This document shows positions 1 to 64,000 of a stretch of DNA of 64,000 nucleotides, one piece after another. The position numbers were made by a program, and so were the translations under genes. The number at the start of each line of letters is the position of its first letter. Position 1 is the first letter of the stretch. The notes below the pieces were generated by a model that saw only the letters and a list, made by a program, of their open reading frames with translations, made no database searches and was not told the origin of the DNA. Origin of the DNA: an uncultured Aliiroseovarius sp. (GTDB lineage Bacteria; Pseudomonadota; Alphaproteobacteria; Rhodobacterales; Rhodobacteraceae); assembly GCF_947497285.1 (NCBI RefSeq), contig NZ_CANMFT010000001.1, positions 124,001-188,000 of the forward strand, given 5' to 3'.

Positions 1-713
1 TCATCACCACGGTCGTTAACTCCTTCGGTGGTGCTTGGTTCGATGCCGACATGAAGCCTGTTCTGGACAGCGCCGAATGGAATGCCGCAATCAACTTCTA
101 CGTCGACCTGCTTGGCAACTACGGACCTCCGGGTTCAGAAGGCAATTCGTTCAACGAGATCCTTGCGCTCTATAACGAAGGTAAGTGTGGCATGTGGATC
201 GACGCGACAATCGCAGCTTCGTTCCTTGAAGTTGACGGTGTTGCCTACGCTCAATCGCCGAACGCTGGCAACCCTGTTGGAGCCAACTGGTTGTGGGCAT
301 GGGCAATGGCAATCCCCGCCGGTTCGCCGAACGCTGAAGCTGCTGGTGCCTTCATCGAGTGGGCAACGTCGAAAGACTATGTGAAAGCTGTGGGTAACCA
401 CCCGGACTTCGGTTGGGGTTCTGTTCCGACCGGTCAGCGTGCTTCGACTTATGCGATCCCTGAATTTCAGGCCGCAGCGGGTTTTGCAGCTGCCGAACTG
501 GCAGCGATCGAAAGCGCTGCGCCTGAAGCAACAGACCTGAAGCCTTACGTCGGCGTTCAGTTCGCCGCCATCCCGGAATTCCCGGAAGTAGGTTCGGCTG
601 TCGCTCAGGAAATGGCAGCAGCTTTGTCCGGCGCTAAGTCGGTAGAGGATGCGCTGGCCGCATCGCAAGCTGCAGCTGATGCGATCATGCGTGAAGCAGG
701 TTATTACGAGTAA
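1..713 (+). CDS. smoE: Sorbitol/mannitol ABC transporter substrate-binding protein (5'-truncated)
   Basis: This is the C-terminal part of a periplasmic family-1 sugar-binding protein. Its frame is open from base 3 and the start lies upstream of the window. Visible features typical of the family are the GGAWFD segment, a GKCGMWID stretch, a WLWAWAMAIP segment and a helical tail rich in Ala ending in AGYYE. It is followed by two permeases, an ATPase, an SDR and a mannitol dehydrogenase, the order of the Rhodobacter polyol operon, so it should bind sorbitol, mannitol or related hexitols. A hairpin follows the stop codon. The polyol assignment rests on context more than on the protein itself. Confidence 0.85.
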   Translation, partial: ITTVVNSFGGAWFDADMKPVLDSAEWNAAINFYVDLLGNYGPPGSEGNSFNEILALYNEGKCGMWIDATIAASFLEVDGVAYAQSPNAGNPVGANWLWAWAMAIPAGSPNAEAAGAFIEWATSKDYVKAVGNHPDFGWGSVPTGQRASTYAIPEFQAAAGFAAAELAAIESAAPEATDLKPYVGVQFAAIPEFPEVGSAVAQEMAAALSGAKSVEDALAASQAAADAIMREAGYYE

Positions 714-725
714 CCACTAAGTACC

Positions 726-750
726 GAGGGCCTGGCCTTGCCGGGCCCTC
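726..750 (+). terminator. Intra-operon hairpin after smoE
   Basis: A GAGGGCC / GGCCCTC inverted repeat encloses an 11-base loop 12 bases after the smoE stop codon. No T-run follows. It sits in the 153-bp gap before smoF, so it more likely stabilises the smoE message or attenuates read-through than ends the operon. Confidence 0.5.
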
Positions 751-866
751 TCACAACCTGGCCGCTTTCATTGAAAATACGGCCCCGCGGCACGTAAAGT
801 CCAAACATTCGCAACCAACACGTCACAAGCAGAGCGATGGCCTCGTTTTGCTAGGAGGATAGACTA

Positions 867-1805
867 ATGTCTGACAGAAAGCTTCCTAGGCTTCTTCAAA
901 CTCCAGCGGTACTTCTGCTTTTGGTTTGGATGCTTATCCCACTTGGGATGACGCTTTACTTCTCGTTCATCCGGTATGTGCTGAATAGCCTTCGCCGCCC
1001 GGAATGGACGTCACCGAGTCTGAGCAACTGGCGTGGGTTCGGAAACTATGAATTTGTTCTGAAATCCAAAGACTTCCTGCTCGCCATCCAAAACAGCCTC
1101 TTCATCGTGTGCAGCATCCTGTTTCTGACCGTCATTCTAGGTGTACTGATTGCGGTCCTGATCAACAAGACCTTTCCGGGACAAGGGATCGTCCGGGTCT
1201 TGCTGATTTCACCGTTCTTCGTAATGCCTGCGGTTAATGCAGTGCTTTGGATCAACATGATCCTTGATCCTGTCCTGGGTTTGCAGGGGATCGCAGTTGC
1301 TGGAATAAACGAAATCATGGATGGGTTGCGACAGATGCCCGTTCTCGGCGGTTTCTTCTCGCTCTGGCCAGAATTCGAACCGGTTTCGTTCCGCGCGACC
1401 CAAACATCGGCCATCGCCGTTATCATGATGGTGACCTGGCAATGGACGCCTTTTGCGGTCCTCATCTTCATGACCTCGCTCCAATCCGAGGACCAGCAAC
1501 AAAAAGAAGCTGCAGTTCTGGATGGCGCAAGCACCTGGTCGCAGTTCCGGTTTCTGACATTGCCGCATCTGGGCCGCCCGATTGCCATCGTGGTGATGAT
1601 CCAAGCGATTTTTCACCTGTCGTTGTATGCGGAAATCGAAATCGTGAGCCGGGGCAACGGGAACAAGAACCTGCCCTATCTGATCGGTGAATTCGCCAAC
1701 AACAATATCGGCGCAGCCAGTGCCACCGGCATCTTCGCCGTAATCCTCGCCAACATCGTCGCGATCTTTCTGCTGCGTATGGTTGGCAAGACTTTGATGG
1801 AATAG
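867..1805 (+). CDS. smoF: Sorbitol/mannitol ABC transporter permease
   Basis: Inner-membrane permease of a binding-protein-dependent sugar importer, 312 residues. Hydrophobic segments are visible near residues 14-35, 78-100, 110-132, 182-205 and at the C-terminus. The EAA loop that docks on the ATPase lies around 214-234 (EAAVLDGASTW, then LPHLG). The start has a strong AGGAGG ribosome site 9 bases upstream. It is the first of two consecutive permeases and should pair with SmoG to form the channel served by SmoK. Confidence 0.88.
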   Translation: MSDRKLPRLLQTPAVLLLLVWMLIPLGMTLYFSFIRYVLNSLRRPEWTSPSLSNWRGFGNYEFVLKSKDFLLAIQNSLFIVCSILFLTVILGVLIAVLINKTFPGQGIVRVLLISPFFVMPAVNAVLWINMILDPVLGLQGIAVAGINEIMDGLRQMPVLGGFFSLWPEFEPVSFRATQTSAIAVIMMVTWQWTPFAVLIFMTSLQSEDQQQKEAAVLDGASTWSQFRFLTLPHLGRPIAIVVMIQAIFHLSLYAEIEIVSRGNGNKNLPYLIGEFANNNIGAASATGIFAVILANIVAIFLLRMVGKTLME

Positions 1806-1817
1806 GAGGGCTAGATC

Positions 1818-2651
1818 ATGGCAATCGTTGCACAATCCTCGAAATTCAGCACCTATGGACGGCCCGTTTTGGCCTGGGCTGTCGGACTGCTTTTCTTCTT
1901 CCCTATCTTCTGGATGGTTCTGACAAGCTTCAAAACAGACGCCGACGCGGTGAAGCCTGAGTTCCTATTCTTCTTCACCCCAACGCTTGAGAACTATCTC
2001 AACATGACCGAGAACTATGACTATTGGCGCTTCGCCCGTAACTCTGTCATCTCGGCCGTATCGGCGACAGCATTTACGTTGGTAGTTGGCGTCCCTGCTG
2101 CCTATGCGATGGCGTTCAACCCAAGTCGTGCGACCAAAGACGTTCTGATGTGGATGTTGTCGACCAAGATGCTTCCCGCAGCGGCGGTCCTGTATCCGAT
2201 GATCTTTCTTGCCAAAGGCGTCGGGCTTTATGACACGCATATCCTGGTCATCACCGTGCTGTGCCTGATCAACCTGCCAATCGCAATCTGGATGCTGTTC
2301 ACCTACTTCAAGGAAATCCCGAAGGATATCATCGAAGCGGGCAAGATGGACGGCGTCAACACTTGGGGCGAGATCAAAGAGATCCTTGTACCCCTCGCTT
2401 GGGGCGGCATCGCGTCAACCGCGCTTCTGGTCTTCATCTTTTGCTGGAACGAAGCTTATTGGACGGTTCGCCTTACCACCATCGACGCGGCCACACTCTC
2501 CAAGCTCATTGAAGGCAACCGCGCGCCAGAAGGTCTGTTCTTTGGACGCCTTTCAGCAGTCTCAACCGCAGCCGTCGGACCAATCGTTGTCCTAGGATGG
2601 TTCTGCCAGAAACAACTTGTCCAAGGCTTGACCTTCGGCGCTGTGAAATAA
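1818..2651 (+). CDS. smoG: Sorbitol/mannitol ABC transporter permease
   Basis: Second permease of the polyol importer, 277 residues, of the MalG type. A first membrane span lies at about 18-38 and is followed by the FWMVLTSFK segment common to this family. The EAA loop is at about 173-193 (EAGKMDGVNTW, then LVPL). The C-terminus ends in LVQGLTFGAVK, the usual QG-x2-x-GAVK tail. It begins 12 bases after smoF behind an AGGAGG ribosome site, so the two permeases are likely made together. Confidence 0.88.
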   Translation: MAIVAQSSKFSTYGRPVLAWAVGLLFFFPIFWMVLTSFKTDADAVKPEFLFFFTPTLENYLNMTENYDYWRFARNSVISAVSATAFTLVVGVPAAYAMAFNPSRATKDVLMWMLSTKMLPAAAVLYPMIFLAKGVGLYDTHILVITVLCLINLPIAIWMLFTYFKEIPKDIIEAGKMDGVNTWGEIKEILVPLAWGGIASTALLVFIFCWNEAYWTVRLTTIDAATLSKLIEGNRAPEGLFFGRLSAVSTAAVGPIVVLGWFCQKQLVQGLTFGAVK

Positions 2652-2660
2652 GGAAAGATC

Positions 2661-3665
2661 ATGGGACGTATTGTACTCGATCAAGTATCCAAGAAGTTCG
2701 GTGACGTCGAAGTCATTCCTCCGCTGGACCTGACCATTGAAGACGGAGAATTTGCCGTATTTGTCGGTCCGTCCGGCTGCGGGAAATCCACGCTTCTGCG
2801 CATGATTGCGGGTCTTGAGGATCTAACATCCGGTAACATCGAGATCGACGGTGAGGTCGTGACCGAGGTCCCGCCTTCGAAACGTGGTTTGGCCATGGTG
2901 TTCCAGTCCTATGCACTTTATCCGCATATGACGGTGCGCAAGAACATCGGATTCCCACTCCGGATGGAAAAAATGGCGCCGGACGAGATTGACAAGCGTG
3001 TCGAAGCCGCTGCGTCGTCTTTGAACCTGAACGACTATCTGGACCGCAAACCGGGGCAGCTTTCCGGTGGTCAGCGTCAGCGGGTCGCGATTGGACGCGC
3101 TATCGTACGTGACCCTTCGGCATTTCTGTTCGACGAACCTCTGTCGAACCTTGACGCTGCATTGCGGGTCGGTATGCGCCTTGAAATCAGCGAGATGCAT
3201 GAACGCATGCAGACCACCATGATCTACGTGACGCATGATCAGGTTGAAGCGATGACAATGGCCAACAAGATCGTCGTTCTTCAGGCCGGTGTGATCGAGC
3301 AGGTCGGCTCGCCGTTGGATCTGTATCACAAACCTCAAAATGTGTTCGTGGCAGGCTTCATCGGCTCGCCAAAGATGAACATCTTTTCCGGTCCGGAAGC
3401 TGAAAAACTGGGGGCGCACACCATCGGTATCCGTCCAGAGCATACTGACGTCAGCATGACTGAAGGCGCCTGGAAAGGAACCGTGGGTGTTGCGGAACAC
3501 CTTGGGTCAGACACGTTTATCCACGTTCATGACACCGGGCTTGCGGATATGATCACGGTTCGTATCAACGGGGATATCTCGGTGAAGCACGGGGACGATA
3601 TATACCTGACCCCGCAAGCGGACCAGATTCACAAATTCGACGCACAAGGGCTGCGGGTCGAATGA
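2661..3665 (+). CDS. smoK: Polyol ABC transporter ATP-binding protein
   Basis: ATPase that energises the sorbitol/mannitol importer, 334 residues, UgpC/MalK type. Walker [10 protein letters not shown] is at 36-44, the LSGGQ signature at 134-138, Walker B FLFDEP with D158/E159, and the switch histidine at H192. A C-terminal OB-like (TOBE) region starts near 250 ([10 protein letters not shown]). The gene starts 9 bases after smoG and its stop overlaps the start of smoS by 4 bases, supporting one transcript. Confidence 0.9.
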
Positions 3666-4435
3666 GCCGTCTGGCAGGCAAATCTGCACTGATAACAGGG
3701 GCCGCCCGGGGGATCGGGTTGGCCTTTGCCAAGGCCTATGTGGCCGAGGGCGCGCGGGTTGCCATTGCGGACATCGACCTTGAACGGGCGCGTGACGCTG
3801 CAGCCGAGATCGGTGACACTGCATTTGCCGTTGAAATGGATGTCACCCGACAAGACAGCATCGACGCCGCCATTCTCAAAACGGTGTCGGTGTTCGGTCA
3901 GATAGACATTCTGATCAACAACGCTGCATTGTTCACTGCTGCGCCGATCGTTGATATCACGCGCGAAGAATATGCGCGGGTTTTTGACGTCAATGTTGCC
4001 GGAACCCTGTTCACACTACAGGCCGTTGCACGTCAAATGATCAAGCAAGGTATTAAGGGCAAAATCATCAACATGGCCAGTCAGGCAGGGCGGCGGGGCG
4101 AACCCCTTGTTGCCACCTATTGCGCCTCAAAGGCTGCTGTCATCAGTTTGACCCAGTCCGCCGGACTGAACCTCATCGCGCATGGGATCAACGTGAATGC
4201 GATCGCCCCGGGGGTTGTGGACGGCGAACACTGGGACGGCGTTGATGCCCTATTTGCCAAGTATGAGGGCAAGGCACTGGGACAAAAGAAAAAAGAAGTT
4301 GGCGAAGCCGTCCCCTTCGGGCGCATTGCACAGGCCGAAGACATAACTGGGATGGCGATATTTCTCGCCTCACAAGACGCCGATTACATCGTTGCACAGA
4401 CCTATAATGTCGATGGCGGAAACTGGATGAGCTGA
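3662..4435 (+). CDS. smoS: Sorbitol dehydrogenase (SDR family)
   Basis: NAD-dependent short-chain dehydrogenase of 257 residues, expected to oxidise sorbitol (D-glucitol) to fructose. The TGxxxGIG cofactor motif is at 12-19, NNAA at 86-89, and the catalytic Ser140, Tyr153 and Lys157 are present. Length matches SmoS of Rhodobacter. The start codon overlaps the smoK stop (ATGA). Galactitol or another polyol could be a side substrate; the name relies on position between the smo transporter and mtlK. Confidence 0.87.
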
Positions 4436-4464
4436 TGGAAGATCTCGCGCAGGAAACCGATCTT

Positions 4465-5931
4465 ATGAACCTAAACAACGCTACACTTAACCGACTCCCC
4501 GAGGCCGTCCTGCGCCCGCTCTATGACCGTGAGCGGCTGACACCCGGGATTGTTCACATAGGCGTTGGAAATTTCCATCGTGCCCACCAAGCATGGTATC
4601 TGCACCGCCTGATGCAACAAGGCGAAGCGTTTGATTGGGCGATCATTGGCGCGGGTGTTCGTCAATATGACGCCAACATGCGGGAAAAGCTGCTGGTGCA
4701 GGACTGTCTGACAACGCTGATTGAACTGGATCCATTGTCCGCGACTGCTGAAGTTATCGGCTCAATGATTGATTACCTTCCCATTGAGGAGGGCAATGGC
4801 GCATTGATCGAACGAATGGCTCTGCCAGACATCCGCATCGTAGCGATGACTGTGACCGAAGGTGGATACTTCATCGACCCAGCCACCAAAGGGTTTGATC
4901 CGACGCACCCAGACATTATCCACGACTTTCACAACCCTGATGCTCCAAGAACCGCGTTCGGAGCAATTGTCGCAGCACTTCGTTTGCGCCGCGAAAGCGG
5001 TGTCGGCCCCTTTACGTGCCTTTGCTGTGACAACCTGCAGGGCAACGGGGATGTGCTGCGCCAAACCGTTGTGTCGTTGGCGCGCCTGTCCGACCCAAAT
5101 CTGGCAAATTGGATAGACGCAAACTGCACATTTCCAAATTCCATGGTCGACAGCATTGTACCGGCAACCGGTCCCAACGAGCTGGCATTGGCGCATAAAC
5201 TAGGCATTGATGATATGGCGCCTGTGACCCATGAAAGCTTCCGGCAATGGGTGATGGAGGATGACTTTTGCGCTGGACGCCCGAACTGGGAAAATGTCGG
5301 CGCGACCTTTACGGACGATGTCCACAGTTACGAAACGATGAAAATCAGAATTTTGAACGGTGGGCATCAGGTGATCGCAGTTCCGGGCGAAGTGCTCTCG
5401 GTCAAGACGATTGCAGATTGCATGAGACACGATCTGATCAGCCGGTTCTTTGCCAAAGTCGCGCATGAAGAAATCGCTCCGCTGGTCAATCCAGTCTCGG
5501 GCATGGCCACAAAAGAATATGTCGGGTTGGTCCAAAAGCGGTTCTCGAACCCCAAGATCATCGACACAACCCGTCGGGTGGCCTTCGACGGGTCCTCCCG
5601 TCATCCGGGCTTTGTTATCCCGTCTATCCGTGAAGGTCTGGCGAAAGGCACTCCGATCGAAGGGCTTACCCTGGTTGAAGCGGCCTGGGCACGTATGTGC
5701 GAAGGCACGCGTGGAGATGGCAGCAGAATTGAGCCCAATGATCCAAACTGGGACGACTTGAATGTGAAGGCTTTGGAAGCTCGCGCAAATCCAAGAGCAT
5801 GGCTTGAGATGAGCCAATTCTACGGGGAGCTCGCTGAGGAGCCTCGTTTTGCGGATGGTTTCGGCCGGTGGCTCTGCTTGATTTGGGACGAGGGGTTGGA
5901 AGCGGCGATCGCAACCTATCTCGAAACCTAA
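4465..5931 (+). CDS. mtlK: Mannitol 2-dehydrogenase
   Basis: Polyol-specific long-chain dehydrogenase that converts mannitol to fructose. From ATG 4465 it has 488 residues. The N-terminal dinucleotide fold shows HIGVGNFHRAHQ, and the active-site pattern K-x4-N-x2-H is K293, N298, H301. An in-frame ATG at 4435 overlaps the smoS stop, but 4465 has an AGGAAA site 8 bases upstream and gives the length normal for MtlK, so 4465 is preferred. It is the second oxidation route feeding the kinase that follows. Confidence 0.88.
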   Translation: MNLNNATLNRLPEAVLRPLYDRERLTPGIVHIGVGNFHRAHQAWYLHRLMQQGEAFDWAIIGAGVRQYDANMREKLLVQDCLTTLIELDPLSATAEVIGSMIDYLPIEEGNGALIERMALPDIRIVAMTVTEGGYFIDPATKGFDPTHPDIIHDFHNPDAPRTAFGAIVAALRLRRESGVGPFTCLCCDNLQGNGDVLRQTVVSLARLSDPNLANWIDANCTFPNSMVDSIVPATGPNELALAHKLGIDDMAPVTHESFRQWVMEDDFCAGRPNWENVGATFTDDVHSYETMKIRILNGGHQVIAVPGEVLSVKTIADCMRHDLISRFFAKVAHEEIAPLVNPVSGMATKEYVGLVQKRFSNPKIIDTTRRVAFDGSSRHPGFVIPSIREGLAKGTPIEGLTLVEAAWARMCEGTRGDGSRIEPNDPNWDDLNVKALEARANPRAWLEMSQFYGELAEEPRFADGFGRWLCLIWDEGLEAAIATYLET

Positions 5932-5999
5932 GTCATGACCCATATTCACAATGCAGAACGTGCTACTGGAATTCGCCCCATGTTCATTGAGGAAATCCT

Positions 6000-6926
6000 A
6001 TGATCCTTTGTTGTGGTGAAGCTCTTATCGACATGATCCCCGAGCAAACGGTTCAGGGTTTCGATGGCTACGTGCCACGATCAGGTGGTGCGATATTCAA
6101 TACGGCCATTGGTTTGGGCCGACTTGGGTGTCGAACAGGTCTCTTGAGCGGAATATCAACAGATATGTTTGGCCATCAACTTATGTCCGATCTGAGGGCC
6201 AGCAATGTCGACACCCGATATGTCATTCGGTCGGATCGTCCATCTACCCTTGCGTTTGTAAAGCTGTCCGATGGCCACGCGTCGTATTCATTTTTCGACG
6301 AAAACTCTGCCGGTCGGATGATTGCACCACATGATCTGCCTGAAAAAATCAGAGATGTTTCCGCCCTGTATTTCGGCGGGATCAGCCTGGCCTGTGATCC
6401 GGGTGCCGAAACCTACGCGCAACTCGCCGTAGCGCTTGAGCGTAATTGTGTTGTGATGATCGACCCCAACATCCGGCCCAGTTTCATCAAGAATGAACGG
6501 GTATTTCGGGGCCGCCTTGAGCGGCTGTTCAGCTTGGCAGATATTGTAAAAGTCTCGGATGAAGACTTGAACTGGATCTTTCAAAATGCCGACTCGCTCG
6601 AATCGAAAGTCGCGCAACTACAGGAATTTGGGCCCTCCATCGTGATCTTGACGCGGGGCAGTTCTGGGGCGCAAGCATGGTTGCCAGATGGACGATCTAT
6701 CTTTGTTGCCAGTCAGAAGGTTGATGTTGTCGACACGGTCGGAGCCGGTGACACGTTCAATGCTGGTGTCCTTGCAAGCCTGTCTGAAGCAGGTCTGCTT
6801 ACCAAAACCGCAATTCAGACGGTGTCAGAAAATGACGTCGCAAAAGCAATTGGTTTCGGGGCGCAAGTCGCTGCAATCAATGTCGGCCGAGCTGGTGCAA
6901 ATCCACCTTGGCGTGATGAACTTTGA
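6000..6926 (+). CDS. mtlZ: PfkB-family fructokinase (MtlZ-like)
   Basis: Sugar kinase of 308 residues that should phosphorylate the fructose released by SmoS and MtlK. The N-terminus carries a GEALIDM segment and the glycine pair GG at 29-30. The C-terminal PfkB signature DTVGAGDTFNAG has the catalytic base at D251. The start has a GAGGAAA ribosome site. It is the last gene of the polyol operon; no clear terminator was seen after it. The symbol follows the Rhodobacter operon, and a general fructokinase name would fit equally well. Confidence 0.82.
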   Translation: MILCCGEALIDMIPEQTVQGFDGYVPRSGGAIFNTAIGLGRLGCRTGLLSGISTDMFGHQLMSDLRASNVDTRYVIRSDRPSTLAFVKLSDGHASYSFFDENSAGRMIAPHDLPEKIRDVSALYFGGISLACDPGAETYAQLAVALERNCVVMIDPNIRPSFIKNERVFRGRLERLFSLADIVKVSDEDLNWIFQNADSLESKVAQLQEFGPSIVILTRGSSGAQAWLPDGRSIFVASQKVDVVDTVGAGDTFNAGVLASLSEAGLLTKTAIQTVSENDVAKAIGFGAQVAAINVGRAGANPPWRDEL

Positions 6927-7168
6927 TGAAGCGGAAAAAACGAGCGAAACAAGCTTTCTAAGCGCTCAAAGCAGGCGAACCATCCGCGAAAATACGACTG
7001 CTCATTCGTGGACTCAGATTTGCTGAAACTTCACGAGTGTCCGCAATTTCCGCCCCACCGCAAAAGACCTGTTTGGTAAAGTGCAGCATTCTTCGTGCTG
7101 TGATCGCACGCAGCGAGAACCTGAGGCTTCATCTTTGGGCTCGTTTCAGCCCTTCGCCGCAGCTATCG
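6927..7168. other. Non-coding stretch after the polyol operon
   Basis: No reading frame here has a recognisable product or a ribosome site. Short frames on both strands have compositions unlike the flanking genes. It joins the decayed region that follows. Confidence 0.5.
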
Positions 7169-7625
7169 TTAAGAGCAGCCATGCAGAACACAGCCGCCTT
7201 TGGTACGTCGCCGCGAAAGCCCAAAATTGTTCGCACACCTGTCATCTACGCATTCCGCAGGGAATGAATCTTCCAACCCGCTGGCAGGTATGCGGCCACC
7301 GCAACGGGTTAATCGTCGGCGCCCCTGCCAGTACCCGATTGCCTCTAGCAACGGATCAAGCGAGCACAGCATTTTTTGGGCGTGCGTATTATCGTCGAGA
7401 AGGATTGCGCGCGTACTTTCAACTTCTTCAGTTTCCAAATCCCTGTCGATTTCGACAAGCTCCTGCGCCCACTTGGCCCCTTGCGTTTGCCATTTTTCAA
7501 GCTCGACCACATCCTCCTCATCATTGGCCCTTGTATCCGTGCTTCGCCTGTTTTGAAGTCAATATTGCTGTCTGAACCCACTCATCTGCCGGTGGCTTGC
7601 CATTGCCGACCTCATAATCCGTAGT
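7169..7625 (-). pseudogene. Decayed ORF next to the methylase remnant
   Basis: Reading leftward from 7625, one frame begins YEVGNGKPP, which resembles the opening of DUF5681 proteins that are often found beside phage-type DNA methylases. It stops after about 30 codons. A second frame from about 7525 to 7169 encodes a charged, helical stretch (VVELEKW, then EIDRDLETEEVE) with no start site. Frames are broken and neither piece has a ribosome site. The resemblance is short, so only the idea of a decayed neighbour of the methylase is offered. Confidence 0.35.
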
Positions 7626-7696
7626 TCTCTTGACGCAGGGAAGAGGAGTTTTGTCTTTTGTCGTTGTGCAGCCGCCTGAACCTGCTCTGCTTGTGG

Positions 7697-8090
7697 TCAC
7701 CCGCAGAGCACCTGTTCGGCGTCGTCATTTGCATAGGCCTCCGACCGCGCCAGAATGTGATCACAATAGATGCAATCAATTACGCAAAGATAAGCTCTCC
7801 GGCCGGGTTTTTCCGCTGCGACCAGCGTTGAGCCAGGTCCGCCAAAGACGTCGAGGACGACATCGCCCCGGCCTGACACATCCCGGATAGCATCGGCAAT
7901 CATCTGCACCGGCTTGACGGTCGGGTGAAGCGCCAATTCTTGCATGCGGTTGCCGTGGCGGCTGTTGACCCCTCGGTATTGCCAGACTTGGCGTTGTCAG
8001 TTTCACCTGACCCATAAAACCCGTCACGATCCTTCGCTGCTCGGGGTCGCGTTTTTCCTGAACATGAGGTGAAATTTCCCTGTTCTAAAA
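7697..8090 (-). pseudogene. DNA methyltransferase remnant (C-terminal part)
   Basis: From about 7997 leftward one frame reads YRGVNSRHGNR, ELALHPTVKPV, IADAIRDVSGRGDVVLD and FGGPGSTLVAAEK, ending at a stop at 7697. HPTVKP and the D-x-F-GG-x-GST block are the target-side and S-adenosylmethionine motifs of N4/N6 DNA methylases. Upstream the frame is interrupted by a TGA and the similarity continues in another frame (GSGETDN near 8005), which indicates a frameshift. The N-terminal catalytic motif is absent. The usual GGSGST reads GGPGST here. A dead phage or genomic-island gene is the simplest reading. Confidence 0.7.
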
Positions 8091-8728
8091 AACAGGAAAA
8101 TCAGACCGAGACTGGCTAGCTCAAGACTACCACCTCAGCAGACTTCCACAAACGTGCCGTCCTATCTGGATCGTTTTTGGCCTGCAAAATTTGGGACTAT
8201 TGCCGGGAAGAAACCCAATTTCGTACCAAATCAAGTGATTTGGCGCTTGCTGCGCCTTCAAGGTATCTTCCAACCGATTATCAATAGACGCCCTGGTTCA
8301 GATGCAAATATCAGAAAGAAGTATAGATTTCGGCCGTGGTTAGAAACCGCGACGCACAGCAGCCGGTTCAAATAGATGGACCGCCCATGAAGACGACCCT
8401 CTGGCGTAAAAGCTCAATGGCCTCCGCGATCGCTAAGGCGACCACTAACGCGACACCAAGTGACCGAACAGTGCTGTCCATCGTTGTATAACCCAGCAAT
8501 AGCCGAACCGCCCAAACGTGGTCTGACCAATACGGAAGCATATTCGAAGAGGCATCGAAAGCGTCGGTTTGGACCCCGAAATGAGCAGCAGATGCATGCC
8601 AGCCTTCTTGTTTTGAACATGACAAAACACTGACAATCCAGTTCAGCCAGTTGAAGGCGTGCATTCGCTAGTCTGGTTTCGAGGTGCGAACCCAAATGTG
8701 CCAGAACCGAGACTGAAGGATAGAACAA
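8091..8728. other. Intergenic stretch before the serine-rich locus
   Basis: No supported gene. Overlapping frames between 8368 and 8842 on the minus strand mutually overlap and run into the next real gene; one (8368-8664) has a hydrophobic run but no ribosome site. The final 110 bases probably hold the promoter of the serine-rich gene, whose AAGGA site is at about 8715. Confidence 0.4.
8620..8635 (+). promoter_or_regulatory. TGACA direct repeat, possible response-regulator site
   Basis: Two TGACA pentamers start at 8620 and 8631, 11 bp apart, about 95 bp upstream of the first gene of the locus. OmpR-type regulators such as the one at 11056 usually bind direct repeats with 10-11 bp spacing. 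This is suggestive only. Confidence 0.25.
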
Positions 8729-9127
8729 ATGACCAAGCAAAATGACAAAGTACTTTCCCGCCGCAAGGCATTCACTGCCATCGGTGGCCTGGCTGTGGCC
8801 GCCTATGTGGCGCCCACATTGACCACACTTTCTGCGGCACATGCTGCCAGTTCGTCTTCATCCGCCAGCCCAGCTTCGGCGGCGAGCCCGGCCTCGAAAT
8901 CAAGCCCGGCCTCGAAATCAAGCCCGGCCTCGAAAGTAAGCCGTGCCTCGGCCACCAGCCGACCTTCGAGTTCATCAAGCTCCTCTTCACCAAGCTCAAC
9001 GTCGTCTCCGACATCTCCCAGCGGACCAAGCAGACCCAGCAAGTCGATGACGCCAAGCGAGTGCAGGGACTCTGGCGGCACAGTCGTTAAGCGCGATGAT
9101 GGAGTTTCGGTTTGTAGCCGCAGCTAA
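8729..9127 (+). CDS. Serine-rich Tat-signal protein
   Basis: Small protein of 132 residues and unknown function. The N-terminus has a twin-arginine signal (SRRKAF at 10-15, hydrophobic to about 36, likely cleavage after AHA at 39). Residues 40-107 are almost only Ser, Ala, Pro and a few Lys/Arg, including an exact DNA repeat. The tail (108-132) carries two cysteines, C112 and C129, which could form a disulfide. The signal region resembles that of the protein at 10486 (shared pattern AY-x-AP-x-L-x2-LS, then A-x-AASSSS), so they are likely paralogues or co-evolving partners. The start has AAGGA 9 bases upstream. An HPr-kinase-like gene follows, which makes the serines possible phosphorylation targets. 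Confidence 0.75.
   Translation: MTKQNDKVLSRRKAFTAIGGLAVAAYVAPTLTTLSAAHAASSSSSASPASAASPASKSSPASKSSPASKVSRASATSRPSSSSSSSSPSSTSSPTSPSGPSRPSKSMTPSECRDSGGTVVKRDDGVSVCSRS
8885..8938 (+). repeat. 18-bp tandem repeat, three copies
   Basis: The unit agcccggcctcgaaatca occurs at 8885-8902 and 8903-8920, with a third copy at 8921-8938 that differs at two bases. It encodes the hexapeptide SPASKS inside the serine-rich protein. The copies are near-identical, implying recent slippage and probable length variation among strains. Confidence 0.9.
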
Positions 9128-9247
9128 GTCGGAAATATCTCATTTCAGACACCCGGTCTGCTTGCAATTCATTTGCTGGCAGACCGGACAGCTTTAGGGC
9201 ACGATGGAAATTGAGTAGGATGAGCGGAACCAGCTCAGGATTGAAAC

Positions 9248-10489
9248 GTGGCAACAACGCGATATCTGAATTTTGAAGGTTTGAATCACTCCGTCGCGCT
9301 TGAAAACGCGGCGCCCTTAGAGACGATGGTGTCGGAGGTATTGTCCGCGTGGCCTCATCAGGTTTCCGCGACACAGCCCCAAAACCCACCATTTGTGACA
9401 ATCAGACCAGCGGATGACGGTCGGTGGTCGTTGGTGGCCGAAGACGCGCCATCCGACGTTCGGATTTGGGACTCAGTCAATACCGTCTGTGATCTCGTGG
9501 CGGAAACGGCTTGGGAACGTCTGCGGTCCGAGCCTGAATTGCTTTGCCTACACGCCGCAGCTGTCAATTTCGATGGACGGTTGGTTGTCTTCCCTAATGC
9601 GCGGCGCGCGGGCAAGAGCACGCTTGCCATTGCGCTGGCGCGGCTTGGTCGGCAGCTTTACACGGACGACTTCTTGCCCGTGCGAATTGATGCAAGCAAT
9701 CAGACTTGTCTTGGTATTGCGAATGGGGCACCGCCACGTATTCGCCTTCCCGTTCCGAAAGACTTCAGCGATGCTTTTCACGCGTGGGTGGGTCAGGATC
9801 GTGGCCCGTCAAATCGACAATACAAGTATCTTTTGGACGCTCAGATAGCGCCACATGGAGAAACATTGCCGCTTGGCGCAATGGTGGTGCTTGATCGGCA
9901 GGATGATCCGGTCGAACCAGTCCTCGCCCCCATGGCGCGTGAGGATGCGCTGGAAAGCCTGATCTCTCAGAACTTTGCCCGCACACGGCATGCTGGCGCG
10001 ATCCTGAAATCGATCGACGTGATCACGCGACACCTTCCGATCTATCGGTTGAGCTATCACAGTGGTGAGGCTGCAGCAGAATACCTCTCGGGTCACTCCG
10101 ATTTGAAATCGCTCCCGGCGACCCGGTTTGCAGAACTTGCACAGGATGATCGCCAAGCGCCGTTAAACCAGATTGGCCAATCCACCCCCGAATTCGCGGC
10201 GGTTCGGCAGTATGTTCAGGCAACGAACGTGACCGAGACGCAGGCGGGCAACGACAGTTTTCTTGCAGATGGCACAGGTTTGGCCATATTTCGATTGAAC
10301 CCGGTCTCGACTGCGATCTGGCGGTTGCTGGAAGAGCCGACCGATCTGGACGAAGTCGTGTCCCTTCTGGCAGCAGCCTTTCCCGATGTCCCCGCAGATC
10401 AGATCACCACCGATTGCGAGCAGTTGATGCGTGGTCTGGCCGAGGCGCGTCTGATCCTGCCAGTGGCTTCAAAGGATGCGGCGCAATGA
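9248..10489 (+). CDS. HPr-kinase-like protein fused to a PqqD-like domain
   Basis: A 413-residue two-part protein. Residues about 98-260 resemble HprK-related kinases: LCLHAAAV at 99-106, a P-loop ARRAGKST at 118-125, and the acidic pair D140/D141 (LYTDDFLPV). The first glycine of the canonical P-loop is replaced (N117). Residues about 335-405 match a PqqD-type peptide-binding domain (FRLNPVSTAIW, then CEQLMRGLAEARLIL). HprK/PqqD combinations are known in lasso-peptide and other RiPP clusters, where the kinase phosphorylates the peptide. It starts at GTG 9248 with AGGA upstream, and its stop overlaps the next gene. No macrocyclase, nucleotidyltransferase or radical-SAM gene is nearby. The natural inference is serine-kinase action on one or both neighbouring secreted proteins. 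Confidence 0.75.
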   Translation: MATTRYLNFEGLNHSVALENAAPLETMVSEVLSAWPHQVSATQPQNPPFVTIRPADDGRWSLVAEDAPSDVRIWDSVNTVCDLVAETAWERLRSEPELLCLHAAAVNFDGRLVVFPNARRAGKSTLAIALARLGRQLYTDDFLPVRIDASNQTCLGIANGAPPRIRLPVPKDFSDAFHAWVGQDRGPSNRQYKYLLDAQIAPHGETLPLGAMVVLDRQDDPVEPVLAPMAREDALESLISQNFARTRHAGAILKSIDVITRHLPIYRLSYHSGEAAAEYLSGHSDLKSLPATRFAELAQDDRQAPLNQIGQSTPEFAAVRQYVQATNVTETQAGNDSFLADGTGLAIFRLNPVSTAIWRLLEEPTDLDEVVSLLAAAFPDVPADQITTDCEQLMRGLAEARLILPVASKDAAQ

Positions 10490-11055
10490 AACGCAAAAAT
10501 CGCATATCACGCCGCGAGGCCATGAAGCGTCTGGGTTTGGGTGCAGCCGGCGCCTATATCGCCCCTAGCTTAGCTGGATTAAGCATGGCCAGAGCGGCTT
10601 CAAGTTCATCGCCACCGTCGCCTGCCAGTAGGGCAACACCCCCAAGTCCGGCGTCACCGGCTTCCCGCCCTAGCCCAGTGAGCAGAGCGAGCGCCCCTTC
10701 AGGTCCAAGCCGTCCAAGCGGTCCAACTGGTCCAAATGGCAGCGGTGGGTCGCAGCCGAGTGGCCCTAGCGGACCCGGCAAATGCAAACGATCTGCGATT
10801 TCAGGGGACGCCCAGATATCGCGCCGGGATTACCAACGTGCACAACGCGCCATTTCGCGTGGTGACGCGCGACCGTTGCGCGAAGTGCTAAGCAACGTTC
10901 GCGCCAAACACCCTGGGAAAGTTTTACATGTAGGGTTTTCCGAGAACGGGACCAGACCGACCTTCAACGTGTTGATTGTTGAGTCGTCTGGCGCCGTGAT
11001 TTCGGTGACCGTTGACGCCAAATCCGGCCGAGTCACAAGCATGCGGAAGTGCTGA
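10486..11055 (+). CDS. Ser/Pro-rich Tat-signal protein with PepSY-like C-terminus
   Basis: Exported protein of 189 residues. A twin-arginine signal lies at 8-13 (SRREAM) with a hydrophobic stretch to about 37. Residues 38-98 are Ser/Pro/Gly/Arg-rich (repeated SPAS and SGPS units). Residues about 111-187 fit a PepSY-type domain: RAISRGDARPL, VRAKHPGKVL, then VTVDAKSGRV. Cysteines are C100 and C189. The start is set at ATG 10486, overlapping the kinase stop (ATGA), because the signal peptide begins there. It is followed at once by a response regulator and sensor kinase. Small PepSY-like periplasmic proteins beside such pairs, for example FeuN with FeuPQ in Sinorhizobium, restrain the sensor, so a periplasmic regulator role is likely. 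Confidence 0.75.
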   Translation: MKRKNRISRREAMKRLGLGAAGAYIAPSLAGLSMARAASSSSPPSPASRATPPSPASPASRPSPVSRASAPSGPSRPSGPTGPNGSGGSQPSGPSGPGKCKRSAISGDAQISRRDYQRAQRAISRGDARPLREVLSNVRAKHPGKVLHVGFSENGTRPTFNVLIVESSGAVISVTVDAKSGRVTSMRKC

Positions 11056-11721
11056 ATGCGTATTCTGATCGTCGAAGATGAACAAAAGATTGCGGAACTG
11101 ATTGCCGATGTTCTGAAAGGCGAAGGCCTTGTCCCCGAGATCGCCCGGGACGGGGAAGAAGGCTGGTTTCTCGGCAGCACCGAAAGCTATGCTGCGGCGA
11201 TCCTTGATATTGGTCTGCCCAAACGGGATGGGCTTTCGGTGTTGCGCAGCTGGCGCGATGAGGGCCAGGATATGCCGGTTATTTTGCTGACCGCGCGGGC
11301 AAACTGGAACGAACGGGTCGAAGGCATTGACGCAGGCGCGGACGACTATCTGGGAAAGCCCTTTCAGATGGAAGAACTCATCGCGCGCCTTCGCGCGCTG
11401 CTGCGGCGTTCAAGTGGACAAAAAACAACGACATTGGAAGCCGGGCCGCTGCGCATTGACCTCAGGCAGATGCGCGTGTCCATCGACGGGCGCCCATTGA
11501 AAGTCACACCTTTGGAATACCGGCTTCTCAATTACCTCATGCACAATCGTGGTCAGGTGGTTGCGCAAGAGGAGCTTGCTGAGAATATCTACTTCCGGGA
11601 TCAGGAGCCCGACAGCAATGCAATTGAAGTTCTGGTCGGGCGCTTGCGCCGCAAGATCGGTGGGGATGTGATCGAAACGCGACGCGGGTTTGGCTATATG
11701 ATAGCTGAAGATCCGCAATGA
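11056..11721 (+). CDS. OmpR-family response regulator
   Basis: Two-component regulator of 221 residues. The receiver domain has the acidic pair E7/D8, phospho-acceptor D51 (AILDIGLPKRDG), T79 and K101. The C-terminal winged-helix domain runs from about 128, with TPLEYRLLNYL and the end motif VIETRRGFGYM. The ATG directly follows the stop of the PepSY-like gene, and the stop overlaps the sensor kinase start, so all are co-transcribed. Closest functional classes by gene order are FeuP/PhoP-like regulators, though targets cannot be read here beyond possible autoregulation. Confidence 0.88.
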   Translation: MRILIVEDEQKIAELIADVLKGEGLVPEIARDGEEGWFLGSTESYAAAILDIGLPKRDGLSVLRSWRDEGQDMPVILLTARANWNERVEGIDAGADDYLGKPFQMEELIARLRALLRRSSGQKTTTLEAGPLRIDLRQMRVSIDGRPLKVTPLEYRLLNYLMHNRGQVVAQEELAENIYFRDQEPDSNAIEVLVGRLRRKIGGDVIETRRGFGYMIAEDPQ

Positions 11722-13061
11722 GGATGTCGCTAAGCCTGCGTCTGTTGCTGGCGGCTGCCATCACGACCACACTGGCGCTGGTCGCGACGGTTATCGTGTT
11801 CAACTTCTTGTTCCGGCTGTATTTTGAAGACCGGGCGCGCGATGAGCTGGAGACTTACCTCCTGCTTTTGACCGGCAACATTGGCGTAAGCGCCGACGGT
11901 GAAGTTGAAGTGACGCCCATATCGGACCCCCGGTTCAATCAGGCCTTGTCTGGTTATTACTGGCAAATCCAAGTTGATGACAAAGACCCCGTTCTGTCGC
12001 CTTCGTTCTGGGCGGCGCCTTTGGCGTTGGATCGCCCGGATGCGCCGGGGGTCATCTCGTATGCCAACGTCAACACCGGGACTGGCGATGCGGTCGCCGT
12101 CGCGAGTTGGGTGGTCACGATCGGAGAGGGCACCACCCAGCGAGAGGTCTTTCTGGCGATTGCCATTGACCGCGAAGACCTGGATCTGTCGGTTTCAGGA
12201 TTTTTTACCAACTCTGTTATTTGGCTGGCCATATTGGGCCTGTTTCTGTTCGCGGCGGGTTGGGTTCAGGTCAAACTTGGGCTGAACCCACTGAAAAAAA
12301 TTCGTTCAGAAATTGGCGGTGTCAGCAAATCGCCCAAGGTGCGGTTGTCATCGGATTATCCGTCCGAGGTTCTGCCGCTTGTTGAAGAAGTGAACCAACT
12401 TCTGGATGCAAATGCAGAGGCGCTTGAACGCGCCCGATCGCGCGCCGGGAATCTGGCGCATGGTTTGAAAACGCCGCTGACGATCATGCACGGAGTCGAA
12501 CGCAAGTTGCGCCGTGGCGGGAACGACGCGCTTGCCGACGAATTGATGTCGGAAATCACCAGCATTCAACACACGGTCGAGCGTGAGCTGGCGCAGAGCC
12601 GCGACAGCCATCAGAGACGGCGGCGCTGTGCTATTCACCCGATTGCCACCCGTCTGCATCGCGCCCTGAGCCGCCAACCCGGGGCCGAGCACATTCAATG
12701 GGATATCGAAGTGCCTGAGACCTTGTATGCACCCTTTGATGAGTTTGATTTGACCGAGCTTCTGGGCAACTTGCTTGATAACGCGATGAAATGGTCGGAA
12801 AGTCGTATCTGCGTGCGGGCTGGGCAGGATGGCTCGCACGCGTTCCTGTCCGTCGATGACGACGGCTCCGGCATTCCGGACGCTGAGATATCTTCCGTTC
12901 TGAAACGTGGCGGTAGATTGGACGCAAAGCAACCGGGGGCGGGTCTGGGTTTGACCATTGTTAACGATATGGCCCAAGCGCACGGCTGCGTTCTGTCGCT
13001 CCAACGCTCATCACTAGGGGGGTTGAGCGCGCGCATAACGTGGTCGGTGAGCCGCGCGTAA
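11718..13061 (+). CDS. Sensor histidine kinase (PhoQ/FeuQ-like)
   Basis: Membrane sensor of 447 residues. Membrane spans lie at about 8-32 and 165-185 and enclose a periplasmic domain of roughly 130 residues that could contact exported proteins. The dimerisation box has H248 in LAHGLKTPL, the variant typical of PhoQ/FeuQ kinases. The ATP-binding domain shows the N box (LLGNLLDNAMKW), DDDGSGIPD and GAGLGLTIV. It overlaps the regulator by 4 bases. The adjacent PepSY-like protein would face the sensor domain in the periplasm. Confidence 0.87.
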   Translation: MRMSLSLRLLLAAAITTTLALVATVIVFNFLFRLYFEDRARDELETYLLLLTGNIGVSADGEVEVTPISDPRFNQALSGYYWQIQVDDKDPVLSPSFWAAPLALDRPDAPGVISYANVNTGTGDAVAVASWVVTIGEGTTQREVFLAIAIDREDLDLSVSGFFTNSVIWLAILGLFLFAAGWVQVKLGLNPLKKIRSEIGGVSKSPKVRLSSDYPSEVLPLVEEVNQLLDANAEALERARSRAGNLAHGLKTPLTIMHGVERKLRRGGNDALADELMSEITSIQHTVERELAQSRDSHQRRRRCAIHPIATRLHRALSRQPGAEHIQWDIEVPETLYAPFDEFDLTELLGNLLDNAMKWSESRICVRAGQDGSHAFLSVDDDGSGIPDAEISSVLKRGGRLDAKQPGAGLGLTIVNDMAQAHGCVLSLQRSSLGGLSARITWSVSRA

Positions 13062-13238
13062 ACAATGTCTACGGTTTGCGTTCTGCAGCCCAGATCGAAC
13101 AGAAGGTGTGTCCGCACTGCAGGTGTTGAAAATTCGAAATGCTGCGTACTGAATTATTGGCCGATTTATGGAAATCAATCAGCCAAAAACCTTGTTGCTC
13201 GCGCTGCATCGCAAACTCTGAGGGCATTTCCCAAGCCT

Positions 13239-14111
13239 TCAGCCGTCCAGCCGATAGAACCGACGCGCGACGGTTTCAAAGACCTGTTCGTGATGCGCTT
13301 TGGGCACCAGAAACGCATGCGCGCGCAACAGGGTTTCGTAATCGGAATACAGGCTGTCGACCGGGAAGTTAGAGCCGAACATGCAGCGATCCGGGCCGAA
13401 TTGGTCAAGGCAAACCTCGATGATGGGCCGGAAATCCGCGGGTCTCCAGTCATGTTTGAACATTCCAAGCCCGGACAGTTTGCAGGTGATATGGGGCAGG
13501 GCGGACAGGTGGCGCAATGCCTGTGCCCAGTCGGCGAGCCCTATCACTGAGCGATCATGCGGGCTGCCTGCATGACACAGGGCAATCTGCGTGTCGGGGG
13601 CGGTTTCCAGCACGCGGGCGGTGTTTTCCATCAGTTCCGGGATCAATTGCAGATCGAAGCTCAGCCCACGCCGTCCCAATTCGCGCAGGCCGTCTGCGAA
13701 CCGGGGGTCGTCCAGCAGTGTGTTGGTGCCGGTCATGGCGTCTTCGCCCGGCGCGCGACCGACGATCTGGCGGGCGCCGCGCAGGGTTGAGAGGGTTTGG
13801 AACCGGTCAAGCTGATGCCCAAGGTCAGGCGCGGTCAGATCGCAAAAGACGACCTGCGCCATCGGCCAGTCTGGATTGGCATCTGCCACGGACTGCACCC
13901 ATTGCGCCTCGGCCCAGCCATCTTCGGCACCCACCTGAATATGGACGGACCCAGTGACCCCTTGCGCGGCGGCATCGTGGCGAAACTCCTCCAACAGATA
14001 GTTGCGCTGGATGGGGGCGGGATCGCCGAAAAAACGTGGCGTTCCTTTGGCCATCAACCACGGGTAATGTACCGCAGACAGGTCCCAAAGATGATGGTGG
14101 GCGTCGATCAT
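13239..14111 (-). CDS. Amidohydrolase family 2 protein (lactonase-like)
   Basis: TIM-barrel metal-dependent hydrolase of 290 residues. The N-terminus MIDAHHHLWDL supplies the H-x-H pair (H5, H7). CHAGSPHD near 185 and FGSNFPVD near 260 are further family motifs. The overall form is that of sugar-lactone hydrolases such as L-fuconolactonase, which open lactones. ATG 14111 overlaps the stop of the preceding NTF2-like gene (TGATG); a GTG one codon earlier is possible. It ends the leftward arm of the cluster. The substrate is unknown. Confidence 0.78.
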   Translation of the reverse strand: MIDAHHHLWDLSAVHYPWLMAKGTPRFFGDPAPIQRNYLLEEFRHDAAAQGVTGSVHIQVGAEDGWAEAQWVQSVADANPDWPMAQVVFCDLTAPDLGHQLDRFQTLSTLRGARQIVGRAPGEDAMTGTNTLLDDPRFADGLRELGRRGLSFDLQLIPELMENTARVLETAPDTQIALCHAGSPHDRSVIGLADWAQALRHLSALPHITCKLSGLGMFKHDWRPADFRPIIEVCLDQFGPDRCMFGSNFPVDSLYSDYETLLRAHAFLVPKAHHEQVFETVARRFYRLDG

Positions 14112-15109
14112 CACAGCTCTCCGTCAGCCAGTCGTTGCAGCACGTCATCACCTTGGCCTTTCCAGAAATGCAGAAGGTCGATGAAGATCCAGTTTTCGGC
14201 CAGCTTGTCGCCGTCGCGACGGTAAATGTCGATCACGCGGAACTCGCCGGTTTCGCCGGTGGGGGCATGGCCCATGAAATCGCCGGTCAGACGGGCAGTG
14301 AAATTGGGCCAGCCGAAGAAGCCGCCATAATGACCTTCGGCCAACCGAGCGATGTGGGTGGTTTTTGAACGATCCGAGAAGGCCGCGCGGAACGGCCCTG
14401 AATGCTGCCGCGCATAGCGCGGGATCGTATAGGTCGCGCCGATGCCGGTGGGTCCCCACCACAGCATGTCCTCGGCCCAGGTCTGACGCAGCTCGTCTTC
14501 CAGGCTCAACCCGCTGTTCCATTGCCCCAGATCGCCGATCATGCGGTTGATAACGGCAAGCGTCGCCGCGCCCTCGTCGGCGGGCTGCGGCGCGAGAAGT
14601 AGTCCATCATGGGTTTGCGGACCCGGTTGCACCAGTTGCGCGGCGGTCTGGTCGGGGAAGGGGTCAAGACCGGCTTGCACCATCAGGTGGGGCAGGTCGA
14701 AATACATCGCCGTTTCAACGATCTTGCCATCCGCGACCCGGTTGAATTCGCAATAGCGCAGCATGGCAATCTTGTGGGTTGCGGGAATGTTCAGGAACGG
14801 TTCGTCAAACAACCCCATCAGATGCCCCATCGAAACCACCCATATGCCGTTGAACCCATCCATCTGGTTGCGCCCGGCGAAAAAGACATCTTCGCGCCGT
14901 TGCATCGCGGTCAGGCTGCTCTTCAGCGGCGTCCAGAACTGACGGGCGACCTGCTGCGCCGATCGAAGCGCGCCGAACGGGTGGAACCCACGCCAGAGGT
15001 AGTCGGGACCAGTATGCGCGGCGAGCGCGTCTTCGGCGGTGATTCCCGGTGCGATCAGATCGGCGTGATGGCGACGGACGATGTCCTTGGCGGCTTGAAG
15101 GTCTTGCAT
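14111..15109 (-). CDS. Two-domain NTF2/SnoaL-like protein
   Basis: A 332-residue protein made of two related NTF2-like halves, the fold of SnoaL cyclases and limonene-epoxide hydrolase. The first half contains DYLWRGFHPFGAL and CEFNRVADGKIVE; the second has DMLWWGPTGIGATY, GHYGGFFGW and GDKLAENWIFIDLLHFW. The start is placed at ATG 15109, behind an AGAGAG ribosome site, not at an earlier in-frame codon that would run through the operators. It is first in the leftward arm. Three more members of this family lie in the rightward arm. Catalytic function is unassigned. Confidence 0.72.
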   Translation of the reverse strand: MQDLQAAKDIVRRHHADLIAPGITAEDALAAHTGPDYLWRGFHPFGALRSAQQVARQFWTPLKSSLTAMQRREDVFFAGRNQMDGFNGIWVVSMGHLMGLFDEPFLNIPATHKIAMLRYCEFNRVADGKIVETAMYFDLPHLMVQAGLDPFPDQTAAQLVQPGPQTHDGLLLAPQPADEGAATLAVINRMIGDLGQWNSGLSLEDELRQTWAEDMLWWGPTGIGATYTIPRYARQHSGPFRAAFSDRSKTTHIARLAEGHYGGFFGWPNFTARLTGDFMGHAPTGETGEFRVIDIYRRDGDKLAENWIFIDLLHFWKGQGDDVLQRLADGEL

Positions 15110-15141
15110 TTCTCTCTCTTTACAGCGGGTTGCGCCCGGCA

Positions 15142-15157
15142 TTGCATACGAATGCAA
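15142..15157. promoter_or_regulatory. LacI-type operator, copy 1
   Basis: The sequence ttgcatacgaatgcaa is a near-perfect inverted repeat (TTGCAT/ATGCAA arms) 33 bp before the leftward NTF2-like gene. It is the exact reverse complement of the second copy. The size and TTGCAN arms fit LacI-family operators, and a LacI regulator is encoded at 23525. Confidence 0.8.
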
Positions 15158-15164
15158 ATTTAGC

Positions 15165-15194
15165 TTGCCAAATTGTCGCAGCAAAGTCTAACCT
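15165..15194 (+). promoter_or_regulatory. Possible promoter of the importer operon
   Basis: TTGCCA at 15165-15170 and TAACCT at 15189-15194 are separated by 18 bp and would start transcription inside operator copy 2. The -10 match is poor, so this is a tentative assignment. Confidence 0.25.
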
Positions 15195-15196
15195 TT

Positions 15197-15212
15197 TTGC
15201 ATTCGTATGCAA
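15197..15212. promoter_or_regulatory. LacI-type operator, copy 2
   Basis: The sequence ttgcattcgtatgcaa is the exact reverse complement of copy 1. It is centred 55 bp away and lies 22 bp before the ATPase start. Together the pair straddles the divergent promoter region and would let one repressor shut both arms, possibly by looping. Confidence 0.8.
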
Positions 15213-15234
15213 AACCCGGTGGGAGGTTGGCCTT

Positions 15235-16290
15235 ATGGCAGAAATCGAACTGCGCAACATCAGCAAACGCTGGGGCGCCTTTGTCGGTGTCGATAATTTT
15301 GACCTGACCATCGCAGACAAGGAATTTCTGGTCCTGCTGGGCCCGTCCGGGTGCGGCAAGACCACCACGATGCGGATGATCGCCGGGTTGGAGGATGCCA
15401 GCGAAGGCGACATTATCGTTGACGGAGAGCGGGTGAACGACAAAGAACCCAAGGACCGCGACGTGGCGATGGTGTTCCAAAGCTACGCACTTTATCCGAA
15501 CATGAATGTCTATGAGAACATCCGCTTTCCGCTGAAAGTGCGCGGCAATGACCCGTCCACCCACCATGAGCGCGTGATGCAGGCTGCCGAACGGGTCGAG
15601 CTTCTGGACTTTCTGGACCGAAAACCGGCCGCCCTGTCGGGGGGGCAACGGCAACGCGTGGCGCTGGCGCGGGCTATCGTCCGCAAGCCCAAAGTGTTCT
15701 TGATGGACGAACCCCTGTCCAATCTGGATGCCAAGCTGCGGGTCTCGACCCGCGCGCAGATCAAGAACCTGAGCCACGATCTGGCTGCCACCACCATTTA
15801 CGTGACCCATGACCAGATCGAGGCGATGACCTTGGCGGATCGGGTCGTCGTGATGAAAAAAGGTGTGGTGCAGCAGGTGGGCAGCCCGACCGAGATCTAT
15901 GACACCCCGGCCAACACGTTTGTCGCCAGCTTTATCGGCTCACCTGCCATGAACCTGATGGATGGAGAGGTAAAGGGCGGCACGTTCCGGGCACAACACA
16001 CCGAAATCCCCGGCCTGAACGCTCCCGACGGCCCCGTCACGCTTGGCTTTCGCGCCGAAGATGCCGCCTTGGCCGAGACCGGGCAGGGGCAGATCAACGC
16101 GCCGATCTATACGCTTGAGCTGCTGGGCGACGCGACGATGATTTCCGTGCGCATCAACGGCGCGCTGGTGTCGGTGAAATCCGACAAGACCTTCCGGGCA
16201 GAGATTGGGGACATGGTCTCGATCTCGGTTCCGAAAGAGATTTGCCACACTTTCGAAGCCACCGAAGATGGCAAACGTATCGAGGGCTGA
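15235..16290 (+). CDS. ABC transporter ATP-binding protein, UgpC/MalK type
   Basis: ATPase of 351 residues that powers the importer encoded by the next three genes. Walker A GPSGCGKTT is at 36-44, LSGGQ at 134-138 and Walker B FLMDEP with D158/E159; a TOBE-like tail follows. An open frame extends upstream to 15049, but ATG 15235 has the GGGAGGT ribosome site and begins the conserved MAEIELRNISK sequence. Being first in the operon, ahead of the binding protein, is less common for this transporter class. The substrate is probably a sugar, polyol or related oxygenated compound. Confidence 0.87.
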   Translation: MAEIELRNISKRWGAFVGVDNFDLTIADKEFLVLLGPSGCGKTTTMRMIAGLEDASEGDIIVDGERVNDKEPKDRDVAMVFQSYALYPNMNVYENIRFPLKVRGNDPSTHHERVMQAAERVELLDFLDRKPAALSGGQRQRVALARAIVRKPKVFLMDEPLSNLDAKLRVSTRAQIKNLSHDLAATTIYVTHDQIEAMTLADRVVVMKKGVVQQVGSPTEIYDTPANTFVASFIGSPAMNLMDGEVKGGTFRAQHTEIPGLNAPDGPVTLGFRAEDAALAETGQGQINAPIYTLELLGDATMISVRINGALVSVKSDKTFRAEIGDMVSISVPKEICHTFEATEDGKRIEG

Positions 16291-16372
16291 CCCTCAGACA
16301 CTTGCCGCGCTTGCGGCACAACTATGGTCCGTGTGTCGACGGCGGACCTGATAAAACAGGGAGACATTTCTG

Positions 16373-17578
16373 ATGTTCAAGAAACTTGCATTGGCCGGCG
16401 CTTTGTCGGTGATGGCAACCGGAGCATGGGCCGAATGTGCCTATGAAAACACAACACCTTTGAAATCGCTGTCCGCCGGGTTCGAAGCCTGGAAGGCGGT
16501 GACGGATGCGATGGCGGAATGCGGAAATTTCCAGGCCTCGCTGGATCAGGACTTCCGCGAGAAGCAGCCGGAAGCTTTCGCGGCAAAACCCGCGCTGTAT
16601 CAAATTGGTGGCGTTGCAAACTCAACCATGGTGCCGCTGTTGAATGCGGGCACCATCCGTCCGCTGGATGACCTGGTTGCGAAATACGGCCAGCATCTGA
16701 AGCCCAACCAGCTGATCAAGGTGGATGGCAAGACCTATGCGATTGCGATGATGGTGAACCTTCAGCACCTGATGTATCGCGAGGACATCCTGAATGACCT
16801 CGGCATCGCGGTGCCCACGACCTATGCCGAGATGCTGGACGCGGCCGCGAAGATCAAAGAGGCGGGTGTTGTGGAATATCCCATCGGTGCCACCTTCAAG
16901 ACCGGCTGGAACCTGGGTGAAGAATTCATCAACAACTATCTGGGTGAAGGCGGCGCGTTCTTTGCCGAGGGCAACATGCCCAATATCAACAATGAAAAAG
17001 GTGTGGCCGCGCTGGAAGTGATGAAGGCGCTGACCGAATTTATGGACCCGGAATATCTGGTCTCGGATTCGACTTATGTTCAGCAGCAATTCCAACAGGG
17101 CAAGATCGCCATGGCGAACCTGTGGGCCAGCCGCGCCGCCGCGATGAATGACGAAGCCGAAAGCCAGGTTGTGGGCAAGGTCGTGATGGCCGCCGCCCCG
17201 ATGGGGTCCGAGCGTCCGGCATCGTCGCTGTGGTGGGATGGCGTCGTCTTTGCCACCAACATGACCGATGAAGAGGCCGAAGCGGCCTTCCAAGTCGCCA
17301 TGGAAGGCATGGATACCGAGATGGTCAAAGCCAACAATGACGCTGCCGTCTGGCTGATCGACGGGTTCAATGCCGGGCCGCTGGCCAAAGGGGCCTATGA
17401 GACCGCGCAGAAAGGCACGGCACCATATCCCGGATCGGGTCCGATGGGCATCATGCACACCGTTCTAGGCAACGGGATTTCCGATTACCTGAACGGTGCC
17501 AAAGATGCGGCTACGACGCTGGCTGACATCGAAGCGGCTTATATCACCGCCGCCAAGGAATCGGGTTTGGTGCAGTAA
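16373..17578 (+). CDS. ABC transporter substrate-binding protein
   Basis: Periplasmic binding protein of 401 residues, sugar family 1 class. The Sec signal peptide covers about 1-20 (MFKKLALAGAL, ending AWA). Typical segments include YAIAMMVNLQHLMYREDIL and SLWWDGVVFATN. It lies between the ATPase and two permeases of the same importer. A hairpin follows it. The ligand cannot be deduced from sequence. Confidence 0.85.
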   Translation: MFKKLALAGALSVMATGAWAECAYENTTPLKSLSAGFEAWKAVTDAMAECGNFQASLDQDFREKQPEAFAAKPALYQIGGVANSTMVPLLNAGTIRPLDDLVAKYGQHLKPNQLIKVDGKTYAIAMMVNLQHLMYREDILNDLGIAVPTTYAEMLDAAAKIKEAGVVEYPIGATFKTGWNLGEEFINNYLGEGGAFFAEGNMPNINNEKGVAALEVMKALTEFMDPEYLVSDSTYVQQQFQQGKIAMANLWASRAAAMNDEAESQVVGKVVMAAAPMGSERPASSLWWDGVVFATNMTDEEAEAAFQVAMEGMDTEMVKANNDAAVWLIDGFNAGPLAKGAYETAQKGTAPYPGSGPMGIMHTVLGNGISDYLNGAKDAATTLADIEAAYITAAKESGLVQ

Positions 17579-17591
17579 CCCACCGCCAAGC

Positions 17592-17614
17592 GGGGAGGGG
17601 CCAGGCCCTTCCCC
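17592..17614 (+). terminator. Hairpin between binding protein and permease genes
   Basis: GGGGAGGGG and CCCTTCCCC arms pair, allowing a G-T wobble, 13 bases after the binding-protein stop. No T-run follows. Such structures commonly keep binding-protein mRNA more abundant than permease mRNA. Confidence 0.45.
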
Positions 17615-17656
17615 CACCCACCACCGCCATCCCCGGATCATCAGAAAGGCAGAGCC

Positions 17657-18679
17657 ATGAACTTCAAGACCTTCGCAGCTTTTGTCGGGCCGTCTGTCTT
17701 CATGATGCTGTTGTTCATCGCGTTTCCGCTGGCAAGCGTGTTGAAGCAGAGCTTCTATGTCACCCAGCCGATCTATGACACGGTCGAGGTCGAGACATGC
17801 TCGCCGGGGTTTCCCGACCAGATCTGCGTGACCGAACAGAAATCGGTGCCGCAACTGGATGAGGACGGCAAGATCGTCGAGATCACGACCTTCGTTGGCT
17901 TGCAAAGCTATCGCAATGTGCTGGAGCTGGAACGGGCATGGAACGCCGTCAAAACCGACGGTCTGATGGCCCTTCAGTCGATTGATTTCTGGAAGGCGCT
18001 ACGGTTCACCCTGACCTTCACTTTGATCACCTTGCCACTGGTGCTGGGCTTTGGGCTTGGCATCGCATTGATGATCAACAATGCCTCGCTCGCCATCAAG
18101 GGGCCGGTGATCTTCATCTCACTTTTGCCGTTCATTATCACACCGGTGATCGGCGCGCTCAGCATCAATTGGCTGTTTCGTGGCGACGGTATTCTGACCG
18201 CCCTTATCGAATGGTATCTACAGCGCGACGTGTCGATGTTTGCGCAGGCCTGGACCATCGAGGTTCTGATCATGCTGTATCGCGTGTGGCACGTGGCCCC
18301 GTTTGCGGCGATCGTGTTCTATGCCGGGCTGCAGACCGTCAACAGCGACGCGTTGGAAAGCGCCGTCATCGACGGGGCAAGCCGCTGGCAACGGATGAAA
18401 TATGTGGTCATCCCGCATCTGACCCCGCTGATCATCTTCATTTCGATGATCCACCTGATGGACGCCTATCGCGTCTTCGAAGAAATCGTCGGTTTCTCAA
18501 GCCAAGGCTATGTCATCAGCTTGCAATGGCTGACCTATGACTTCCTTGTGCCGGATCAGGCGGGCAACCGGTCGATCAGCCGCGCCTCGGCCTCGGCGAT
18601 GCTGACCATGATCGGGATTGCCGCTCTTCTGGTTCCGCTTCTGCGCCGCACCTGGCAAGACCATAAAGGAGATCACTAA
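17657..18679 (+). CDS. ABC transporter permease (first)
   Basis: Inner-membrane permease of 340 residues, MalF/UgpA type. The first span is at about 9-30. An extended periplasmic loop of roughly 75 residues follows, containing two cysteines (about C52 and C59). The EAA-type loop is near 234-255 (ALESAVIDGASRW, then IPHL). It ends one base before the second permease start region. It should form a heterodimer with that protein. Confidence 0.85.
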   Translation: MNFKTFAAFVGPSVFMMLLFIAFPLASVLKQSFYVTQPIYDTVEVETCSPGFPDQICVTEQKSVPQLDEDGKIVEITTFVGLQSYRNVLELERAWNAVKTDGLMALQSIDFWKALRFTLTFTLITLPLVLGFGLGIALMINNASLAIKGPVIFISLLPFIITPVIGALSINWLFRGDGILTALIEWYLQRDVSMFAQAWTIEVLIMLYRVWHVAPFAAIVFYAGLQTVNSDALESAVIDGASRWQRMKYVVIPHLTPLIIFISMIHLMDAYRVFEEIVGFSSQGYVISLQWLTYDFLVPDQAGNRSISRASASAMLTMIGIAALLVPLLRRTWQDHKGDH

Positions 18680-18680
18680 G

Positions 18681-19835
18681 ATGTCGTCTCGTGCCCTGCG
18701 TCAGCCTTTGGGGCTGAAACTCACCTCGGCCTCGTTTCTGGCGCTTTGGTGCATCGTCGCCGCCTTCCCGATCTTCTGGATCACGGTGATGAGCTTCAAA
18801 TCTCCGGTCGATGCCTTTTCGTCCAATGCGCTGAATGTCGTGTTTGGCCCGCATACGCGGGACACAGGCCACGGCATTTCGATCCTCGATATTCTGCTGG
18901 GGATAGCGGTGATCTGGATCACGGCACGGATCATGACCAAGACCCTTCCGGGAATGATCGCGTCTTATGCGCCGGGTGGACAGAAATGGGCCGGATGGGT
19001 GATCGGTGTGCTGGTCGTGGCCATCGGGTTTCTGGTCACGTTCTTCGCGATCCTGCCTGCCATTTTGGATGTGCTGAACCCATGGTTCGGGCCGCTGGGG
19101 CGGGACATCATCGGCCTGACCACCGAGCATTACAAAACGGTTTGGGTTGATCGCGGGTTTTCCAACAACTTCAAGAACTCGATGATCGTGACCACCGGCG
19201 TCGTGACCATATCGCTGACCGTGGGCACGCTTGCGGGTTATGGGCTTGCGCGCTCAGGATCCGGGCTTGCCTTTGCCATCCTGATCATCGCGTTGGTGTT
19301 CCGGGCGTTGCCGCATTCGGTGCTGGTGGCGGGCTATCTGCCGGTATTCATCTCGTCGTCCGAATGGCTGGCCCCGATCCTTGGGGAAAACGCCCCCACG
19401 CTTTATGGCAAACCCTTCGCGGTCATCGCGGTTCTGGTTGCCATCAACCAACCCTTCACGATCTGGATGCTGCGGTCCTTCTTCCAAAGTATCCCCGCCG
19501 AGCTGGACGAAGCCGCGCGGGTGGATGGCTGCAACCATTTCCAGGCCTTCCGCCGTGTCATCATGCCGGTGATGTGGCCGGGGGTGATTACGACCGGGCT
19601 GTTTTCCTTCCTATTGGGGTATAACGACTTTCTTGTCACATCGCTTTTGCTGGATGCACAGAACCAGACCATGGTGCCAGCCATCGCCGGGATGTTCAGC
19701 CGCGAAACCACCACCACCGATCAGGTTGTCGCGGTGGCCGCTGCGGTGTCGATCACGGCGCCTCTGTTCTTCCTTGTCATGGTGTTCCAACGCCAGATTG
19801 TCAGCGGTCTGACCGCAGGAGCCGTCAAAGGATGA
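18681..19835 (+). CDS. ABC transporter permease (second, with inserted membrane segment)
   Basis: MalG-type permease of 384 residues, about 100 longer than usual. The first span and the FPIFWITVMSFKSP segment are normal. Then a block at about 47-135 intervenes, with two extra hydrophobic runs (ILDILLGIAVIWITA and WVIGVLVVAIGFLVTFFAIL), before the canonical TEHYKTVW segment. The EAA loop is near 277 (ELDEAARVDGCNHF). ATG 18681 is preceded by AAAGGAGATC. The first permease ends at 18679. The insertion is the odd feature. Confidence 0.83.
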   Translation: MSSRALRQPLGLKLTSASFLALWCIVAAFPIFWITVMSFKSPVDAFSSNALNVVFGPHTRDTGHGISILDILLGIAVIWITARIMTKTLPGMIASYAPGGQKWAGWVIGVLVVAIGFLVTFFAILPAILDVLNPWFGPLGRDIIGLTTEHYKTVWVDRGFSNNFKNSMIVTTGVVTISLTVGTLAGYGLARSGSGLAFAILIIALVFRALPHSVLVAGYLPVFISSSEWLAPILGENAPTLYGKPFAVIAVLVAINQPFTIWMLRSFFQSIPAELDEAARVDGCNHFQAFRRVIMPVMWPGVITTGLFSFLLGYNDFLVTSLLLDAQNQTMVPAIAGMFSRETTTTDQVVAVAAAVSITAPLFFLVMVFQRQIVSGLTAGAVKG

Positions 19836-20377
19836 AAGGTTCCCGCCCAGATCAAGCGGTTCTGACCCGCGACACAGATATGTCGAAAACCGACGATACC
19901 CGCCGGGTGATCGAGGCCATGGTTGACGGCCTGAACGACCATCGCATCAGTGATATTGGTGAGTTCTTCGCCGATGGGTTTCGCTGGATGGGCAATCAGG
20001 GCTGCGGCACGAAAACCGGTCTGAAGGAGTTTCAGGACAACTGGCAGCGCCCGTTTCAAGCGGCGTTTTCGGACAAGACCTGCATCGACGAGGCGCGTCT
20101 TTACATGGGGGAATGGGCTGCTGCCTTTGGCCGACAGGAAGCCACCCATTCCGGCGAATTCCTTGGCATTGCGCCCACGGGAAAACGTGTCGAGATCCGC
20201 TATATGGATTTCTGGAAAGTCGTCGACGGCAAGATCACCGACAATTGGGTGAATGTCGATTTCGCCCATGTGGCCGCGCAACTGGGTGTGGACCTGTTTG
20301 GCGGCGAAGGCTGGGAAGCATTTGACCGGGGCGAGCGTCAGTCCCCCCCGGCCCGAACAAGCGAGGATGTGACATGA
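19832..20377 (+). CDS. Single-domain NTF2/SnoaL-like protein
   Basis: A 181-residue NTF2-fold protein. Core segments are [32 protein letters not shown] and the closing [13 protein letters not shown] motif, which recurs in the other family members of this cluster. The start ATG overlaps the permease stop; a second ATG 16 codons later has no ribosome site. It may be an isomerase, hydratase, epoxide hydrolase or non-catalytic binding protein; no activity is established. Confidence 0.7.
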
Positions 20378-21705
20378 CAATCGAATACCTGAAACGCGGC
20401 AAACCAGATTCCGATCGCGCCGAGGATGATGCCAAGACCGCCGCCGTCGTGACCGCGACCCTGAAAGACATCGAGACCCGCGGTGACGCTGCCGTGCGCG
20501 AGCTGGCTGTGAAGTTCGACGGCTATGACCGCGACAGCTATCGCCTGACGCAAGACGAGATCGACGCGCTGATCGCCAAGGTCAGCCCGCGCGATCTGGA
20601 AGACATCAAGTTTGCGCAGGAACAGGTGGTCAACTTCGCCCAGGCGCAGCGCGACAGTATGCTGGACATTGAGGTTGAAACCCTGCCGGGCGTCATCCTT
20701 GGTCACAAGAACATCCCGGTGCAATCAGTTGGCTGCTACGTGCCCGGCGGGAAGTTCCCGATGGTCGCCAGCGCGCATATGTCCGTCGCCACCGCGAAGG
20801 TTGCGGGCGTGCCGCGCATCATCGCCTGCACCCCGCCCTTCAACGGCGAACCCAACCCGGCCGTCATCGCCGCGATGCATCTGGGCGGCGCACACGAGAT
20901 TTACGTGCTGGGTGGCATTCAGGCCGTGGGCGCGATGGCGCTCGGCACGGAAACCATCGACCCCGTGCATCTGCTGGTCGGCCCCGGCAATGCCTTCGTG
21001 GCCGAGGCCAAGCGACAGCTTTTTGGGCGCGTGGGCATCGACCTGTTCGCAGGTCCGACCGAGACCATGGTGATCGCCGATGACACCGCCGCCGATGCCG
21101 AACTGTGCGCCACCGACCTGCTGGGGCAAGCCGAACACGGTTATAATTCGCCTGCCGTTCTGGTGACAAACTCGCGCAAGTTGGCCGAGGATACACTGGT
21201 CGAAATCGACCGCATTCTGCAAATCCTGCCCACCGCCGGCACCGCCCGCGTGAGCTGGGAGGATTACGGCGAGGTCATCTTGTGCGACAGCTATGACGAG
21301 ATGCTGGCCGTGGCTGATGACATTGCCTCCGAGCATGTGCAGGTGATGACCGACCGCGATGACTGGTTCCTTGAGAACATGACCTGCTATGGCGCGTTGT
21401 TCCTTGGGCCGCGCACCAACGTGGCCAATGGCGACAAGGTGATCGGCACCAACCACACGCTGCCGACCAAGAAGGCAGGGCGTTATACCGGCGGACTTTG
21501 GGTTGGTAAGTATTTGAAAACGCATAGCTACCAGAAGATCACCACGGACGAGGCCGCCGCCCGGATCGGTGAATACGGATCGCGCCTGTGCATGCTGGAA
21601 GGTTTTGTCGGCCACGCCGAGCAATGCAACATCCGCGTGCGCCGCTATGGCGGTGTGAACGTTCCCTATGGCGAAGGCGCGCCATACCGCGAGGCGGCTG
21701 AGTAG
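20374..21705 (+). CDS. HisD-like dehydrogenase (HpsN-type)
   Basis: A 443-residue member of the histidinol-dehydrogenase family with the zinc and catalytic residues of HisD in place: Q252, H255, E320, H321, D354, H414. No histidine genes are present, and the closest experimentally known catabolic relative is the sulfopropanediol dehydrogenase HpsN, which oxidises an alcohol to a carboxylate in two steps with NAD. The expected reaction is therefore alcohol-to-acid oxidation of the imported compound or an intermediate. Both ends are tightly joined to NTF2-like genes. Confidence 0.8.
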
Positions 21706-21711
21706 ATAGTG

Positions 21712-22761
21712 ATGGACGTTCAGAACAAGAACAAAGCGTTGATCGCCCCTGTGCGAGCGGCGATGTATGATTTTGACGAGGCGTCGGTGCGCAGGGCGCT
21801 CGCAAAGGTGACGGCACCGGATGCGGTGTTTCACCTGTGTTTCCCCATTGGCGACAGCATCGGGGCCGACGCGTTTTACAACACAGCCTATCGCGATCTG
21901 CTGGACGCTTGGCCGGATCTGGAGCGGCGCGACTATATCGTCATGGCCGGACCGGACGAAGACGGCGCGGAATGGGTCGGCTGTGGTGGTTATTACACCG
22001 GCACGTTCGAAGCGCCGTGGCTGGACATCCCCCCGACCGGCCATCAGGTCCATATGCGGTTTCACGAGTTCTTCCGCATCGAGGATGGCAAGATCGTCGA
22101 GTTTCAGGGTCTGTGGGACATTCCCGAGGTCATGTTGCAGGCCAATGCCTGGCCGCTGGCCCCGTCCCTTGGGCGCGAATGGCATGTGCCGGGTCCGTCA
22201 ACCTGTGACGGGATCGTGCCCGGCCCCTATGACATGGACAAGGGCACCGCCTCGCGTCAGCACATCATCGACATGCTGGAGCATATGAAACGCCACCCCA
22301 GTCAGGGTGGCCCCGAAGTGATGGAGATGGACAAGTTCTGGCACGAGAAGATGAGTTGGTACGGCCCATCGGGCATCGGCACCGGGCGCGGCATCCGCGG
22401 CTTTCGCAACTGGCACCAGATCCCGTTTCTGTCAGGCATGCCGGATCGCGGGCAATACGTGGATGAAATCGACTATCACTTCTTTGGCGATGGCGATTAT
22501 GCGGCCGTCACTGGCTGGCCCGACATGATCCAGACCGTCACCAATGGCGGTTGGTTGGGGATTGCGCCGTCGGGCAAGAAGATCACCATGCGCAGCCTTG
22601 ATTTCTGGCGCATTGAAAACGGCAAGATCCGGGAAAACTGGGTGTTGGTCGATCTGCTGGATGCCTATGATCAGTTGGGTGTGGACGTGTTCGCGCGTCT
22701 GCGAGAGTTCAACAAGGTGCGCCATATGGGGCGCCTGAATATACCAGATGGGATGAGTTGA
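21712..22761 (+). CDS. Two-domain NTF2/SnoaL-like protein
   Basis: A 349-residue duplicated NTF2-fold protein. The N-terminal half has DAVFHLCFPIGDSIGAD and FRIEDGKIVEFQGLWDIP; the C-terminal half has MSWYGPSGIGTGRGIRGF and FWRIENGKIRENWVLVDLLD. The second half closely resembles that of the protein at 14111. A GTG one codon before ATG 21712 is also possible. It sits directly between the HisD-like and SDR genes. Function is unknown. Confidence 0.72.
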   Translation: MDVQNKNKALIAPVRAAMYDFDEASVRRALAKVTAPDAVFHLCFPIGDSIGADAFYNTAYRDLLDAWPDLERRDYIVMAGPDEDGAEWVGCGGYYTGTFEAPWLDIPPTGHQVHMRFHEFFRIEDGKIVEFQGLWDIPEVMLQANAWPLAPSLGREWHVPGPSTCDGIVPGPYDMDKGTASRQHIIDMLEHMKRHPSQGGPEVMEMDKFWHEKMSWYGPSGIGTGRGIRGFRNWHQIPFLSGMPDRGQYVDEIDYHFFGDGDYAAVTGWPDMIQTVTNGGWLGIAPSGKKITMRSLDFWRIENGKIRENWVLVDLLDAYDQLGVDVFARLREFNKVRHMGRLNIPDGMS

Positions 22762-23528
22762 TGAGCGGATTGCCCAAAACCCCGTCGTTTCGGCTTGATG
22801 GTCGTCGCGCGCTTGTGGCCGGGGCCAGTTCCGGCATCGGTCTGGCCTGTGCGGCAGCTTTGGGCGAGGCGGGGGCTGAAGTGACTTTGGCCGCAAGGCG
22901 CGCAGATGCGTTGGAGTCCTTGGTCAGTGACATGACAGCCGCGGGCATGTCCGCCCGTGCGCTGCCGCTGGACGTGGCCGACATTGCTGGCACACAGGCG
23001 GCAATTGCGGAACACGGGCCGTTTGATGTGCTTGTGAACTCCGCCGGTCTGGCGCGCCACAGCCCAGCGACCGAGACGACGGAAGCGGATTTCGACGCGG
23101 TGTCCGACCTGAACGTCAAGGGGGCCTATTTCCTGACCCAGGCCGTTGCCAAGGGTCTGGTGGCGGCGGGCAAGCCCGGCAGTTTGATCAACATTTCGTC
23201 GCAAATGGCGCATGTGGGCGGGCTGGATCGTGCCGTATACTGTGCCACCAAACACGCGGTCGAAGGCTTCACCAAGTCGATGGCGATCGAATGGGGCAAG
23301 GCGGGCATCCGCGTCAACACGATCTGTCCGACCTTCATCCTGACCGACCTGACGCGGTCCACCTTCGAGCAGCCCGACAAGCGCGCCTGGATCGAAGACA
23401 AGATCAAGCTGGGCCGCGTGGGCGAGGTCGAGGATATCATGGGCGCGGTGCAATTCCTGGCCTCGGACGCGTCCAGCCTTGTCACCGGCACCGCCCTGAT
23501 GATCGACGGGGGATGGACTGCGGAATGA
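22761..23528 (+). CDS. SDR-family oxidoreductase
   Basis: NAD(P)-dependent short-chain dehydrogenase of 255 residues. Cofactor motif GASSGIG is at 21-27, NSAG at 93-96, and the catalytic residues are S147, Y160 and K164. The C-terminus LMIDGGWTAE is typical. ATG 22761 overlaps the preceding stop (TGATG), and its own stop overlaps the LacI gene. It likely oxidises a secondary alcohol in the pathway, or reduces the reverse. Confidence 0.85.
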   Translation: MSGLPKTPSFRLDGRRALVAGASSGIGLACAAALGEAGAEVTLAARRADALESLVSDMTAAGMSARALPLDVADIAGTQAAIAEHGPFDVLVNSAGLARHSPATETTEADFDAVSDLNVKGAYFLTQAVAKGLVAAGKPGSLINISSQMAHVGGLDRAVYCATKHAVEGFTKSMAIEWGKAGIRVNTICPTFILTDLTRSTFEQPDKRAWIEDKIKLGRVGEVEDIMGAVQFLASDASSLVTGTALMIDGGWTAE

Positions 23529-24541
23529 GCAAAGTGACCTCAGCCCAAGTTGCACAGCGCGCGGGCGTCAGCCAATCGGCGGTCAGTCGGGTGTTCACGC
23601 CGGGGGGCTCTGCGTCCAAGCGCACGGTCGAAAAGGTCAGGAAAGCGGCGGATGAACTGGGCTATCGCCCCAATTCGCTGGCGCGGGCAATGGTGTCGGG
23701 GAAAAGCCGGATGATCGGCTTGGTCGTGGCCTATCTGGAAAATCACTTCTATCCCGAAGCCTTGGAAAAACTGTCCAATGCCTTGCAGGAACAGGGCTAT
23801 CACATCTTGATTTTCATGGCCTCCAGCACCTCAGCTGACATTGAAGGGGTCGTCGATGAAATTCTGGATTATCAAGTGGATGGGATCATCACAGCCTCGG
23901 TCGGCATGTCGTCCGAGCTGACCGACCGCTGCCGCAAGGCCGGTGTGCCGATTGTCATGTTCAACCGCTCGCAGGACGGGCCCGACCTGTCCTCGGTCGC
24001 ATCGAACAACGTCGCGGGTGGGCGCAAGGTTGCCGAGTTCCTAATCGGGGGTGGCCACAAGCGGATCGGCTATATCGCGGGGTGGGAAGGGGCGTCGACC
24101 CAGCGCGACCGCGAGGCTGGGTTCCGGGCCGGACTGGCTGCGGCAGGTGTTTCGCTTCACAGCCGCGCCGTGGGGGATTTCCGTTCTGACCGCGCCGCCG
24201 AGGCCGCACGGCAGATGTTTTCCGGCGATGATCGGCCTGACGCGGTGTTTGTCTGCAATGATCACATGGCATTTGCCGTGATGGATGTATTGCGGACAGA
24301 TCTTGGCCTGTCGGTGCCCGGCGACGTGTCGGTCGTCGGCTACGACGATGTGCCGATTGCCGGCTGGCCCGCTTATGACCTGACCACCGTGCGCCAACCC
24401 GCCAACCGTATGGTGGCCGAAACCGTCGACCTGCTTCTGGCGGAAATCGACGGCACCGGGCAAGGCCCGCAGAAGATTGAAATTGACGGCCCGCTAGTCG
24501 TGCGCGGCTCGGCCCGCAAACCGGAAGGATGGAGCGAATGA
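23525..24541 (+). CDS. LacI-family transcriptional regulator
   Basis: Repressor of 338 residues. The N-terminal helix-turn-helix reads VTSAQVAQRAGVSQSAVSRVF, followed by the hinge region around GYRPNSLARAMVSG. The rest is a ribose-binding-protein-like effector domain (HKRIGYIAGW, then VPGDVSVVGYDDV). A longer open frame upstream belongs to the SDR gene. It is embedded within the operon (4-base overlaps on both sides), and the paired operators at 15142 and 15197 are its most plausible targets. The inducer is presumably the substrate or a pathway intermediate. Confidence 0.87.
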   Translation: MSKVTSAQVAQRAGVSQSAVSRVFTPGGSASKRTVEKVRKAADELGYRPNSLARAMVSGKSRMIGLVVAYLENHFYPEALEKLSNALQEQGYHILIFMASSTSADIEGVVDEILDYQVDGIITASVGMSSELTDRCRKAGVPIVMFNRSQDGPDLSSVASNNVAGGRKVAEFLIGGGHKRIGYIAGWEGASTQRDREAGFRAGLAAAGVSLHSRAVGDFRSDRAAEAARQMFSGDDRPDAVFVCNDHMAFAVMDVLRTDLGLSVPGDVSVVGYDDVPIAGWPAYDLTTVRQPANRMVAETVDLLLAEIDGTGQGPQKIEIDGPLVVRGSARKPEGWSE

Positions 24542-25512
24542 AGGGTTTTGACAGCAAGTTCAAGGATTTCCCTGACTATATCATCGGCATCACCAAAGAG
24601 ATCTGGGAAGACCGCGGCATTGCCACGCTGCATGATTACTATGCCCCCGATATCGTAGTGCGCTCGCCCGCTTCTGTGGTTGTCGGCAACACCGATGTGA
24701 TCGGCGCCACCATGGCCACACTGGCCGAGTTTCCCGACCGCACGTTGTTGGGCGAAGACGTGATCTGGTCAGGCACGCCCGAGGAAGGGATGTTGTCCTC
24801 GCACCGGCTGTTTTCGACCGCGACCCATCTGGGCGACGGGGTTTATGGCAAGGCGACGGGCAACAAGCTGGCCTATCGCATCATCGCGGACTGCCACGCG
24901 ATCAACAACCAGATCAACGATGAATGGCTGATCCGCGACCAGGGCGCCATTGTGCGCCAGATGGGATGGGAGCCAAAGGACTATGCCCGCGACCTGATCG
25001 CCCGTGAAGGCGGGCCCGAGAATTGCGTGCAGCCGTTCACCCCGGCCAATGACAAACCCGGCCCTTACAAGGGCACCGGAAATGACAATGAATGGGGCCA
25101 GAAATACGCCGACATCCTGACCCGGATGATGAATGCCGACATGACGACGATCGAATCCGAGTATGACCGCGCGGTGCAGTCTGAATATCCCGGTGGGGCG
25201 ACGGGCCACAGTTGGGGGCCGGTGGATCGGTTCTGGATGGGGCTGCGCGCATCCTTTCCGAATGCCAAGTTCACCATTCACCACCAGATCGGTCGCGATG
25301 ATCCTTTGATGCCACCGCGTGCAGCACTACGCTGGACGCTGCAGGGCAAGCATGACGGTTGGGGCGTCTTTGGCGTGCCCACCGGGGCCGAGGTCTATGT
25401 GCTGGGCGCAAGCCATGCCGAGTTCGGGCCGTGGGGGCTGCGGAGGGAGTTCACTCTGTTCGACGAAACCTCGATCTGGAAGCAAATTCTGCTTCAGACG
25501 GGCGCGGTCTGA
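24538..25512 (+). CDS. Two-domain NTF2/SnoaL-like protein (divergent)
   Basis: A 324-residue protein built of two NTF2-like halves, more divergent than the others. The N-terminal half has WEDRGIATLHDYYAPDIVVRSP and GNKLAYRIIADCHAINNQI; the C-terminal half has QIGRDDPLMPPRAALRWTLQGKH and GVFGVPTGAEVYVLG. Start ATG 24538 overlaps the LacI stop; an ATG three codons earlier is also in frame. Function is unassigned. Confidence 0.7.
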   Translation: MKGFDSKFKDFPDYIIGITKEIWEDRGIATLHDYYAPDIVVRSPASVVVGNTDVIGATMATLAEFPDRTLLGEDVIWSGTPEEGMLSSHRLFSTATHLGDGVYGKATGNKLAYRIIADCHAINNQINDEWLIRDQGAIVRQMGWEPKDYARDLIAREGGPENCVQPFTPANDKPGPYKGTGNDNEWGQKYADILTRMMNADMTTIESEYDRAVQSEYPGGATGHSWGPVDRFWMGLRASFPNAKFTIHHQIGRDDPLMPPRAALRWTLQGKHDGWGVFGVPTGAEVYVLGASHAEFGPWGLRREFTLFDETSIWKQILLQTGAV

Positions 25513-25628
25513 TGTCCACCAGCGCCCGATATCTGGATGCCAGTCAGGCGACGCGAAGGTTCCATGCCTTCTGCGCGTCGCGACGGGCGCGGCGGCTGAA
25601 CAATCGCCCGCCCGGCGTTTGGGTTTGA
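25512..25628 (+). CDS. Possible 38-residue ORF
   Basis: A short frame begins with ATG overlapping the last base of the previous stop (TGATG) and ends before an inverted repeat. The product is Arg-rich (RRFHAFCASRRARRLNNR) with no signal peptide. Its tight coupling is in its favour; the low complexity and lack of any known relative are against. It may be read-through sequence of no function. Confidence 0.25.
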   Translation: MSTSARYLDASQATRRFHAFCASRRARRLNNRPPGVWV

Positions 25629-25645
25629 ACCACTCAGACCCAAAC
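25617..25645. repeat. Inverted repeat before the cupin gene
   Basis: GTTTGGGT at 25617-25624 pairs with ACCCAAAC at 25638-25645 around a 13-base loop, just before the AGGAGA ribosome site of the cupin gene. It may be an mRNA processing or regulator site. Confidence 0.35.
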
Positions 25646-25662
25646 CAATAGGAGACAGACCA

Positions 25663-26625
25663 ATGAGCACCATCCAAGACCGCATCGTCCGCTATGGCGA
25701 GCTGCAACCCTGCAAAACGGCCTTCATCGACGCCCACACGCCGGGATCGGACCAGAAGGAAAACTTCACCATCATCGGCGGGGGCGTCAGCGAAAGCCCC
25801 GACCAGCACGTGCACATCACCGACCAGATCGGCTTCAACATCGGCGCGGCGGGGCAACCGCCGAAATGCCGCAACTCGCTGCATTCGCACACCACCGCCG
25901 AGGTGTTTTTTGTCCTCAAGGGACGTTGGAGGTTCTTCTGGGGCCGCTATGGCACGGCCGGCGAATTCGTCGCCGAAGAAGGCGATATTTTCAACATCCC
26001 CACGGGCATTTTCCGTGGGTTTGAAAACATCGGCACCGACTACGGCATGATCATGGCCGTGTTGGGCGGCGACGACGCGGGTGGCGGCGTGACATGGGCC
26101 CCACAGGTGATCGAGGACGCCAAGGACCACGGTCTTGTGCTGGGGGACAATGGCGCGCTTTACGACAGCAAAAAGGGCCAAAGCCTGCCCGATGGTGTGA
26201 ACCCCATGCCGCTGTTGACCGAAGAGCAGCTGAAAGCCTTTCCCGAAGTGCCGGTCGAAAACGTCGTGCGCGACTATGTCGCCCGGTATTGGGACTTGAT
26301 GGCGCTGGCGGGCAAGAAACCCGCGAAAGTCATCGGCGAGGATGGTTTGCTGCGCGACAAACCGGGGTTCGAGGTTGATTTCCTGACCCGCGGCTCGACC
26401 CCGGACGAGATGCACAGCCATGACAAGCCAACCGTTCTGATGCCGATGCGCGGCCATTGGAAGCTGCGGTTTAAGGGCGGCGAAACCGTGTTGAACCCAG
26501 GCGATACCTGCCTGATCAATCCGGGCGAATCCCACGCGCTTGCGCCCTCCATGACGGGCGAAGCAAGCCTTTACCGTGTGCGAAGAACCGATGATCCCGC
26601 TGGCCTGACCTGGTCCGGCACATAA
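25663..26625 (+). CDS. Double-cupin domain protein
   Basis: A 320-residue bicupin. The first barrel carries SLHSHTTAEVFFVLKGRW and a later GDIFNIPTGIFRGFEN; the second carries MHSHDKPTVLMPMRGHW and NPGDTCLINPGESHAL. The metal-ligand H-x-H pattern appears in each, with an acidic residue only in the first. Gentisate-dioxygenase-type and isomerase-type bicupins share this shape. The 34-base gap with a ribosome site AGGAGA suggests separate translation from the gene before. Reaction unknown. Confidence 0.75.
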   Translation: MSTIQDRIVRYGELQPCKTAFIDAHTPGSDQKENFTIIGGGVSESPDQHVHITDQIGFNIGAAGQPPKCRNSLHSHTTAEVFFVLKGRWRFFWGRYGTAGEFVAEEGDIFNIPTGIFRGFENIGTDYGMIMAVLGGDDAGGGVTWAPQVIEDAKDHGLVLGDNGALYDSKKGQSLPDGVNPMPLLTEEQLKAFPEVPVENVVRDYVARYWDLMALAGKKPAKVIGEDGLLRDKPGFEVDFLTRGSTPDEMHSHDKPTVLMPMRGHWKLRFKGGETVLNPGDTCLINPGESHALAPSMTGEASLYRVRRTDDPAGLTWSGT

Positions 26626-26645
26626 CCAACTGCAAGGAGCCTATT

Positions 26646-27770
26646 ATGACACGTATCAAAACAACCCATGTGGGCTCCTTGCCGCGCAGTCAGGCGGTGG
26701 TGGATTTCATTTTCGCCCGCGAAAATGAGAAACCATACGATCCGGCAGAGTTTGACGCCTGCATGACACAGGCGGTGTCCGACACTGTGCGCAAACAGGT
26801 GGAGGCGGGGATAGACATCGTCTCGGACGGTGAGACGTCCAAGATATCCTATGCCACCTATGTGAAGGACCGCTATACCGGGTTTGACGGCGACAGCCCG
26901 CGCAATGCGCCGGCCGATCTGAAAATGTTTCCGGGCTTTCTGAAGCGGTTGGCGGATGATGGGGGCACACCGCAATATGCGCGACCAATGTGTGTGGGCG
27001 AGGTGCGATCAAAAGGGCAGGGTGAGCTTGAAAAAGACATCGCGAACCTGAAGGCCGCAATGGCAGAGCGCGGGGCGGAACGCGGCTTCATGAACGCCGC
27101 CAGCCCCGGTGTGATCTCGCTGTTCCTTCAGAATGACTACTACACATCGCGCGAGGCGTATCTGGCCGCGCTGGCCGACGCGATGAAGGCGGAATACGAG
27201 ACCATCGTGGCCTCGGGGCTGGATTTGCAACTGGATTGCCCCGACCTTGCCCTGTCGCGCCATATGCTGTTCACCGACCTCAGTGATGACGAATTCATCA
27301 AGGTCGCGATCCTGCATGTCGAGGCGTTGAACCACGCGCTGTCCGATGTGCCTGCCGACAAGGTGCGGGTGCATATTTGCTGGGGCAATTACGAGGGGCC
27401 GCATTGCTGCGACATTCCGATGGCCAAGATGTTCGACACGTTGATGGCCACGAAATCGCGCTATGTGCTGTTTGAAACCTCGAACCCGCGCCACGGGCAT
27501 GAATGGACAACGTTCCGTGATCGCAAAGCGGACATCCCGGATGACAAAGTGCTGGTGCCGGGCGTTGTCGATACGACAACCAACTTCGTTGAGCACCCCG
27601 AATTGGTTGCCCAACGCATTGAACGGTTTGTCGATATCGTCGGCGCTGACCGCGTGATCGCAGGGTCTGACTGCGGCTTTGGCACATTCGCAGGCTTTGG
27701 TGCGGTGGACCCTGACATTGCTTATGCCAAGCTGTCGGCCTTGGCTGAAGGGGCCGCGCTGATCAAATGA
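26646..27770 (+). CDS. MetE C-terminal-like zinc methyl/alkyl transferase
   Basis: A 374-residue protein of the cobalamin-independent methionine synthase II family, lacking the MetE N-terminal half. The zinc ligands H243, C245 (HICWGN) and C343 (GSDCGFGT) are intact. THVGSLPR at 7-14 and DGE at 61-63 are further family motifs. Relatives use a zinc-thiolate to accept a methyl or alkyl group; one branch is epoxyalkane:coenzyme M transferase. Within a catabolic operon it may remove a methyl group or open an epoxide with a thiol. The specific role is inference. Confidence 0.8.
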   Translation: MTRIKTTHVGSLPRSQAVVDFIFARENEKPYDPAEFDACMTQAVSDTVRKQVEAGIDIVSDGETSKISYATYVKDRYTGFDGDSPRNAPADLKMFPGFLKRLADDGGTPQYARPMCVGEVRSKGQGELEKDIANLKAAMAERGAERGFMNAASPGVISLFLQNDYYTSREAYLAALADAMKAEYETIVASGLDLQLDCPDLALSRHMLFTDLSDDEFIKVAILHVEALNHALSDVPADKVRVHICWGNYEGPHCCDIPMAKMFDTLMATKSRYVLFETSNPRHGHEWTTFRDRKADIPDDKVLVPGVVDTTTNFVEHPELVAQRIERFVDIVGADRVIAGSDCGFGTFAGFGAVDPDIAYAKLSALAEGAALIK

Positions 27771-28459
27771 CGCCCCTTGTGCTGCTTCCCGGAATGATGT
27801 GCGACGCGCGACTGTTTGCGCCGCAATTCGCCGCTTTTTCAGGGCGACGGATGGTGGTCAGCGCCCCCATCACTGAATATGACAGTGTCAAAGGGTTGGC
27901 GCAGGCGGTGCTGTCGGACGCCCCGCCGCGCTTTGCCTTGGCCGGTCTTTCGATGGGCGGCATCGTCGCGATGGAGGTGTTGCGTCAGGCCCCGGACCGG
28001 GTGGACCGGATGGCCCTTCTGGACACCAACCCGATGGCTGAAACCGATGCCGTCAAAGACCGCCGTTTTCCGCAAATGCAAAAGGTGCGCGAGGGCCAAC
28101 TGGCGCATGTCATGCGCGATGAGATGAAGCCAAATTACCTAAGCGACGGCCCGCGCCGGCAGGAAATCCTCGATCTGTGCATGCAGATGGCGCTGGACCT
28201 TGGTCCGCATGTGTTTTTGACACAGTCGCGGGCTTTGATGGACCGGCCCGATCAGGCTGAAACCTTGCGGGCGGCGCAGCTTCCCGCGCTGGTTCTGTGC
28301 GGGCGGGATGACACGCTGTGTCCCGTTTCCCGCCATGAACTGATGGCCGACCTGATCCCCGGCGCGCGTCTGGAGATCATCGACGGGGCCGGGCATTTGC
28401 CCACGCTGGAGCAACCCGAAAAAACCAACGCGGCGCTGGCCCGCTGGCTGGAGGATTGA
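27767..28459 (+). CDS. Alpha/beta hydrolase
   Basis: A 230-residue hydrolase. The nucleophile elbow is GLSMGG with S62; the acid is in CGRDDTLCPV and the base histidine in GAGHLPTLEQPE. No signal peptide. It overlaps the MetE-like gene by 4 bases and is followed with no gap by the RraA-like gene. It could cleave an ester or lactone in the pathway. Confidence 0.8.
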   Translation: MTPLVLLPGMMCDARLFAPQFAAFSGRRMVVSAPITEYDSVKGLAQAVLSDAPPRFALAGLSMGGIVAMEVLRQAPDRVDRMALLDTNPMAETDAVKDRRFPQMQKVREGQLAHVMRDEMKPNYLSDGPRRQEILDLCMQMALDLGPHVFLTQSRALMDRPDQAETLRAAQLPALVLCGRDDTLCPVSRHELMADLIPGARLEIIDGAGHLPTLEQPEKTNAALARWLED

Positions 28460-29155
28460 ATGGATAACTCGCTTCTGACCCTGCTGAAGCAGGTCGATAC
28501 ACCCACAGTGTGCAACGCCATCGAAGTGGCGCAGGGCAAGCGCGGATTTGATGCGTTTACCCGTGGCACGATGCTGGCCTCGCACCCGGATGCCCCGGCC
28601 ATTGTGGGCTATGCCCGCACCGCACGCATTGCCGCTGTCACCCCGCCGACTGAGGCGCCCGAAGTTATCAAGGCGCGGCGCATGGAGTATTACCGCCATA
28701 TGTCCGAAGGTCCGCGCCCCGCGCTTGCGGTGATTGAAGACGTGGATTTCCCCCAGTGCATCGGGGCCTATTGGGGCGAGATCAACACGACGGTGCACAA
28801 GGGGTTCGGCCTGTCGGGTGCCCTGACCAATGGGGTGATGCGTGACCTTGGCGATCTGCCGGAGGGGTTTCCGGTGATTGCAGGCTCCATCGGTCCCAGC
28901 CATGGCTTCGTGCATGTGAAGGATATTGGCCAGCCGGTGTCGGTCTTCGGATTGCGTGTCGCCGATGGCGATCTGATCCATGCTGACCGCCACGGTGCGC
29001 TGGTTATTCCGCCTGAGGTCCTGCCTGATCTGGACGCCGCAATCCGGCGCCTGTTGGACACCGAGAAACTCGTGCTGGACCCAGCACGTCAGGAGGGGTT
29101 CGACTTTGACGCTTTCGAAGCCGCGTGGTCTGCCTTTGAGGCGGCACGGACATAG
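28460..29155 (+). CDS. RraA-like (HMG/oxaloacetate aldolase-type) protein
   Basis: A 231-residue RraA-family protein. The diagnostic patterns are LTNGVMRDLGDL (substrate R-D pair) and GDLIHADRHGALVIP. Members act as 4-hydroxy-4-methyl-2-oxoglutarate aldolases or oxaloacetate decarboxylases, while true RraA inhibits RNase E. The catabolic context favours an aldolase or decarboxylase releasing pyruvate. It is the last gene in the rightward arm. Confidence 0.77.
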   Translation: MDNSLLTLLKQVDTPTVCNAIEVAQGKRGFDAFTRGTMLASHPDAPAIVGYARTARIAAVTPPTEAPEVIKARRMEYYRHMSEGPRPALAVIEDVDFPQCIGAYWGEINTTVHKGFGLSGALTNGVMRDLGDLPEGFPVIAGSIGPSHGFVHVKDIGQPVSVFGLRVADGDLIHADRHGALVIPPEVLPDLDAAIRRLLDTEKLVLDPARQEGFDFDAFEAAWSAFEAART

Positions 29156-29649
29156 CAGCCCGGATCAAGAGGCGCGCTGCGCATGGGGTCCTTCCTGGCG
29201 AGACTGCCGAGCTGAAACTGGACCGCGGATTTGCTTTGCGCCCTTGTCTGGGCGGGTCCGCCATTGCCGTTCCTCCTGACGGAAAATTGTTGGCAATGGC
29301 GTTCCAGAAAAGATCACTTGGCTTTTAGATGCTCTGGCTCTCCGTGTGCCAGAAACGCAACTTCTGTCGGGGAAGATGGCGACTTTCAGCATAGGCAACG
29401 ATTTTAAAACCTGGCGAGTGGTTTAGGGCGTCTGGTCGCTGCATTCTATGAAGTGCGCCGGAGGTTTGAGTCTTCAAGCAATCAGATTCAACACCGAAGG
29501 GCGGAAAGCCGAAGAGTCAGTTGTCGCGTGCACGAGTGGAGAGTATTATCACTTGCAGTGCGGTCGAATAAATTAGTGGGTCGCTGCGCTGTTGATTGAG
29601 TCATAATCTGACTACCTTTGAATTGACGCAGCAACCTGGAGATACAGCC
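29156..29649. other. Intergenic region between catabolic cluster and phoR
   Basis: No supported gene. Short frames on the minus strand lack ribosome sites. The end of the region holds the ribosome site of phoR (CTGGAGA near 29636). No clear Pho box was found here. Confidence 0.45.
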
Positions 29650-30702
29650 ATGCTTCAGAGCGACCTGACCGACACCCCGGCAATTGAAGTTCTGATCGAG
29701 GCGTTTCCGCTCCCCACGCTGGTCATTGGCGTCACCGGGTCACTCGCCTGCATGAACGCAGCGGCAGAAGCGCTGTTTGGCAAGAAGGTCTTGGGTCGGC
29801 ATTTCACGACGAGTTTGCGTCACCCTAAACTGGTAGACGCGGTCGAACGTAGTTTGCTGGACCGGGTGCCGCGCAAAGTTTCTTATCAAGTCGTCGAGAA
29901 CGGCAGCGATGCTTTCTATGAAGCGCATGTTCACGCGGTTGACGGCACCCCATTCCTGATCCTCAGCTTCCAAAATGTAACGGATGTCGTTCAGGCAGAA
30001 CAGATGCGCAGCGATTTCGTTGCGAATGTCAGTCACGAATTGCGAACACCTCTGACATCTTTGATGGGGTTTATTGAAACCCTGCGGGGACCTGCTCGAG
30101 ACGATTCCAAAGCGCGGGACCGATTTTTGACCATTATGGCGGGTGAAGCAGAAAGGATGAACCGTCTTGTCGGGGATTTGCAATCGTTGAGCGGCGTCGA
30201 GGCTGATGAGCGCGTTCGCCCCAAGACGACGATTGATTTAAGAGACACGCTGCAAACAATGCTGAGCAACATCTCTCCACTAGCGAAGGATAGGCGTGTG
30301 AGGTTGCAGTGCGATCTGGGCGAAACCCCGTTGCTTGTAATCGGTGACAGTGATCAGTTGATACAGGTTTTCACCAATCTGGTTGAGAACGCGATTAAAT
30401 ATGGTGGTGCGGATCAATCTGTAGAGATTGCGGCTTCGAAATCAGTACATGATCCGGTCCTGCGCGGTCCTGCGATCGCAATCACGGTATATGATCATGG
30501 GCCCGGAATTGACCCCATCCACCTGCCCCGCCTGACAGAGCGGTTTTATCGCGCCGACAGCCATCGTAGTCGAGAACTCGGTGGCACCGGATTGGGACTG
30601 TCGATCGTTAAACATATCCTGAACCGTCATCGGGGACGATTAAAGATCGACAGCCAATTGGAGCAAGGGTCTCAATTCACGGTCATCCTGCCACCGGCCT
30701 AG
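29650..30702 (+). CDS. phoR: Phosphate regulon sensor kinase
   Basis: Histidine kinase of 350 residues. A PAS-like domain spans about 12-110, followed by the H box with H129 (NVSHELRTPLTSLMGF), then N box NLVENAIKYGG, DHGPGIDP and GGTGLGLSIVKH. No membrane segment is visible, unlike classic PhoR; an in-frame upstream ATG at 29596 adds no hydrophobic segment. Start 29650 is chosen for its ribosome site. It lies immediately before pstS-pstC-pstA-pstB-phoU-phoB and should phosphorylate PhoB under phosphate limitation. Confidence 0.85.
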   Translation: MLQSDLTDTPAIEVLIEAFPLPTLVIGVTGSLACMNAAAEALFGKKVLGRHFTTSLRHPKLVDAVERSLLDRVPRKVSYQVVENGSDAFYEAHVHAVDGTPFLILSFQNVTDVVQAEQMRSDFVANVSHELRTPLTSLMGFIETLRGPARDDSKARDRFLTIMAGEAERMNRLVGDLQSLSGVEADERVRPKTTIDLRDTLQTMLSNISPLAKDRRVRLQCDLGETPLLVIGDSDQLIQVFTNLVENAIKYGGADQSVEIAASKSVHDPVLRGPAIAITVYDHGPGIDPIHLPRLTERFYRADSHRSRELGGTGLGLSIVKHILNRHRGRLKIDSQLEQGSQFTVILPPA

Positions 30703-30744
30703 GGCTGAACAAACTATTTTGGTCATCAAGAGCAAAATATCCAT

Positions 30745-30784
30745 CTGTCATAAAACCGTAACTTACCTGTCGCAAAACCGAAGC
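30745..30784 (+). promoter_or_regulatory. Tandem Pho box before pstS
   Basis: Seven-base units ctgtcat, ccgtaac, ctgtcgc and ccgaagc start at 30745, 30756, 30767 and 30778, exactly 11 bp apart. The first pair CTGTCATAAAACCGTAAC is close to the PhoB consensus CTGTCATAAAxCTGTCAT. It lies 71-110 bp upstream of pstS and should activate it when phosphate is scarce. Confidence 0.85.
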
Positions 30785-30854
30785 ATGCCGTGTCGACAAA
30801 CGCGGCAGGGCCATCAAGGGGGTGGCCTTTGATCCGGATATGACAGGAGTTTTC

Positions 30855-31892
30855 ATGTCGCCCTTGAATCTTACAGCATCCACACTGGCCATCGTCGCCG
30901 CATCCGTCACTGCCGCCGCTGCCCGCGACAATGTTCAGGTCGCAGGGTCGTCCACCGTGCTTCCTTACGCGGCCATCGTTGCCGAGGCGTTTGGTGAGAA
31001 TTTCGATTTCTCAACGCCTGTGGTGGAATCCGGCGGGTCCTCCGCTGGCCTCAAACGGTTCTGCGAGGGGGTCGGTGAAAACACTGTAGACATCGCCAAT
31101 GCCAGCCGCGCTATCAAATCCTCCGAGCTTGAAGTCTGCGCTGAAAACGGTGTGACCGATATCGTCGAAATACGCATCGGCTACGACGGGATTGTTTTTG
31201 CCAGCGACATCGCAGGCAACGGTTTCGCCTTCACGCCGTCTGATTGGTATATGGCCCTGGCTGCTGAGCTGCCCGTTGATGGCGCCATGGTTGCGAATTC
31301 CAATTCCAACTGGAACGCGGTCAACAGCGATTTTCCAGATCAGCAAATTCAGGCATTCATCCCTGGCACCAAGCACGGCACACGCGAAGTGTTCGAAGAG
31401 AAGGTTCTTCTGCAGGGTTGCATCGACAGCGGTGCAATGGACGCGATCTTGAACCTGAATGGTGGCGACGAAGATGCGGCCGAACAGAGCTGCATGGCCG
31501 TGCGCACCGACGGTCTGTCTGTCGATATTGACGGCGACTACACGGAAACCTTGGCGCGGATCGAAGCGGATGCGAACGGCATCGGGGTGTTTGGTCTGGC
31601 GTTCTATGAAAACAACACAGACCGCTTGCAAGTCGCGCCTATGTCAGACGTCGTGCCGAATACAGCGAGCATCGCATCCGGTGAATATCCTGTGTCACGC
31701 CCGCTTTATTTCTATGTCAAGGCAGCGCATCTGGATGTCATTCCCGGCCTTCAAGAGTTTGTCAGCTTCTTCGTCAGTGATGAGATTGCTGGCCCTGATG
31801 GTCCATTGGCTGAATACGGCCTCGTCTCAGACCCGGAGCTTTCCAAGACTCAGGACGCAGTCGCCAACCGCACTTTGCTGGATGTCATGTAA
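30855..31892 (+). CDS. pstS: Phosphate-binding protein
   Basis: Periplasmic phosphate-binding protein of 345 residues. The signal peptide is about 1-23 (SPLNLTASTLAIVAASV, cleavage near AAA-RD). The phosphate-loop motif VAGSSTVLP starts at about 29, and SGGSSAG at about 57 supplies further ligands. ATG 30855 has CAGGAG upstream; an earlier GTG at 30822 would not give a signal peptide at the N-terminus. A terminator-like hairpin follows. Confidence 0.88.
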   Translation: MSPLNLTASTLAIVAASVTAAAARDNVQVAGSSTVLPYAAIVAEAFGENFDFSTPVVESGGSSAGLKRFCEGVGENTVDIANASRAIKSSELEVCAENGVTDIVEIRIGYDGIVFASDIAGNGFAFTPSDWYMALAAELPVDGAMVANSNSNWNAVNSDFPDQQIQAFIPGTKHGTREVFEEKVLLQGCIDSGAMDAILNLNGGDEDAAEQSCMAVRTDGLSVDIDGDYTETLARIEADANGIGVFGLAFYENNTDRLQVAPMSDVVPNTASIASGEYPVSRPLYFYVKAAHLDVIPGLQEFVSFFVSDEIAGPDGPLAEYGLVSDPELSKTQDAVANRTLLDVM

Positions 31893-31899
31893 CTAGGTT

Positions 31900-31930
31900 A
31901 CGGGGCCGGCATCCTGCCGGCCCCGTTTCT
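31900..31930 (+). terminator. Strong hairpin after pstS
   Basis: An 11-bp stem, ACGGGGCCGGC / GCCGGCCCCGT, with a 5-base loop is followed by TTTCT. It should terminate most pstS transcripts and let some read into pstC, giving excess binding protein. Confidence 0.8.
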
Positions 31931-31950
31931 AATGGGGGAAATCTGCACTG

Positions 31951-33177
31951 ATGTGGGTTGTTGAATTGTTTTCGTCTTTGCCGGGGTTGCTGGCCGTTCT
32001 CGCCCTTTTTGGGCTGCTCGGATCGCAAGTTCGGGTGCATCGCGCTGCCAAGGGCGATTTGCGCAGTCTGGCCGCTTTGCCTCGTGCGCACGGCATAAAC
32101 GCGGTTCTCAGCGTTCTTGTCCCTGCGGCGATCTGTTTTGTCGGGCTATCTTTGGTCAAGTTAATCGGACCTCGGCTGAATACCGCGGCACTACCTGACT
32201 ACGTGGTCTATTGGACAGTTCTGACGGTTGCGGTTCTGGGATGCGTTGTTGCGATACTGCGGTCCACTGTCAACTTTCGAGCCCGCCAAGCCTCTGAGGT
32301 TTGGATTAAGTCGCTCTTAATTGCAGCATCTGTGGTCGCGATTCTGACCACGGTCGGCATCGTCTTGTCGATGCTTTTTGAGGCGATGCATTTCTTCCAG
32401 CAATACGCTTGGCAAGATTTCTTCTTTTCCACCGATTGGGCCCCTAACTTTCGGGGCGACAGCTCTCTTGGTTTTCTACCGCTGCTTTGGGGCACCTTTT
32501 ATGTCAGCTTCATTGCCTTGGCGCTTGCCGTACCGGTTGGCCTGTTTGCGGCGATCTATTTGTCCGAATATGCAGGACCCTGGATGCGGGGCATTGCGAA
32601 ACCGCTGATCGAAATCCTTGCCGGGATTCCCACAATTGTTTACGGGCTTTTTGCGCTTGTCACTGTCGGACCGTTGCTTCGGGACTATTTTGCGCAACCG
32701 CTCGGGTTGGGGGGCAGTGCATCCTCGGTCATGACTGCAGGCGTGGTGATGGGCATCATGCTTATCCCCTTTGTTTCCTCGCTATCAGATGATGCGATCA
32801 ATGCCGTGCCACAAACGATGCGCGATGGGTCATATGCACTTGGCGCTACGCGGTCGGAAACCGTCCGAAAGGTCATTCTGCCGGCCGCCTTGCCCGGTAT
32901 CATGGGTGCAGTATTGCTGGCTGCAAGCCGCGCTATTGGCGAAACGATGATCGTCGTCCTCGGAGCGGGTGCCGCCGCACAAATGTCGCTGAACCCGTTT
33001 GAGGCGATGACAACGATCACAGTCAAAATCGTGAGCCAGCTTACAGGCGACACGGATTTTGCCAGCCCCGAAACGCTGGTTGCTTTCGCGCTTGGGCTGA
33101 CACTGTTCGCCTTTACCTTAGCCTTGAACGCGGTCGCCTTGTTGGTCGTTCGCAAATACCGGGAACAATACGAATGA
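31951..33177 (+). CDS. pstC: Phosphate ABC transporter permease PstC
   Basis: Inner-membrane permease of 408 residues. The N-terminal 130 residues add hydrophobic segments and a periplasmic region typical of the long alphaproteobacterial form. The core includes LLWGTFYVSF, EILAGIPTIVYG and the EAA-type loop DGSYALGATRSET. It overlaps pstA by 4 bases. It pairs with PstA for high-affinity phosphate uptake. Confidence 0.88.
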   Translation: MWVVELFSSLPGLLAVLALFGLLGSQVRVHRAAKGDLRSLAALPRAHGINAVLSVLVPAAICFVGLSLVKLIGPRLNTAALPDYVVYWTVLTVAVLGCVVAILRSTVNFRARQASEVWIKSLLIAASVVAILTTVGIVLSMLFEAMHFFQQYAWQDFFFSTDWAPNFRGDSSLGFLPLLWGTFYVSFIALALAVPVGLFAAIYLSEYAGPWMRGIAKPLIEILAGIPTIVYGLFALVTVGPLLRDYFAQPLGLGGSASSVMTAGVVMGIMLIPFVSSLSDDAINAVPQTMRDGSYALGATRSETVRKVILPAALPGIMGAVLLAASRAIGETMIVVLGAGAAAQMSLNPFEAMTTITVKIVSQLTGDTDFASPETLVAFALGLTLFAFTLALNAVALLVVRKYREQYE

Positions 33178-34502
33178 CTTCCCCAACCAAGTCTCTGTTC
33201 GTACAAGATGAACGTGTCAAACGTCGCAATGCCGCTGAAAAGCGGTTCCATTCTTACGGCTTGTGCGCAATCGGTGTGGCTGCTCTTGCGCTGGTGGTCT
33301 TGCTGGCCTCTGTGCTGGCAAACGGGGCAAGTGCGTTCCGCCAGACCTACCTCATGCTCGAGATTCCCCTGCCCGCCGAAACCTTGGACAAAGGCGGTGA
33401 CCGCGACCCCGCAGCCATGGCGAGCGTATCTACATTCGGTTACGCGCCGTTGCTGCGCGATGCACTTGTGGCCAGCATCGCCAAGCTGAACATCGAAACA
33501 ACACTGTCCAACAAAGATGTAGGCGACATGATCAGCAAAGAGGCCGCGGCGTCTCTGCGCAATCAAGTCCTTGCAAACCCGGACCTTGTTGGTGGTGTCA
33601 TTGCGTTGGACGTGCTGGCCAACGGTCGGATTGACGGTTTTTTCAAAGGCCGTGTCACGATGGAAAGTGCTGAGCGCGACGGCAACACCTCGCCTGAGGC
33701 TTTGCGTGTTGCCCAACTCCTCGCGGATGTGGGCGTGCTCGTAACTCGTTTCAATTGGCAGTTTTTGACCGCTCCTGACGCGAGCGATCAGCGTCCCGAA
33801 GCTGCAGGACTTGGCGTCGCAATTCTGGGGTCGCTGTACATGATGCTTGTTGTCTTGGTTCTGGCATTGCCCATCGGGGTCGCCGCTGCGATCTACCTTG
33901 AAGAATTTGCGCCGAAAAACCGTGTGTCAGATCTGATCGAAGTGAACATCAGCAATCTGGCAGCTGTGCCGTCCATCGTATACGGAATTTTGGGGTTGGC
34001 GATCTTCATCAACTTTTTGGGACTGCGGCAGTCGTCGCCCTTGGTTGGCGGGCTGGTGCTTACGCTGATGACCTTGCCGACGATCATCATCGCAACCCGC
34101 GCCGCACTTAAGGCGGTGCCACCGTCGATCCGCGACGCGGCCTTGGGGCTTGGCGCGACAAAGATGCAGTCGGTGTTTCACCATGTCTTACCGCTTGCCG
34201 CACCTGGTATCTTGACGGGAACAATCATCGGGCTGGCCCAAGCCTTGGGCGAAACCGCGCCGCTGTTGCTGATTGGCATGGTGGCCTTCGTGCGCGATTA
34301 TCCGGCGGCTTACAGCGAGACTGCGGGCCTGTTTGGCGAAGCTGCAACTGCGCTGCCCGTGCAGGTCTTCAACTGGACGCAGCGTGCCGATCCCGGTTTT
34401 GTGGAACGCGCGTCCGGCGCGATCATAACCCTATTGGTGTTTTTGGCAGTGATGAACACAGTCGCCGTCCTGCTGCGCCGCCGCTTTGAACGCCGGTGGT
34501 AG
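33174..34502 (+). CDS. pstA: Phosphate ABC transporter permease PstA
   Basis: Permease of 442 residues, longer than E. coli PstA because of an N-terminal region (DUF3333 type) with one span at about 25-50 and a soluble loop of about 160 residues. The transport core begins near 215 (GLGVAILGSLYMML), with EVNISNLAAVPSIVYGILGL and the docking loop RDAALGLGATK. The extension is known among alphaproteobacteria and is not a fusion artefact. Confidence 0.88.
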   Translation: MTSPTKSLFVQDERVKRRNAAEKRFHSYGLCAIGVAALALVVLLASVLANGASAFRQTYLMLEIPLPAETLDKGGDRDPAAMASVSTFGYAPLLRDALVASIAKLNIETTLSNKDVGDMISKEAAASLRNQVLANPDLVGGVIALDVLANGRIDGFFKGRVTMESAERDGNTSPEALRVAQLLADVGVLVTRFNWQFLTAPDASDQRPEAAGLGVAILGSLYMMLVVLVLALPIGVAAAIYLEEFAPKNRVSDLIEVNISNLAAVPSIVYGILGLAIFINFLGLRQSSPLVGGLVLTLMTLPTIIIATRAALKAVPPSIRDAALGLGATKMQSVFHHVLPLAAPGILTGTIIGLAQALGETAPLLLIGMVAFVRDYPAAYSETAGLFGEAATALPVQVFNWTQRADPGFVERASGAIITLLVFLAVMNTVAVLLRRRFERRW

Positions 34503-34511
34503 AAAGAAAAT

Positions 34512-35312
34512 ATGATGAAAGTGAACACATTGATCCAGCCTAACCCGGATATGGCCGTCCCAAAAATCACTGCCAGAAACGTACATGTTTCTTATGGGGA
34601 CAGCGTCGCCATCAAAGATGTGTCGGTAGGTATTTCCGCAAACACTGTGACCGCATTTATCGGCCCATCCGGGTGTGGAAAATCGACGTTCCTACGTTGC
34701 TTGAACCGGATGAACGACACGATTGAAACTTGCCGTGTGAGCGGTGAAATCCTGATCGAAGGTGAAGATATCTACCACCGCTCAGTCGATCCAGTGCAAC
34801 TACGCGCCAAGGTTGGGATGGTCTTTCAAAAGCCGAATCCGTTTCCCAAATCTATCTTTGACAACGTGGCCTATGGCCCAAAAATTCACGGTCTTGCCCG
34901 CAATAAGGCCGATCTGGACAACATTGTCGAAAACGCGCTTCGAAAAGCGGCGCTTTGGGATGAGGTCAAGGATCGTTTGAACAAGACCGGTACTGGCCTT
35001 TCAGGCGGCCAGCAGCAGCGACTTTGCATCGCGCGGGCGATTGCAACCTCGCCCGAAGTGCTGTTGATGGATGAACCTTGCTCTGCGCTTGACCCGATCG
35101 CGACGGCCCAGATCGAAGAATTGATCAACGATTTGCGCGAAAACTATTGCGTCGTGATCGTCACCCATTCCATGCAGCAGGCAGCAAGGATCAGCCAGAA
35201 AACGGCGTTTTTCCACCTTGGCAGTTTGGTTGAATATGGCGACACAGATCAGGTATTTACGGCCCCAAGTGACCCCAGAACCGAAAGCTACATCACCGGC
35301 AGGATTGGATAA
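34512..35312 (+). CDS. pstB: Phosphate ABC transporter ATPase PstB
   Basis: ATPase of 266 residues. Walker [10 protein letters not shown] is at 51-59, signature [16 protein letters not shown] follows, and Walker B is [22 protein letters not shown] and [11 protein letters not shown] are PstB hallmarks. The ATG lies 9 bases after pstA. It energises PstCA and participates with PhoU and PhoR in phosphate signalling. Confidence 0.92.
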
Positions 35313-35315
35313 CCC

Positions 35316-36023
35316 ATGACCAACGCACATATTTCTTCGGCGTTCGATACCGACCTGGAAGCTGTTCAAGCGCAGATCATGAAAATGGGAGGGTTGGTCG
35401 AAAACGCCATCCGCCTGGGCATGGAGTCGCTTGAAACACGCGATGAAGACCTTGCACAGCAGGTGCGCTCAGCGGATTCTTCAATTGATGCGCTTGAAGA
35501 GGCTATCAATGAAAGTGCGGCACGGATTATTGCTTTGCGTGCGCCGACTGCCATTGATTTGCGATTGATTTTGAGCGTGATCAAGATCAGCGGCAATCTT
35601 GAAAGGATCGGGGACTACGCTAAGAACATGGCGAAACGCACCGAAGTTTTGTCGAATGCCGATCCGATCAGCGGCAGCACCGGCACCCTTCATCGCATGA
35701 CGCGTGCGGTCGAGTTAATGCTCAAAGACGCGCTGGATGCCTATATCCACCGCGATACTGCGCTTGCCGCTGATGTTATTGCCCGCGATGTCGAGGTGGA
35801 TCAGATGTATAACGCGCTGTTTCGTGAACTGTTGACCTTCATGATGGAGGATCCCCGCAATATTACGGCCTGCTTGCATCTGCATTTCATTTCAAAAAAC
35901 ACGGAACGCATGGGGGACCATGTGACATCAATTGCGGAACAAGTCATATATTTGGCCGACGGAAAGCAACCAGAAGAGGCGCGTCCGAAGGCGGATACAA
36001 CATCCACAGTCACGGGGGGCTAA
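35316..36023 (+). CDS. phoU: Phosphate signalling protein PhoU
   Basis: All-helical protein of 235 residues with two PhoU repeats. HISSAFDTDLEAVQ starts the first repeat, and the E/D-x-x-x-D metal-binding clusters are present (NLERIGDYAKNMAKR and NTERMGDHVTSIAEQ). It damps PhoR/PhoB signalling when phosphate is sufficient. It starts 3 bases after pstB. Confidence 0.92.
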   Translation: MTNAHISSAFDTDLEAVQAQIMKMGGLVENAIRLGMESLETRDEDLAQQVRSADSSIDALEEAINESAARIIALRAPTAIDLRLILSVIKISGNLERIGDYAKNMAKRTEVLSNADPISGSTGTLHRMTRAVELMLKDALDAYIHRDTALAADVIARDVEVDQMYNALFRELLTFMMEDPRNITACLHLHFISKNTERMGDHVTSIAEQVIYLADGKQPEEARPKADTTSTVTGG

Positions 36024-36026
36024 GGG

Positions 36027-36713
36027 ATGGCGCCAATTCAAGCGCAGGTCCTGCTTGTCGAAGATGAGCCTGCTCAGGCAGAGATCATGACCTACAATTT
36101 GAATGCAGAAGGCTTTGCAGTGCGCCACGCGACCAACGGCGAGGAAGCGATGCAAATGATACGAGAAGACCTGCCCGATCTAATTATCCTAGATTGGATG
36201 ATGCCCTTGCTCAGCGGGATCGAAGTTTGTCGCCGGATCAAGACCAGTGACGCCACAAAACACATCCCCATCATCATGTTGTCGGCTCGTTCCGAAGAAG
36301 TTGACAGTGTCCGTGGTCTGGATACCGGCGCCGATGACTATGTGACGAAACCGTATTCCGTCAAAGAATTAATGGCTCGCGCCCGCACACAATTGCGCCG
36401 GACCCAGTCAGCGGCTGTCGCGACCTTAACTTACGAAGATATTGTCCTTGATCCTGAAAGCCATCGTGTCAGCCGCGATAACCAAGACCTCAATTTGGGA
36501 CCTATCGAGTTTCGACTGTTATCAAGGTTCATGGAACGGCCCGGTCGCGTCTTCAGTCGCGAGCAATTGCTCGATCTGGTCTGGGGTCGTGGTATTTTTT
36601 TGGATTCAAGAACCGTCGATGTCCATGTCGCACGGCTGCGCAAGTCCATAACGCGCAACGGCGGCACCGATCCAATCCGAACAGTGCGGGGCGCGGGTTA
36701 TTCCCTTGGGTGA
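36027..36713 (+). CDS. phoB: Phosphate regulon response regulator PhoB
   Basis: OmpR-family regulator of 228 residues. Receiver: E12/D13, D56 (LIILDWMMP) and K109 region (DDYVTKPYS). Winged helix: GPIEFRLLSRFMERPGRVFSR and VDVHVARLRKSI, ending IRTVRGAGYSLG. It starts 3 bases after phoU. It should bind the Pho box at 30745. Confidence 0.92.
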   Translation: MAPIQAQVLLVEDEPAQAEIMTYNLNAEGFAVRHATNGEEAMQMIREDLPDLIILDWMMPLLSGIEVCRRIKTSDATKHIPIIMLSARSEEVDSVRGLDTGADDYVTKPYSVKELMARARTQLRRTQSAAVATLTYEDIVLDPESHRVSRDNQDLNLGPIEFRLLSRFMERPGRVFSREQLLDLVWGRGIFLDSRTVDVHVARLRKSITRNGGTDPIRTVRGAGYSLG

Positions 36714-37374
36714 TGGCCTGACGTGAAATTGAGCGCTGGCTGTAGGCGGCGTGAGAGTTCAGCAATCCTCAACAGGACGCATGAACGCTATTTTTTACCT
36801 TTTCTTAGATTGAAGTCGGAGAGACAAGTGATAGCTTCACTCCCCTTCGGCCGTTCAAAGCCGTCATCGTCATAAAGATTTTCTCATTTGAAATCGACTT
36901 GGACTGCCACCTGAACGCCAGGGCGCAGTAGCCGCGGCGCACGACCTCGAAGGTCGATGGTCCGCCGGAGCATCAGTTCTGACAAGGACTGCCGAGAGGT
37001 TTTTTCGATCAACCGCGTCATACAGGTTCACTGCCTCCAGCGGGTCCGCCTGAGCTAGACAAAGCTCTTTCCAGTCTTCAACTCGTTTCAGTGACATACG
37101 GTACCGTCTGTCACGCTTGCACGCACGCGACGCTGGCGGCCTACAGCAACAAGTGGCCCCGTCCTGCGCACGGAACACTGGCTCGCCTGTCAGATCGTGT
37201 CGCACACCTCTCAGCCGCGGGTTGCATATGCGACAGGCTTGCGGTCACGAAGGACGGCGAGATTGTTGAAATCATAGAAGTAGAGGTCTAGCGTACAATT
37301 CTCGGCCAAACTTCCTTATTCGCAGCAGTTGCTGCAGACCTCTGTTCGAGGGCACCAACCACTAGGGGGACGAC
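36714..37374. other. Intergenic region after phoB
   Basis: No gene can be supported. A minus-strand frame from 37097 to 36870 (MSLKRVEDWKELCLAQADP at its start) has gene-like composition for about 45 residues but no ribosome site. A plus-strand frame 37091-37291 overlaps it. The last 15 bases contain the AGGGGGA ribosome site of the binding-protein gene. Confidence 0.4.
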
Positions 37375-38967
37375 ATGCTTAACCTAAAGACAACGTTCAT
37401 TGCGGGACTTCTGGCAAGCGCCTTGGCGCTTTCGCCGGTGACAGCCGCAACGCCAGACAACATGCTTGTGGTGGCCCAAAACATCGACGACATTGTCACG
37501 ATCGATCCAGCCTCGGCTTACGAATTCAGCTCAGGCGAATATGTTGCCAACACGTATGACACGCTGGTGCGCTATGATGCGACCGACACGACTGTGTTGG
37601 CCCCTGCGTTGGCCACCGAGTGGACCGTCGACGCCACCGCCAAGACTGTCACTTTCACCTTGCGCGACGGAGTTAAATTCCACTCTGGCAATCCGGTGCG
37701 AGCCGAGGATGTGGTCGGATCATGGACCCGTGTCGTCGCCCTTGATAAGGCACCATCCTTCATCCTGACTCAGTTGGGTTGGACCGCTGACAACATCGCC
37801 GAAATGGTCACCGCAGAAGGCAATACGGTCATCGTGCGTTACGAGGGCGACTTTGCGCCATCTTTCGTTTTGAACGTGCTCGCCGCACGCCCGGCATCAG
37901 TCGTGGACATGCAAACCGTCATGGCCAACGAGGTCGACGGCGACATGGGCCATGCGTGGTTGAACAAGAACTCTGCGGGCACCGGGCCGTTCAGCTTGGG
38001 CACCTATCGTCCTGCCGATATCCTCTCGCTCGATGCCAACCCTGATTATTATCAGGGCCGCCCGTCGATGGACCGCATCGTCATTCAACACAACCCCGAA
38101 GGTGCAACCCAACGATTGCAGCTTGAAGCGGGCGATATCGACATGGCCAAGGACCTTGATCCCGGTCAGATCGCCGGCCTTGAGGGGGTTGATGGTGTGC
38201 GTGTAGAGACCTACCCGCAAGCCGCCGTGCATTGGGTGTCGTTCAATCAGAAAACCGACAGTCTGACCGATACCGCAGTATGGGAAGCTGCACGTTATCT
38301 GGTGGATTATCAAGGCATGGCCAATGGCATGCTCAAGGGTCAGATGAAGGTGCATCAGGCATTTTGGCCGGATGGTTTTCCGGGCGCGTTGACCGACACA
38401 CCGTTTAGTTACGACCCCGAAAAAGCCAAACAGATCCTGAAGGACGCCGGGGTGGAGACGCCCATCAACGTCACGATGGATGTCATATCGGCCCCAACTT
38501 TCGTGGAAATGGCACAGGCGTTACAGGCCTCCTTCGCCGAAGGCGGGATTAACCTCGAAATCATTGCAGGCACAGGCGCGCAGGTCATCACCAAGTACCG
38601 CGCGCGCACCCATGAGGCGATGTTGCTGTATTGGGGGCCTGACTTCATGGACCCGCATTCCAACGCCAAGGCATTTGCGTACAACAAGGATAACTCCGAT
38701 GACAAATACGCCTCCACCACGACGTGGCGCAACGCATGGATGCCACCTGCAGAGATGAACGCCAAAACCATGGCAGCCCTGGGCGAGCAGGACGCGGACA
38801 AGCGGCTTGGCATGTATCTGGAGCTTCAGAAAGAAACCCAGGCCGAAGCGCCGTTCGTTATCATGTTCCAGGCGATCAAACAGGTCGCGATGCGGGACAA
38901 CATCAAAGGGTTCGTCAACGGCGCCACATCTGACTACGTCTTCTACCGTCTGGTCGAAAAGGAATGA
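37375..38967 (+). CDS. ABC transporter substrate-binding protein, family 5 (peptide/oligo type)
   Basis: Periplasmic binding protein of 530 residues. Signal peptide at about 1-24 (LNLKTTFIAGLLASALAL, then VTAA). Family features include DPASAYEFSSGEYVANTYDTL, FHSGNPVRAEDVVGSW and AGTGPFSLGTYRPADIL. Ligands of this class are peptides, nickel, glycosides or opine-like solutes. No permease or ATPase gene adjoins it, so it depends on a transporter elsewhere or acts as a sensor. Its stop overlaps the GAF gene by 4 bases. Confidence 0.85.
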   Translation: MLNLKTTFIAGLLASALALSPVTAATPDNMLVVAQNIDDIVTIDPASAYEFSSGEYVANTYDTLVRYDATDTTVLAPALATEWTVDATAKTVTFTLRDGVKFHSGNPVRAEDVVGSWTRVVALDKAPSFILTQLGWTADNIAEMVTAEGNTVIVRYEGDFAPSFVLNVLAARPASVVDMQTVMANEVDGDMGHAWLNKNSAGTGPFSLGTYRPADILSLDANPDYYQGRPSMDRIVIQHNPEGATQRLQLEAGDIDMAKDLDPGQIAGLEGVDGVRVETYPQAAVHWVSFNQKTDSLTDTAVWEAARYLVDYQGMANGMLKGQMKVHQAFWPDGFPGALTDTPFSYDPEKAKQILKDAGVETPINVTMDVISAPTFVEMAQALQASFAEGGINLEIIAGTGAQVITKYRARTHEAMLLYWGPDFMDPHSNAKAFAYNKDNSDDKYASTTTWRNAWMPPAEMNAKTMAALGEQDADKRLGMYLELQKETQAEAPFVIMFQAIKQVAMRDNIKGFVNGATSDYVFYRLVEKE

Positions 38968-39407
38968 CCCAACAACCGTCCCCCGAGGCGATCTATCGTG
39001 CCTTGCACACGCAAACCGGGGGGCGGTTGTTCACCGTAACGGTTCTGGACCGCGCCGCTGGTCTTGCGCGGCGGGTCTATACATCTCACACCGACGCTTA
39101 TCCGGTGTCCGGGACCAAATCGATGTCGCAAGGGGCTTGGACAGAACAGGTTGTAGAACGCGGTGAGGTTTTCGTCGCGAACACCGTTGCGGAGTTCGCG
39201 ATCTATTTCCCGGACCATGCCTTGATTGAAAGCCTTGGATGTGGCGCTGCGTTAAATGTGCCGATTTGCTTGGAAGAGGTCATTGGGACAGTCAACATTC
39301 TCGACAAAGAGCACTACTTCTCGCCACAGAATGTGGACCACTGCCTCGCGGCCATCGAGCAGCATCGTGACGATATAATTTGGGCGATGGAGCAATACGC
39401 ACTCTGA
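38964..39407 (+). CDS. Stand-alone GAF-domain protein
   Basis: A 147-residue protein consisting of one GAF-like domain (FTVTVLDRAAGLARRVYTS, then GCGAALNVPICLEEVIGTVNIL). No output domain, signal peptide or membrane segment is present. Overlap with the binding-protein gene indicates joint translation. It may bind a small ligand or act as a GAF-fold enzyme; the pairing with a peptide-type binding protein is the only clue. Confidence 0.72.
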   Translation: MTQQPSPEAIYRALHTQTGGRLFTVTVLDRAAGLARRVYTSHTDAYPVSGTKSMSQGAWTEQVVERGEVFVANTVAEFAIYFPDHALIESLGCGAALNVPICLEEVIGTVNILDKEHYFSPQNVDHCLAAIEQHRDDIIWAMEQYAL

Positions 39408-39998
39408 GGCAGCAGAACCTGCTGCACTCGACGCAACCTGCTTGGCGCGGTTGCAGGAAGAACCTTCGACAAAACAAGCATTGCAATGCAGAAAATGTCG
39501 TTTGTGGACGAGATAATTTCACCTGTCACTGGTCGGTTGGCTCGCAACCACAATGTGCGTTTCGATATATTCAATGCGCACCAGAGCGTGGCAAGACCAA
39601 AGCTCTGATAGCTGAATAGATGCAAACTCAATTGGCGCAGTGTGCCGAAAGCTGCGGTTTGTGCGAACGTTGTGAATGCCTGCTCCGTCGCGCGACTGTC
39701 ACTTTAAGAGATCCTAGATCATGCAACCGCAGCGAATGTCCGATCTGGCTTAGCTGCATCGCAGCGGTTGACGACATCGGCAAAGTCGGCTTTGGGCGCG
39801 TCTGCGCCCGGAGAATTCGCAGATCATTGCGTTAATACTGCAAGGCATCGAGCAATCGGTTCAAAACCCATTCCTAGCCTTGGTTGCACCCACCGCATCC
39901 GCCGTTCAGCACGTCTGACACCCGTTGGTGAAGCAGCATGCGACGGGTCAATTTGGCTAGCGGGTAGCGAGCTTAGACACCGCTACGAAAGGCGTGAT
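39408..39998. other. Intergenic region, no gene recognised
   Basis: A small hairpin (gcagcag / ctgctgc, 39409-39425) follows the GAF gene without a T-run. The rest has only short frames without ribosome sites. From memory its texture resembles degenerate intergenic DNA common in Rhodobacterales; this was not checked. Confidence 0.4.
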
Positions 39999-40439
39999 TC
40001 AGCGTGGGTCTTTCGCAACGAGTTCCACGGTGTTGCCGTCCGGATCGAAGGTGAAGACCCCGCGCCACCCGACCCAATCAAATGTTTCCACGTTGTATTC
40101 CAGCCCAAGTTTCTCATACCAAGCGATGACCGCATCTTGCTCTTCCCAAGGCAGGCTAAGCGCAATGTGATGGAGCGAGGAGCCCGGACCCGTCGCGGGG
40201 GGCAACTCACCCGCCCGGGTGCGGCCTGCGCCTTCGATGTCGTGGCGAAACAGTGCCAGCACGGCGGTATGGCCGCCAAAGCCCTCGGCGATACGGAAGA
40301 AAACGATGTTGCCGTTTTCCGGATCATTGAATGGTTCAAGCCCGATCACATCGCGATAGAACGCGACCATCGCGTCAAGATCAATGCACCGGATGGCGAT
40401 TTCACCAAGGGCGCGGACAGTAAAGCCTCGTTCAGCCAT
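39999..40439 (-). CDS. VOC/glyoxalase-family protein
   Basis: A 146-residue protein with the vicinal-oxygen-chelate fold: GEIAIRCIDLDAMVAFYRDVIGLEPF opens the first module, and LHHIALSL, then FTFDPDGNTVELVA closes the second. Possible metal ligands are the histidine of LHHIAL and the glutamate of TVELVA. ATG 40439 is chosen because AGGAGAG lies 8 bases upstream; the open frame extends 13 codons further. It is last in a leftward gene group and may act in aldehyde or antibiotic detoxification. Confidence 0.78.
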   Translation of the reverse strand: MAERGFTVRALGEIAIRCIDLDAMVAFYRDVIGLEPFNDPENGNIVFFRIAEGFGGHTAVLALFRHDIEGAGRTRAGELPPATGPGSSLHHIALSLPWEEQDAVIAWYEKLGLEYNVETFDWVGWRGVFTFDPDGNTVELVAKDPR

Positions 40440-40505
40440 AAGATCTCTCCTGATTGGTGATGATAGGATAGATTGCACGGTTTTGAAATCAGCGCGACAC
40501 GGCGT

Positions 40506-41204
40506 TCAGTTTTGATCCAGTTCCAGTAAATTGGGGTTCCGCTGGAGGAGCAACCGGACGCAAAACGCCGTTTCCGCAAGGATTGTGACGCCATAGATCG
40601 GGGTGAAGCCTGCGTGAAACTCGGGGGCGAAGAAGCGCAGCCCACTTCCGATCAGATAGACCGCTCCGGCAACTGCCAGTCCGGCCCCAAAGGCGCGGTG
40701 AAACAGACCTGAATACCAGACAAGCACGCCCATGATCAGGCTGTTCACACCGAAAAAGACAAGTCCCAGATCATAGCCGTGAGCGTGCAGGTTGAGAAGC
40801 AGCAGCGCGAGGGCAGCGTGATCCGCAAGACCATCCGTGCTGGCCAGAAACAGCCACGCAGCCTGCAAGGCCATGAGATTGGCGGCGATCAGCACGGTCT
40901 GGATCAGGCGAAACACCATGGCCGAGAGCGCAAGACCCGGCGCGACAGTTCGGAAGACCAGATAGAGCAGCACGGCAAGCCCCGCATCGCTGAGCGCCAT
41001 CAAAAGGTCAGCGGCGATGGCCAGCCGGAACTGAACCGGTGCAGCGAGGATGGAACGGGCCGTGCCAGCAGCGTTTTCGAAGTCGACGAGCGGACCACGA
41101 AGCCCAAGCTCGGCGCCAAGGCCAGTGACAATGATGATGAGATACAGCAGTCCTGCCAGGCGAACCTTCCGCGCGACGTCATTTGTCAGGGTAAGATTGA
41201 ACAT
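40506..41204 (-). CDS. DUF4386-type membrane protein
   Basis: A 232-residue integral membrane protein of about six spans. Family-like segments are RKVRLAGLLYLIIIVTGL near the N-terminus, MALSDAGLAVLLYLVFR and LGLVFFGVNSLIMG. The start at 41204 has AAGGAT upstream; the open frame further upstream is not protein-like. Function of the family is unknown. Confidence 0.75.
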   Translation of the reverse strand: MFNLTLTNDVARKVRLAGLLYLIIIVTGLGAELGLRGPLVDFENAAGTARSILAAPVQFRLAIAADLLMALSDAGLAVLLYLVFRTVAPGLALSAMVFRLIQTVLIAANLMALQAAWLFLASTDGLADHAALALLLLNLHAHGYDLGLVFFGVNSLIMGVLVWYSGLFHRAFGAGLAVAGAVYLIGSGLRFFAPEFHAGFTPIYGVTILAETAFCVRLLLQRNPNLLELDQN

Positions 41205-41230
41205 TCTGAAGATCCTTTCTTGAGTTGCAA

Positions 41231-42130
41231 TCAGGCGGCCTTGGCCCTTGTCGGGGCAGGGCGCACCGAGGCATCGCCAGCACGTGGACGGTTCGCGCGC
41301 TGGCCTGCCCAGACAGACCCAAGCACGATCACCGCACCGGCGAATTGCATCGGTGACAGCGCTTGTTCCAACCAGACCCACCCAAGGATCACCGCCGTTA
41401 CGGGGCTCATCATACCCAACATCGAGACAGCGCCCGGCTCAAGTCGGGCCACACCGCGAAACCATATCGCATAAGTCACCGCTGCGCCAATGAGGCCAAG
41501 CCAGCTTAGGCCGAGAAGGTTCGTCGTCGTGAGCGGCGGCAAAGGTGGCTCGATCAAAAGCGCGATCGACAACAGGATCAGCCCACCCGCCGTCAACTGC
41601 CACGCCGTGAAGCTGAGCGCGGGAACGGGCGGCTGCCATTTGCGGCTCAGCACGGTGCCCGCCGCCATTGAAGCAGCTCCGCCAAGTCCGGCGGCGATGC
41701 CGGTGGGATCAAGGCGCGCCTCTGGTCCGATTAGCAACAGGGCCACTCCGATGACACCGGTTGCAGCTGCGGCCACCACCCCGGCCCTGATTGGTGTTCC
41801 AAGCCAGCCGCGGGCCATCACGATGACGATCATGGCTTGCACGGAACCAAGTGTCGCTGCGACCCCGCCCGGCAGCCGATAGGCGGCCACAAACAGCAGC
41901 ACCCAGAACAGCGCGAAGTTCAAGCTGCCAAGCAGGAAAACCCGTCCGAGCCAGACGCGCGGTGGAAAGCAGCGCGTAACGGCGAGAAGCAACAATCCGG
42001 CGGGCAGGGCGCGCAGCGCGGCGAGCGTCACCGGATAGCCCGCAGGCAGCGCCTCTGTCGTGACAAGGTAGGTGCTGCCCCAAATCGCGGGGGCGAGCGC
42101 GGTCAGAAAAATGTCGGTGGTGCGGGTCAT
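41231..42130 (-). CDS. EamA-family transporter
   Basis: A 299-residue drug/metabolite transporter with ten predicted spans in two EamA repeats. FLTALAPAIWGSTYLVTTEALP opens the first; LLGLSWLGLIGAAVTYAIWF and MSPVTAVILGWVWLEQALS lie in the second. ATG 42130 has CGGAGAT upstream. Such proteins export amino acids or small metabolites. Confidence 0.82.
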   Translation of the reverse strand: MTRTTDIFLTALAPAIWGSTYLVTTEALPAGYPVTLAALRALPAGLLLLAVTRCFPPRVWLGRVFLLGSLNFALFWVLLFVAAYRLPGGVAATLGSVQAMIVIVMARGWLGTPIRAGVVAAAATGVIGVALLLIGPEARLDPTGIAAGLGGAASMAAGTVLSRKWQPPVPALSFTAWQLTAGGLILLSIALLIEPPLPPLTTTNLLGLSWLGLIGAAVTYAIWFRGVARLEPGAVSMLGMMSPVTAVILGWVWLEQALSPMQFAGAVIVLGSVWAGQRANRPRAGDASVRPAPTRAKAA

Positions 42131-42152
42131 GGTTGATCTCCGGGCTAGCAGC

Positions 42153-42302
42153 TCACCAGAGGCGGCGAATATGGTCGCGCGGGTGTTCCGGCCATGTCTC
42201 AAGGCCGATGTCGCGCATCATGTGGGGTGACAGGTCGCGGGTTGCGCCACGCGGAAGGTGGCGGCGGTGTCGGACCTGCGTGCGGCGGAAGAACAGGTTC
42301 AT
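42153..42302 (-). CDS. DUF1127-like micro-protein (49 residues)
   Basis: A small ORF that begins MNLFFRRTQVRHRR and carries the DUF1127-like arginine-rich motif DLSPHMMRDIGL at about residues 23-34. A clear AGGAG ribosome site lies 7 bases upstream of ATG 42302. DUF1127 proteins include RNA-binding factors affecting phosphate and carbon use in Agrobacterium and a sRNA-linked protein, CcaF1, in Rhodobacter. It sits between the DsbA-like gene and the EamA gene in the same direction. Confidence 0.7.
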   Translation of the reverse strand: MNLFFRRTQVRHRRHLPRGATRDLSPHMMRDIGLETWPEHPRDHIRRLW

Positions 42303-42314
42303 CAGGGTCTCCTT

Positions 42315-42953
42315 TCAAGCGGTTAGGCGAAGGGCGGCACGCAGTTGCGCGGCCAGATCCTCGCGCGGTCCGTTGACAAGGCGTGCGCCGGTCTCACGGA
42401 CGATGAGGGTTGGGATAGAGCGGACTTGGAGCTGACGGGCATGTTGCCTGTCGGCCTCGACTGCCCGCGCAGTGTCAGGGTCGTCAAAAGCCTCGGCGAA
42501 GGCGGCATTTTCAAAGCCGAGCTCTCGTGCCACGGCCAACACGGTCTGGGGGTCGGCAACATCACGTGCCTCGGTCAGATGGGCACGTTGCAGCCGGTCG
42601 AACATGTCCCAGTGGGCAGCTTGCCCGCCGAGCCGTTCCGCCGCCTTGCACCCCAGTGCAGCGGTCAATCCGTGTGGGTAGTCGAACGGGGCGGACCGCA
42701 TGGCGTCGATGTCGACCAACTCAGGCTGGTCACTGACCCGGCGGCAATTCACCCAGTGCCCAAGAATGGTTTCGCGTGCGTCTTCCGGGTTTCCCCAGCG
42801 CGACGCCATTTCAGAGCGGCTTGCTTGCAGGACAAAGGTCCGATGCCGGATGTCGAGGTCAAACTCGGCGGCCAAGCTGCGCATTCGCGACGAGATATTG
42901 AAGCACCAGCAGCACACAACGTCGTGGAAAAAATCTATGGTGAGCGAGGCCAT
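42315..42953 (-). CDS. DsbA-family (FrnE-like) thiol oxidoreductase
   Basis: A 212-residue thioredoxin-fold protein with an inserted helical domain. The active site is C14-C-W-C17, with an extra cysteine at C15 where CPWC is typical. The cis-proline region is RSIPTLIV near 180. There is no signal peptide, so it acts in the cytoplasm, as FrnE-type proteins do. ATG 42953 overlaps the wrbA stop, coupling it to a redox partner. Confidence 0.8.
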   Translation of the reverse strand: MASLTIDFFHDVVCCWCFNISSRMRSLAAEFDLDIRHRTFVLQASRSEMASRWGNPEDARETILGHWVNCRRVSDQPELVDIDAMRSAPFDYPHGLTAALGCKAAERLGGQAAHWDMFDRLQRAHLTEARDVADPQTVLAVARELGFENAAFAEAFDDPDTARAVEADRQHARQLQVRSIPTLIVRETGARLVNGPREDLAAQLRAALRLTA

Positions 42954-43576
42954 CACGCGGCCTCCTCATGCAGATTTGCGCCAGCCAGGCGCGTGGCAAT
43001 CCGGGCCACGTGCGCACCTTGGAAGCGCGCGCCTGCAAGGTCGATCGCGGAGGGCGCGCGCGATCCATCTGCCCCGGCAATGGTGCCTGCCCCATAAGGT
43101 GCGCCGCCCACGATGCCATCGGCGGTGGTCTGACCGGCGAAGGTGTAGGGCATCCCGGCAATCAGCATTCCGAAATGCTGAAGCGGGATCTGGGTGGACA
43201 GAAGCGTCGCCTCATGCCCGCCATGCTGCGATCCGGTCGAGGTGAAAACACCAGCCACCTTGCCGACCAGCGCGTTGCGTGCCCAAAGGCCACCGGCCTG
43301 ATCAAGAAAGCTCTTCATCTGACTAGCCATCATCCCAAACAGGGTAGGCGTGCCGAAGATGATGGCGTCATAGCTTTCCAGATCAGCGGGCGTCGCGATC
43401 GGCGTGTCGTCGTCGATAAAACCAGCGTTCTGGCGCACGGCGTCAGGCACCGTTTCAGGCACACGTTTCAGATCGACATGGGTGCCAGCGATGCTGCGCG
43501 CCCCTTCGGCTTCGGCTTCGGCAAGCGCGCGGACATGGCCATAGCTGGAGTAGTAAAGAACAAGAATGCGGGTCAT
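42953..43576 (-). CDS. wrbA: NAD(P)H:quinone oxidoreductase WrbA-like
   Basis: A 207-residue flavodoxin-fold protein. FMN-binding segments are LYYSSYGHVRALAEA at about 7-21 and GTPTLFGMMASQMKSFLDQAGGLW, followed by STGSQHGGHE, all close to WrbA/type IV quinone reductases. It should reduce quinones by two electrons, protecting against oxidative stress. The LysR gene lies 108 bases upstream in the same direction. Confidence 0.85.
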   Translation of the reverse strand: MTRILVLYYSSYGHVRALAEAEAEGARSIAGTHVDLKRVPETVPDAVRQNAGFIDDDTPIATPADLESYDAIIFGTPTLFGMMASQMKSFLDQAGGLWARNALVGKVAGVFTSTGSQHGGHEATLLSTQIPLQHFGMLIAGMPYTFAGQTTADGIVGGAPYGAGTIAGADGSRAPSAIDLAGARFQGAHVARIATRLAGANLHEEAA

Positions 43577-43684
43577 TGGATCCTCTCAGGGTGTTGGCGT
43601 TTCGATGCCTAAGAGGATGGGGGATGGGGTGGACGGGATTAACCGGCTGGTTCTCACTTCATTCTTTACGCTGGTTGAAGAATG

Positions 43685-44572
43685 TCAGCCGTGCAGGGCC
43701 GCGCGCAGATGGTCAAGAAAGGCCGTCACCTTGGCGTCCATCCCCAACCGCGACGCTGTCACAGCAAAAATCTCGGGTGATGGAAGTTCGTAGTCTGGCA
43801 ACACGCGCACAAGTTCGCCGCGCGCCACGGGCTCGTTCGAGACGAATTCCGGAAGTGTGCCGAGGCCTTGGCCCGCGATCAACAGGTCGCGCAAGACAAG
43901 GCTGTTGCCGACGCGGACAGGTGGATCAAGATCAAGCGTGATGGTGTCAGAAGGTCCATGCATGGTCCAAGTGGTCAGGTGATCTGCAAGCAAGAAACCG
44001 ACCACACGATGATGCACGATGTCCTCAGGCGCGCTCGGAACACCGGCTTTTTCCAGATACGCGGGTGCTGCGAATATCCGCTGGCGCATGGTGCCGACCT
44101 TGCGCGCGACCAGTGCCGAATCCGGCAATGTGGCCCGGATGCGGATCGAGACGTCGAACCCACCCTCGACCATATCCACCACGCGATCATCCAGAGAAAG
44201 CGTCAACCTGAGCTCAGGATAGGCGTCGAGAAAACCCGGTAGCAAAGGCGCGATAACTGTCTGGCCAAAGGAACTGGAGGCGTTCACCTTAAGATGACCG
44301 CGCACCGCCCCGGCGCCGTCACGGATGCGGTTTTCGACCCGGGCCACGTTGTCGAGGATGCCGGACGCTTCGTCGTAGTAGATCTGCCCAGCATCCGTCA
44401 GCGACATGGATCGTGTCGTCCGCGTCAGCAGCGTGCTGCCCAGACTTTCCTCGAGCAACTTGATCTCTCGGCTCAAGAGGGCCGGAGAAACGCCCAGATC
44501 TTCCGCCGCCCGCGCAAAACTGCCGCGTTCAACGATGCGGCGAAAGGCGTGCATGACAGAAAGCTTGTCCAT
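43685..44572 (-). CDS. LysR-family transcriptional regulator
   Basis: A 295-residue regulator. The N-terminal helix-turn-helix is FRRIVERGSFARAAEDLGVSPALLSREIK, and the linker and effector-binding domain follow (VRGHLKVNASSSFGQ, then RIRATLPDSALVARK). It resembles CrgA/DmlR-type members linked to quinone or aldehyde stress. It precedes wrbA and likely regulates it. Confidence 0.85.
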   Translation of the reverse strand: MDKLSVMHAFRRIVERGSFARAAEDLGVSPALLSREIKLLEESLGSTLLTRTTRSMSLTDAGQIYYDEASGILDNVARVENRIRDGAGAVRGHLKVNASSSFGQTVIAPLLPGFLDAYPELRLTLSLDDRVVDMVEGGFDVSIRIRATLPDSALVARKVGTMRQRIFAAPAYLEKAGVPSAPEDIVHHRVVGFLLADHLTTWTMHGPSDTITLDLDPPVRVGNSLVLRDLLIAGQGLGTLPEFVSNEPVARGELVRVLPDYELPSPEIFAVTASRLGMDAKVTAFLDHLRAALHG

Positions 44573-44749
44573 CTCGGCAGATACTCGGTCAGGTTCGTCC
44601 GCGACCCAAGATCAGCCGCGCATCTGATCAAATAGCACAATTTTTCGGGCGATGCGAACGGCCTGACCTTTTGGCATTGGTGTGGCAAAACACGCTCGAT
44701 GTATCTGGTTTTGCGTCAATCCGTTAGATTTTTTGCAATGGATCAACTG

Positions 44750-45415
44750 TCACCTTAGAAGCGTGACCATGTCTGCATAACCACGCGCCGTTGCGTGCTG
44801 AAGTGGCGTTACACCGTCGCGATCACCAATGGTTTTATCTGCACCGGCCTCTACTAGAACTTCGACCGTCCGCACGTGATCTGATCCGCCATCCCCCAGT
44901 ACCACAGCCTCGATCAACGCGGTCCACCCAAGATTGTTGACGTGGTCCAGCGGTGCGCCGCCGGCGACCAGTCGGGCGACGACGTCGTGGTGGCCCAGAT
45001 GCGCCGCAGCGATCAAGGCCGTTCCGTCGTAGACGCTGGTGACGAGGTCCGGCCTGTTGCCAACCTGCATGGCCAACGACACCAGTTCAGGATCGTTCGC
45101 GACAGCGGCAATGGTCAGAACATCGTAGACACGGTCTTCCAGCGCGTTCATATCCGCACCACCCTTGGCCAGAGCAGCGACGACATCGTCATGCGAGGCG
45201 AAGGCGGCGACATGGGCGGGCGTTCGGCCCGCGCGATCTCGTGCATCTACATCTGCACCTGATGCGATCAACCGGTTGACATCGTCCAGGTGCCCTTCGT
45301 GGGCTGCTAGATGAAGCCCGGTGTAAGACGCTATGTCTGAGGCTGAGGGTGCCGTCTGTGCATGGGCCACGCCAGTGAAAGCAAACGTGGCGGCTATGAT
45401 CAGGAAACGAAGCAT
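44750..45415 (-). CDS. Exported ankyrin-repeat protein
   Basis: A 221-residue protein with a Sec signal peptide (residues 1-19, ending VAHA) and about five ankyrin repeats (TGLHLAAHEGHLDDVNRLIASG, TPAHVAAFASHDDVV, ALIAAAHLGHHDVV, TPLQHATARGYADMV). It is downstream of the HbpS-like gene in the same direction, with a 57-base gap. Exported ankyrin proteins often protect or scaffold periplasmic enzymes, for example catalase-associated AnkB. Confidence 0.82.
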   Translation of the reverse strand: MLRFLIIAATFAFTGVAHAQTAPSASDIASYTGLHLAAHEGHLDDVNRLIASGADVDARDRAGRTPAHVAAFASHDDVVAALAKGGADMNALEDRVYDVLTIAAVANDPELVSLAMQVGNRPDLVTSVYDGTALIAAAHLGHHDVVARLVAGGAPLDHVNNLGWTALIEAVVLGDGGSDHVRTVEVLVEAGADKTIGDRDGVTPLQHATARGYADMVTLLR

Positions 45416-45472
45416 TTGATTGACCTTTCACATGCGGTGACCCGCCCCGAACAGGGGCAGGTCATGTTTGGT

Positions 45473-45955
45473 TTATTCGGCGCCAATGGTATCAAGGCCT
45501 GCGCGCGCGCAAGTCTCGTCAATCGCGCCTGATGGTGCGCCACCGACACCGATGCCACCCACCAAGGCACCACCGATCTTGATCGGCAAACCACCGGCTT
45601 GAATGACCAAACGGCTGTCCATATCGCGCAGGCCGTCGTTTTCAGGGTTCCCACCGATGAAACCGGCCAAGCCGGCAGTGTCGCGGCCCATGCTGGCGGA
45701 CGTAAATGCTTTGCCCGTGCTTGACCCGACGGAGTGGGGGCCTGCGTTGTCGGCACGCAGAATGACCTTGGTCACGCCGCTGCGGGCGACAATCGCAACG
45801 CTGACGTTGTGACCTTCGGCGGCACACGCATCGACAGCAGCCTGTGCCGCTTGGGTGGCCATGTTGAGCGGCAGGTAGGGTGCGGATGGCAAGTCCTGCG
45901 CAAACGCAGCAGCAGGTGTGAGAAGAGCGGCGGCAAGTGTAAGTGTACGGATCAT
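45473..45955 (-). CDS. Exported HbpS/GlcG-like protein
   Basis: A 160-residue protein with a Sec signal peptide (MIRTLTLAAALLTPAAAFA). The mature part is the HbpS/GlcG fold: QAAVDACAAEGHNVSVAIV, LRADNAGPHSVGSSTGKAFT and the glycine-rich IKIGGALVGGIGVGGAPSG. HbpS in Streptomyces binds haem and modulates the SenS/SenR two-component system. A kinase/regulator pair lies just upstream here too. ATG 45955 has GGGAGAT upstream. Confidence 0.82.
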   Translation of the reverse strand: MIRTLTLAAALLTPAAAFAQDLPSAPYLPLNMATQAAQAAVDACAAEGHNVSVAIVARSGVTKVILRADNAGPHSVGSSTGKAFTSASMGRDTAGLAGFIGGNPENDGLRDMDSRLVIQAGGLPIKIGGALVGGIGVGGAPSGAIDETCARAGLDTIGAE

Positions 45956-46013
45956 TGGATATCTCCCTTTGTGTGACTGATGCACCTTGTCTAGGGACAA
46001 CGGGTCGACCGCG

Positions 46014-46052
46014 ATATTCGTAGCCACCGCAAGGATATCCGTAGTTCTACGG
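46014..46052. promoter_or_regulatory. Candidate regulator site upstream of the HbpS-like gene
   Basis: ccgtagttctacgg at 46039-46052 has six-base inverted arms. A decamer of the form ATAT-Y-CGTAG occurs at 46014-46023 and 46035-46044, exactly 21 bp apart. The site spans the stop codon of the response-regulator gene, 60-97 bp upstream of the HbpS-like start. A matching palindrome precedes the kinase gene at 48202. Confidence 0.6.
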
Positions 46053-46655
46053 GTCTACCTGCGCATCCAGCCAGAATCGCGTGAGTTCCGCCGCAGAGGA
46101 CGTGCCTGCCTTGGCTGCAATCGCGGCACGATGGCTTTCGACCGTGCGCGGCGACAGGCCAAGCGCGTCTGCGATCTGCTTTGTCGTCAGCCCTTTGGCA
46201 ATCATGCCCAAGACTTCTTGCTCACGAACAGAAAGCTGGGTGATCAGCGCAATCGCTTCGGCATGTTCTTCCAAGGCTTGCTGCCGTGCTTCAAGTTCTG
46301 CATGGCCCTTTTGGATGGCGTCGATCAGGTCCTGCTCGTCAACCGGCTTGCTGAGGAAGTCTATCGCACCATTACGAAACGCTCGTCTGCACGCTTTGAT
46401 ATCACCGTGACCGCTGATCACGACAGTGGGCCATGTCATGCCTTGTTCGGTCAGTTTCTCTTGCAGCTTCAACCCCGAGATTGCGGGCATCCGGATGTCA
46501 AGGATCAAGCATCCCGGTGTCAGCCCGGGCGCTTGGTTCAAGAACGTTTCGGGCGACGCAAAGCTGCGCACGTCCAAGCCGACCGTTTCAAGCAGAAGGG
46601 TCAGCGCCTTGCGGATGGCCTCATCATCATCGACCAGATAGACGTGCTTTTTCAT
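46047..46655 (-). CDS. FixJ/LuxR-type response regulator
   Basis: A 202-residue regulator. The receiver has D9-D11 acidic residues, phospho-acceptor D53 (CLILDIRMPAISG) and K103 region (DFLSKPVDEQDL). The C-terminal LuxR-type helix-turn-helix reads LSVREQEVLGMIAKGLTTKQIA and LGLSPRTVESHRA. Its start overlaps the sensor kinase stop by 4 bases. Confidence 0.9.
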   Translation of the reverse strand: MKKHVYLVDDDEAIRKALTLLLETVGLDVRSFASPETFLNQAPGLTPGCLILDIRMPAISGLKLQEKLTEQGMTWPTVVISGHGDIKACRRAFRNGAIDFLSKPVDEQDLIDAIQKGHAELEARQQALEEHAEAIALITQLSVREQEVLGMIAKGLTTKQIADALGLSPRTVESHRAAIAAKAGTSSAAELTRFWLDAQVDP

Positions 46656-48166
46656 GACGAGGCTTTCTGTGGTGAAAGCGGCAGGGACAACCGAAACGTC
46701 GTCTCGACCGCTTCGGATACCAGTTCAATTTCGCCGCCCATTTCCTCGACCAAGCGTTGGCACAGCGCCAGCCCAAGGCCCGTTCCGTCTGATTTTCCGG
46801 TGACAAACGGTTCAAAGATGCGTGTTCTTATCGCTTCGGGCACGCCCGGCCCGTTGTCGATGACGTCCAATATCGCAGTGCTACCATCGATATCAGTTTT
46901 GATCGTGACGTGCGCCGCATCCGAGGCATCAAGTGCGTTGCGAACCAGATTGAAGACAACCTGTTCCAACTCGACCGGATCGGCATCAATCAGAAGCGGT
47001 GCGTCGGACAGAGACAGCGTAATTGTGGCCCCTTTGGCCGTGGCGTCCGATGCCAAAAGACGCTGCACACTATGAACGGCATCCTGAAGCGCGCAGGGTT
47101 CTGAAGCTGCACGGTTGGGTTTGCTCCAACGCCTTAGCCGGTCAAGAATGTCGGCGGCGCGCTGCGCCTGTGTCACTGTTTCGTCCAGTACCGAGCCCAG
47201 GCGTTCAGCGTCGCCCCGCCGGACCAAATGGCGACCGGCCTGGGCTTGGCTCAGAATGGCCGTTAACGGTTGTGCCAATTCATGCGCCATCCCGCTGGCC
47301 ATCTCTCCCATCGCATTCACCCGCGACGCGTGCGCCAGACGCGTCTCCTGTGCGCTGAGCTTTGCGCGACTTTCTGCATCCGTTCTGCGTGCCCGTTGCC
47401 TGACGCCAAATGCCGCAAGAACAAACAGAGCTGTCGCGAGCGAGATGGCAGCCAGCGCTTTGCCCAGCGGCAAGACGTCTGCCACACCGATTGTCAGGGC
47501 GGTTTCAAGGATCAAAGGTTGGGACGCACTTCCCAGTGGCTTTGTGAACCCCACCGAGTCGGGTGAAGCCTGACCAACAAGCGCCTTCTGCCCGTCCGGT
47601 GTCAAAAGGCGAAGCGATACGGACGGGCGTTGCCAAAAGGGGTCTTCAGTCTCGACCAGCGCGCGGGCATTGATGATCAGCGCCAATCCATAACGAGCCG
47701 CATCTGTGTTGGGCGTGCGCTTCACAACCATGTAGTTGCCGGGCATCGTCGGCACTTGCTCAATCCCCAACGCACCTGTCGAGTTGCGGGCCAGTTGAAC
47801 GACCTGCGCTGCATCCTCGGTCGTAAGTCCGGGCTGTGTTTGCATCGCGGGCTCGGATGGATCAAACGGGATCACATTCACCGATGTGATGCGGGAATAA
47901 AAGCGCATGATTGTTGCGGCCACATCCAGGAACAAGTCCTGACGCTCGACCCCGCCTGCCACAAAAATCGCTGACAGCGACGTCAGATGGGCATCATGCT
48001 GATCTGCGCGTTGTGAGGCCAAGCGGTGAAGCGTCGCGCTTTTGACAGTCAGTTCGCGAACCAGACTTTGCCGTTCAAGAAACGCCAACCCACCAAGCAC
48101 CACGGCAACGGCAAGTGCCCAGAGCCACAGGTAACGTGAGATGTTATGTGAATTTGAAGCGGTCAT
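46652..48166 (-). CDS. Sensor histidine kinase
   Basis: A 504-residue membrane kinase. Spans lie at about 11-30 and 234-254 and enclose a periplasmic sensor of about 200 residues. The H box holds H295 (GMAHELAQPLTAILSQAQAG), typical of FixL/DctB-like kinases. The ATP domain has NLVRNALDASD, DNGPGVPE and GTGLGLALCQ. ATG 48166 follows AAGTAGG; an upstream in-frame start at 48193 is less likely. Partner of the regulator that follows. Confidence 0.87.
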   Translation of the reverse strand: MTASNSHNISRYLWLWALAVAVVLGGLAFLERQSLVRELTVKSATLHRLASQRADQHDAHLTSLSAIFVAGGVERQDLFLDVAATIMRFYSRITSVNVIPFDPSEPAMQTQPGLTTEDAAQVVQLARNSTGALGIEQVPTMPGNYMVVKRTPNTDAARYGLALIINARALVETEDPFWQRPSVSLRLLTPDGQKALVGQASPDSVGFTKPLGSASQPLILETALTIGVADVLPLGKALAAISLATALFVLAAFGVRQRARRTDAESRAKLSAQETRLAHASRVNAMGEMASGMAHELAQPLTAILSQAQAGRHLVRRGDAERLGSVLDETVTQAQRAADILDRLRRWSKPNRAASEPCALQDAVHSVQRLLASDATAKGATITLSLSDAPLLIDADPVELEQVVFNLVRNALDASDAAHVTIKTDIDGSTAILDVIDNGPGVPEAIRTRIFEPFVTGKSDGTGLGLALCQRLVEEMGGEIELVSEAVETTFRLSLPLSPQKASS

Positions 48167-48201
48167 GCCTACTTCTCGCAGGTGAAGCCGCAATCACCAA
48201 T

Positions 48202-48215
48202 CCGTATTTCTACGG
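48202..48215. promoter_or_regulatory. Candidate regulator site upstream of the sensor kinase gene
   Basis: ccgtatttctacgg differs by one base from the motif at 46039. It lies 36 bp upstream of the kinase start, which suggests autoregulation by the adjacent LuxR-type regulator. Confidence 0.55.
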
Positions 48216-48965
48216 TCTGCTCAACGCCAACCCGATTCGCCAAGCAAGGATCGTGTGCCGCAAGCCACTCTGGCCGACGCGAGGTATGCGCGAGCAAACA
48301 CCCCGATCAACATTTCTGAATTGCCGTTGGTTCACGAAACGCAACTTCAGAAATTAATCTGCAATGGTCCGTCCAATGCAGAGACGGTGTTGATGAAGCG
48401 GACAGCCTCGTCTGTGCGAACGGACAAATCCTGCGCCGCTTTTTGGGTAGGTGGAAGATTGCCTTTTAAGAACCAGCATCAATGTTCCGCGCGCCGGAAT
48501 GGATGAGAGAGCTTGCTGCTGTTGATGTCTCGCCCGGTATGAAATTCATGCCCGTCGTCACCCAGTTCCAACTTGCCGTTGAAATGGCGCTGCAAACTCT
48601 GCACCCGATGGACATGGTCACGCCTATTTTGGCCCTGACCATGTCCGACCGCGGGTCGCGGTCACAGACCCGGACAATTGGAGCGAAGCGGACAGTGCAA
48701 GATTAGCGGCTCATGGTGACGGCGGTTTGCGTCAAGGATGTGGGGACTAATTTCCGATCACTGTCGGGTTTGGCGCTGCTGGTTCGACGTGTATGTCGCG
48801 CTTAGGAATGCGGCCCATTGCTTTGAAAACCTTGAACCCTCCCTTTCGCAATCTGCCTTGTCCAATTTCTGCTGCCTGGTCTCAATATTCGCTGTCGACG
48901 GCATGCCGTTGCCCGTGCGCGTTCGGCGCCAGAGGCGTTGCGCACCCTGCCACCGATTGAGAAGC
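48216..48965. other. Intergenic region with no recognised gene
   Basis: Short overlapping frames exist on both strands. The plus-strand frame 48482-48706 reads like a protein for about 55 residues (APEWMRELAAVDVSPGMKF) but lacks a ribosome site and a recognisable family. It may be a gene fragment. Confidence 0.4.
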
Positions 48966-50963
48966 TCAGATCAGATCGCGGGGGATGACCTTGTGCCAAG
49001 TGCGATTGCGCAGTTCGTCGCCGTTTTCCAGCACGCGCAATGTGCCGTCGAGGTGGAATTCAGTCTTGGTCGAGGTCAGTTCAAGCCGGGTTTCGGTGCG
49101 GATGTTCCAGCCGTCGCGGACGGTGTCATAACTATGCTCGATGACCGAGCGGGCTGACAGCGGGTCGTCGTCCCGGATGCGCAGCTCGCGCCGAAGGGAG
49201 TGGGCGGTATGGGTGCCGATATCGTCAAAGCGCAGGACGCCTTCGCCGAACACGCCGCCGACGCCATCGGTGACATAGACCGTTTCGCCCGTCAGGTGGT
49301 CTTGCAGACTGGTGCGGGCGATGGAGCCGGGATCAAGCTGGGTGACAGGTGTAAGCGGCCCGTGCGCGGGGTCAGGGAAGGTCATCTGGTGCACGTCGCC
49401 ACCTGCGCGGCAGGGCAGGGACAGGCAGGCATCTTCCAGCGCGACGGTCAGGGTCGCGGCATAGGGCGCGGGCCAGACGATGGGCCAATAGGCGGTGCCG
49501 ACCGAGACGCGGATTTTGTGCCCCTTGGCGAACCGATGGCCGCACATATTCAGCGCGACACGGACTTTGGTGGGCTTGCCGGGCTCCAGCGGTTGCGGGT
49601 GGTCGTGCCCGTCGCGATGGGTCAGGTTCAGGACCTGATAGCTGACGCGCAAGACCTCGCCCGTTGGCAGAATGTCGCACAGGCGCACCGCGATTTGCGC
49701 CACTGGGCTGTCTGATGTCAGCGTCAGGTCAAGATGGGGGCGGCCCAGAACCTCGACCTCGTCTGTCAGGATCTCGGTGTCGAAATTCAGCGACCCGCCA
49801 TCGTCAAGCCGTTGGTCGGTGGGCATTTCACCGGGCACACCGGCGGCCATCCATTCGCCCGCTGCCTTGCCGTGGCTTTGCGGCGAGCGGATCGAGAGCT
49901 CGCCCGCGCCGGGTTTCCCCGCAAGCCCCGATTTGGTCAGCCACAGGGGCATTGGCGTGACCTCGTTTGAGGGCCATTCCACCTCACCGACCCAACGGCC
50001 GGGTTGCATGGGGCGGCTGCCATCGGGCAGGGTGGCATCGTTCACATAGGCGCGCAGCTTGGGCTCATCCATCACGCCGGTGTCGATGCCCTTGAGCCAG
50101 TGATCCCACCAGCGCACGGCCTCTTGCAGCCAGCCCATCGCGGGGCCGGGGATGCCGTCATGGGGATAGACATGGCCCCATGGGCCGATGATGCCACGAC
50201 AGGGGACCGAGAGGTGCTCCAACATCCGCGGGACCGAGTTGGTATAGCTGTCAGCCCAGCCCCCGAAGGCCAGAACGGGGCAGGTGATGGCAGCGTAATC
50301 TTCCTGCACCGAGCCGTGCTTCCAATAGGCGTCATAGCGTTGATGTTCGGCCCAAAGGGCGGGGAAGAAGGGCAGGTCGTCGATGCGTTTCAGCCAATCT
50401 TCGCGCCAGCGATCGCCGACAATCTCGGGGTCCAGCGGGCGGGCCTGATAAGCCAGCATGATCGACCCCCACCACTGGTTGTCGTTCAAAAGGCAGCCGC
50501 CCATGAAGTGAATGTCGTCGCGGAACCGGTCGTCGGTGAAATAGACCGGGATCACGGCCTTCAGTTCCGGCGGGCGGCGGGCGGCGACTTGCAGGCAGTT
50601 GAAGCCGCCCCAGCTTTTGCCCATCATGCCGATATTGCCGCTGCACCAGTCCTGCGCGGCGATCCAGGACAGAACCTCCAGCGCGTCGTCCTGTTCTTGC
50701 GGCAGATATTCGTCTGCCATGTGACCATCGGAGTCGCCCGACCCGCGCATATCGACCCGCACCGAGGCATAACCATGTTCTGCAAAATAGCCGTGCATCG
50801 GCTCGTCCCGCACGCGGGTTCCGTCGCGTTTGCGATAGGGGATGTATTCCAGCACCGCTGGAACGGGTGTGTCGCGCGCGCCTTCGGGCAGCCAGATGCG
50901 TGCGCCCAAGCGGCAGCCGTCTGACAGGGTGATCCAAATATGTTCAAGTATTTCGGTGGCCAT
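48966..50963 (-). CDS. CocE/NonD-family hydrolase
   Basis: A 665-residue serine hydrolase. An alpha/beta-hydrolase core with nucleophile S117 in GKSWGG is followed by a helical lid and a C-terminal jelly-roll domain (LRVSYQVLNLTHRDGHDHPQ). The family includes cocaine esterase and X-Pro dipeptidyl peptidase. It has no signal peptide. It is the last leftward gene of the inositol-type region, 211 bases from the dehydrogenase before it, so co-regulation is possible but not certain. Confidence 0.82.
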   Translation of the reverse strand: MATEILEHIWITLSDGCRLGARIWLPEGARDTPVPAVLEYIPYRKRDGTRVRDEPMHGYFAEHGYASVRVDMRGSGDSDGHMADEYLPQEQDDALEVLSWIAAQDWCSGNIGMMGKSWGGFNCLQVAARRPPELKAVIPVYFTDDRFRDDIHFMGGCLLNDNQWWGSIMLAYQARPLDPEIVGDRWREDWLKRIDDLPFFPALWAEHQRYDAYWKHGSVQEDYAAITCPVLAFGGWADSYTNSVPRMLEHLSVPCRGIIGPWGHVYPHDGIPGPAMGWLQEAVRWWDHWLKGIDTGVMDEPKLRAYVNDATLPDGSRPMQPGRWVGEVEWPSNEVTPMPLWLTKSGLAGKPGAGELSIRSPQSHGKAAGEWMAAGVPGEMPTDQRLDDGGSLNFDTEILTDEVEVLGRPHLDLTLTSDSPVAQIAVRLCDILPTGEVLRVSYQVLNLTHRDGHDHPQPLEPGKPTKVRVALNMCGHRFAKGHKIRVSVGTAYWPIVWPAPYAATLTVALEDACLSLPCRAGGDVHQMTFPDPAHGPLTPVTQLDPGSIARTSLQDHLTGETVYVTDGVGGVFGEGVLRFDDIGTHTAHSLRRELRIRDDDPLSARSVIEHSYDTVRDGWNIRTETRLELTSTKTEFHLDGTLRVLENGDELRNRTWHKVIPRDLI

Positions 50964-51173
50964 TGCGAATACCTTTCACTTTCCCTGCTTCATCAAAGGC
51001 TATCCTGTGCCGCGTGGCGCAGGTTGTCGACCGATGAATTGTTGGCGCGGCTCCACTCACAGGGAAGTTTGCGCCGTGCCCACAGAGCTAGAGACTGAAA
51101 AGACAGCCAAGTCCGAGTTGCCCGAGGTGTCCGCCTCTGGGATAGAAGCTGATATTTGCCGCAAACGCGCGGA

Positions 51174-52163
51174 TTACGCCACGGACAGAGGCGTTCCCTG
51201 CGCCAGCGAACTTGTCGCAGCGTCCGCCAGCAATTGAGCCCGCAGGCCGTCGATGATCCCTGGAAAAAGCGGTTTGCTATCCAAAACGCCGCGCACGAAG
51301 TGCTGCATCTCGGCGCGGTAGGCCGCCTCGTAGCGTTCCAAGAAGAAATGTTGCGCGGGCGCTTTGCGAAAGCCCGCCTCCGACGCGATCTCGACCGTGT
51401 TTTCCAATATGTTTTCGGCGCGGATCATGCCCTTCGACCCATGCACCTCGATCCGTTGGTCATAGCCATAGGTCGCGCGACGCGAATTTGTAATCTGGCA
51501 GATCTTGCCACTGGCAGTGGTCAGCGTCACGGCGGCTGTATCGACATCCCCGGCCCGCCCGATTTCTGAATCAACCAAGGCCGACCCAACCGCGTAAACG
51601 CTGACGGGTTCCTCGCCCAACAAAAATCGCGCCATGTCCAAGTCGTGGATCATCATGTCACGAAACAGCCCGCCCGAGCTTTTGATATAGCTGATCGGGG
51701 GCGGCGACGGGTCGCGCGACTGAATGGTCACGATCTCGACTGCGCCGATTTCGCCTCCGGCAATGCGCGTCTGAACATTTGCGAAGTTCGGGTCAAAACG
51801 ACGGTTGAACGCGGTCATGAAGGGGACGCCGGATGTCTCGACCACCTTGATGCAATCACGGATGCGGTCGGCGGACATATCGACGGGCTTTTCGCAGAAA
51901 ATGGCCTTGCCGGCCCGAGCGGCGGCGTGGATCAGGTCGTAATGGGTGTCCGTCGGGGTGCCGATGACGACCGCGTCAACCTCGGCACTGTCGATCAGGG
52001 TTTGGCTGTCCAACACCTGCGCGCCAGTTTGTGCGGCCAGCGATTGAGCAGGCTCGGCGAAAGCATCGGCCACCGCCGAGACGCGCACGCCGTCGATTTG
52101 GCCGATGGATCGCGCATGCACTTGTCCGATGCGGCCGCAGCCCAAAAGTCCAACTTTCAGCAT
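51174..52163 (-). CDS. iolG: Inositol 2-dehydrogenase (Gfo/Idh/MocA family)
   Basis: A 329-residue NAD-dependent dehydrogenase. The GxGxxG motif is at 8-13, E91-K92-P93 carries the catalytic lysine, and D169-x3-H173 completes the site, matching IolG of Bacillus. It should oxidise myo-inositol to scyllo-inosose. ATG 52163 has AAAGGAG upstream; the open frame before it belongs to the aldolase gene. It is part of a tight leftward operon. Confidence 0.83.
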   Translation of the reverse strand: MLKVGLLGCGRIGQVHARSIGQIDGVRVSAVADAFAEPAQSLAAQTGAQVLDSQTLIDSAEVDAVVIGTPTDTHYDLIHAAARAGKAIFCEKPVDMSADRIRDCIKVVETSGVPFMTAFNRRFDPNFANVQTRIAGGEIGAVEIVTIQSRDPSPPPISYIKSSGGLFRDMMIHDLDMARFLLGEEPVSVYAVGSALVDSEIGRAGDVDTAAVTLTTASGKICQITNSRRATYGYDQRIEVHGSKGMIRAENILENTVEIASEAGFRKAPAQHFFLERYEAAYRAEMQHFVRGVLDSKPLFPGIIDGLRAQLLADAATSSLAQGTPLSVA

Positions 52164-52164
52164 C

Positions 52165-52995
52165 TCAAGCTCCTTTGAAGGCTTGTAGCACCAGGCGCGT
52201 GGCAGCCACCACCGGGTCATGCGTTTCTTTCAGGATCTGCACCCGGTCGAAACGAGTGGGATCGGCGTTCACAGCATGACGAAGGGCTTGCCCAAAGACC
52301 ATGCGCAGTTCTGTGCCGATGTTGAATTTACAGATGCTGGAAGTTCGGGCAAGCGCCGTGCGTTGCGCCACCGGCACGCCAGACCCACCATGGATCACCA
52401 ATGGGACGCTGGTGACGGCCTCGATGGCGCGAATGCGATCCATGTCCAGACCGCCTTCTTTGTCCTGCTGCAAATGCACGTTGCCGACCGAAATCGCCAT
52501 GGCATCCACGCCGGTGTCACGGGCGAACTGCGCCGCCTCTTCCGGGTCTGTCCCGGCCGAGGTTTCGCCGCCCGAGTAGCCGACAAAACCGATCTCACCC
52601 TCGCAGGATACGCCAGCCTGATGGGCCATCTGGACGATGGCAGCGGTCTGGTCAATGTTATCGGCCAACTGTTTGCGAGAGCCGTCGAACATCACCGAGG
52701 TGAAGCCGCTGTCGATCGCAATCCGGCAATCCTCAGCCGTGTAGCCATGGTCCAGATGGGCCACGACTGGCACGGTCGCGTTTTCTGCCAAGTGGCGAAA
52801 CATACGGCCGAGTATGGGAAGCGGTGTGTGTTCGCGGCACGATGGTCCAGCTTGCAAGATCACGGGCACTTCCTCTGCCTCGGCGGCTGCAACGAAGGCG
52901 CGCATATCTTCCCAGCCCAGCGTGACCAGCCCGGCCACGGCATATCCGTGCTTCAACGCGGGCTGAAGCACGTCTGACAAGGTCGCAAGGGTCAT
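52165..52995 (-). CDS. Class II aldolase, IolJ-like
   Basis: A 276-residue zinc aldolase of the fructose-bisphosphate class II family. Zinc-ligand motifs are AHLDHG, GEIGFVGYSGG, SVGNVHLQ and IHGGSGVP. In the inositol pathway IolJ cleaves 6-phospho-5-dehydro-2-deoxygluconate to DHAP and malonate semialdehyde. Many alphaproteobacteria use a domain fused to IolC instead; here IolC is short and this separate aldolase fills the step. Tagatose-type substrates remain possible. Confidence 0.78.
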   Translation of the reverse strand: MTLATLSDVLQPALKHGYAVAGLVTLGWEDMRAFVAAAEAEEVPVILQAGPSCREHTPLPILGRMFRHLAENATVPVVAHLDHGYTAEDCRIAIDSGFTSVMFDGSRKQLADNIDQTAAIVQMAHQAGVSCEGEIGFVGYSGGETSAGTDPEEAAQFARDTGVDAMAISVGNVHLQQDKEGGLDMDRIRAIEAVTSVPLVIHGGSGVPVAQRTALARTSSICKFNIGTELRMVFGQALRHAVNADPTRFDRVQILKETHDPVVAATRLVLQAFKGA

Positions 52996-53834
52996 TTGAA
53001 CTTTGCCACCATGTCCATGATGCCAGGGATCGTGTGCAATTGGGCGGCGTGGGTCGGTTGGAAATACTGTTTCAACGACCGCTGCGAAAGCCCCCCAAGG
53101 ATGGTGAAATAATACATCTCATAACCCGGCAGAACGGCGCAGGGGTGGTATCCCTTGTCGATCAGAACGGTTGAGCGGTTCATGATGTGATAGGCATCGC
53201 CCGGTTCGTTATCTTCGCGCTGCAACATCTGAACGCCGGAGCCATAGTCAGGGCGGAACCGGAAGTTATAGGTTTCGTCATGACGGGTTTCGTCGGGCAG
53301 GCGATCGGTGTCATGCTTGTGTGACGGAAAGCCAGACCAGCCGCCTTGGCCGACTGTGTACAGCTCGCTAACCAGCAGTCGACCGACTTGATCGTGGTGG
53401 TTTGCACCCAGTATGTGTTTGATTTTACGATGCGTTTTGGTGTCGTCAGACCCGTATTGCACCAAATCAATCGCGTCACCCCGCACGTCGAACGGCTCCA
53501 ACACCTTGTCGAATTTCGCCCCGGCGATGAAGACCTCGGTGGCGTCGGTGACACAGGTGATGCGCGCATGTGCCCCGGTGGGAACATAGACGCCTTCAGG
53601 CTCGCCGTCCCAAACGTCGACCGTCCGGTTGCCCAGTGCCGGATAGGCCGCGCCGTCGACATCTACGTCAACGGTGCCCGTCGCAGGCACGATGCAGGTC
53701 TCATATCCCGGCACGGCGTAGTCGAAGACCTCGCCCTTCTTCAGCTTGACGATGTTGAAGTAGTTCAACGGCACAAGGTCATGATCGACATCGACGATGG
53801 GCTTGTTTTGATTGTCATGGGGCGCGATATGCAT
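52992..53834 (-). CDS. iolB: 5-deoxy-glucuronate isomerase
   Basis: A 280-residue IolB-type bicupin. Metal-binding segments are SGFPSHKHDTD and the following ETYNFRFRPDYG; a later DGK-like segment reads IDKGYHPCAVLPGYEMYY. It converts 5-deoxy-glucuronate to 5-dehydro-2-deoxygluconate. The stop overlaps the aldolase start (ATGA). One of the most specific markers that this is an inositol pathway. Confidence 0.88.
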   Translation of the reverse strand: MHIAPHDNQNKPIVDVDHDLVPLNYFNIVKLKKGEVFDYAVPGYETCIVPATGTVDVDVDGAAYPALGNRTVDVWDGEPEGVYVPTGAHARITCVTDATEVFIAGAKFDKVLEPFDVRGDAIDLVQYGSDDTKTHRKIKHILGANHHDQVGRLLVSELYTVGQGGWSGFPSHKHDTDRLPDETRHDETYNFRFRPDYGSGVQMLQREDNEPGDAYHIMNRSTVLIDKGYHPCAVLPGYEMYYFTILGGLSQRSLKQYFQPTHAAQLHTIPGIMDMVAKFK

Positions 53835-53845
53835 TGGATATCCTT

Positions 53846-54823
53846 TCAGCAGTCGGTGGGGCCGGGATGCGAGGCGAGATACGCCTCAAGCTCGGCTGTA
53901 TTGGGCATTGCGGGGGCGCAGCCGGGCTTGGCCACGACGATGGAGGCGCAGGCGGACCCGCGCAGAATGGCGTCGCGCAGTGCTTGCCCGTCCGCCAGAG
54001 CGGCCAGAAAGCCCGCCATGAAACTGTCGCCAGCACCGGTGGGTTTCACGGCCTTGGTGGGAAAGATGCCGGTGCGAATTTCTGCTCCATCAGCCAGTGT
54101 GATCGCACCTTCAGCGCCCATTTTATACACGACAATCGTGGCAGACGACCCGGCCAGGTCACGCGCCTTGTCTAACCCGTGCGCGATGTCTCCGGCCATG
54201 AAGCCGAATTCTTCGTCATTGCCAACGATCACGTCTGATAGGGCGCCAGCGCGTGACAGAACCTCTTCGGCAACCCTCGGTGAGGACCAGCTATAGGGGC
54301 GGTAATCCACATCAAAGATGATAGGCAAACCGGCGGCCTTGGCCAGTTCGAACGCCCGGAATGTGGCCGTGCGGGACGGCTCTGCCGCAAACACGGTGCC
54401 TGCGGTAATCAACGCGCCGAAGCTTGCATAATCGACCGCCTCGACATCCTCGATGGACATTTGAAAATCGGCAGCATTGTTGCGGTAGATAACGCTTTGA
54501 TGCTCTTCGACGCGGGTTTCATAGACGGCAAGCGAGGTGCGCTCTTCGCCTTGGATGCGGCTGACATGGGTGCGGTCGACGCCGTATGCGTCCAACTGCC
54601 CTTCGCAATACCAACCCACAGCGTCGTCCGACACGCGGGTGACCAAAGCAGCCTGACAGCCGAGTTTAACCAGCCCTGCCGCGATATTGGCGCTGCTGCC
54701 GCCCATCGCGACCATCATGTTTTGAGCATCCCGCGTGCGCGTGCCGGGCGGGTCGGGGGAAAGGTCCATGCCGACCCGCCCGATCACCAGAAAATTGCGT
54801 TTCGAGATGCCATTCAGGATCAC
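53846..54823 (-). CDS. iolC: 5-dehydro-2-deoxygluconokinase
   Basis: A PfkB-family kinase of 325 residues. N-terminal FLVIGRVGMDLSPDPPGT and GGSSANIA are IolC-typical; the C-terminal signature is KPTGAGDSFMAGFLAAL. The start is GTG 54823, overlapping the preceding stop. No fused DUF2090 aldolase domain is present. It phosphorylates the product of IolB. Confidence 0.88.
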   Translation of the reverse strand: MILNGISKRNFLVIGRVGMDLSPDPPGTRTRDAQNMMVAMGGSSANIAAGLVKLGCQAALVTRVSDDAVGWYCEGQLDAYGVDRTHVSRIQGEERTSLAVYETRVEEHQSVIYRNNAADFQMSIEDVEAVDYASFGALITAGTVFAAEPSRTATFRAFELAKAAGLPIIFDVDYRPYSWSSPRVAEEVLSRAGALSDVIVGNDEEFGFMAGDIAHGLDKARDLAGSSATIVVYKMGAEGAITLADGAEIRTGIFPTKAVKPTGAGDSFMAGFLAALADGQALRDAILRGSACASIVVAKPGCAPAMPNTAELEAYLASHPGPTDC

Positions 54824-55659
54824 GACCGCCCCTCCGTATTTCCGGCGCGCGCGGCATCAAGCACTTCGGGATAGGGATAGTTCAATCCCAAAAGCTGGCG
54901 CATATCCGGGCTGGCCTGATCCAGGAAATCCTGCGGCAGCGCGGCGGGCATGTCCTCCATCGGCTTTACCCATTTCGGCAGGTATTGGATCAGGATGGCG
55001 CTGCGGTCGTGATCCGCCTTGTTCGGCATCGCGCAATGCCAAGTGACGCCGTAAAACAGCGCAACGTCGCCGGGCTGTCCGGTCATGCGTTCACACTTGT
55101 CGTAGAAACGATCTTCGGCGGTTGGGTATCGTAATTCCCGTTGCGATCCAGGCACATAGCCGGTCGCGCCGCTTTCTTCGGTGAACGGATCAAGCAGAAC
55201 TGAAACCTGCGCATTCATGGGAAACGACCCGTTCAGGCCAACCGGATGGGTTTCGGGTTTGTGAAAGTCCCAATAGGGGTAATCCACATGCGGTTCCTGC
55301 CCGGGACCACCCGGCAAAATGCGGTTGGCCGCGATTGATCCCATGATGAATTCAGTGCCCAGAAAGGCGCGCAGGACATCCATCAAGACCGGATGCGACG
55401 CCATGCGCGAAAAGACTGCCCCCTTTGCCAACAAGTTCCAAACCCGGCGTTGCAGGTCCAGCTTGCCAGCGTCTTCAGCGGCTCCCTGAAAATGCGTTAC
55501 CTTCTCGGCGGCACTTTCCGAGTGGGCCATGACAATGGCACGCGCCTCGGCGATTTCTTCGGGCGTGAACAGGCCTGAAATACCGACGGCCCCGCCGCCA
55601 TGTAGCAGTTCCTGAACAATTTCGGCGGGGTTGGCTGTCTGAGCGGTGTAGCGTTTCAT
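54820..55659 (-). CDS. Phytanoyl-CoA dioxygenase-family oxygenase
   Basis: A 279-residue Fe(II)/2-oxoglutarate-dependent oxygenase. The iron triad is H124-x-D126 (EPHVDYPYW) and H208 (VTWHCAMP), and R219 is placed to bind 2-oxoglutarate. ATG 55659 shares its first base with the iolD stop. It is sandwiched between iolD and iolC, which is not part of the textbook pathway. Hydroxylation or O-demethylation of a modified inositol is a reasonable inference. Confidence 0.82.
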   Translation of the reverse strand: MKRYTAQTANPAEIVQELLHGGGAVGISGLFTPEEIAEARAIVMAHSESAAEKVTHFQGAAEDAGKLDLQRRVWNLLAKGAVFSRMASHPVLMDVLRAFLGTEFIMGSIAANRILPGGPGQEPHVDYPYWDFHKPETHPVGLNGSFPMNAQVSVLLDPFTEESGATGYVPGSQRELRYPTAEDRFYDKCERMTGQPGDVALFYGVTWHCAMPNKADHDRSAILIQYLPKWVKPMEDMPAALPQDFLDQASPDMRQLLGLNYPYPEVLDAARAGNTEGRS

Positions 55660-57527
55660 CACACGCCCTTGCGCTGTTTGGAGCGGCTGCTTTCCCAGTC
55701 CTCATGTGCGGCGCGAACGCGGTCGCTGTCGGTGATATGGGGGGTGCCGACCTCCCACCACGCGTGACCTTCGGTGGTCCAGCCTTCGTAGGCATCGACC
55801 TTCATGACGATGACATGGGTGCGGTCCGACGCCTTCGCGCGACTGAAAGCTTCGCCCAACTCACTGGGGTTCGACACGGTTTCGGCAATCGCCCCTTGTG
55901 ATGCTGCATGTGCTTCGAAGTCGACGCCAAAAGGCGCAGGGATGGTCGGGCAATCGGCGATCAGGTTGTTGAAGCTTTCGTTGCCGGTGTTGTTTTGCAG
56001 CTTGTTGATCACCGCAAATCCACCGTTGTCCAGCACAAGGATGATCAGCTTTTTCCGGCTCAGGACCGACGAATAGATGTCCGAGTTCATCATCAAGTAA
56101 GACCCGTCACCGATGAAGACGATCGTGTCCTTGTCGGGCTCTTGTTCTGATTGCGCGATGCGCGCGCCCCATGCGCCAGATATTTCGTATCCCATGCAGG
56201 AAAACCCGAATTCGACATCCACCGTGCCGATGTCCAGTGTGCGCCAGTTGGCGGTAACTTCGGCAGGCAACCCGCCCGCTGCGGCCACCACGCGGTCGCG
56301 CGGATCGCACAGATCGTTCACAACACCGATGGCCTGCGCATAAGAATTCGGGCGGTTGCCGTGGGACACATTGGCGGCCACATAATCATCCCACGCCCGC
56401 CGCTTGTCCTGCGCAGTAGTGACCCAAGCGGCAGGGGCGGCGTAGTCCAAAGCATCGGTCAAGGCGGTCAGCGACAGTTTTGCGTCGCCTACCACTGGCA
56501 GGGACATATGCTTGGCCGCGTCGTGGCGGGCGGCATTCACCGATATGAATTGCGCGTCCTTAGCAAAGGCTGTCCACGACCCGGTGGTGAAATCCTGAAG
56601 CCGCGTGCCAACAGCGACGATCACATCCGCCGTTTCGGCAATCGCATTGGCGCTGTCCGATCCGGTGACACCGATTGGGCCAATGTTCAACGGGTGGGTC
56701 GCCAGCATGTTCGCGCGGCCCGCGATGGTTTCAACGACAGGGATTTGGTGGGCTTCGGCAAACGCGGTCAATTCCGCCACCGCACGCGAATATTGCACGC
56801 CTCCGCCGGCGATGATCATCGGGCGTTTCGCACCCGCGAGCGTTGCGGTCGCATCTGCGACCTCATCCGCATCCGGGGATTGGCGGCGGATGCGGTGGAC
56901 TTTCTTTTCAAAAAACACTGTCGGGTAATCATAAGTCCAACCCTGCACATCCTGCGGCAGCCCCAAAAAGGCCGGGCCGCAATCGGCCGGGTCCAGCATC
57001 GTGGCAATCGCGGCTGGCAGCGACTGGATCACCTGCGCCGGGTGCGTGATCCGGTCCCAATACCGCACGACAGGTTTGAAGGCGTCATTCACGCCAAAGG
57101 TCGGGTCGTTGAAGTTCTCCATCTGCTGCAAGACCGGGTCGGGCAGGCGGGTCAGGAACGTGTCCCCGCACAATAGCAGCATGGGCAACCGGTTCGCATG
57201 GGCCAAAGCCGCACTGGTCAACAGGTTCGACGTGCCCGGCCCGGCACTTGCCGTGCAGAACATGAACCGTTGGCGCAGCCATTGCTTTGCATACCCGGCG
57301 GCGGCGAATCCCATGCTTTGTTCATTTTGCCCACGATACAGCGGCAGGTCGTCTTGCGCCCCGTGCAACGCCTCGCCCAAGCAGGTGACATTGCCATGCC
57401 CGAAGATGCCGAAACCGCCGCCACACAGACGCATTTCCTGCCCGTCAACCTCGATGAACTGGTTGGAAAGCCAACGGATAATCGCCTGCGCCGTGGTCAA
57501 GCGGATGGTGTCTTGTGTCGGTGTCAT
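55659..57527 (-). CDS. iolD: 3D-(3,5/4)-trihydroxycyclohexane-1,2-dione hydrolase
   Basis: A thiamine-diphosphate enzyme of 622 residues that opens the inositol-derived ring. The N-terminal domain starts RLTTAQAIIRWLSNQF and contains GHGNVTCLGEAL; the TPP-binding segment is GDGSYLMMNSDIY, and NNTGNESFNNL is IolD-like. An open frame extends upstream to 58736 but belongs to the opposite strand gene; ATG 57527 gives the normal length. First gene of the leftward operon, 80 bp from the LacI operator. Confidence 0.9.
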   Translation of the reverse strand: MTPTQDTIRLTTAQAIIRWLSNQFIEVDGQEMRLCGGGFGIFGHGNVTCLGEALHGAQDDLPLYRGQNEQSMGFAAAGYAKQWLRQRFMFCTASAGPGTSNLLTSAALAHANRLPMLLLCGDTFLTRLPDPVLQQMENFNDPTFGVNDAFKPVVRYWDRITHPAQVIQSLPAAIATMLDPADCGPAFLGLPQDVQGWTYDYPTVFFEKKVHRIRRQSPDADEVADATATLAGAKRPMIIAGGGVQYSRAVAELTAFAEAHQIPVVETIAGRANMLATHPLNIGPIGVTGSDSANAIAETADVIVAVGTRLQDFTTGSWTAFAKDAQFISVNAARHDAAKHMSLPVVGDAKLSLTALTDALDYAAPAAWVTTAQDKRRAWDDYVAANVSHGNRPNSYAQAIGVVNDLCDPRDRVVAAAGGLPAEVTANWRTLDIGTVDVEFGFSCMGYEISGAWGARIAQSEQEPDKDTIVFIGDGSYLMMNSDIYSSVLSRKKLIILVLDNGGFAVINKLQNNTGNESFNNLIADCPTIPAPFGVDFEAHAASQGAIAETVSNPSELGEAFSRAKASDRTHVIVMKVDAYEGWTTEGHAWWEVGTPHITDSDRVRAAHEDWESSRSKQRKGV

Positions 57528-57606
57528 GTCAACGCGAACCTTTCCGGGAAAATTCGACCCTGTGCCGAATGCAGCTTGCGAGATTTCGATTCCCAAGATA
57601 CAAGTT

Positions 57607-57622
57607 TTGCAACCGGTTGCAA
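57607..57622. promoter_or_regulatory. LacI-type operator between divergent iol arms
   Basis: ttgcaaccggttgcaa is a perfect 16-bp palindrome located between iolD (leftward) and the rightward dehydrogenase, 29 bp before the latter start. An identical copy is at 61897. Confidence 0.88.
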
Positions 57623-57650
57623 ACTGTATTTCAAAATGGAAGGCAGCATC

Positions 57651-58754
57651 ATGACCCAGATCGGGATCGGCATCCTTGGTGGTGGCTATATGGGCAAAGC
57701 CCACGCTGTCGCCATGTCCGCGGTTGGCGCGGTGTTTGATACCGGGCTGCGGCCTCGGCTGGAAATGGTCTGCGCCTCGACCCTTGAAAGCGCTGAACGA
57801 TACCGCGCGGCCTATGGCTTCGCGCGCGCCACCGATGATTGGCGCGCGCTGGTCAATGACCCGAATGTCGAGGCGATCGTGATTGCCACACCACAAGAAA
57901 CCCACCGCACTGTCGCGGAAGCCGCCTTTGCTCTGGGCAAGCCGGTGTTCTGTGAAAAGCCTCTGGGCGCCTCGTTGGATGACAGCCGTGCCATGGTCGC
58001 TGCCGCCGAAGCGTCGGGTGCGGCCAATATGGTTGGCTTCAACTATATTCGCACCCCGGCCAGCCAGTTCGCGCGCCAACTGATTGCGGACGGAGAGATT
58101 GGCGACGTCACTTGGTTTCGCGGCGAACACACCGAAGATTTCTATGCCGACCCCGAAGCGCCCGCGACGTGGCGCACCACGGGCGAGGCGAACGGAACAA
58201 TGGGCGACCTTGCCCCACACATGATCAACGCGGCGCTCGCCTTGTTGGGGCCGATCACGCGCGTGATGGCAACCGTCGAAACGGTGCATGCCACCCGACC
58301 CGGCGGGGACGTTACGAATGACGACCACGCCCAGATGATGTGCCGGTTTGAAAACGGCGCGATGGGTCAGATGTATTTCAGCCGCATCGCGACGGGGCGC
58401 AAGATGGGTTATGCCTATGAAATCACGGGCACCAAGGGCGCGATCCGCTTTGACCAGGAAGATCAGAATGCGATCTGGCTGTATCGGATGGAGGGGCCTG
58501 AAGCCACGCGCGGCTTTACCAAGATCCTGGCCGGCCCGGCGCATCCAGACTACCTTCCGTTCTGTCAGGGGCCGGGGCATGGCACTGGTTACCAAGACCA
58601 GATCATCATCGAGGCACGCGATTTTCTTGCCGCGATTGAAACCGGAAAACCCGTTTGGCCAACATTCCGTGATGGGATGGAGGTGAACCGCGTGATCGCG
58701 GCCGCCATGACCTCGTCCCGCGATGAGGCTTGGCAAGATATCGAAACGTTCTGA
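57651..58754 (+). CDS. Gfo/Idh/MocA-family dehydrogenase
   Basis: A 367-residue NAD(P)-dependent oxidoreductase. GILGGGYMGKAH gives the cofactor motif at 10-15, FCEKPLG the catalytic lysine and GDLAPHMINAAL the D-x3-H pair. ATG 57651 is preceded by GGAAGG; the open frame upstream runs through the operator and iolD. Likely acts on another inositol stereoisomer or inosose (IolX/IolW-like role). Confidence 0.83.
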   Translation: MTQIGIGILGGGYMGKAHAVAMSAVGAVFDTGLRPRLEMVCASTLESAERYRAAYGFARATDDWRALVNDPNVEAIVIATPQETHRTVAEAAFALGKPVFCEKPLGASLDDSRAMVAAAEASGAANMVGFNYIRTPASQFARQLIADGEIGDVTWFRGEHTEDFYADPEAPATWRTTGEANGTMGDLAPHMINAALALLGPITRVMATVETVHATRPGGDVTNDDHAQMMCRFENGAMGQMYFSRIATGRKMGYAYEITGTKGAIRFDQEDQNAIWLYRMEGPEATRGFTKILAGPAHPDYLPFCQGPGHGTGYQDQIIIEARDFLAAIETGKPVWPTFRDGMEVNRVIAAAMTSSRDEAWQDIETF

Positions 58755-58773
58755 GCATCAGAAAGGCACTTGG

Positions 58774-59667
58774 ATGACAATCAGAATTGGCAATGCGCCC
58801 TGTTCGTGGGGTGTGGAATTCGCGCAAGACCCGCGCAATCCCAGCTGGCAATCGGTCCTCAAGGACTGCGCTGCAGCGGGTTATAAGGGCATTGAACTGG
58901 GGCCTGTGGGCTTCATGCCCGAAGACCCTGCCGTGCTTGGCGAGGTGTTGGTGAAGCATGAACTGGAGCTGATCGGCGGCGTGGTATTCCGCGCCTATCA
59001 CGACCCTGACGCTTGGGAAGACGTGCTAGACGCAACGCACCGCACCGCGCGCGCATTGAAGGCGCATGGGGCGGAGCATCTTGTGCTGATCGATTCAATA
59101 TCGCCACGCCGTGCGCCGACGGCGGGTCGCGCTGACATGGCCGAACAGATGGACAAGGCTGAATGGACAGCCTATCGCGACCGCATCGCAGAAAGCGCGC
59201 GGATTGGGGCCGAGGAATATGGGCTGACGGTCGGCATCCACGCCCATGCCGCAGGCTTCATGGATTTCGAACCAGAGCTGGAACGGCTGCTGGATGAAGT
59301 GGATGAGAAGATCCTGAAGATCTGCTTCGACACAGGGCACCATTCTTATGCCGGTTTTGACCCGGTGGCGTTCATGAAACGCCACATGGATCGCATCTCG
59401 TATATGCACTTCAAGGATATTGATCCAAATGTGAAAGCCGACGTGATCGAGAAGCGCACCGGGTTCTATGACGCCTGCGGGCAGGGGATTTTCTGCAATC
59501 TGGGCGACGGCGACGTCGACTTCCCAGCGGTGCGGCAAGTGTTGTTGGACGCTGGGTTCCAAGGTTGGTGCACGGTCGAACAGGACTGCGACCCTACGCT
59601 TGATCCCGACCCGGTGGGTGATGCGCGGATCAATCTCGAATACCTTGAATCTATTGGCTTTAGTTGA
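58774..59667 (+). CDS. iolE: Inosose dehydratase (IolE-like)
   Basis: A 297-residue xylose-isomerase-like TIM barrel. NAPCSWGVEFAQDP at the N-terminus is characteristic of IolE. Metal-site segments are CFDTGHHSYAG, MHFKDID and CTVEQDCDPT. It should dehydrate scyllo-inosose to the dione used by IolD. ATG 58774 is chosen by its conserved N-terminus, 20 bases after the previous stop; GAAAGG precedes it. Confidence 0.82.
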   Translation: MTIRIGNAPCSWGVEFAQDPRNPSWQSVLKDCAAAGYKGIELGPVGFMPEDPAVLGEVLVKHELELIGGVVFRAYHDPDAWEDVLDATHRTARALKAHGAEHLVLIDSISPRRAPTAGRADMAEQMDKAEWTAYRDRIAESARIGAEEYGLTVGIHAHAAGFMDFEPELERLLDEVDEKILKICFDTGHHSYAGFDPVAFMKRHMDRISYMHFKDIDPNVKADVIEKRTGFYDACGQGIFCNLGDGDVDFPAVRQVLLDAGFQGWCTVEQDCDPTLDPDPVGDARINLEYLESIGFS

Positions 59668-59679
59668 GGAAATCATCTC

Positions 59680-60813
59680 ATGGCAAAACTGAAATGGGGC
59701 ATGATTGGCGGCGGTGAAGGCAGCCAGATTGGACCAGCGCATCGCCTTGGTGCGCAGGCGGATGGGCTGTTTGAACTTGCCGCCGGTGCGTTGGATCATC
59801 GCCCCGATGTGGGGCGCGATTATGCGCAACGTCTGGGCGTGGCTGCGGACCGCGCATATGGCAACTGGCAGGAAATGCTGGCGGGTGAGAAAGACCGCGA
59901 AGACCGCGTTGATCTGGTCACTGTGGCAACGCCCAACGCGACGCATTTCGAGATCACAAAAGCCTTTCTTGAGGGTGGGTTCAACGTGCTGTGCGAAAAG
60001 CCGATGACCATGAGCGTGGACGAGGGCGAAGAGATCGTCCGCGTGGCCCAGGCGACCGGGAAAATCTGCGCCGTGAACTACTGCTACTCCGCCTATCCGA
60101 TGGTCCGCCAAGCGCGCGCGATGGTGCGTGCGGGCGAGCTCGGCAAGGTGCGTCTGGTCGTTACGAATTTCAGCCACGGTCATCACGGCGACGCGACTGA
60201 CGCGGACAATCCGCGGGTGCGCTGGCGCTATGATCCGGCGATGGCGGGCGTGTCCGGGCAGTTTGCCGATTGCGGCATCCACGCAATGCACATGGCCGGG
60301 TTCATTTGTGACGATGAGGTCGAAAGACTGTCGGCCGATTTCGCCTCGACCATTGCCAGCCGCGAATTGGAAGATGACGCGATGGTCAATTTCCGCATGG
60401 CTGGTGGCACGGTTGGGCGGCTGTGGACGTCGTCGGTTGCGATCGGGCGTCAGCATGGGTTTGATATTCAGGTGTTTGGCGAAACTGGTGGTCTGCGCTG
60501 GGCGTCGGAGCAGCCCAACCAGTTGATTTATACACCTGTCGGGGGCCGCACTCAGATCATCGAAAAGGGCGAGGGTGGATTGCATGAAGAGGCGCAACGC
60601 CTGTCGCGCGTGGCAATCGCCCATCCCGAAGGCTTCCCGCTGGCTGTGGCAAACATCTATTGCGATCTGGCTGATGCGATCCGGGGCGAAACCCGCGATG
60701 GGCTGCCCAATGCGTCCGACGGCGTGCGGTCAATGGCGGCCGTGCATGCGGCTGTGGCCTCGGCGAAGGCTGACGGCGCGTGGCTGGACGCGCGTCCACC
60801 AATGTTTCGCTAG
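59680..60813 (+). CDS. Gfo/Idh/MocA-family dehydrogenase
   Basis: A 377-residue oxidoreductase. MIGGGEGSQIG forms the cofactor loop, LCEKPMTMS holds the catalytic lysine, and ADCGIHAMHMAGF the D/H pair. The ribosome site GAGGAAA precedes ATG 59680, 13 bases after iolE. It is the third member of the family in this region, giving the operon capacity for several cyclitols. Its stop overlaps that of the convergent LacI gene. Confidence 0.83.
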   Translation: MAKLKWGMIGGGEGSQIGPAHRLGAQADGLFELAAGALDHRPDVGRDYAQRLGVAADRAYGNWQEMLAGEKDREDRVDLVTVATPNATHFEITKAFLEGGFNVLCEKPMTMSVDEGEEIVRVAQATGKICAVNYCYSAYPMVRQARAMVRAGELGKVRLVVTNFSHGHHGDATDADNPRVRWRYDPAMAGVSGQFADCGIHAMHMAGFICDDEVERLSADFASTIASRELEDDAMVNFRMAGGTVGRLWTSSVAIGRQHGFDIQVFGETGGLRWASEQPNQLIYTPVGGRTQIIEKGEGGLHEEAQRLSRVAIAHPEGFPLAVANIYCDLADAIRGETRDGLPNASDGVRSMAAVHAAVASAKADGAWLDARPPMFR

Positions 60814-61814
60814 GATTTGAGGACGGGGCGCAGGGTGCCCCGTTCAACCACAGAACACGGGAAAATCCGCGCCTCGGGATACCGGTCGGGTTCGTCCAGC
60901 ATCGCGACCATCAGTTCGATGGAGGAGGTCACAATCTGACGGATCGGTTGATGGATCGTGGTCAGGTTGATGTTCTCCCATTGGGCCATTTCCATGTCGT
61001 TCAGACCGATGATGCCGATGTCGTCAGGGACCGCCAGGCCGCTGTCGATCACGGCAGACAGCGCCCCGATTGACAAAACATCGTCACCGCAGAAATAGGC
61101 CTGTGCTGGCGTGTCTTTCAGAAGCCGCAACATCTCGCGCCGACCTGCGTCAAAGGAATAGGCATCGGCATAGGAAAAGCTGGTGCGGATACCCGGATGG
61201 GTCGACATTTCCGTCATGAAACCGGACAGCCGGTCTTGCGTCGATGTCGCACTTTCCGGCCCGCCCAGAAAGGCCACGTGATCATAGCCACGGTCGACCA
61301 GGCAGCGTGCCGCCATGCGACCACATTCGACGTTGTCGATGCCAACCACATGCACCTGCGGCGCGGACGAATACCTGCCAAAGGAATGCACCACCGGCAC
61401 GCCTGCATCACGAAATGCCTTGGCGAAGCCCGGAGGAAGGGTGGACGAGGCAACGACCACCCCATCGACCGAGTATTGGCGCAGCATGCGGACCGATTGT
61501 TCCGGGTCGACCTCGTCGGTCAGATTGACCAGCAGGGGGCGCAGCCCGCGGTCCTGCAGGCCCCGTGTGAACAGGTCGAACACCTGCAGAAAGATCGGGT
61601 TGTGAAAGTTGTTGGACACCAAGCCAATCAGCTTTGTGCGCCCGGTTGTCAGCGACGACGCCAGCGCATTCGGGCTGTAGCCCAGCTCGCGCGCGGCCTT
61701 TTCGACCTTGCGCCGCATCTTGTCGGACACCGACGCCCCGTTGGTGAAGGTGCGTGACACCGCCGAGCGGGAAACCCCGGCGCGTTCTGCAACCTCTTTC
61801 AACGTGACGGCCAT
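60810..61814 (-). CDS. LacI-family repressor of the inositol-type region
   Basis: A 334-residue regulator. The helix-turn-helix is VTLKEVAERAGVSRSAVSRTF, the hinge LGYSPNALASSLTTGR, and the effector domain has YDHVAFLGGP and VPDDIGIIGLNDM. ATG 61814 gives the standard N-terminus; another in-frame ATG is at 61823. It is read away from the binding-protein gene. The two perfect palindromes at 57607 and 61897 are the obvious targets. Confidence 0.86.
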   Translation of the reverse strand: MAVTLKEVAERAGVSRSAVSRTFTNGASVSDKMRRKVEKAARELGYSPNALASSLTTGRTKLIGLVSNNFHNPIFLQVFDLFTRGLQDRGLRPLLVNLTDEVDPEQSVRMLRQYSVDGVVVASSTLPPGFAKAFRDAGVPVVHSFGRYSSAPQVHVVGIDNVECGRMAARCLVDRGYDHVAFLGGPESATSTQDRLSGFMTEMSTHPGIRTSFSYADAYSFDAGRREMLRLLKDTPAQAYFCGDDVLSIGALSAVIDSGLAVPDDIGIIGLNDMEMAQWENINLTTIHQPIRQIVTSSIELMVAMLDEPDRYPEARIFPCSVVERGTLRPVLKS

Positions 61815-61896
61815 GCATTGCATCCCAGGAAATTCTTGTTTCGAACCTTTTATCTGGTTTTCCAGACAGGTGCAGCATGAAATACCCCAACCCCTT

Positions 61897-61912
61897 TTGC
61901 AACCGGTTGCAA
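61897..61912. promoter_or_regulatory. LacI-type operator upstream of the importer
   Basis: ttgcaaccggttgcaa is identical to the palindrome at 57607. It lies 83 bp from the LacI gene start and 88 bp from the binding-protein gene start, so it can control the importer and the repressor itself. Confidence 0.88.
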
Positions 61913-62000
61913 AAATGCGCCAGATGTGCTTTACCTTGAGTCGGAGAGGCGGGGAGGACCGCCCTTTCGCCTAAAGACGGTGAACTTCTGGGAGGAAAAC

Positions 62001-62951
62001 ATGACTTCACTGATGAAAAAACTGGTGCTGGCTTCTGCCGTTGCCGCGGCGCCACTGATGGCTGCCACAAGCGCCTACGCGGACGGAGAGAAATACATTC
62101 TGGTCAGCCACGCGCCGGACAGTGACAGCTGGTGGAACACGATCAAGAACGGCATCGCCTTGGCTGGTGAGCAAATGGGCGTCGATGTCGAATACCGTAA
62201 CCCGCCAACAGGTGATCTGGCCGATATGGCGCGGATCATCGAACAGGCCGCAGCGTCCGGTCCGAACGGGATTATTACGACTCTGGCCGACTACGACGTG
62301 CTCAGCGGCCCGATCAAAGCGGCTGTCGACAGTGGCGTGGACGTGATCATCATGAACACGGGCACCCCTGATCAGGCCCGCGAAGTCGGCGCCCTGATGT
62401 ATGTCGGCCAGCCGGAATACGACGCAGGTCTTGCGGCTGGTGTTCGTGCAAAAGGTGACGGTGTGGGCAGCTTTCTGTGTGTGAACCACTACATCGTGCA
62501 ACCGTCGTCGCAAGAACGGTGTCAGGGCTTTGCTGACGGTCTGGGCATCGAACTGGGCGACCAGATGATCGATGCCGGGCAAGACCCCGCCGAGATCAAG
62601 AACCGTGTGCTGGCCTATCTGTCGGCCAACCCGGACACTGACGCGGTGCTGACGCTCGGACCGACCTCGGCGGACCCGACATTGCTGGCGTTAGAAGAAA
62701 ACGGCATGGCCGGTGACATCTATTTCGGCACGTTCGATCTGGGCGGAGAAATTGTCAAAGGCATCAAGTCTGGTGTGATCCAATGGGGCATCGACCAACA
62801 GCCCTTCCTGCAGGCCTATCTGCCGGTCGTGGTGATGACCAACTATCACCGCTATGGCGTGCTGCCGGGCAACAACATCAACTCGGGCCCCGGTTTCGTG
62901 ACCGCGGACGGGCTGACCAAGATCGAGGAATACGCGGGCGAATACCGCTAA
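62001..62951 (+). CDS. Sugar/cyclitol ABC transporter substrate-binding protein
   Basis: A 316-residue periplasmic binding protein of the ribose/inositol class. Signal peptide about 1-27 (MKKLVLASAVAAAPLMAA, cleavage after AYA). SHAPDSDSWWNTIKNGIALA and NHYIVQPSSQERCQGFADG are family-like, and LPVVVMTNYHRYG lies near the end. A consensus GGAGG ribosome site is present. It should deliver myo-inositol or a related cyclitol to the permease encoded next. Confidence 0.85.
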   Translation: MTSLMKKLVLASAVAAAPLMAATSAYADGEKYILVSHAPDSDSWWNTIKNGIALAGEQMGVDVEYRNPPTGDLADMARIIEQAAASGPNGIITTLADYDVLSGPIKAAVDSGVDVIIMNTGTPDQAREVGALMYVGQPEYDAGLAAGVRAKGDGVGSFLCVNHYIVQPSSQERCQGFADGLGIELGDQMIDAGQDPAEIKNRVLAYLSANPDTDAVLTLGPTSADPTLLALEENGMAGDIYFGTFDLGGEIVKGIKSGVIQWGIDQQPFLQAYLPVVVMTNYHRYGVLPGNNINSGPGFVTADGLTKIEEYAGEYR

Positions 62952-62965
62952 TCTTCTGTCCACAC

Positions 62966-62996
62966 GGGCGGCCAGAGCATTTTGGCCGCCCTTTTT
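62966..62996 (+). terminator. Hairpin with T-run after the binding-protein gene
   Basis: GGGCGGCCA at 62966-62974 pairs with TGGCCGCCC at 62983-62991 and is followed by TTTTT. It should terminate most transcripts, leaving reduced read-through into the permease gene. Confidence 0.85.
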
Positions 62997-63041
62997 GTCT
63001 CTTGAAACATCATGTCCTGACCAAGGACGTATGAGGCCATC

Positions 63042-64000
63042 ATGTCCAACGCACCAATTCCATCGGTTGTCGACGAACGGATCAAGACCCGTTCCAGATT
63101 CCGCGAAGCCATGATCCGCCCCGAGCTGGGCGGCATCGTCGGCACAATTGCCGTGTTCACCTTCTTTCTGCTGTTCGCCTTCGATAGTGGCATGTTCAAC
63201 AGCCAAGGGATCATGAACTGGTCGATCGTGTCGGCGCAATTCATGATCATCGCCGTGGGGGCGTGCCTGTTGATGATCGCGGGGGAGTTCGACCTGTCGG
63301 TCGGTTCGATGATCGGCTTTGCGGGCATGTTGATCGCGATCTTCTCGGTCACGATGGGCTGGCCGGTCTGGATGGCGATCTTGGTAACCTTCGCCATCTG
63401 TATCGCCATTGGGGGTTTGAACGGTTTTATCGTTGTGCGCACAGGGCTTCCCAGCTTTATCGTGACGCTGGCCTTCCTGTTCATTCTGCGCGGCTTTGCG
63501 ATTTTTCTGCCGCAACAGATCGAGCGTAAGACAATCATTGGCGGCATCAAGGATGTGGCCGAAGGCGATTGGCTGGCGGCCGTATTTGGCGGAAAGATCT
63601 TGGGGGGCATGTTCAACTGGCTGGGCGATGCAGGTCTGATCGCCACATTCGAGCGTGGCACCCGCAAGGGGCAACCGGTCGTCGATGGCATCCCCATGCT
63701 GATCATTTGGGCCATCATTCTGGTTATCCTGGGCCATGTTCTGCTGACCAAGACGCGTTTCGGAAACTGGATTTTCGCGGCTGGCGGCGACGCAGAGGCA
63801 GCCCGCAACTCGGGTGTGCCGGTCAATAAGGTCAAAGTCAGCATGTTCATGTTCACCGCATTTTGCGCCTGTGTTTTCGCAACTTGTCAGGTGATGGAGT
63901 TTGGCTCTGCCGGGTCCGATCGGGGTCTTCTGAAGGAATTCGAAGCGATCATCGCTGTGGTCATCGGGGGCGCGTTGTTGACGGGCGGCTATGGCTCGGT
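63042..64000 (+). CDS. Ribose/inositol-type ABC transporter permease (3'-truncated)
   Basis: The first 319 codons of a permease of the RbsC/XylH class; the frame is open at the window end. Hydrophobic spans are visible at about 24-45, 61-80, 86-110 and beyond. LLMIAGEFDLSVGSMIGFAG and GGLNGFIVVRTGLPSFIVTLAF are class hallmarks, and NSGVPVNKVK precedes the C-terminal spans. ATG 63042 begins SNAPIPSVVDERIK. The matching ATPase is expected just downstream, outside the window. Confidence 0.85.
   Translation, partial: MSNAPIPSVVDERIKTRSRFREAMIRPELGGIVGTIAVFTFFLLFAFDSGMFNSQGIMNWSIVSAQFMIIAVGACLLMIAGEFDLSVGSMIGFAGMLIAIFSVTMGWPVWMAILVTFAICIAIGGLNGFIVVRTGLPSFIVTLAFLFILRGFAIFLPQQIERKTIIGGIKDVAEGDWLAAVFGGKILGGMFNWLGDAGLIATFERGTRKGQPVVDGIPMLIIWAIILVILGHVLLTKTRFGNWIFAAGGDAEAARNSGVPVNKVKVSMFMFTAFCACVFATCQVMEFGSAGSDRGLLKEFEAIIAVVIGGALLTGGYGS

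What the first reader, a model, noticed from the sequence alone, without database searches (positions are those of the whole stretch)
8729..13061. HPr-kinase/PqqD fusion between two serine-rich Tat proteins, joined to a two-component system
Five genes in one direction, four of them overlapping or abutting, combine parts not usually seen together: two Tat-signal proteins with long Ser-rich segments and related signal regions, an HprK-like kinase fused to a PqqD-type peptide-binding domain, and a regulator/kinase pair. In known lasso-peptide clusters an HprK-like enzyme phosphorylates the peptide, but here the cyclisation genes are absent. One model: the fusion phosphorylates the serine-rich proteins in the cytoplasm before folded export by Tat, and the exported product tunes the sensor kinase. 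All function is inference.
Basis: partly seen in the sequence, partly recalled or inferred. Interest (0 to 1): 0.82.

Follow-up and report, generated by a model that had tools for sequence, protein, structure and literature searches.

The report
Serine-repeat proteins with a partner kinase
A marine bacterium carries a gene set in which a likely protein kinase, fused to a peptide-grabbing domain, appears to recognise a tag hidden inside the export signal of two serine-repeat proteins, so that they could be phosphorylated before leaving the cell; one of them is a likely switch for a sensor, and our searches found no description of this arrangement.

Summary
Observation holds: five co-directional genes (8729-13061) encode T1 (Tat signal, serine-rich), F (HprK-like kinase fused to a PqqD/RRE domain), T2 (Tat signal, serine-rich, C-terminal PepSY), a response regulator and a sensor kinase. 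T1-F is the conserved core (T1 upstream of F in 61 of 63 relative loci, at least seven fetched twice); T2 follows in 29 of 63. New here: a YxxP motif, as invariant as the twin arginines, inside the Tat signals. YxxP is the leader motif bound by RREs of lasso peptides and of linear polyphosphorylated peptides (LPP, Bacillota); F's RRE resembles those and keeps two residues shown to matter there. Genomes with such signals nearly always have the kinase (19 of 20; 13 of 14), sometimes unlinked; the reverse is weaker outside the family (peptide near the kinase in 18 of 40 loci). PepSY proteins of related two-component modules not next to F lack Tat-YxxP (0 of 18). Best reading: F binds the Tat signal as a RiPP leader and phosphorylates period-3 serine repeats before export; T2 brings this to a DbfQ-like sensor. 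Binding and phosphorylation are untested. New variant of a known kind; interest 0.8.

The parts
8729..9127 (+). T1: 132-aa Tat-signal precursor with period-3 serine repeats and two Cys near the C-terminus
8804..8815 (+). YxxP motif (Y26-V-A-P29) inside the T1 Tat signal; Y and P are invariant in the 28 signals of A4, like the twin Arg
8846..9049 (+). T1 serine-rich repeat segment (aa 40-107), proposed kinase target
9153..9187 (+). G+C-rich hairpin between T1 and F; 24 of 34 T1-F gaps examined (window included) fold with z <= -2
9248..10489 (+). F: HprK-like kinase fused to a PqqD/RRE domain (413 aa, GTG start assumed)
9551..9670 (+). kinase active-site stretch of F: H102, P-loop RRAGKS 119-124, D140-D141
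10208..10462 (+). PqqD/RRE domain of F (aa 321-405), with N351 and D389 placed at LppB N33 and D70 by alignment
10486..11055 (+). T2: Tat signal, serine-rich segment, C-terminal PepSY domain bracketed by two Cys (C100, C189)
10555..10566 (+). YxxP motif (Y24-I-A-P27) inside the T2 Tat signal
10597..10779 (+). T2 serine-rich segment (aa 38-98), low confidence in the AlphaFold2 model
10813..11052 (+). T2 PepSY domain (aa 110-189), pLDDT about 90
11056..11721 (+). OmpR-type response regulator, nearest curated models PmrA, QseB, TctD and PhoP (all below cut-off)
11718..13061 (+). sensor histidine kinase, nearest curated model PhoQ (below cut-off)

Best explanation
A leader-directed secretory phosphorylation system. 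The PqqD/RRE domain of F binds the YxxP motif that lies inside the Tat signal peptides of T1 and T2, so that the export signal doubles as a RiPP leader. The fused HprK-like domain, with ATP, phosphorylates serines of the period-3 Ser repeats in the cytoplasm. F bound to the signal may also hold the substrate back until it is modified; Tat and signal peptidase then release the product to the periplasm. T1 is the ancestral product. In part of the F tree the system took over a DbfQ-like PepSY regulator (T2) of the adjoining two-component system, so that T2 in the periplasm sets the kinase/phosphatase balance of the sensor. Shown by sequence: genes, domains, motif invariance, co-occurrence, predicted fold. 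Inferred: binding, kinase activity, target residues, holding back, effect on the sensor.
For: YxxP-Tat protein upstream of F in 28 of 29 unnamed and 33 of 34 named loci, at least seven loci being in both sets. Y and P as invariant as RR in 28 signals and 20 T2 sequences. Of 30 Tat-profile loci read in three genomes, the two with YxxP inside the signal are both T2. Signal profile A4 at E <= 2.9e-9 in 20 of 198 family genomes: the 19 F-positive ones, and G196, whose T1 lies at a contig end. In a class sample of 190, 14 other genomes matched and 13 of them have the kinase at E <= 4.5e-28; in five of these the peptide is not next to the kinase. F's RRE on leader-bound TbiB1 (5v1v, TMt 0.82, rmsd 1.6); N351 (N in 24 of 27) and D389 (D in 26 of 27) at LppB N33/D70. 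H102, GKS, DD invariant in 27 of 27. PepSY-type partners not next to F: 0 of 18 with Tat-YxxP. T1 core type follows the F tree. Precedent LppK/LppB (PMC13381572).
Against: No biochemical or proteomic evidence. The kinase half scores far below the curated HprK_rel_A cut-off and its Foldseek TM-scores are modest. Serine repeats are low-complexity and can evolve by slippage. Outside the family a YxxP-Tat peptide lies near the kinase in only 18 of 40 loci read. Some outgroup precursors have few serines, so multi-site phosphorylation may be lineage-specific. LppK put its phosphates on one serine, not on a repeat (PMC13381572). A YxxP in the hydrophobic part of a Tat signal must be free before membrane insertion. 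L059, a partial F match, has no T1. F-positive genomes G175, G132, G064 and G184 have a subtilisin without Tat-YxxP, and G012, G283, G361 an unlinked PepSY-TCS without it. Nine further family genomes had weak A4 matches (E 1.1e-4 to 0.0086) that I did not examine.
Confidence: 0.6

Rival explanations
1. F is a Tat proofreading chaperone: the RRE binds the signal and the P-loop domain uses ATP to time release, like the signal-binding REMP chaperones; no phosphate is put on the substrate.
For: The invariant substrate element lies in the signal, not in the core; core sequences vary freely. Signal-binding chaperones exist for Tat (start of abstract of PMC8428690 seen in the listing).
Against: The serine spacing of the cores is strongly non-random; His and the Asp pair of HprK are invariant as well as the P-loop, more than a timer would need; related HprK+RRE pairs phosphorylate their precursors (PMC13381572).
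Confidence: 0.15
2. T1 is a lasso- or LPP-like small RiPP: the Tat signal is the leader and a short processed piece of the core (a single Ser or the C-terminal Cys motif) is the product; the repeats are only a spacer.
For: Several outgroup precursors are short with a Ser or Thr before a Cys-Pro-rich core; T1 of the window clade keeps two Cys near the C-terminus.
Against: No cyclase, peptidase or exporter of the LPP kind among the eight flanking genes scanned; no lasso B2 in the genome; the same type of signal sits on a PepSY protein and on subtilisins.
Confidence: 0.15
3. The neighbouring genes share a Tat signal by duplication only; F acts on something else and YxxP is just a feature of this signal-peptide family.
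For: T1 and T2 signals are similar overall, and a copy of T1's signal on T2 would carry YxxP along. In 22 of 40 class loci no YxxP peptide lies near the kinase.
Against: YxxP peptides and the kinase co-occur also when unlinked; Y and P stay invariant while most other signal positions vary; the RRE's nearest solved chains are RREs of Y/WxxP leaders.
Confidence: 0.1

Closest known systems
Linear polyphosphorylated peptides (LPP) of Bacillota (LppA/K/B/S/D/N; PMC13381572, sections 6, 8, 10, 12 and passages read)
   Same: HprK-like kinase, PqqD-type RRE, YxxP leader; the RRE Asn and Asp shown to matter there are present in F
   Different: Here Proteobacteria, a Tat signal as leader, kinase fused to RRE, serine repeats and whole proteins as cores, no SpI peptidase, NTP transferase or MsbA-like exporter among the eight flanking genes scanned; the paper calls LPPs restricted to Bacillota
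Phosphorylated (paeninodin-type) lasso peptides (PMC7533575, passages read)
   Same: HPr-kinase-like enzyme plus PqqD-type B1 protein acting on a precursor with a leader
   Different: No lasso B2 in this genome and no cyclase in the flanks; serine-repeat proteins with Tat signals
HprK-related kinase A (TIGR04352) with PqqD_rel_X (TIGR04353)
   Same: All 35 F sequences scanned match TIGR04352 (best 7.6e-18)
   Different: The window protein scores 36.8 bits against a cut-off of 200; TIGR04353 matched 1 of 35
DbfQ-DbfR-DbfS PepSY-regulated two-component module (PMC12714742, passages read); FeuN-FeuPQ (recalled only)
   Same: Small exported PepSY protein encoded directly upstream of response regulator and sensor kinase
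   Different: T2 has a Tat signal with YxxP and a serine-rich segment; DbfQ has a Sec signal
Sec-signal RiPP precursors such as bufferins (PMC12452194, passages read)
   Same: Export signal present on a RiPP precursor; masking of the signal by a partner protein is proposed there
   Different: Sec not Tat; MNIO enzymes and Cys chemistry, not a kinase (the passages and term counts seen mention neither Tat, PqqD nor kinase)

Membership tests
HprK-type kinase | P-loop GKS with upstream His and downstream Asp pair (feature recalled) | tested here: met
   H102, GKS 122-124, DD 140-141 in 27 of 27; this stretch aligns with HprK 3tqf; 3tqf and 1kkl among Foldseek hits
HprK-type kinase | phosphotransfer activity | not testable with these tools
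   needs an assay
TIGR04352 HprK_rel_A | score above the curated cut-off of 200 bits | tested here: not met
   36.8 bits
PqqD/RRE domain | PF05402 above gathering score and RRE fold | tested here: met
   50.7 bits against 23.4; 5v1v TMt 0.82
LPP / lasso leader recognition | YxxP motif in the precursor and the RRE Asn and Asp | tested here: met
   binding itself not tested
LPP family | SpI-type peptidase, NTP transferase and MsbA-like exporter in the cluster | tested here: not met
   eight flanking genes scanned are two sugar-type ABC ATPases, a solute-binding protein, two dehydrogenases, PfkB, amidohydrolase and SnoaL-like; relatives' flanks were not scanned for these
LPP family | discrete (unfused) RRE | tested here: not met
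   fused in the window; separate in many outgroup loci
Lasso peptide cluster | B2 transglutaminase-like peptidase and lasso cyclase | tested here: not met
   PF13471 absent from the genome; no cyclase among eight flanking genes; the cyclase was not searched genome-wide
PepSY-regulated TCS (DbfQRS-like) | exported PepSY protein directly upstream of RR and HK | tested here: met
   PF03413 25.0 bits, cut-off 24; 10 of 19 T2 sequences match; AF2 fold, best Foldseek hits 2gu3 YpmB and 4exr at weak E-values 0.05-0.06
PepSY-regulated TCS (DbfQRS-like) | direct binding to the sensor domain | not tested
   no complex prediction was available
Tat substrate | twin-arginine signal with AxA-type cleavage site | tested here: met
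   R3, R4, A29 invariant in A4. The curated profile TIGR01409 is less clear: T2 17.7 bits but 10.1 (cut-off 16.7), T1 in neither; export not tested

The most novel reading that the evidence does not exclude
Proteobacteria possess a dedicated secretory-phosphoprotein pathway: a protein given a Tat signal containing YxxP is captured by the RRE of an HprK-like kinase, phosphorylated along a serine ladder in the cytoplasm, and exported. The pathway makes polyphosphoserine proteins (a bacterial counterpart of casein- or phosvitin-like secreted phosphoproteins, perhaps cation-binding) and has at least twice been fitted onto an unrelated exported protein, a PepSY sensor regulator and a subtilisin.
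Probability: 0.4. Interest if true: 0.93.

Novelty: new variant of a known kind. Interest (0 to 1): 0.8.

Why it matters
It would extend leader-directed phosphorylation from Bacillota peptides to Proteobacteria and to whole exported proteins, show one short sequence serving both as an export signal and as a modification tag, give a role to HprK/PqqD pairs seen in Alphaproteobacteria, and link a modification made before export to the input of a two-component sensor. Each link is testable with standard co-expression, binding and deletion experiments.

Tried and rejected
Lasso cluster: rejected, no B2 in the genome and no cyclase in the flanks. One conserved five-gene unit: rejected, T2 in only 29 of 63 relative loci. 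Chance serine richness: rejected. YxxP as a general Tat feature: not seen inside the signal in the other 28 Tat-profile loci read in three genomes (47 matches were listed, 30 fetched; two of the 28 have YxxP further on, in the mature part; the profile does not pick up T1). Literature: searches of HprK+PqqD+lasso (none), RRE/twin-arginine/HPr kinase, HPr-rel-A (none), RiPP+twin-arginine, HPr kinase/Alphaproteobacteria/PqqD and HprK/serine-rich/twin-arginine listed nothing that describes this system; only listings were seen for most papers and the library is open-access only. The S8 subtilisin comparison is less clean than the PepSY one: of 30 loci read, Tat-YxxP in L223 and L224 (both F-positive genomes), not in four further F-positive genomes (G175, G132, G064, G184), in none of 24 loci from F-less genomes; N-termini were taken from ORF starts. 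The class-level Fisher test assumed that G577 (kinase at 7.5e-32, no signal match) was in the sample, which the output does not show, so I do not use it; G496 (9.1e-22) may be a like case. pdb_via, RNA-family, PHROGs, PADLOC and viral-contig searches were not run or not available.
Full report
1. Observation. The five ORFs are present as described. F carries a PqqD domain (PF05402, 50.7 bits). RR and HK are an OmpR-type regulator and a sensor kinase with PmrA/QseB/TctD/PhoP and PhoQ as nearest curated models, all below the curated cut-offs. T1 has no family at a meaningful score.

2. Conservation. F homologues (E <= 1e-10) occur in 30 of 394 sampled genomes of the family, this one included. In the neighbourhoods of the other 29 a protein with a Tat-YxxP signal lies upstream of F in 28; the exception is L059, a partial F match. 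In 34 named loci from the genome collection it is upstream in 33; the exception, L157, has F near the contig start. T2 follows F in 8 of 29 and 21 of 34. The nearest named relative is Aliiroseovarius sp. S1339 (L129, 97% identity in F). So T1-F is the core and T2-RR-HK an addition; on an F tree of 54 sequences the addition falls in one part of the tree, with seven changes by parsimony, some of which may be contig ends.

3. Kinase. In 27 aligned homologues H102, G122, K123, S124, D140, D141, R164 and R166 are invariant; H102 to D141 align with the corresponding stretch of HprK 3tqf. That His, P-loop and Asp pair are the HprK active site is recalled. The AlphaFold2 model (35 sequences, pLDDT 91.4, pTM 0.88) has PEPCK and HprK chains as leading Foldseek hits, at modest TM-scores. 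By curated family score F is not TIGR04352 (36.8 against 200 bits).

4. RRE and YxxP. The C-terminal domain matches TbiB1 bound to its leader (5v1v, 83 alignment columns, rmsd 1.6, TMt 0.82, E 3.4e-4). By sequence the nearest solved chains include TbiB1, LppB (9x8z), PbaB1 (9x90) and TfuB1, RREs of Y/WxxP leaders according to PMC13381572 (sections 6, 8, 10, 12 and passages read). That paper reports that N33A nearly abolished and D70A reduced binding of the YxxP leader by LppB. By the printed alignments these correspond to F N351 (N in 24 of 27, D in 3) and D389 (D in 26 of 27); the mapping is mine. In 28 signals (27 T1 and the window T2) the invariant columns are R3, R4, Y18, P21 and A29; in 20 T2 sequences the twin Arg, Y24, P27, C100 and C189 are among the invariant columns.

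5. Controls for YxxP. Of 30 Tat-profile loci read in three genomes (47 matches were listed), the two with YxxP inside the signal are T2 of this genome and of G241; two others have it in the mature part. The signal profile A4 matched strongly (E <= 2.9e-9) in 20 of 198 family genomes: the 19 F-positive genomes whose handles fall in that sample (G000 to G197, inferred from the handles), and G196 (64% complete), whose T1 ends 281 bases before a contig end (Fisher p 1.4e-25). Nine more genomes had weak matches (E 1.1e-4 to 0.0086), not examined. A4 was built from F-positive genomes, so the informative part is the absence elsewhere. In a class sample of 190 genomes, 14 others matched at E <= 1e-4; 13 of these have the kinase at E <= 4.5e-28 and one (G506) only a match at 2.5e-6. 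In G474, G478, G459, G420 and G514 peptide and kinase are on different contigs or about 40 kb apart. The reverse is weaker: of 40 class loci with a kinase that I read (101 of 385 genomes had some match at E <= 1e-5), 18 have a YxxP-Tat peptide nearby (counted by reading). In these outgroups kinase and PqqD are often separate neighbouring genes. Two genomes of one family outside the class have the fusion with a YxxP-Tat peptide just upstream.

6. Serine repeats. In 54 distinct T1 cores Ser makes up 27.7%, and Ser-Ser pairs at spacing 3, 6 and 9 are 727, 636 and 579 against 327, 312 and 301 in shuffles (z 31, 26, 22); 25 distinct T2 segments show the same (z 14, 12, 9). A clade of ten F sequences has mostly cationic RPS/RPT-type or Gly-Ser cores without C-terminal Cys; the other 44 have near-neutral or acidic cores, nearly all with Cys pairs. 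Multi-site phosphorylation is an inference.

7. Natural experiment on T2. HK homologues at E <= 2.4e-89 occur in 9 of 394 genomes, all beside F; the next are at 6.9e-73 and weaker (47 genomes at E <= 1e-45). Of 21 of the latter loci read, 18 had a PepSY-type neighbour found by script (most match T2 by BLAST; one confirmed by Pfam): 0 of 18 have Tat-YxxP, and no 25-residue stretch exceeds 16% Ser. Three of these genomes (G012, G283, G361) carry F elsewhere. A further such Sec-PepSY-RR-HK set lies on contig 9 of this same genome. So Tat, YxxP and serine repeats were seen on the PepSY regulator only where it adjoins F. A subtilisin shows a similar, less complete pattern: Tat-YxxP in four F-linked loci (L047, L048, L049, L051) and in the F-positive genome G026, but not in four other F-positive genomes nor in 24 loci of F-less genomes.

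8. Mechanism. F binds the signal through YxxP, phosphorylates the repeats, and Tat exports the product; T2 then acts on the sensor as DbfQ does on DbfS (PMC12714742, passages read). Tat export would leave time for modification in the cytoplasm (inference); PMC12452194 (passages read) raises the same timing problem for Sec-signal RiPPs. The hairpin between T1 and F (24 of 34 gaps with z <= -2, 60 shuffles each; gaps cut at 200 bases and some reach into F) may keep T1 expression above F (inference).

9. Novelty. Searches in the open-access library listed no description of a Tat-signal RiPP leader with an HprK/RRE enzyme. LPPs are the closest kind, hence new variant of a known kind.

Noticed in passing
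L047, L048, L049, L051 (upstream of F): A Tat-signal protein with the same YxxP-type signal (Peptidase_S8 by Pfam in L051; the others by eye) precedes T1-F in another clade; near several of these lies what reads like an ECF sigma-factor gene (by eye, not tested).
   Followed up: partly
window 7697-7945, - strand: Fragment matching the C-terminal part of an N6/N4 DNA methylase (PF01555, 49.4 bits), probably a remnant, in a gene-poor stretch upstream of T1.
   Followed up: partly
L289, L291, L295, L296: Outgroup YxxP-Tat peptides with short Cys/Pro/Gly-rich cores and few serines; in L289, L291 and L296 unlinked to the kinase; perhaps a different modification target.
   Followed up: partly
window 9153-9187 and the T1-F gaps of relatives: Strong hairpin between precursor and enzyme genes, in L150 followed by a T run, like an attenuator.
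   Followed up: partly
L125: What reads like a lasso-type precursor (YVRPALTVFGS...) lies upstream of an HprK-like kinase and a PqqD gene.
   Followed up: no
T2 C100 and C189; T1 C-terminal Cys pair: Two Cys bracket the PepSY domain in 29 of 30 T2 sequences, duplicates included (the exception, L037, is cut short), and most T1 of the same clade have a Cys pair near the C-terminus; possible disulfides.
   Followed up: partly
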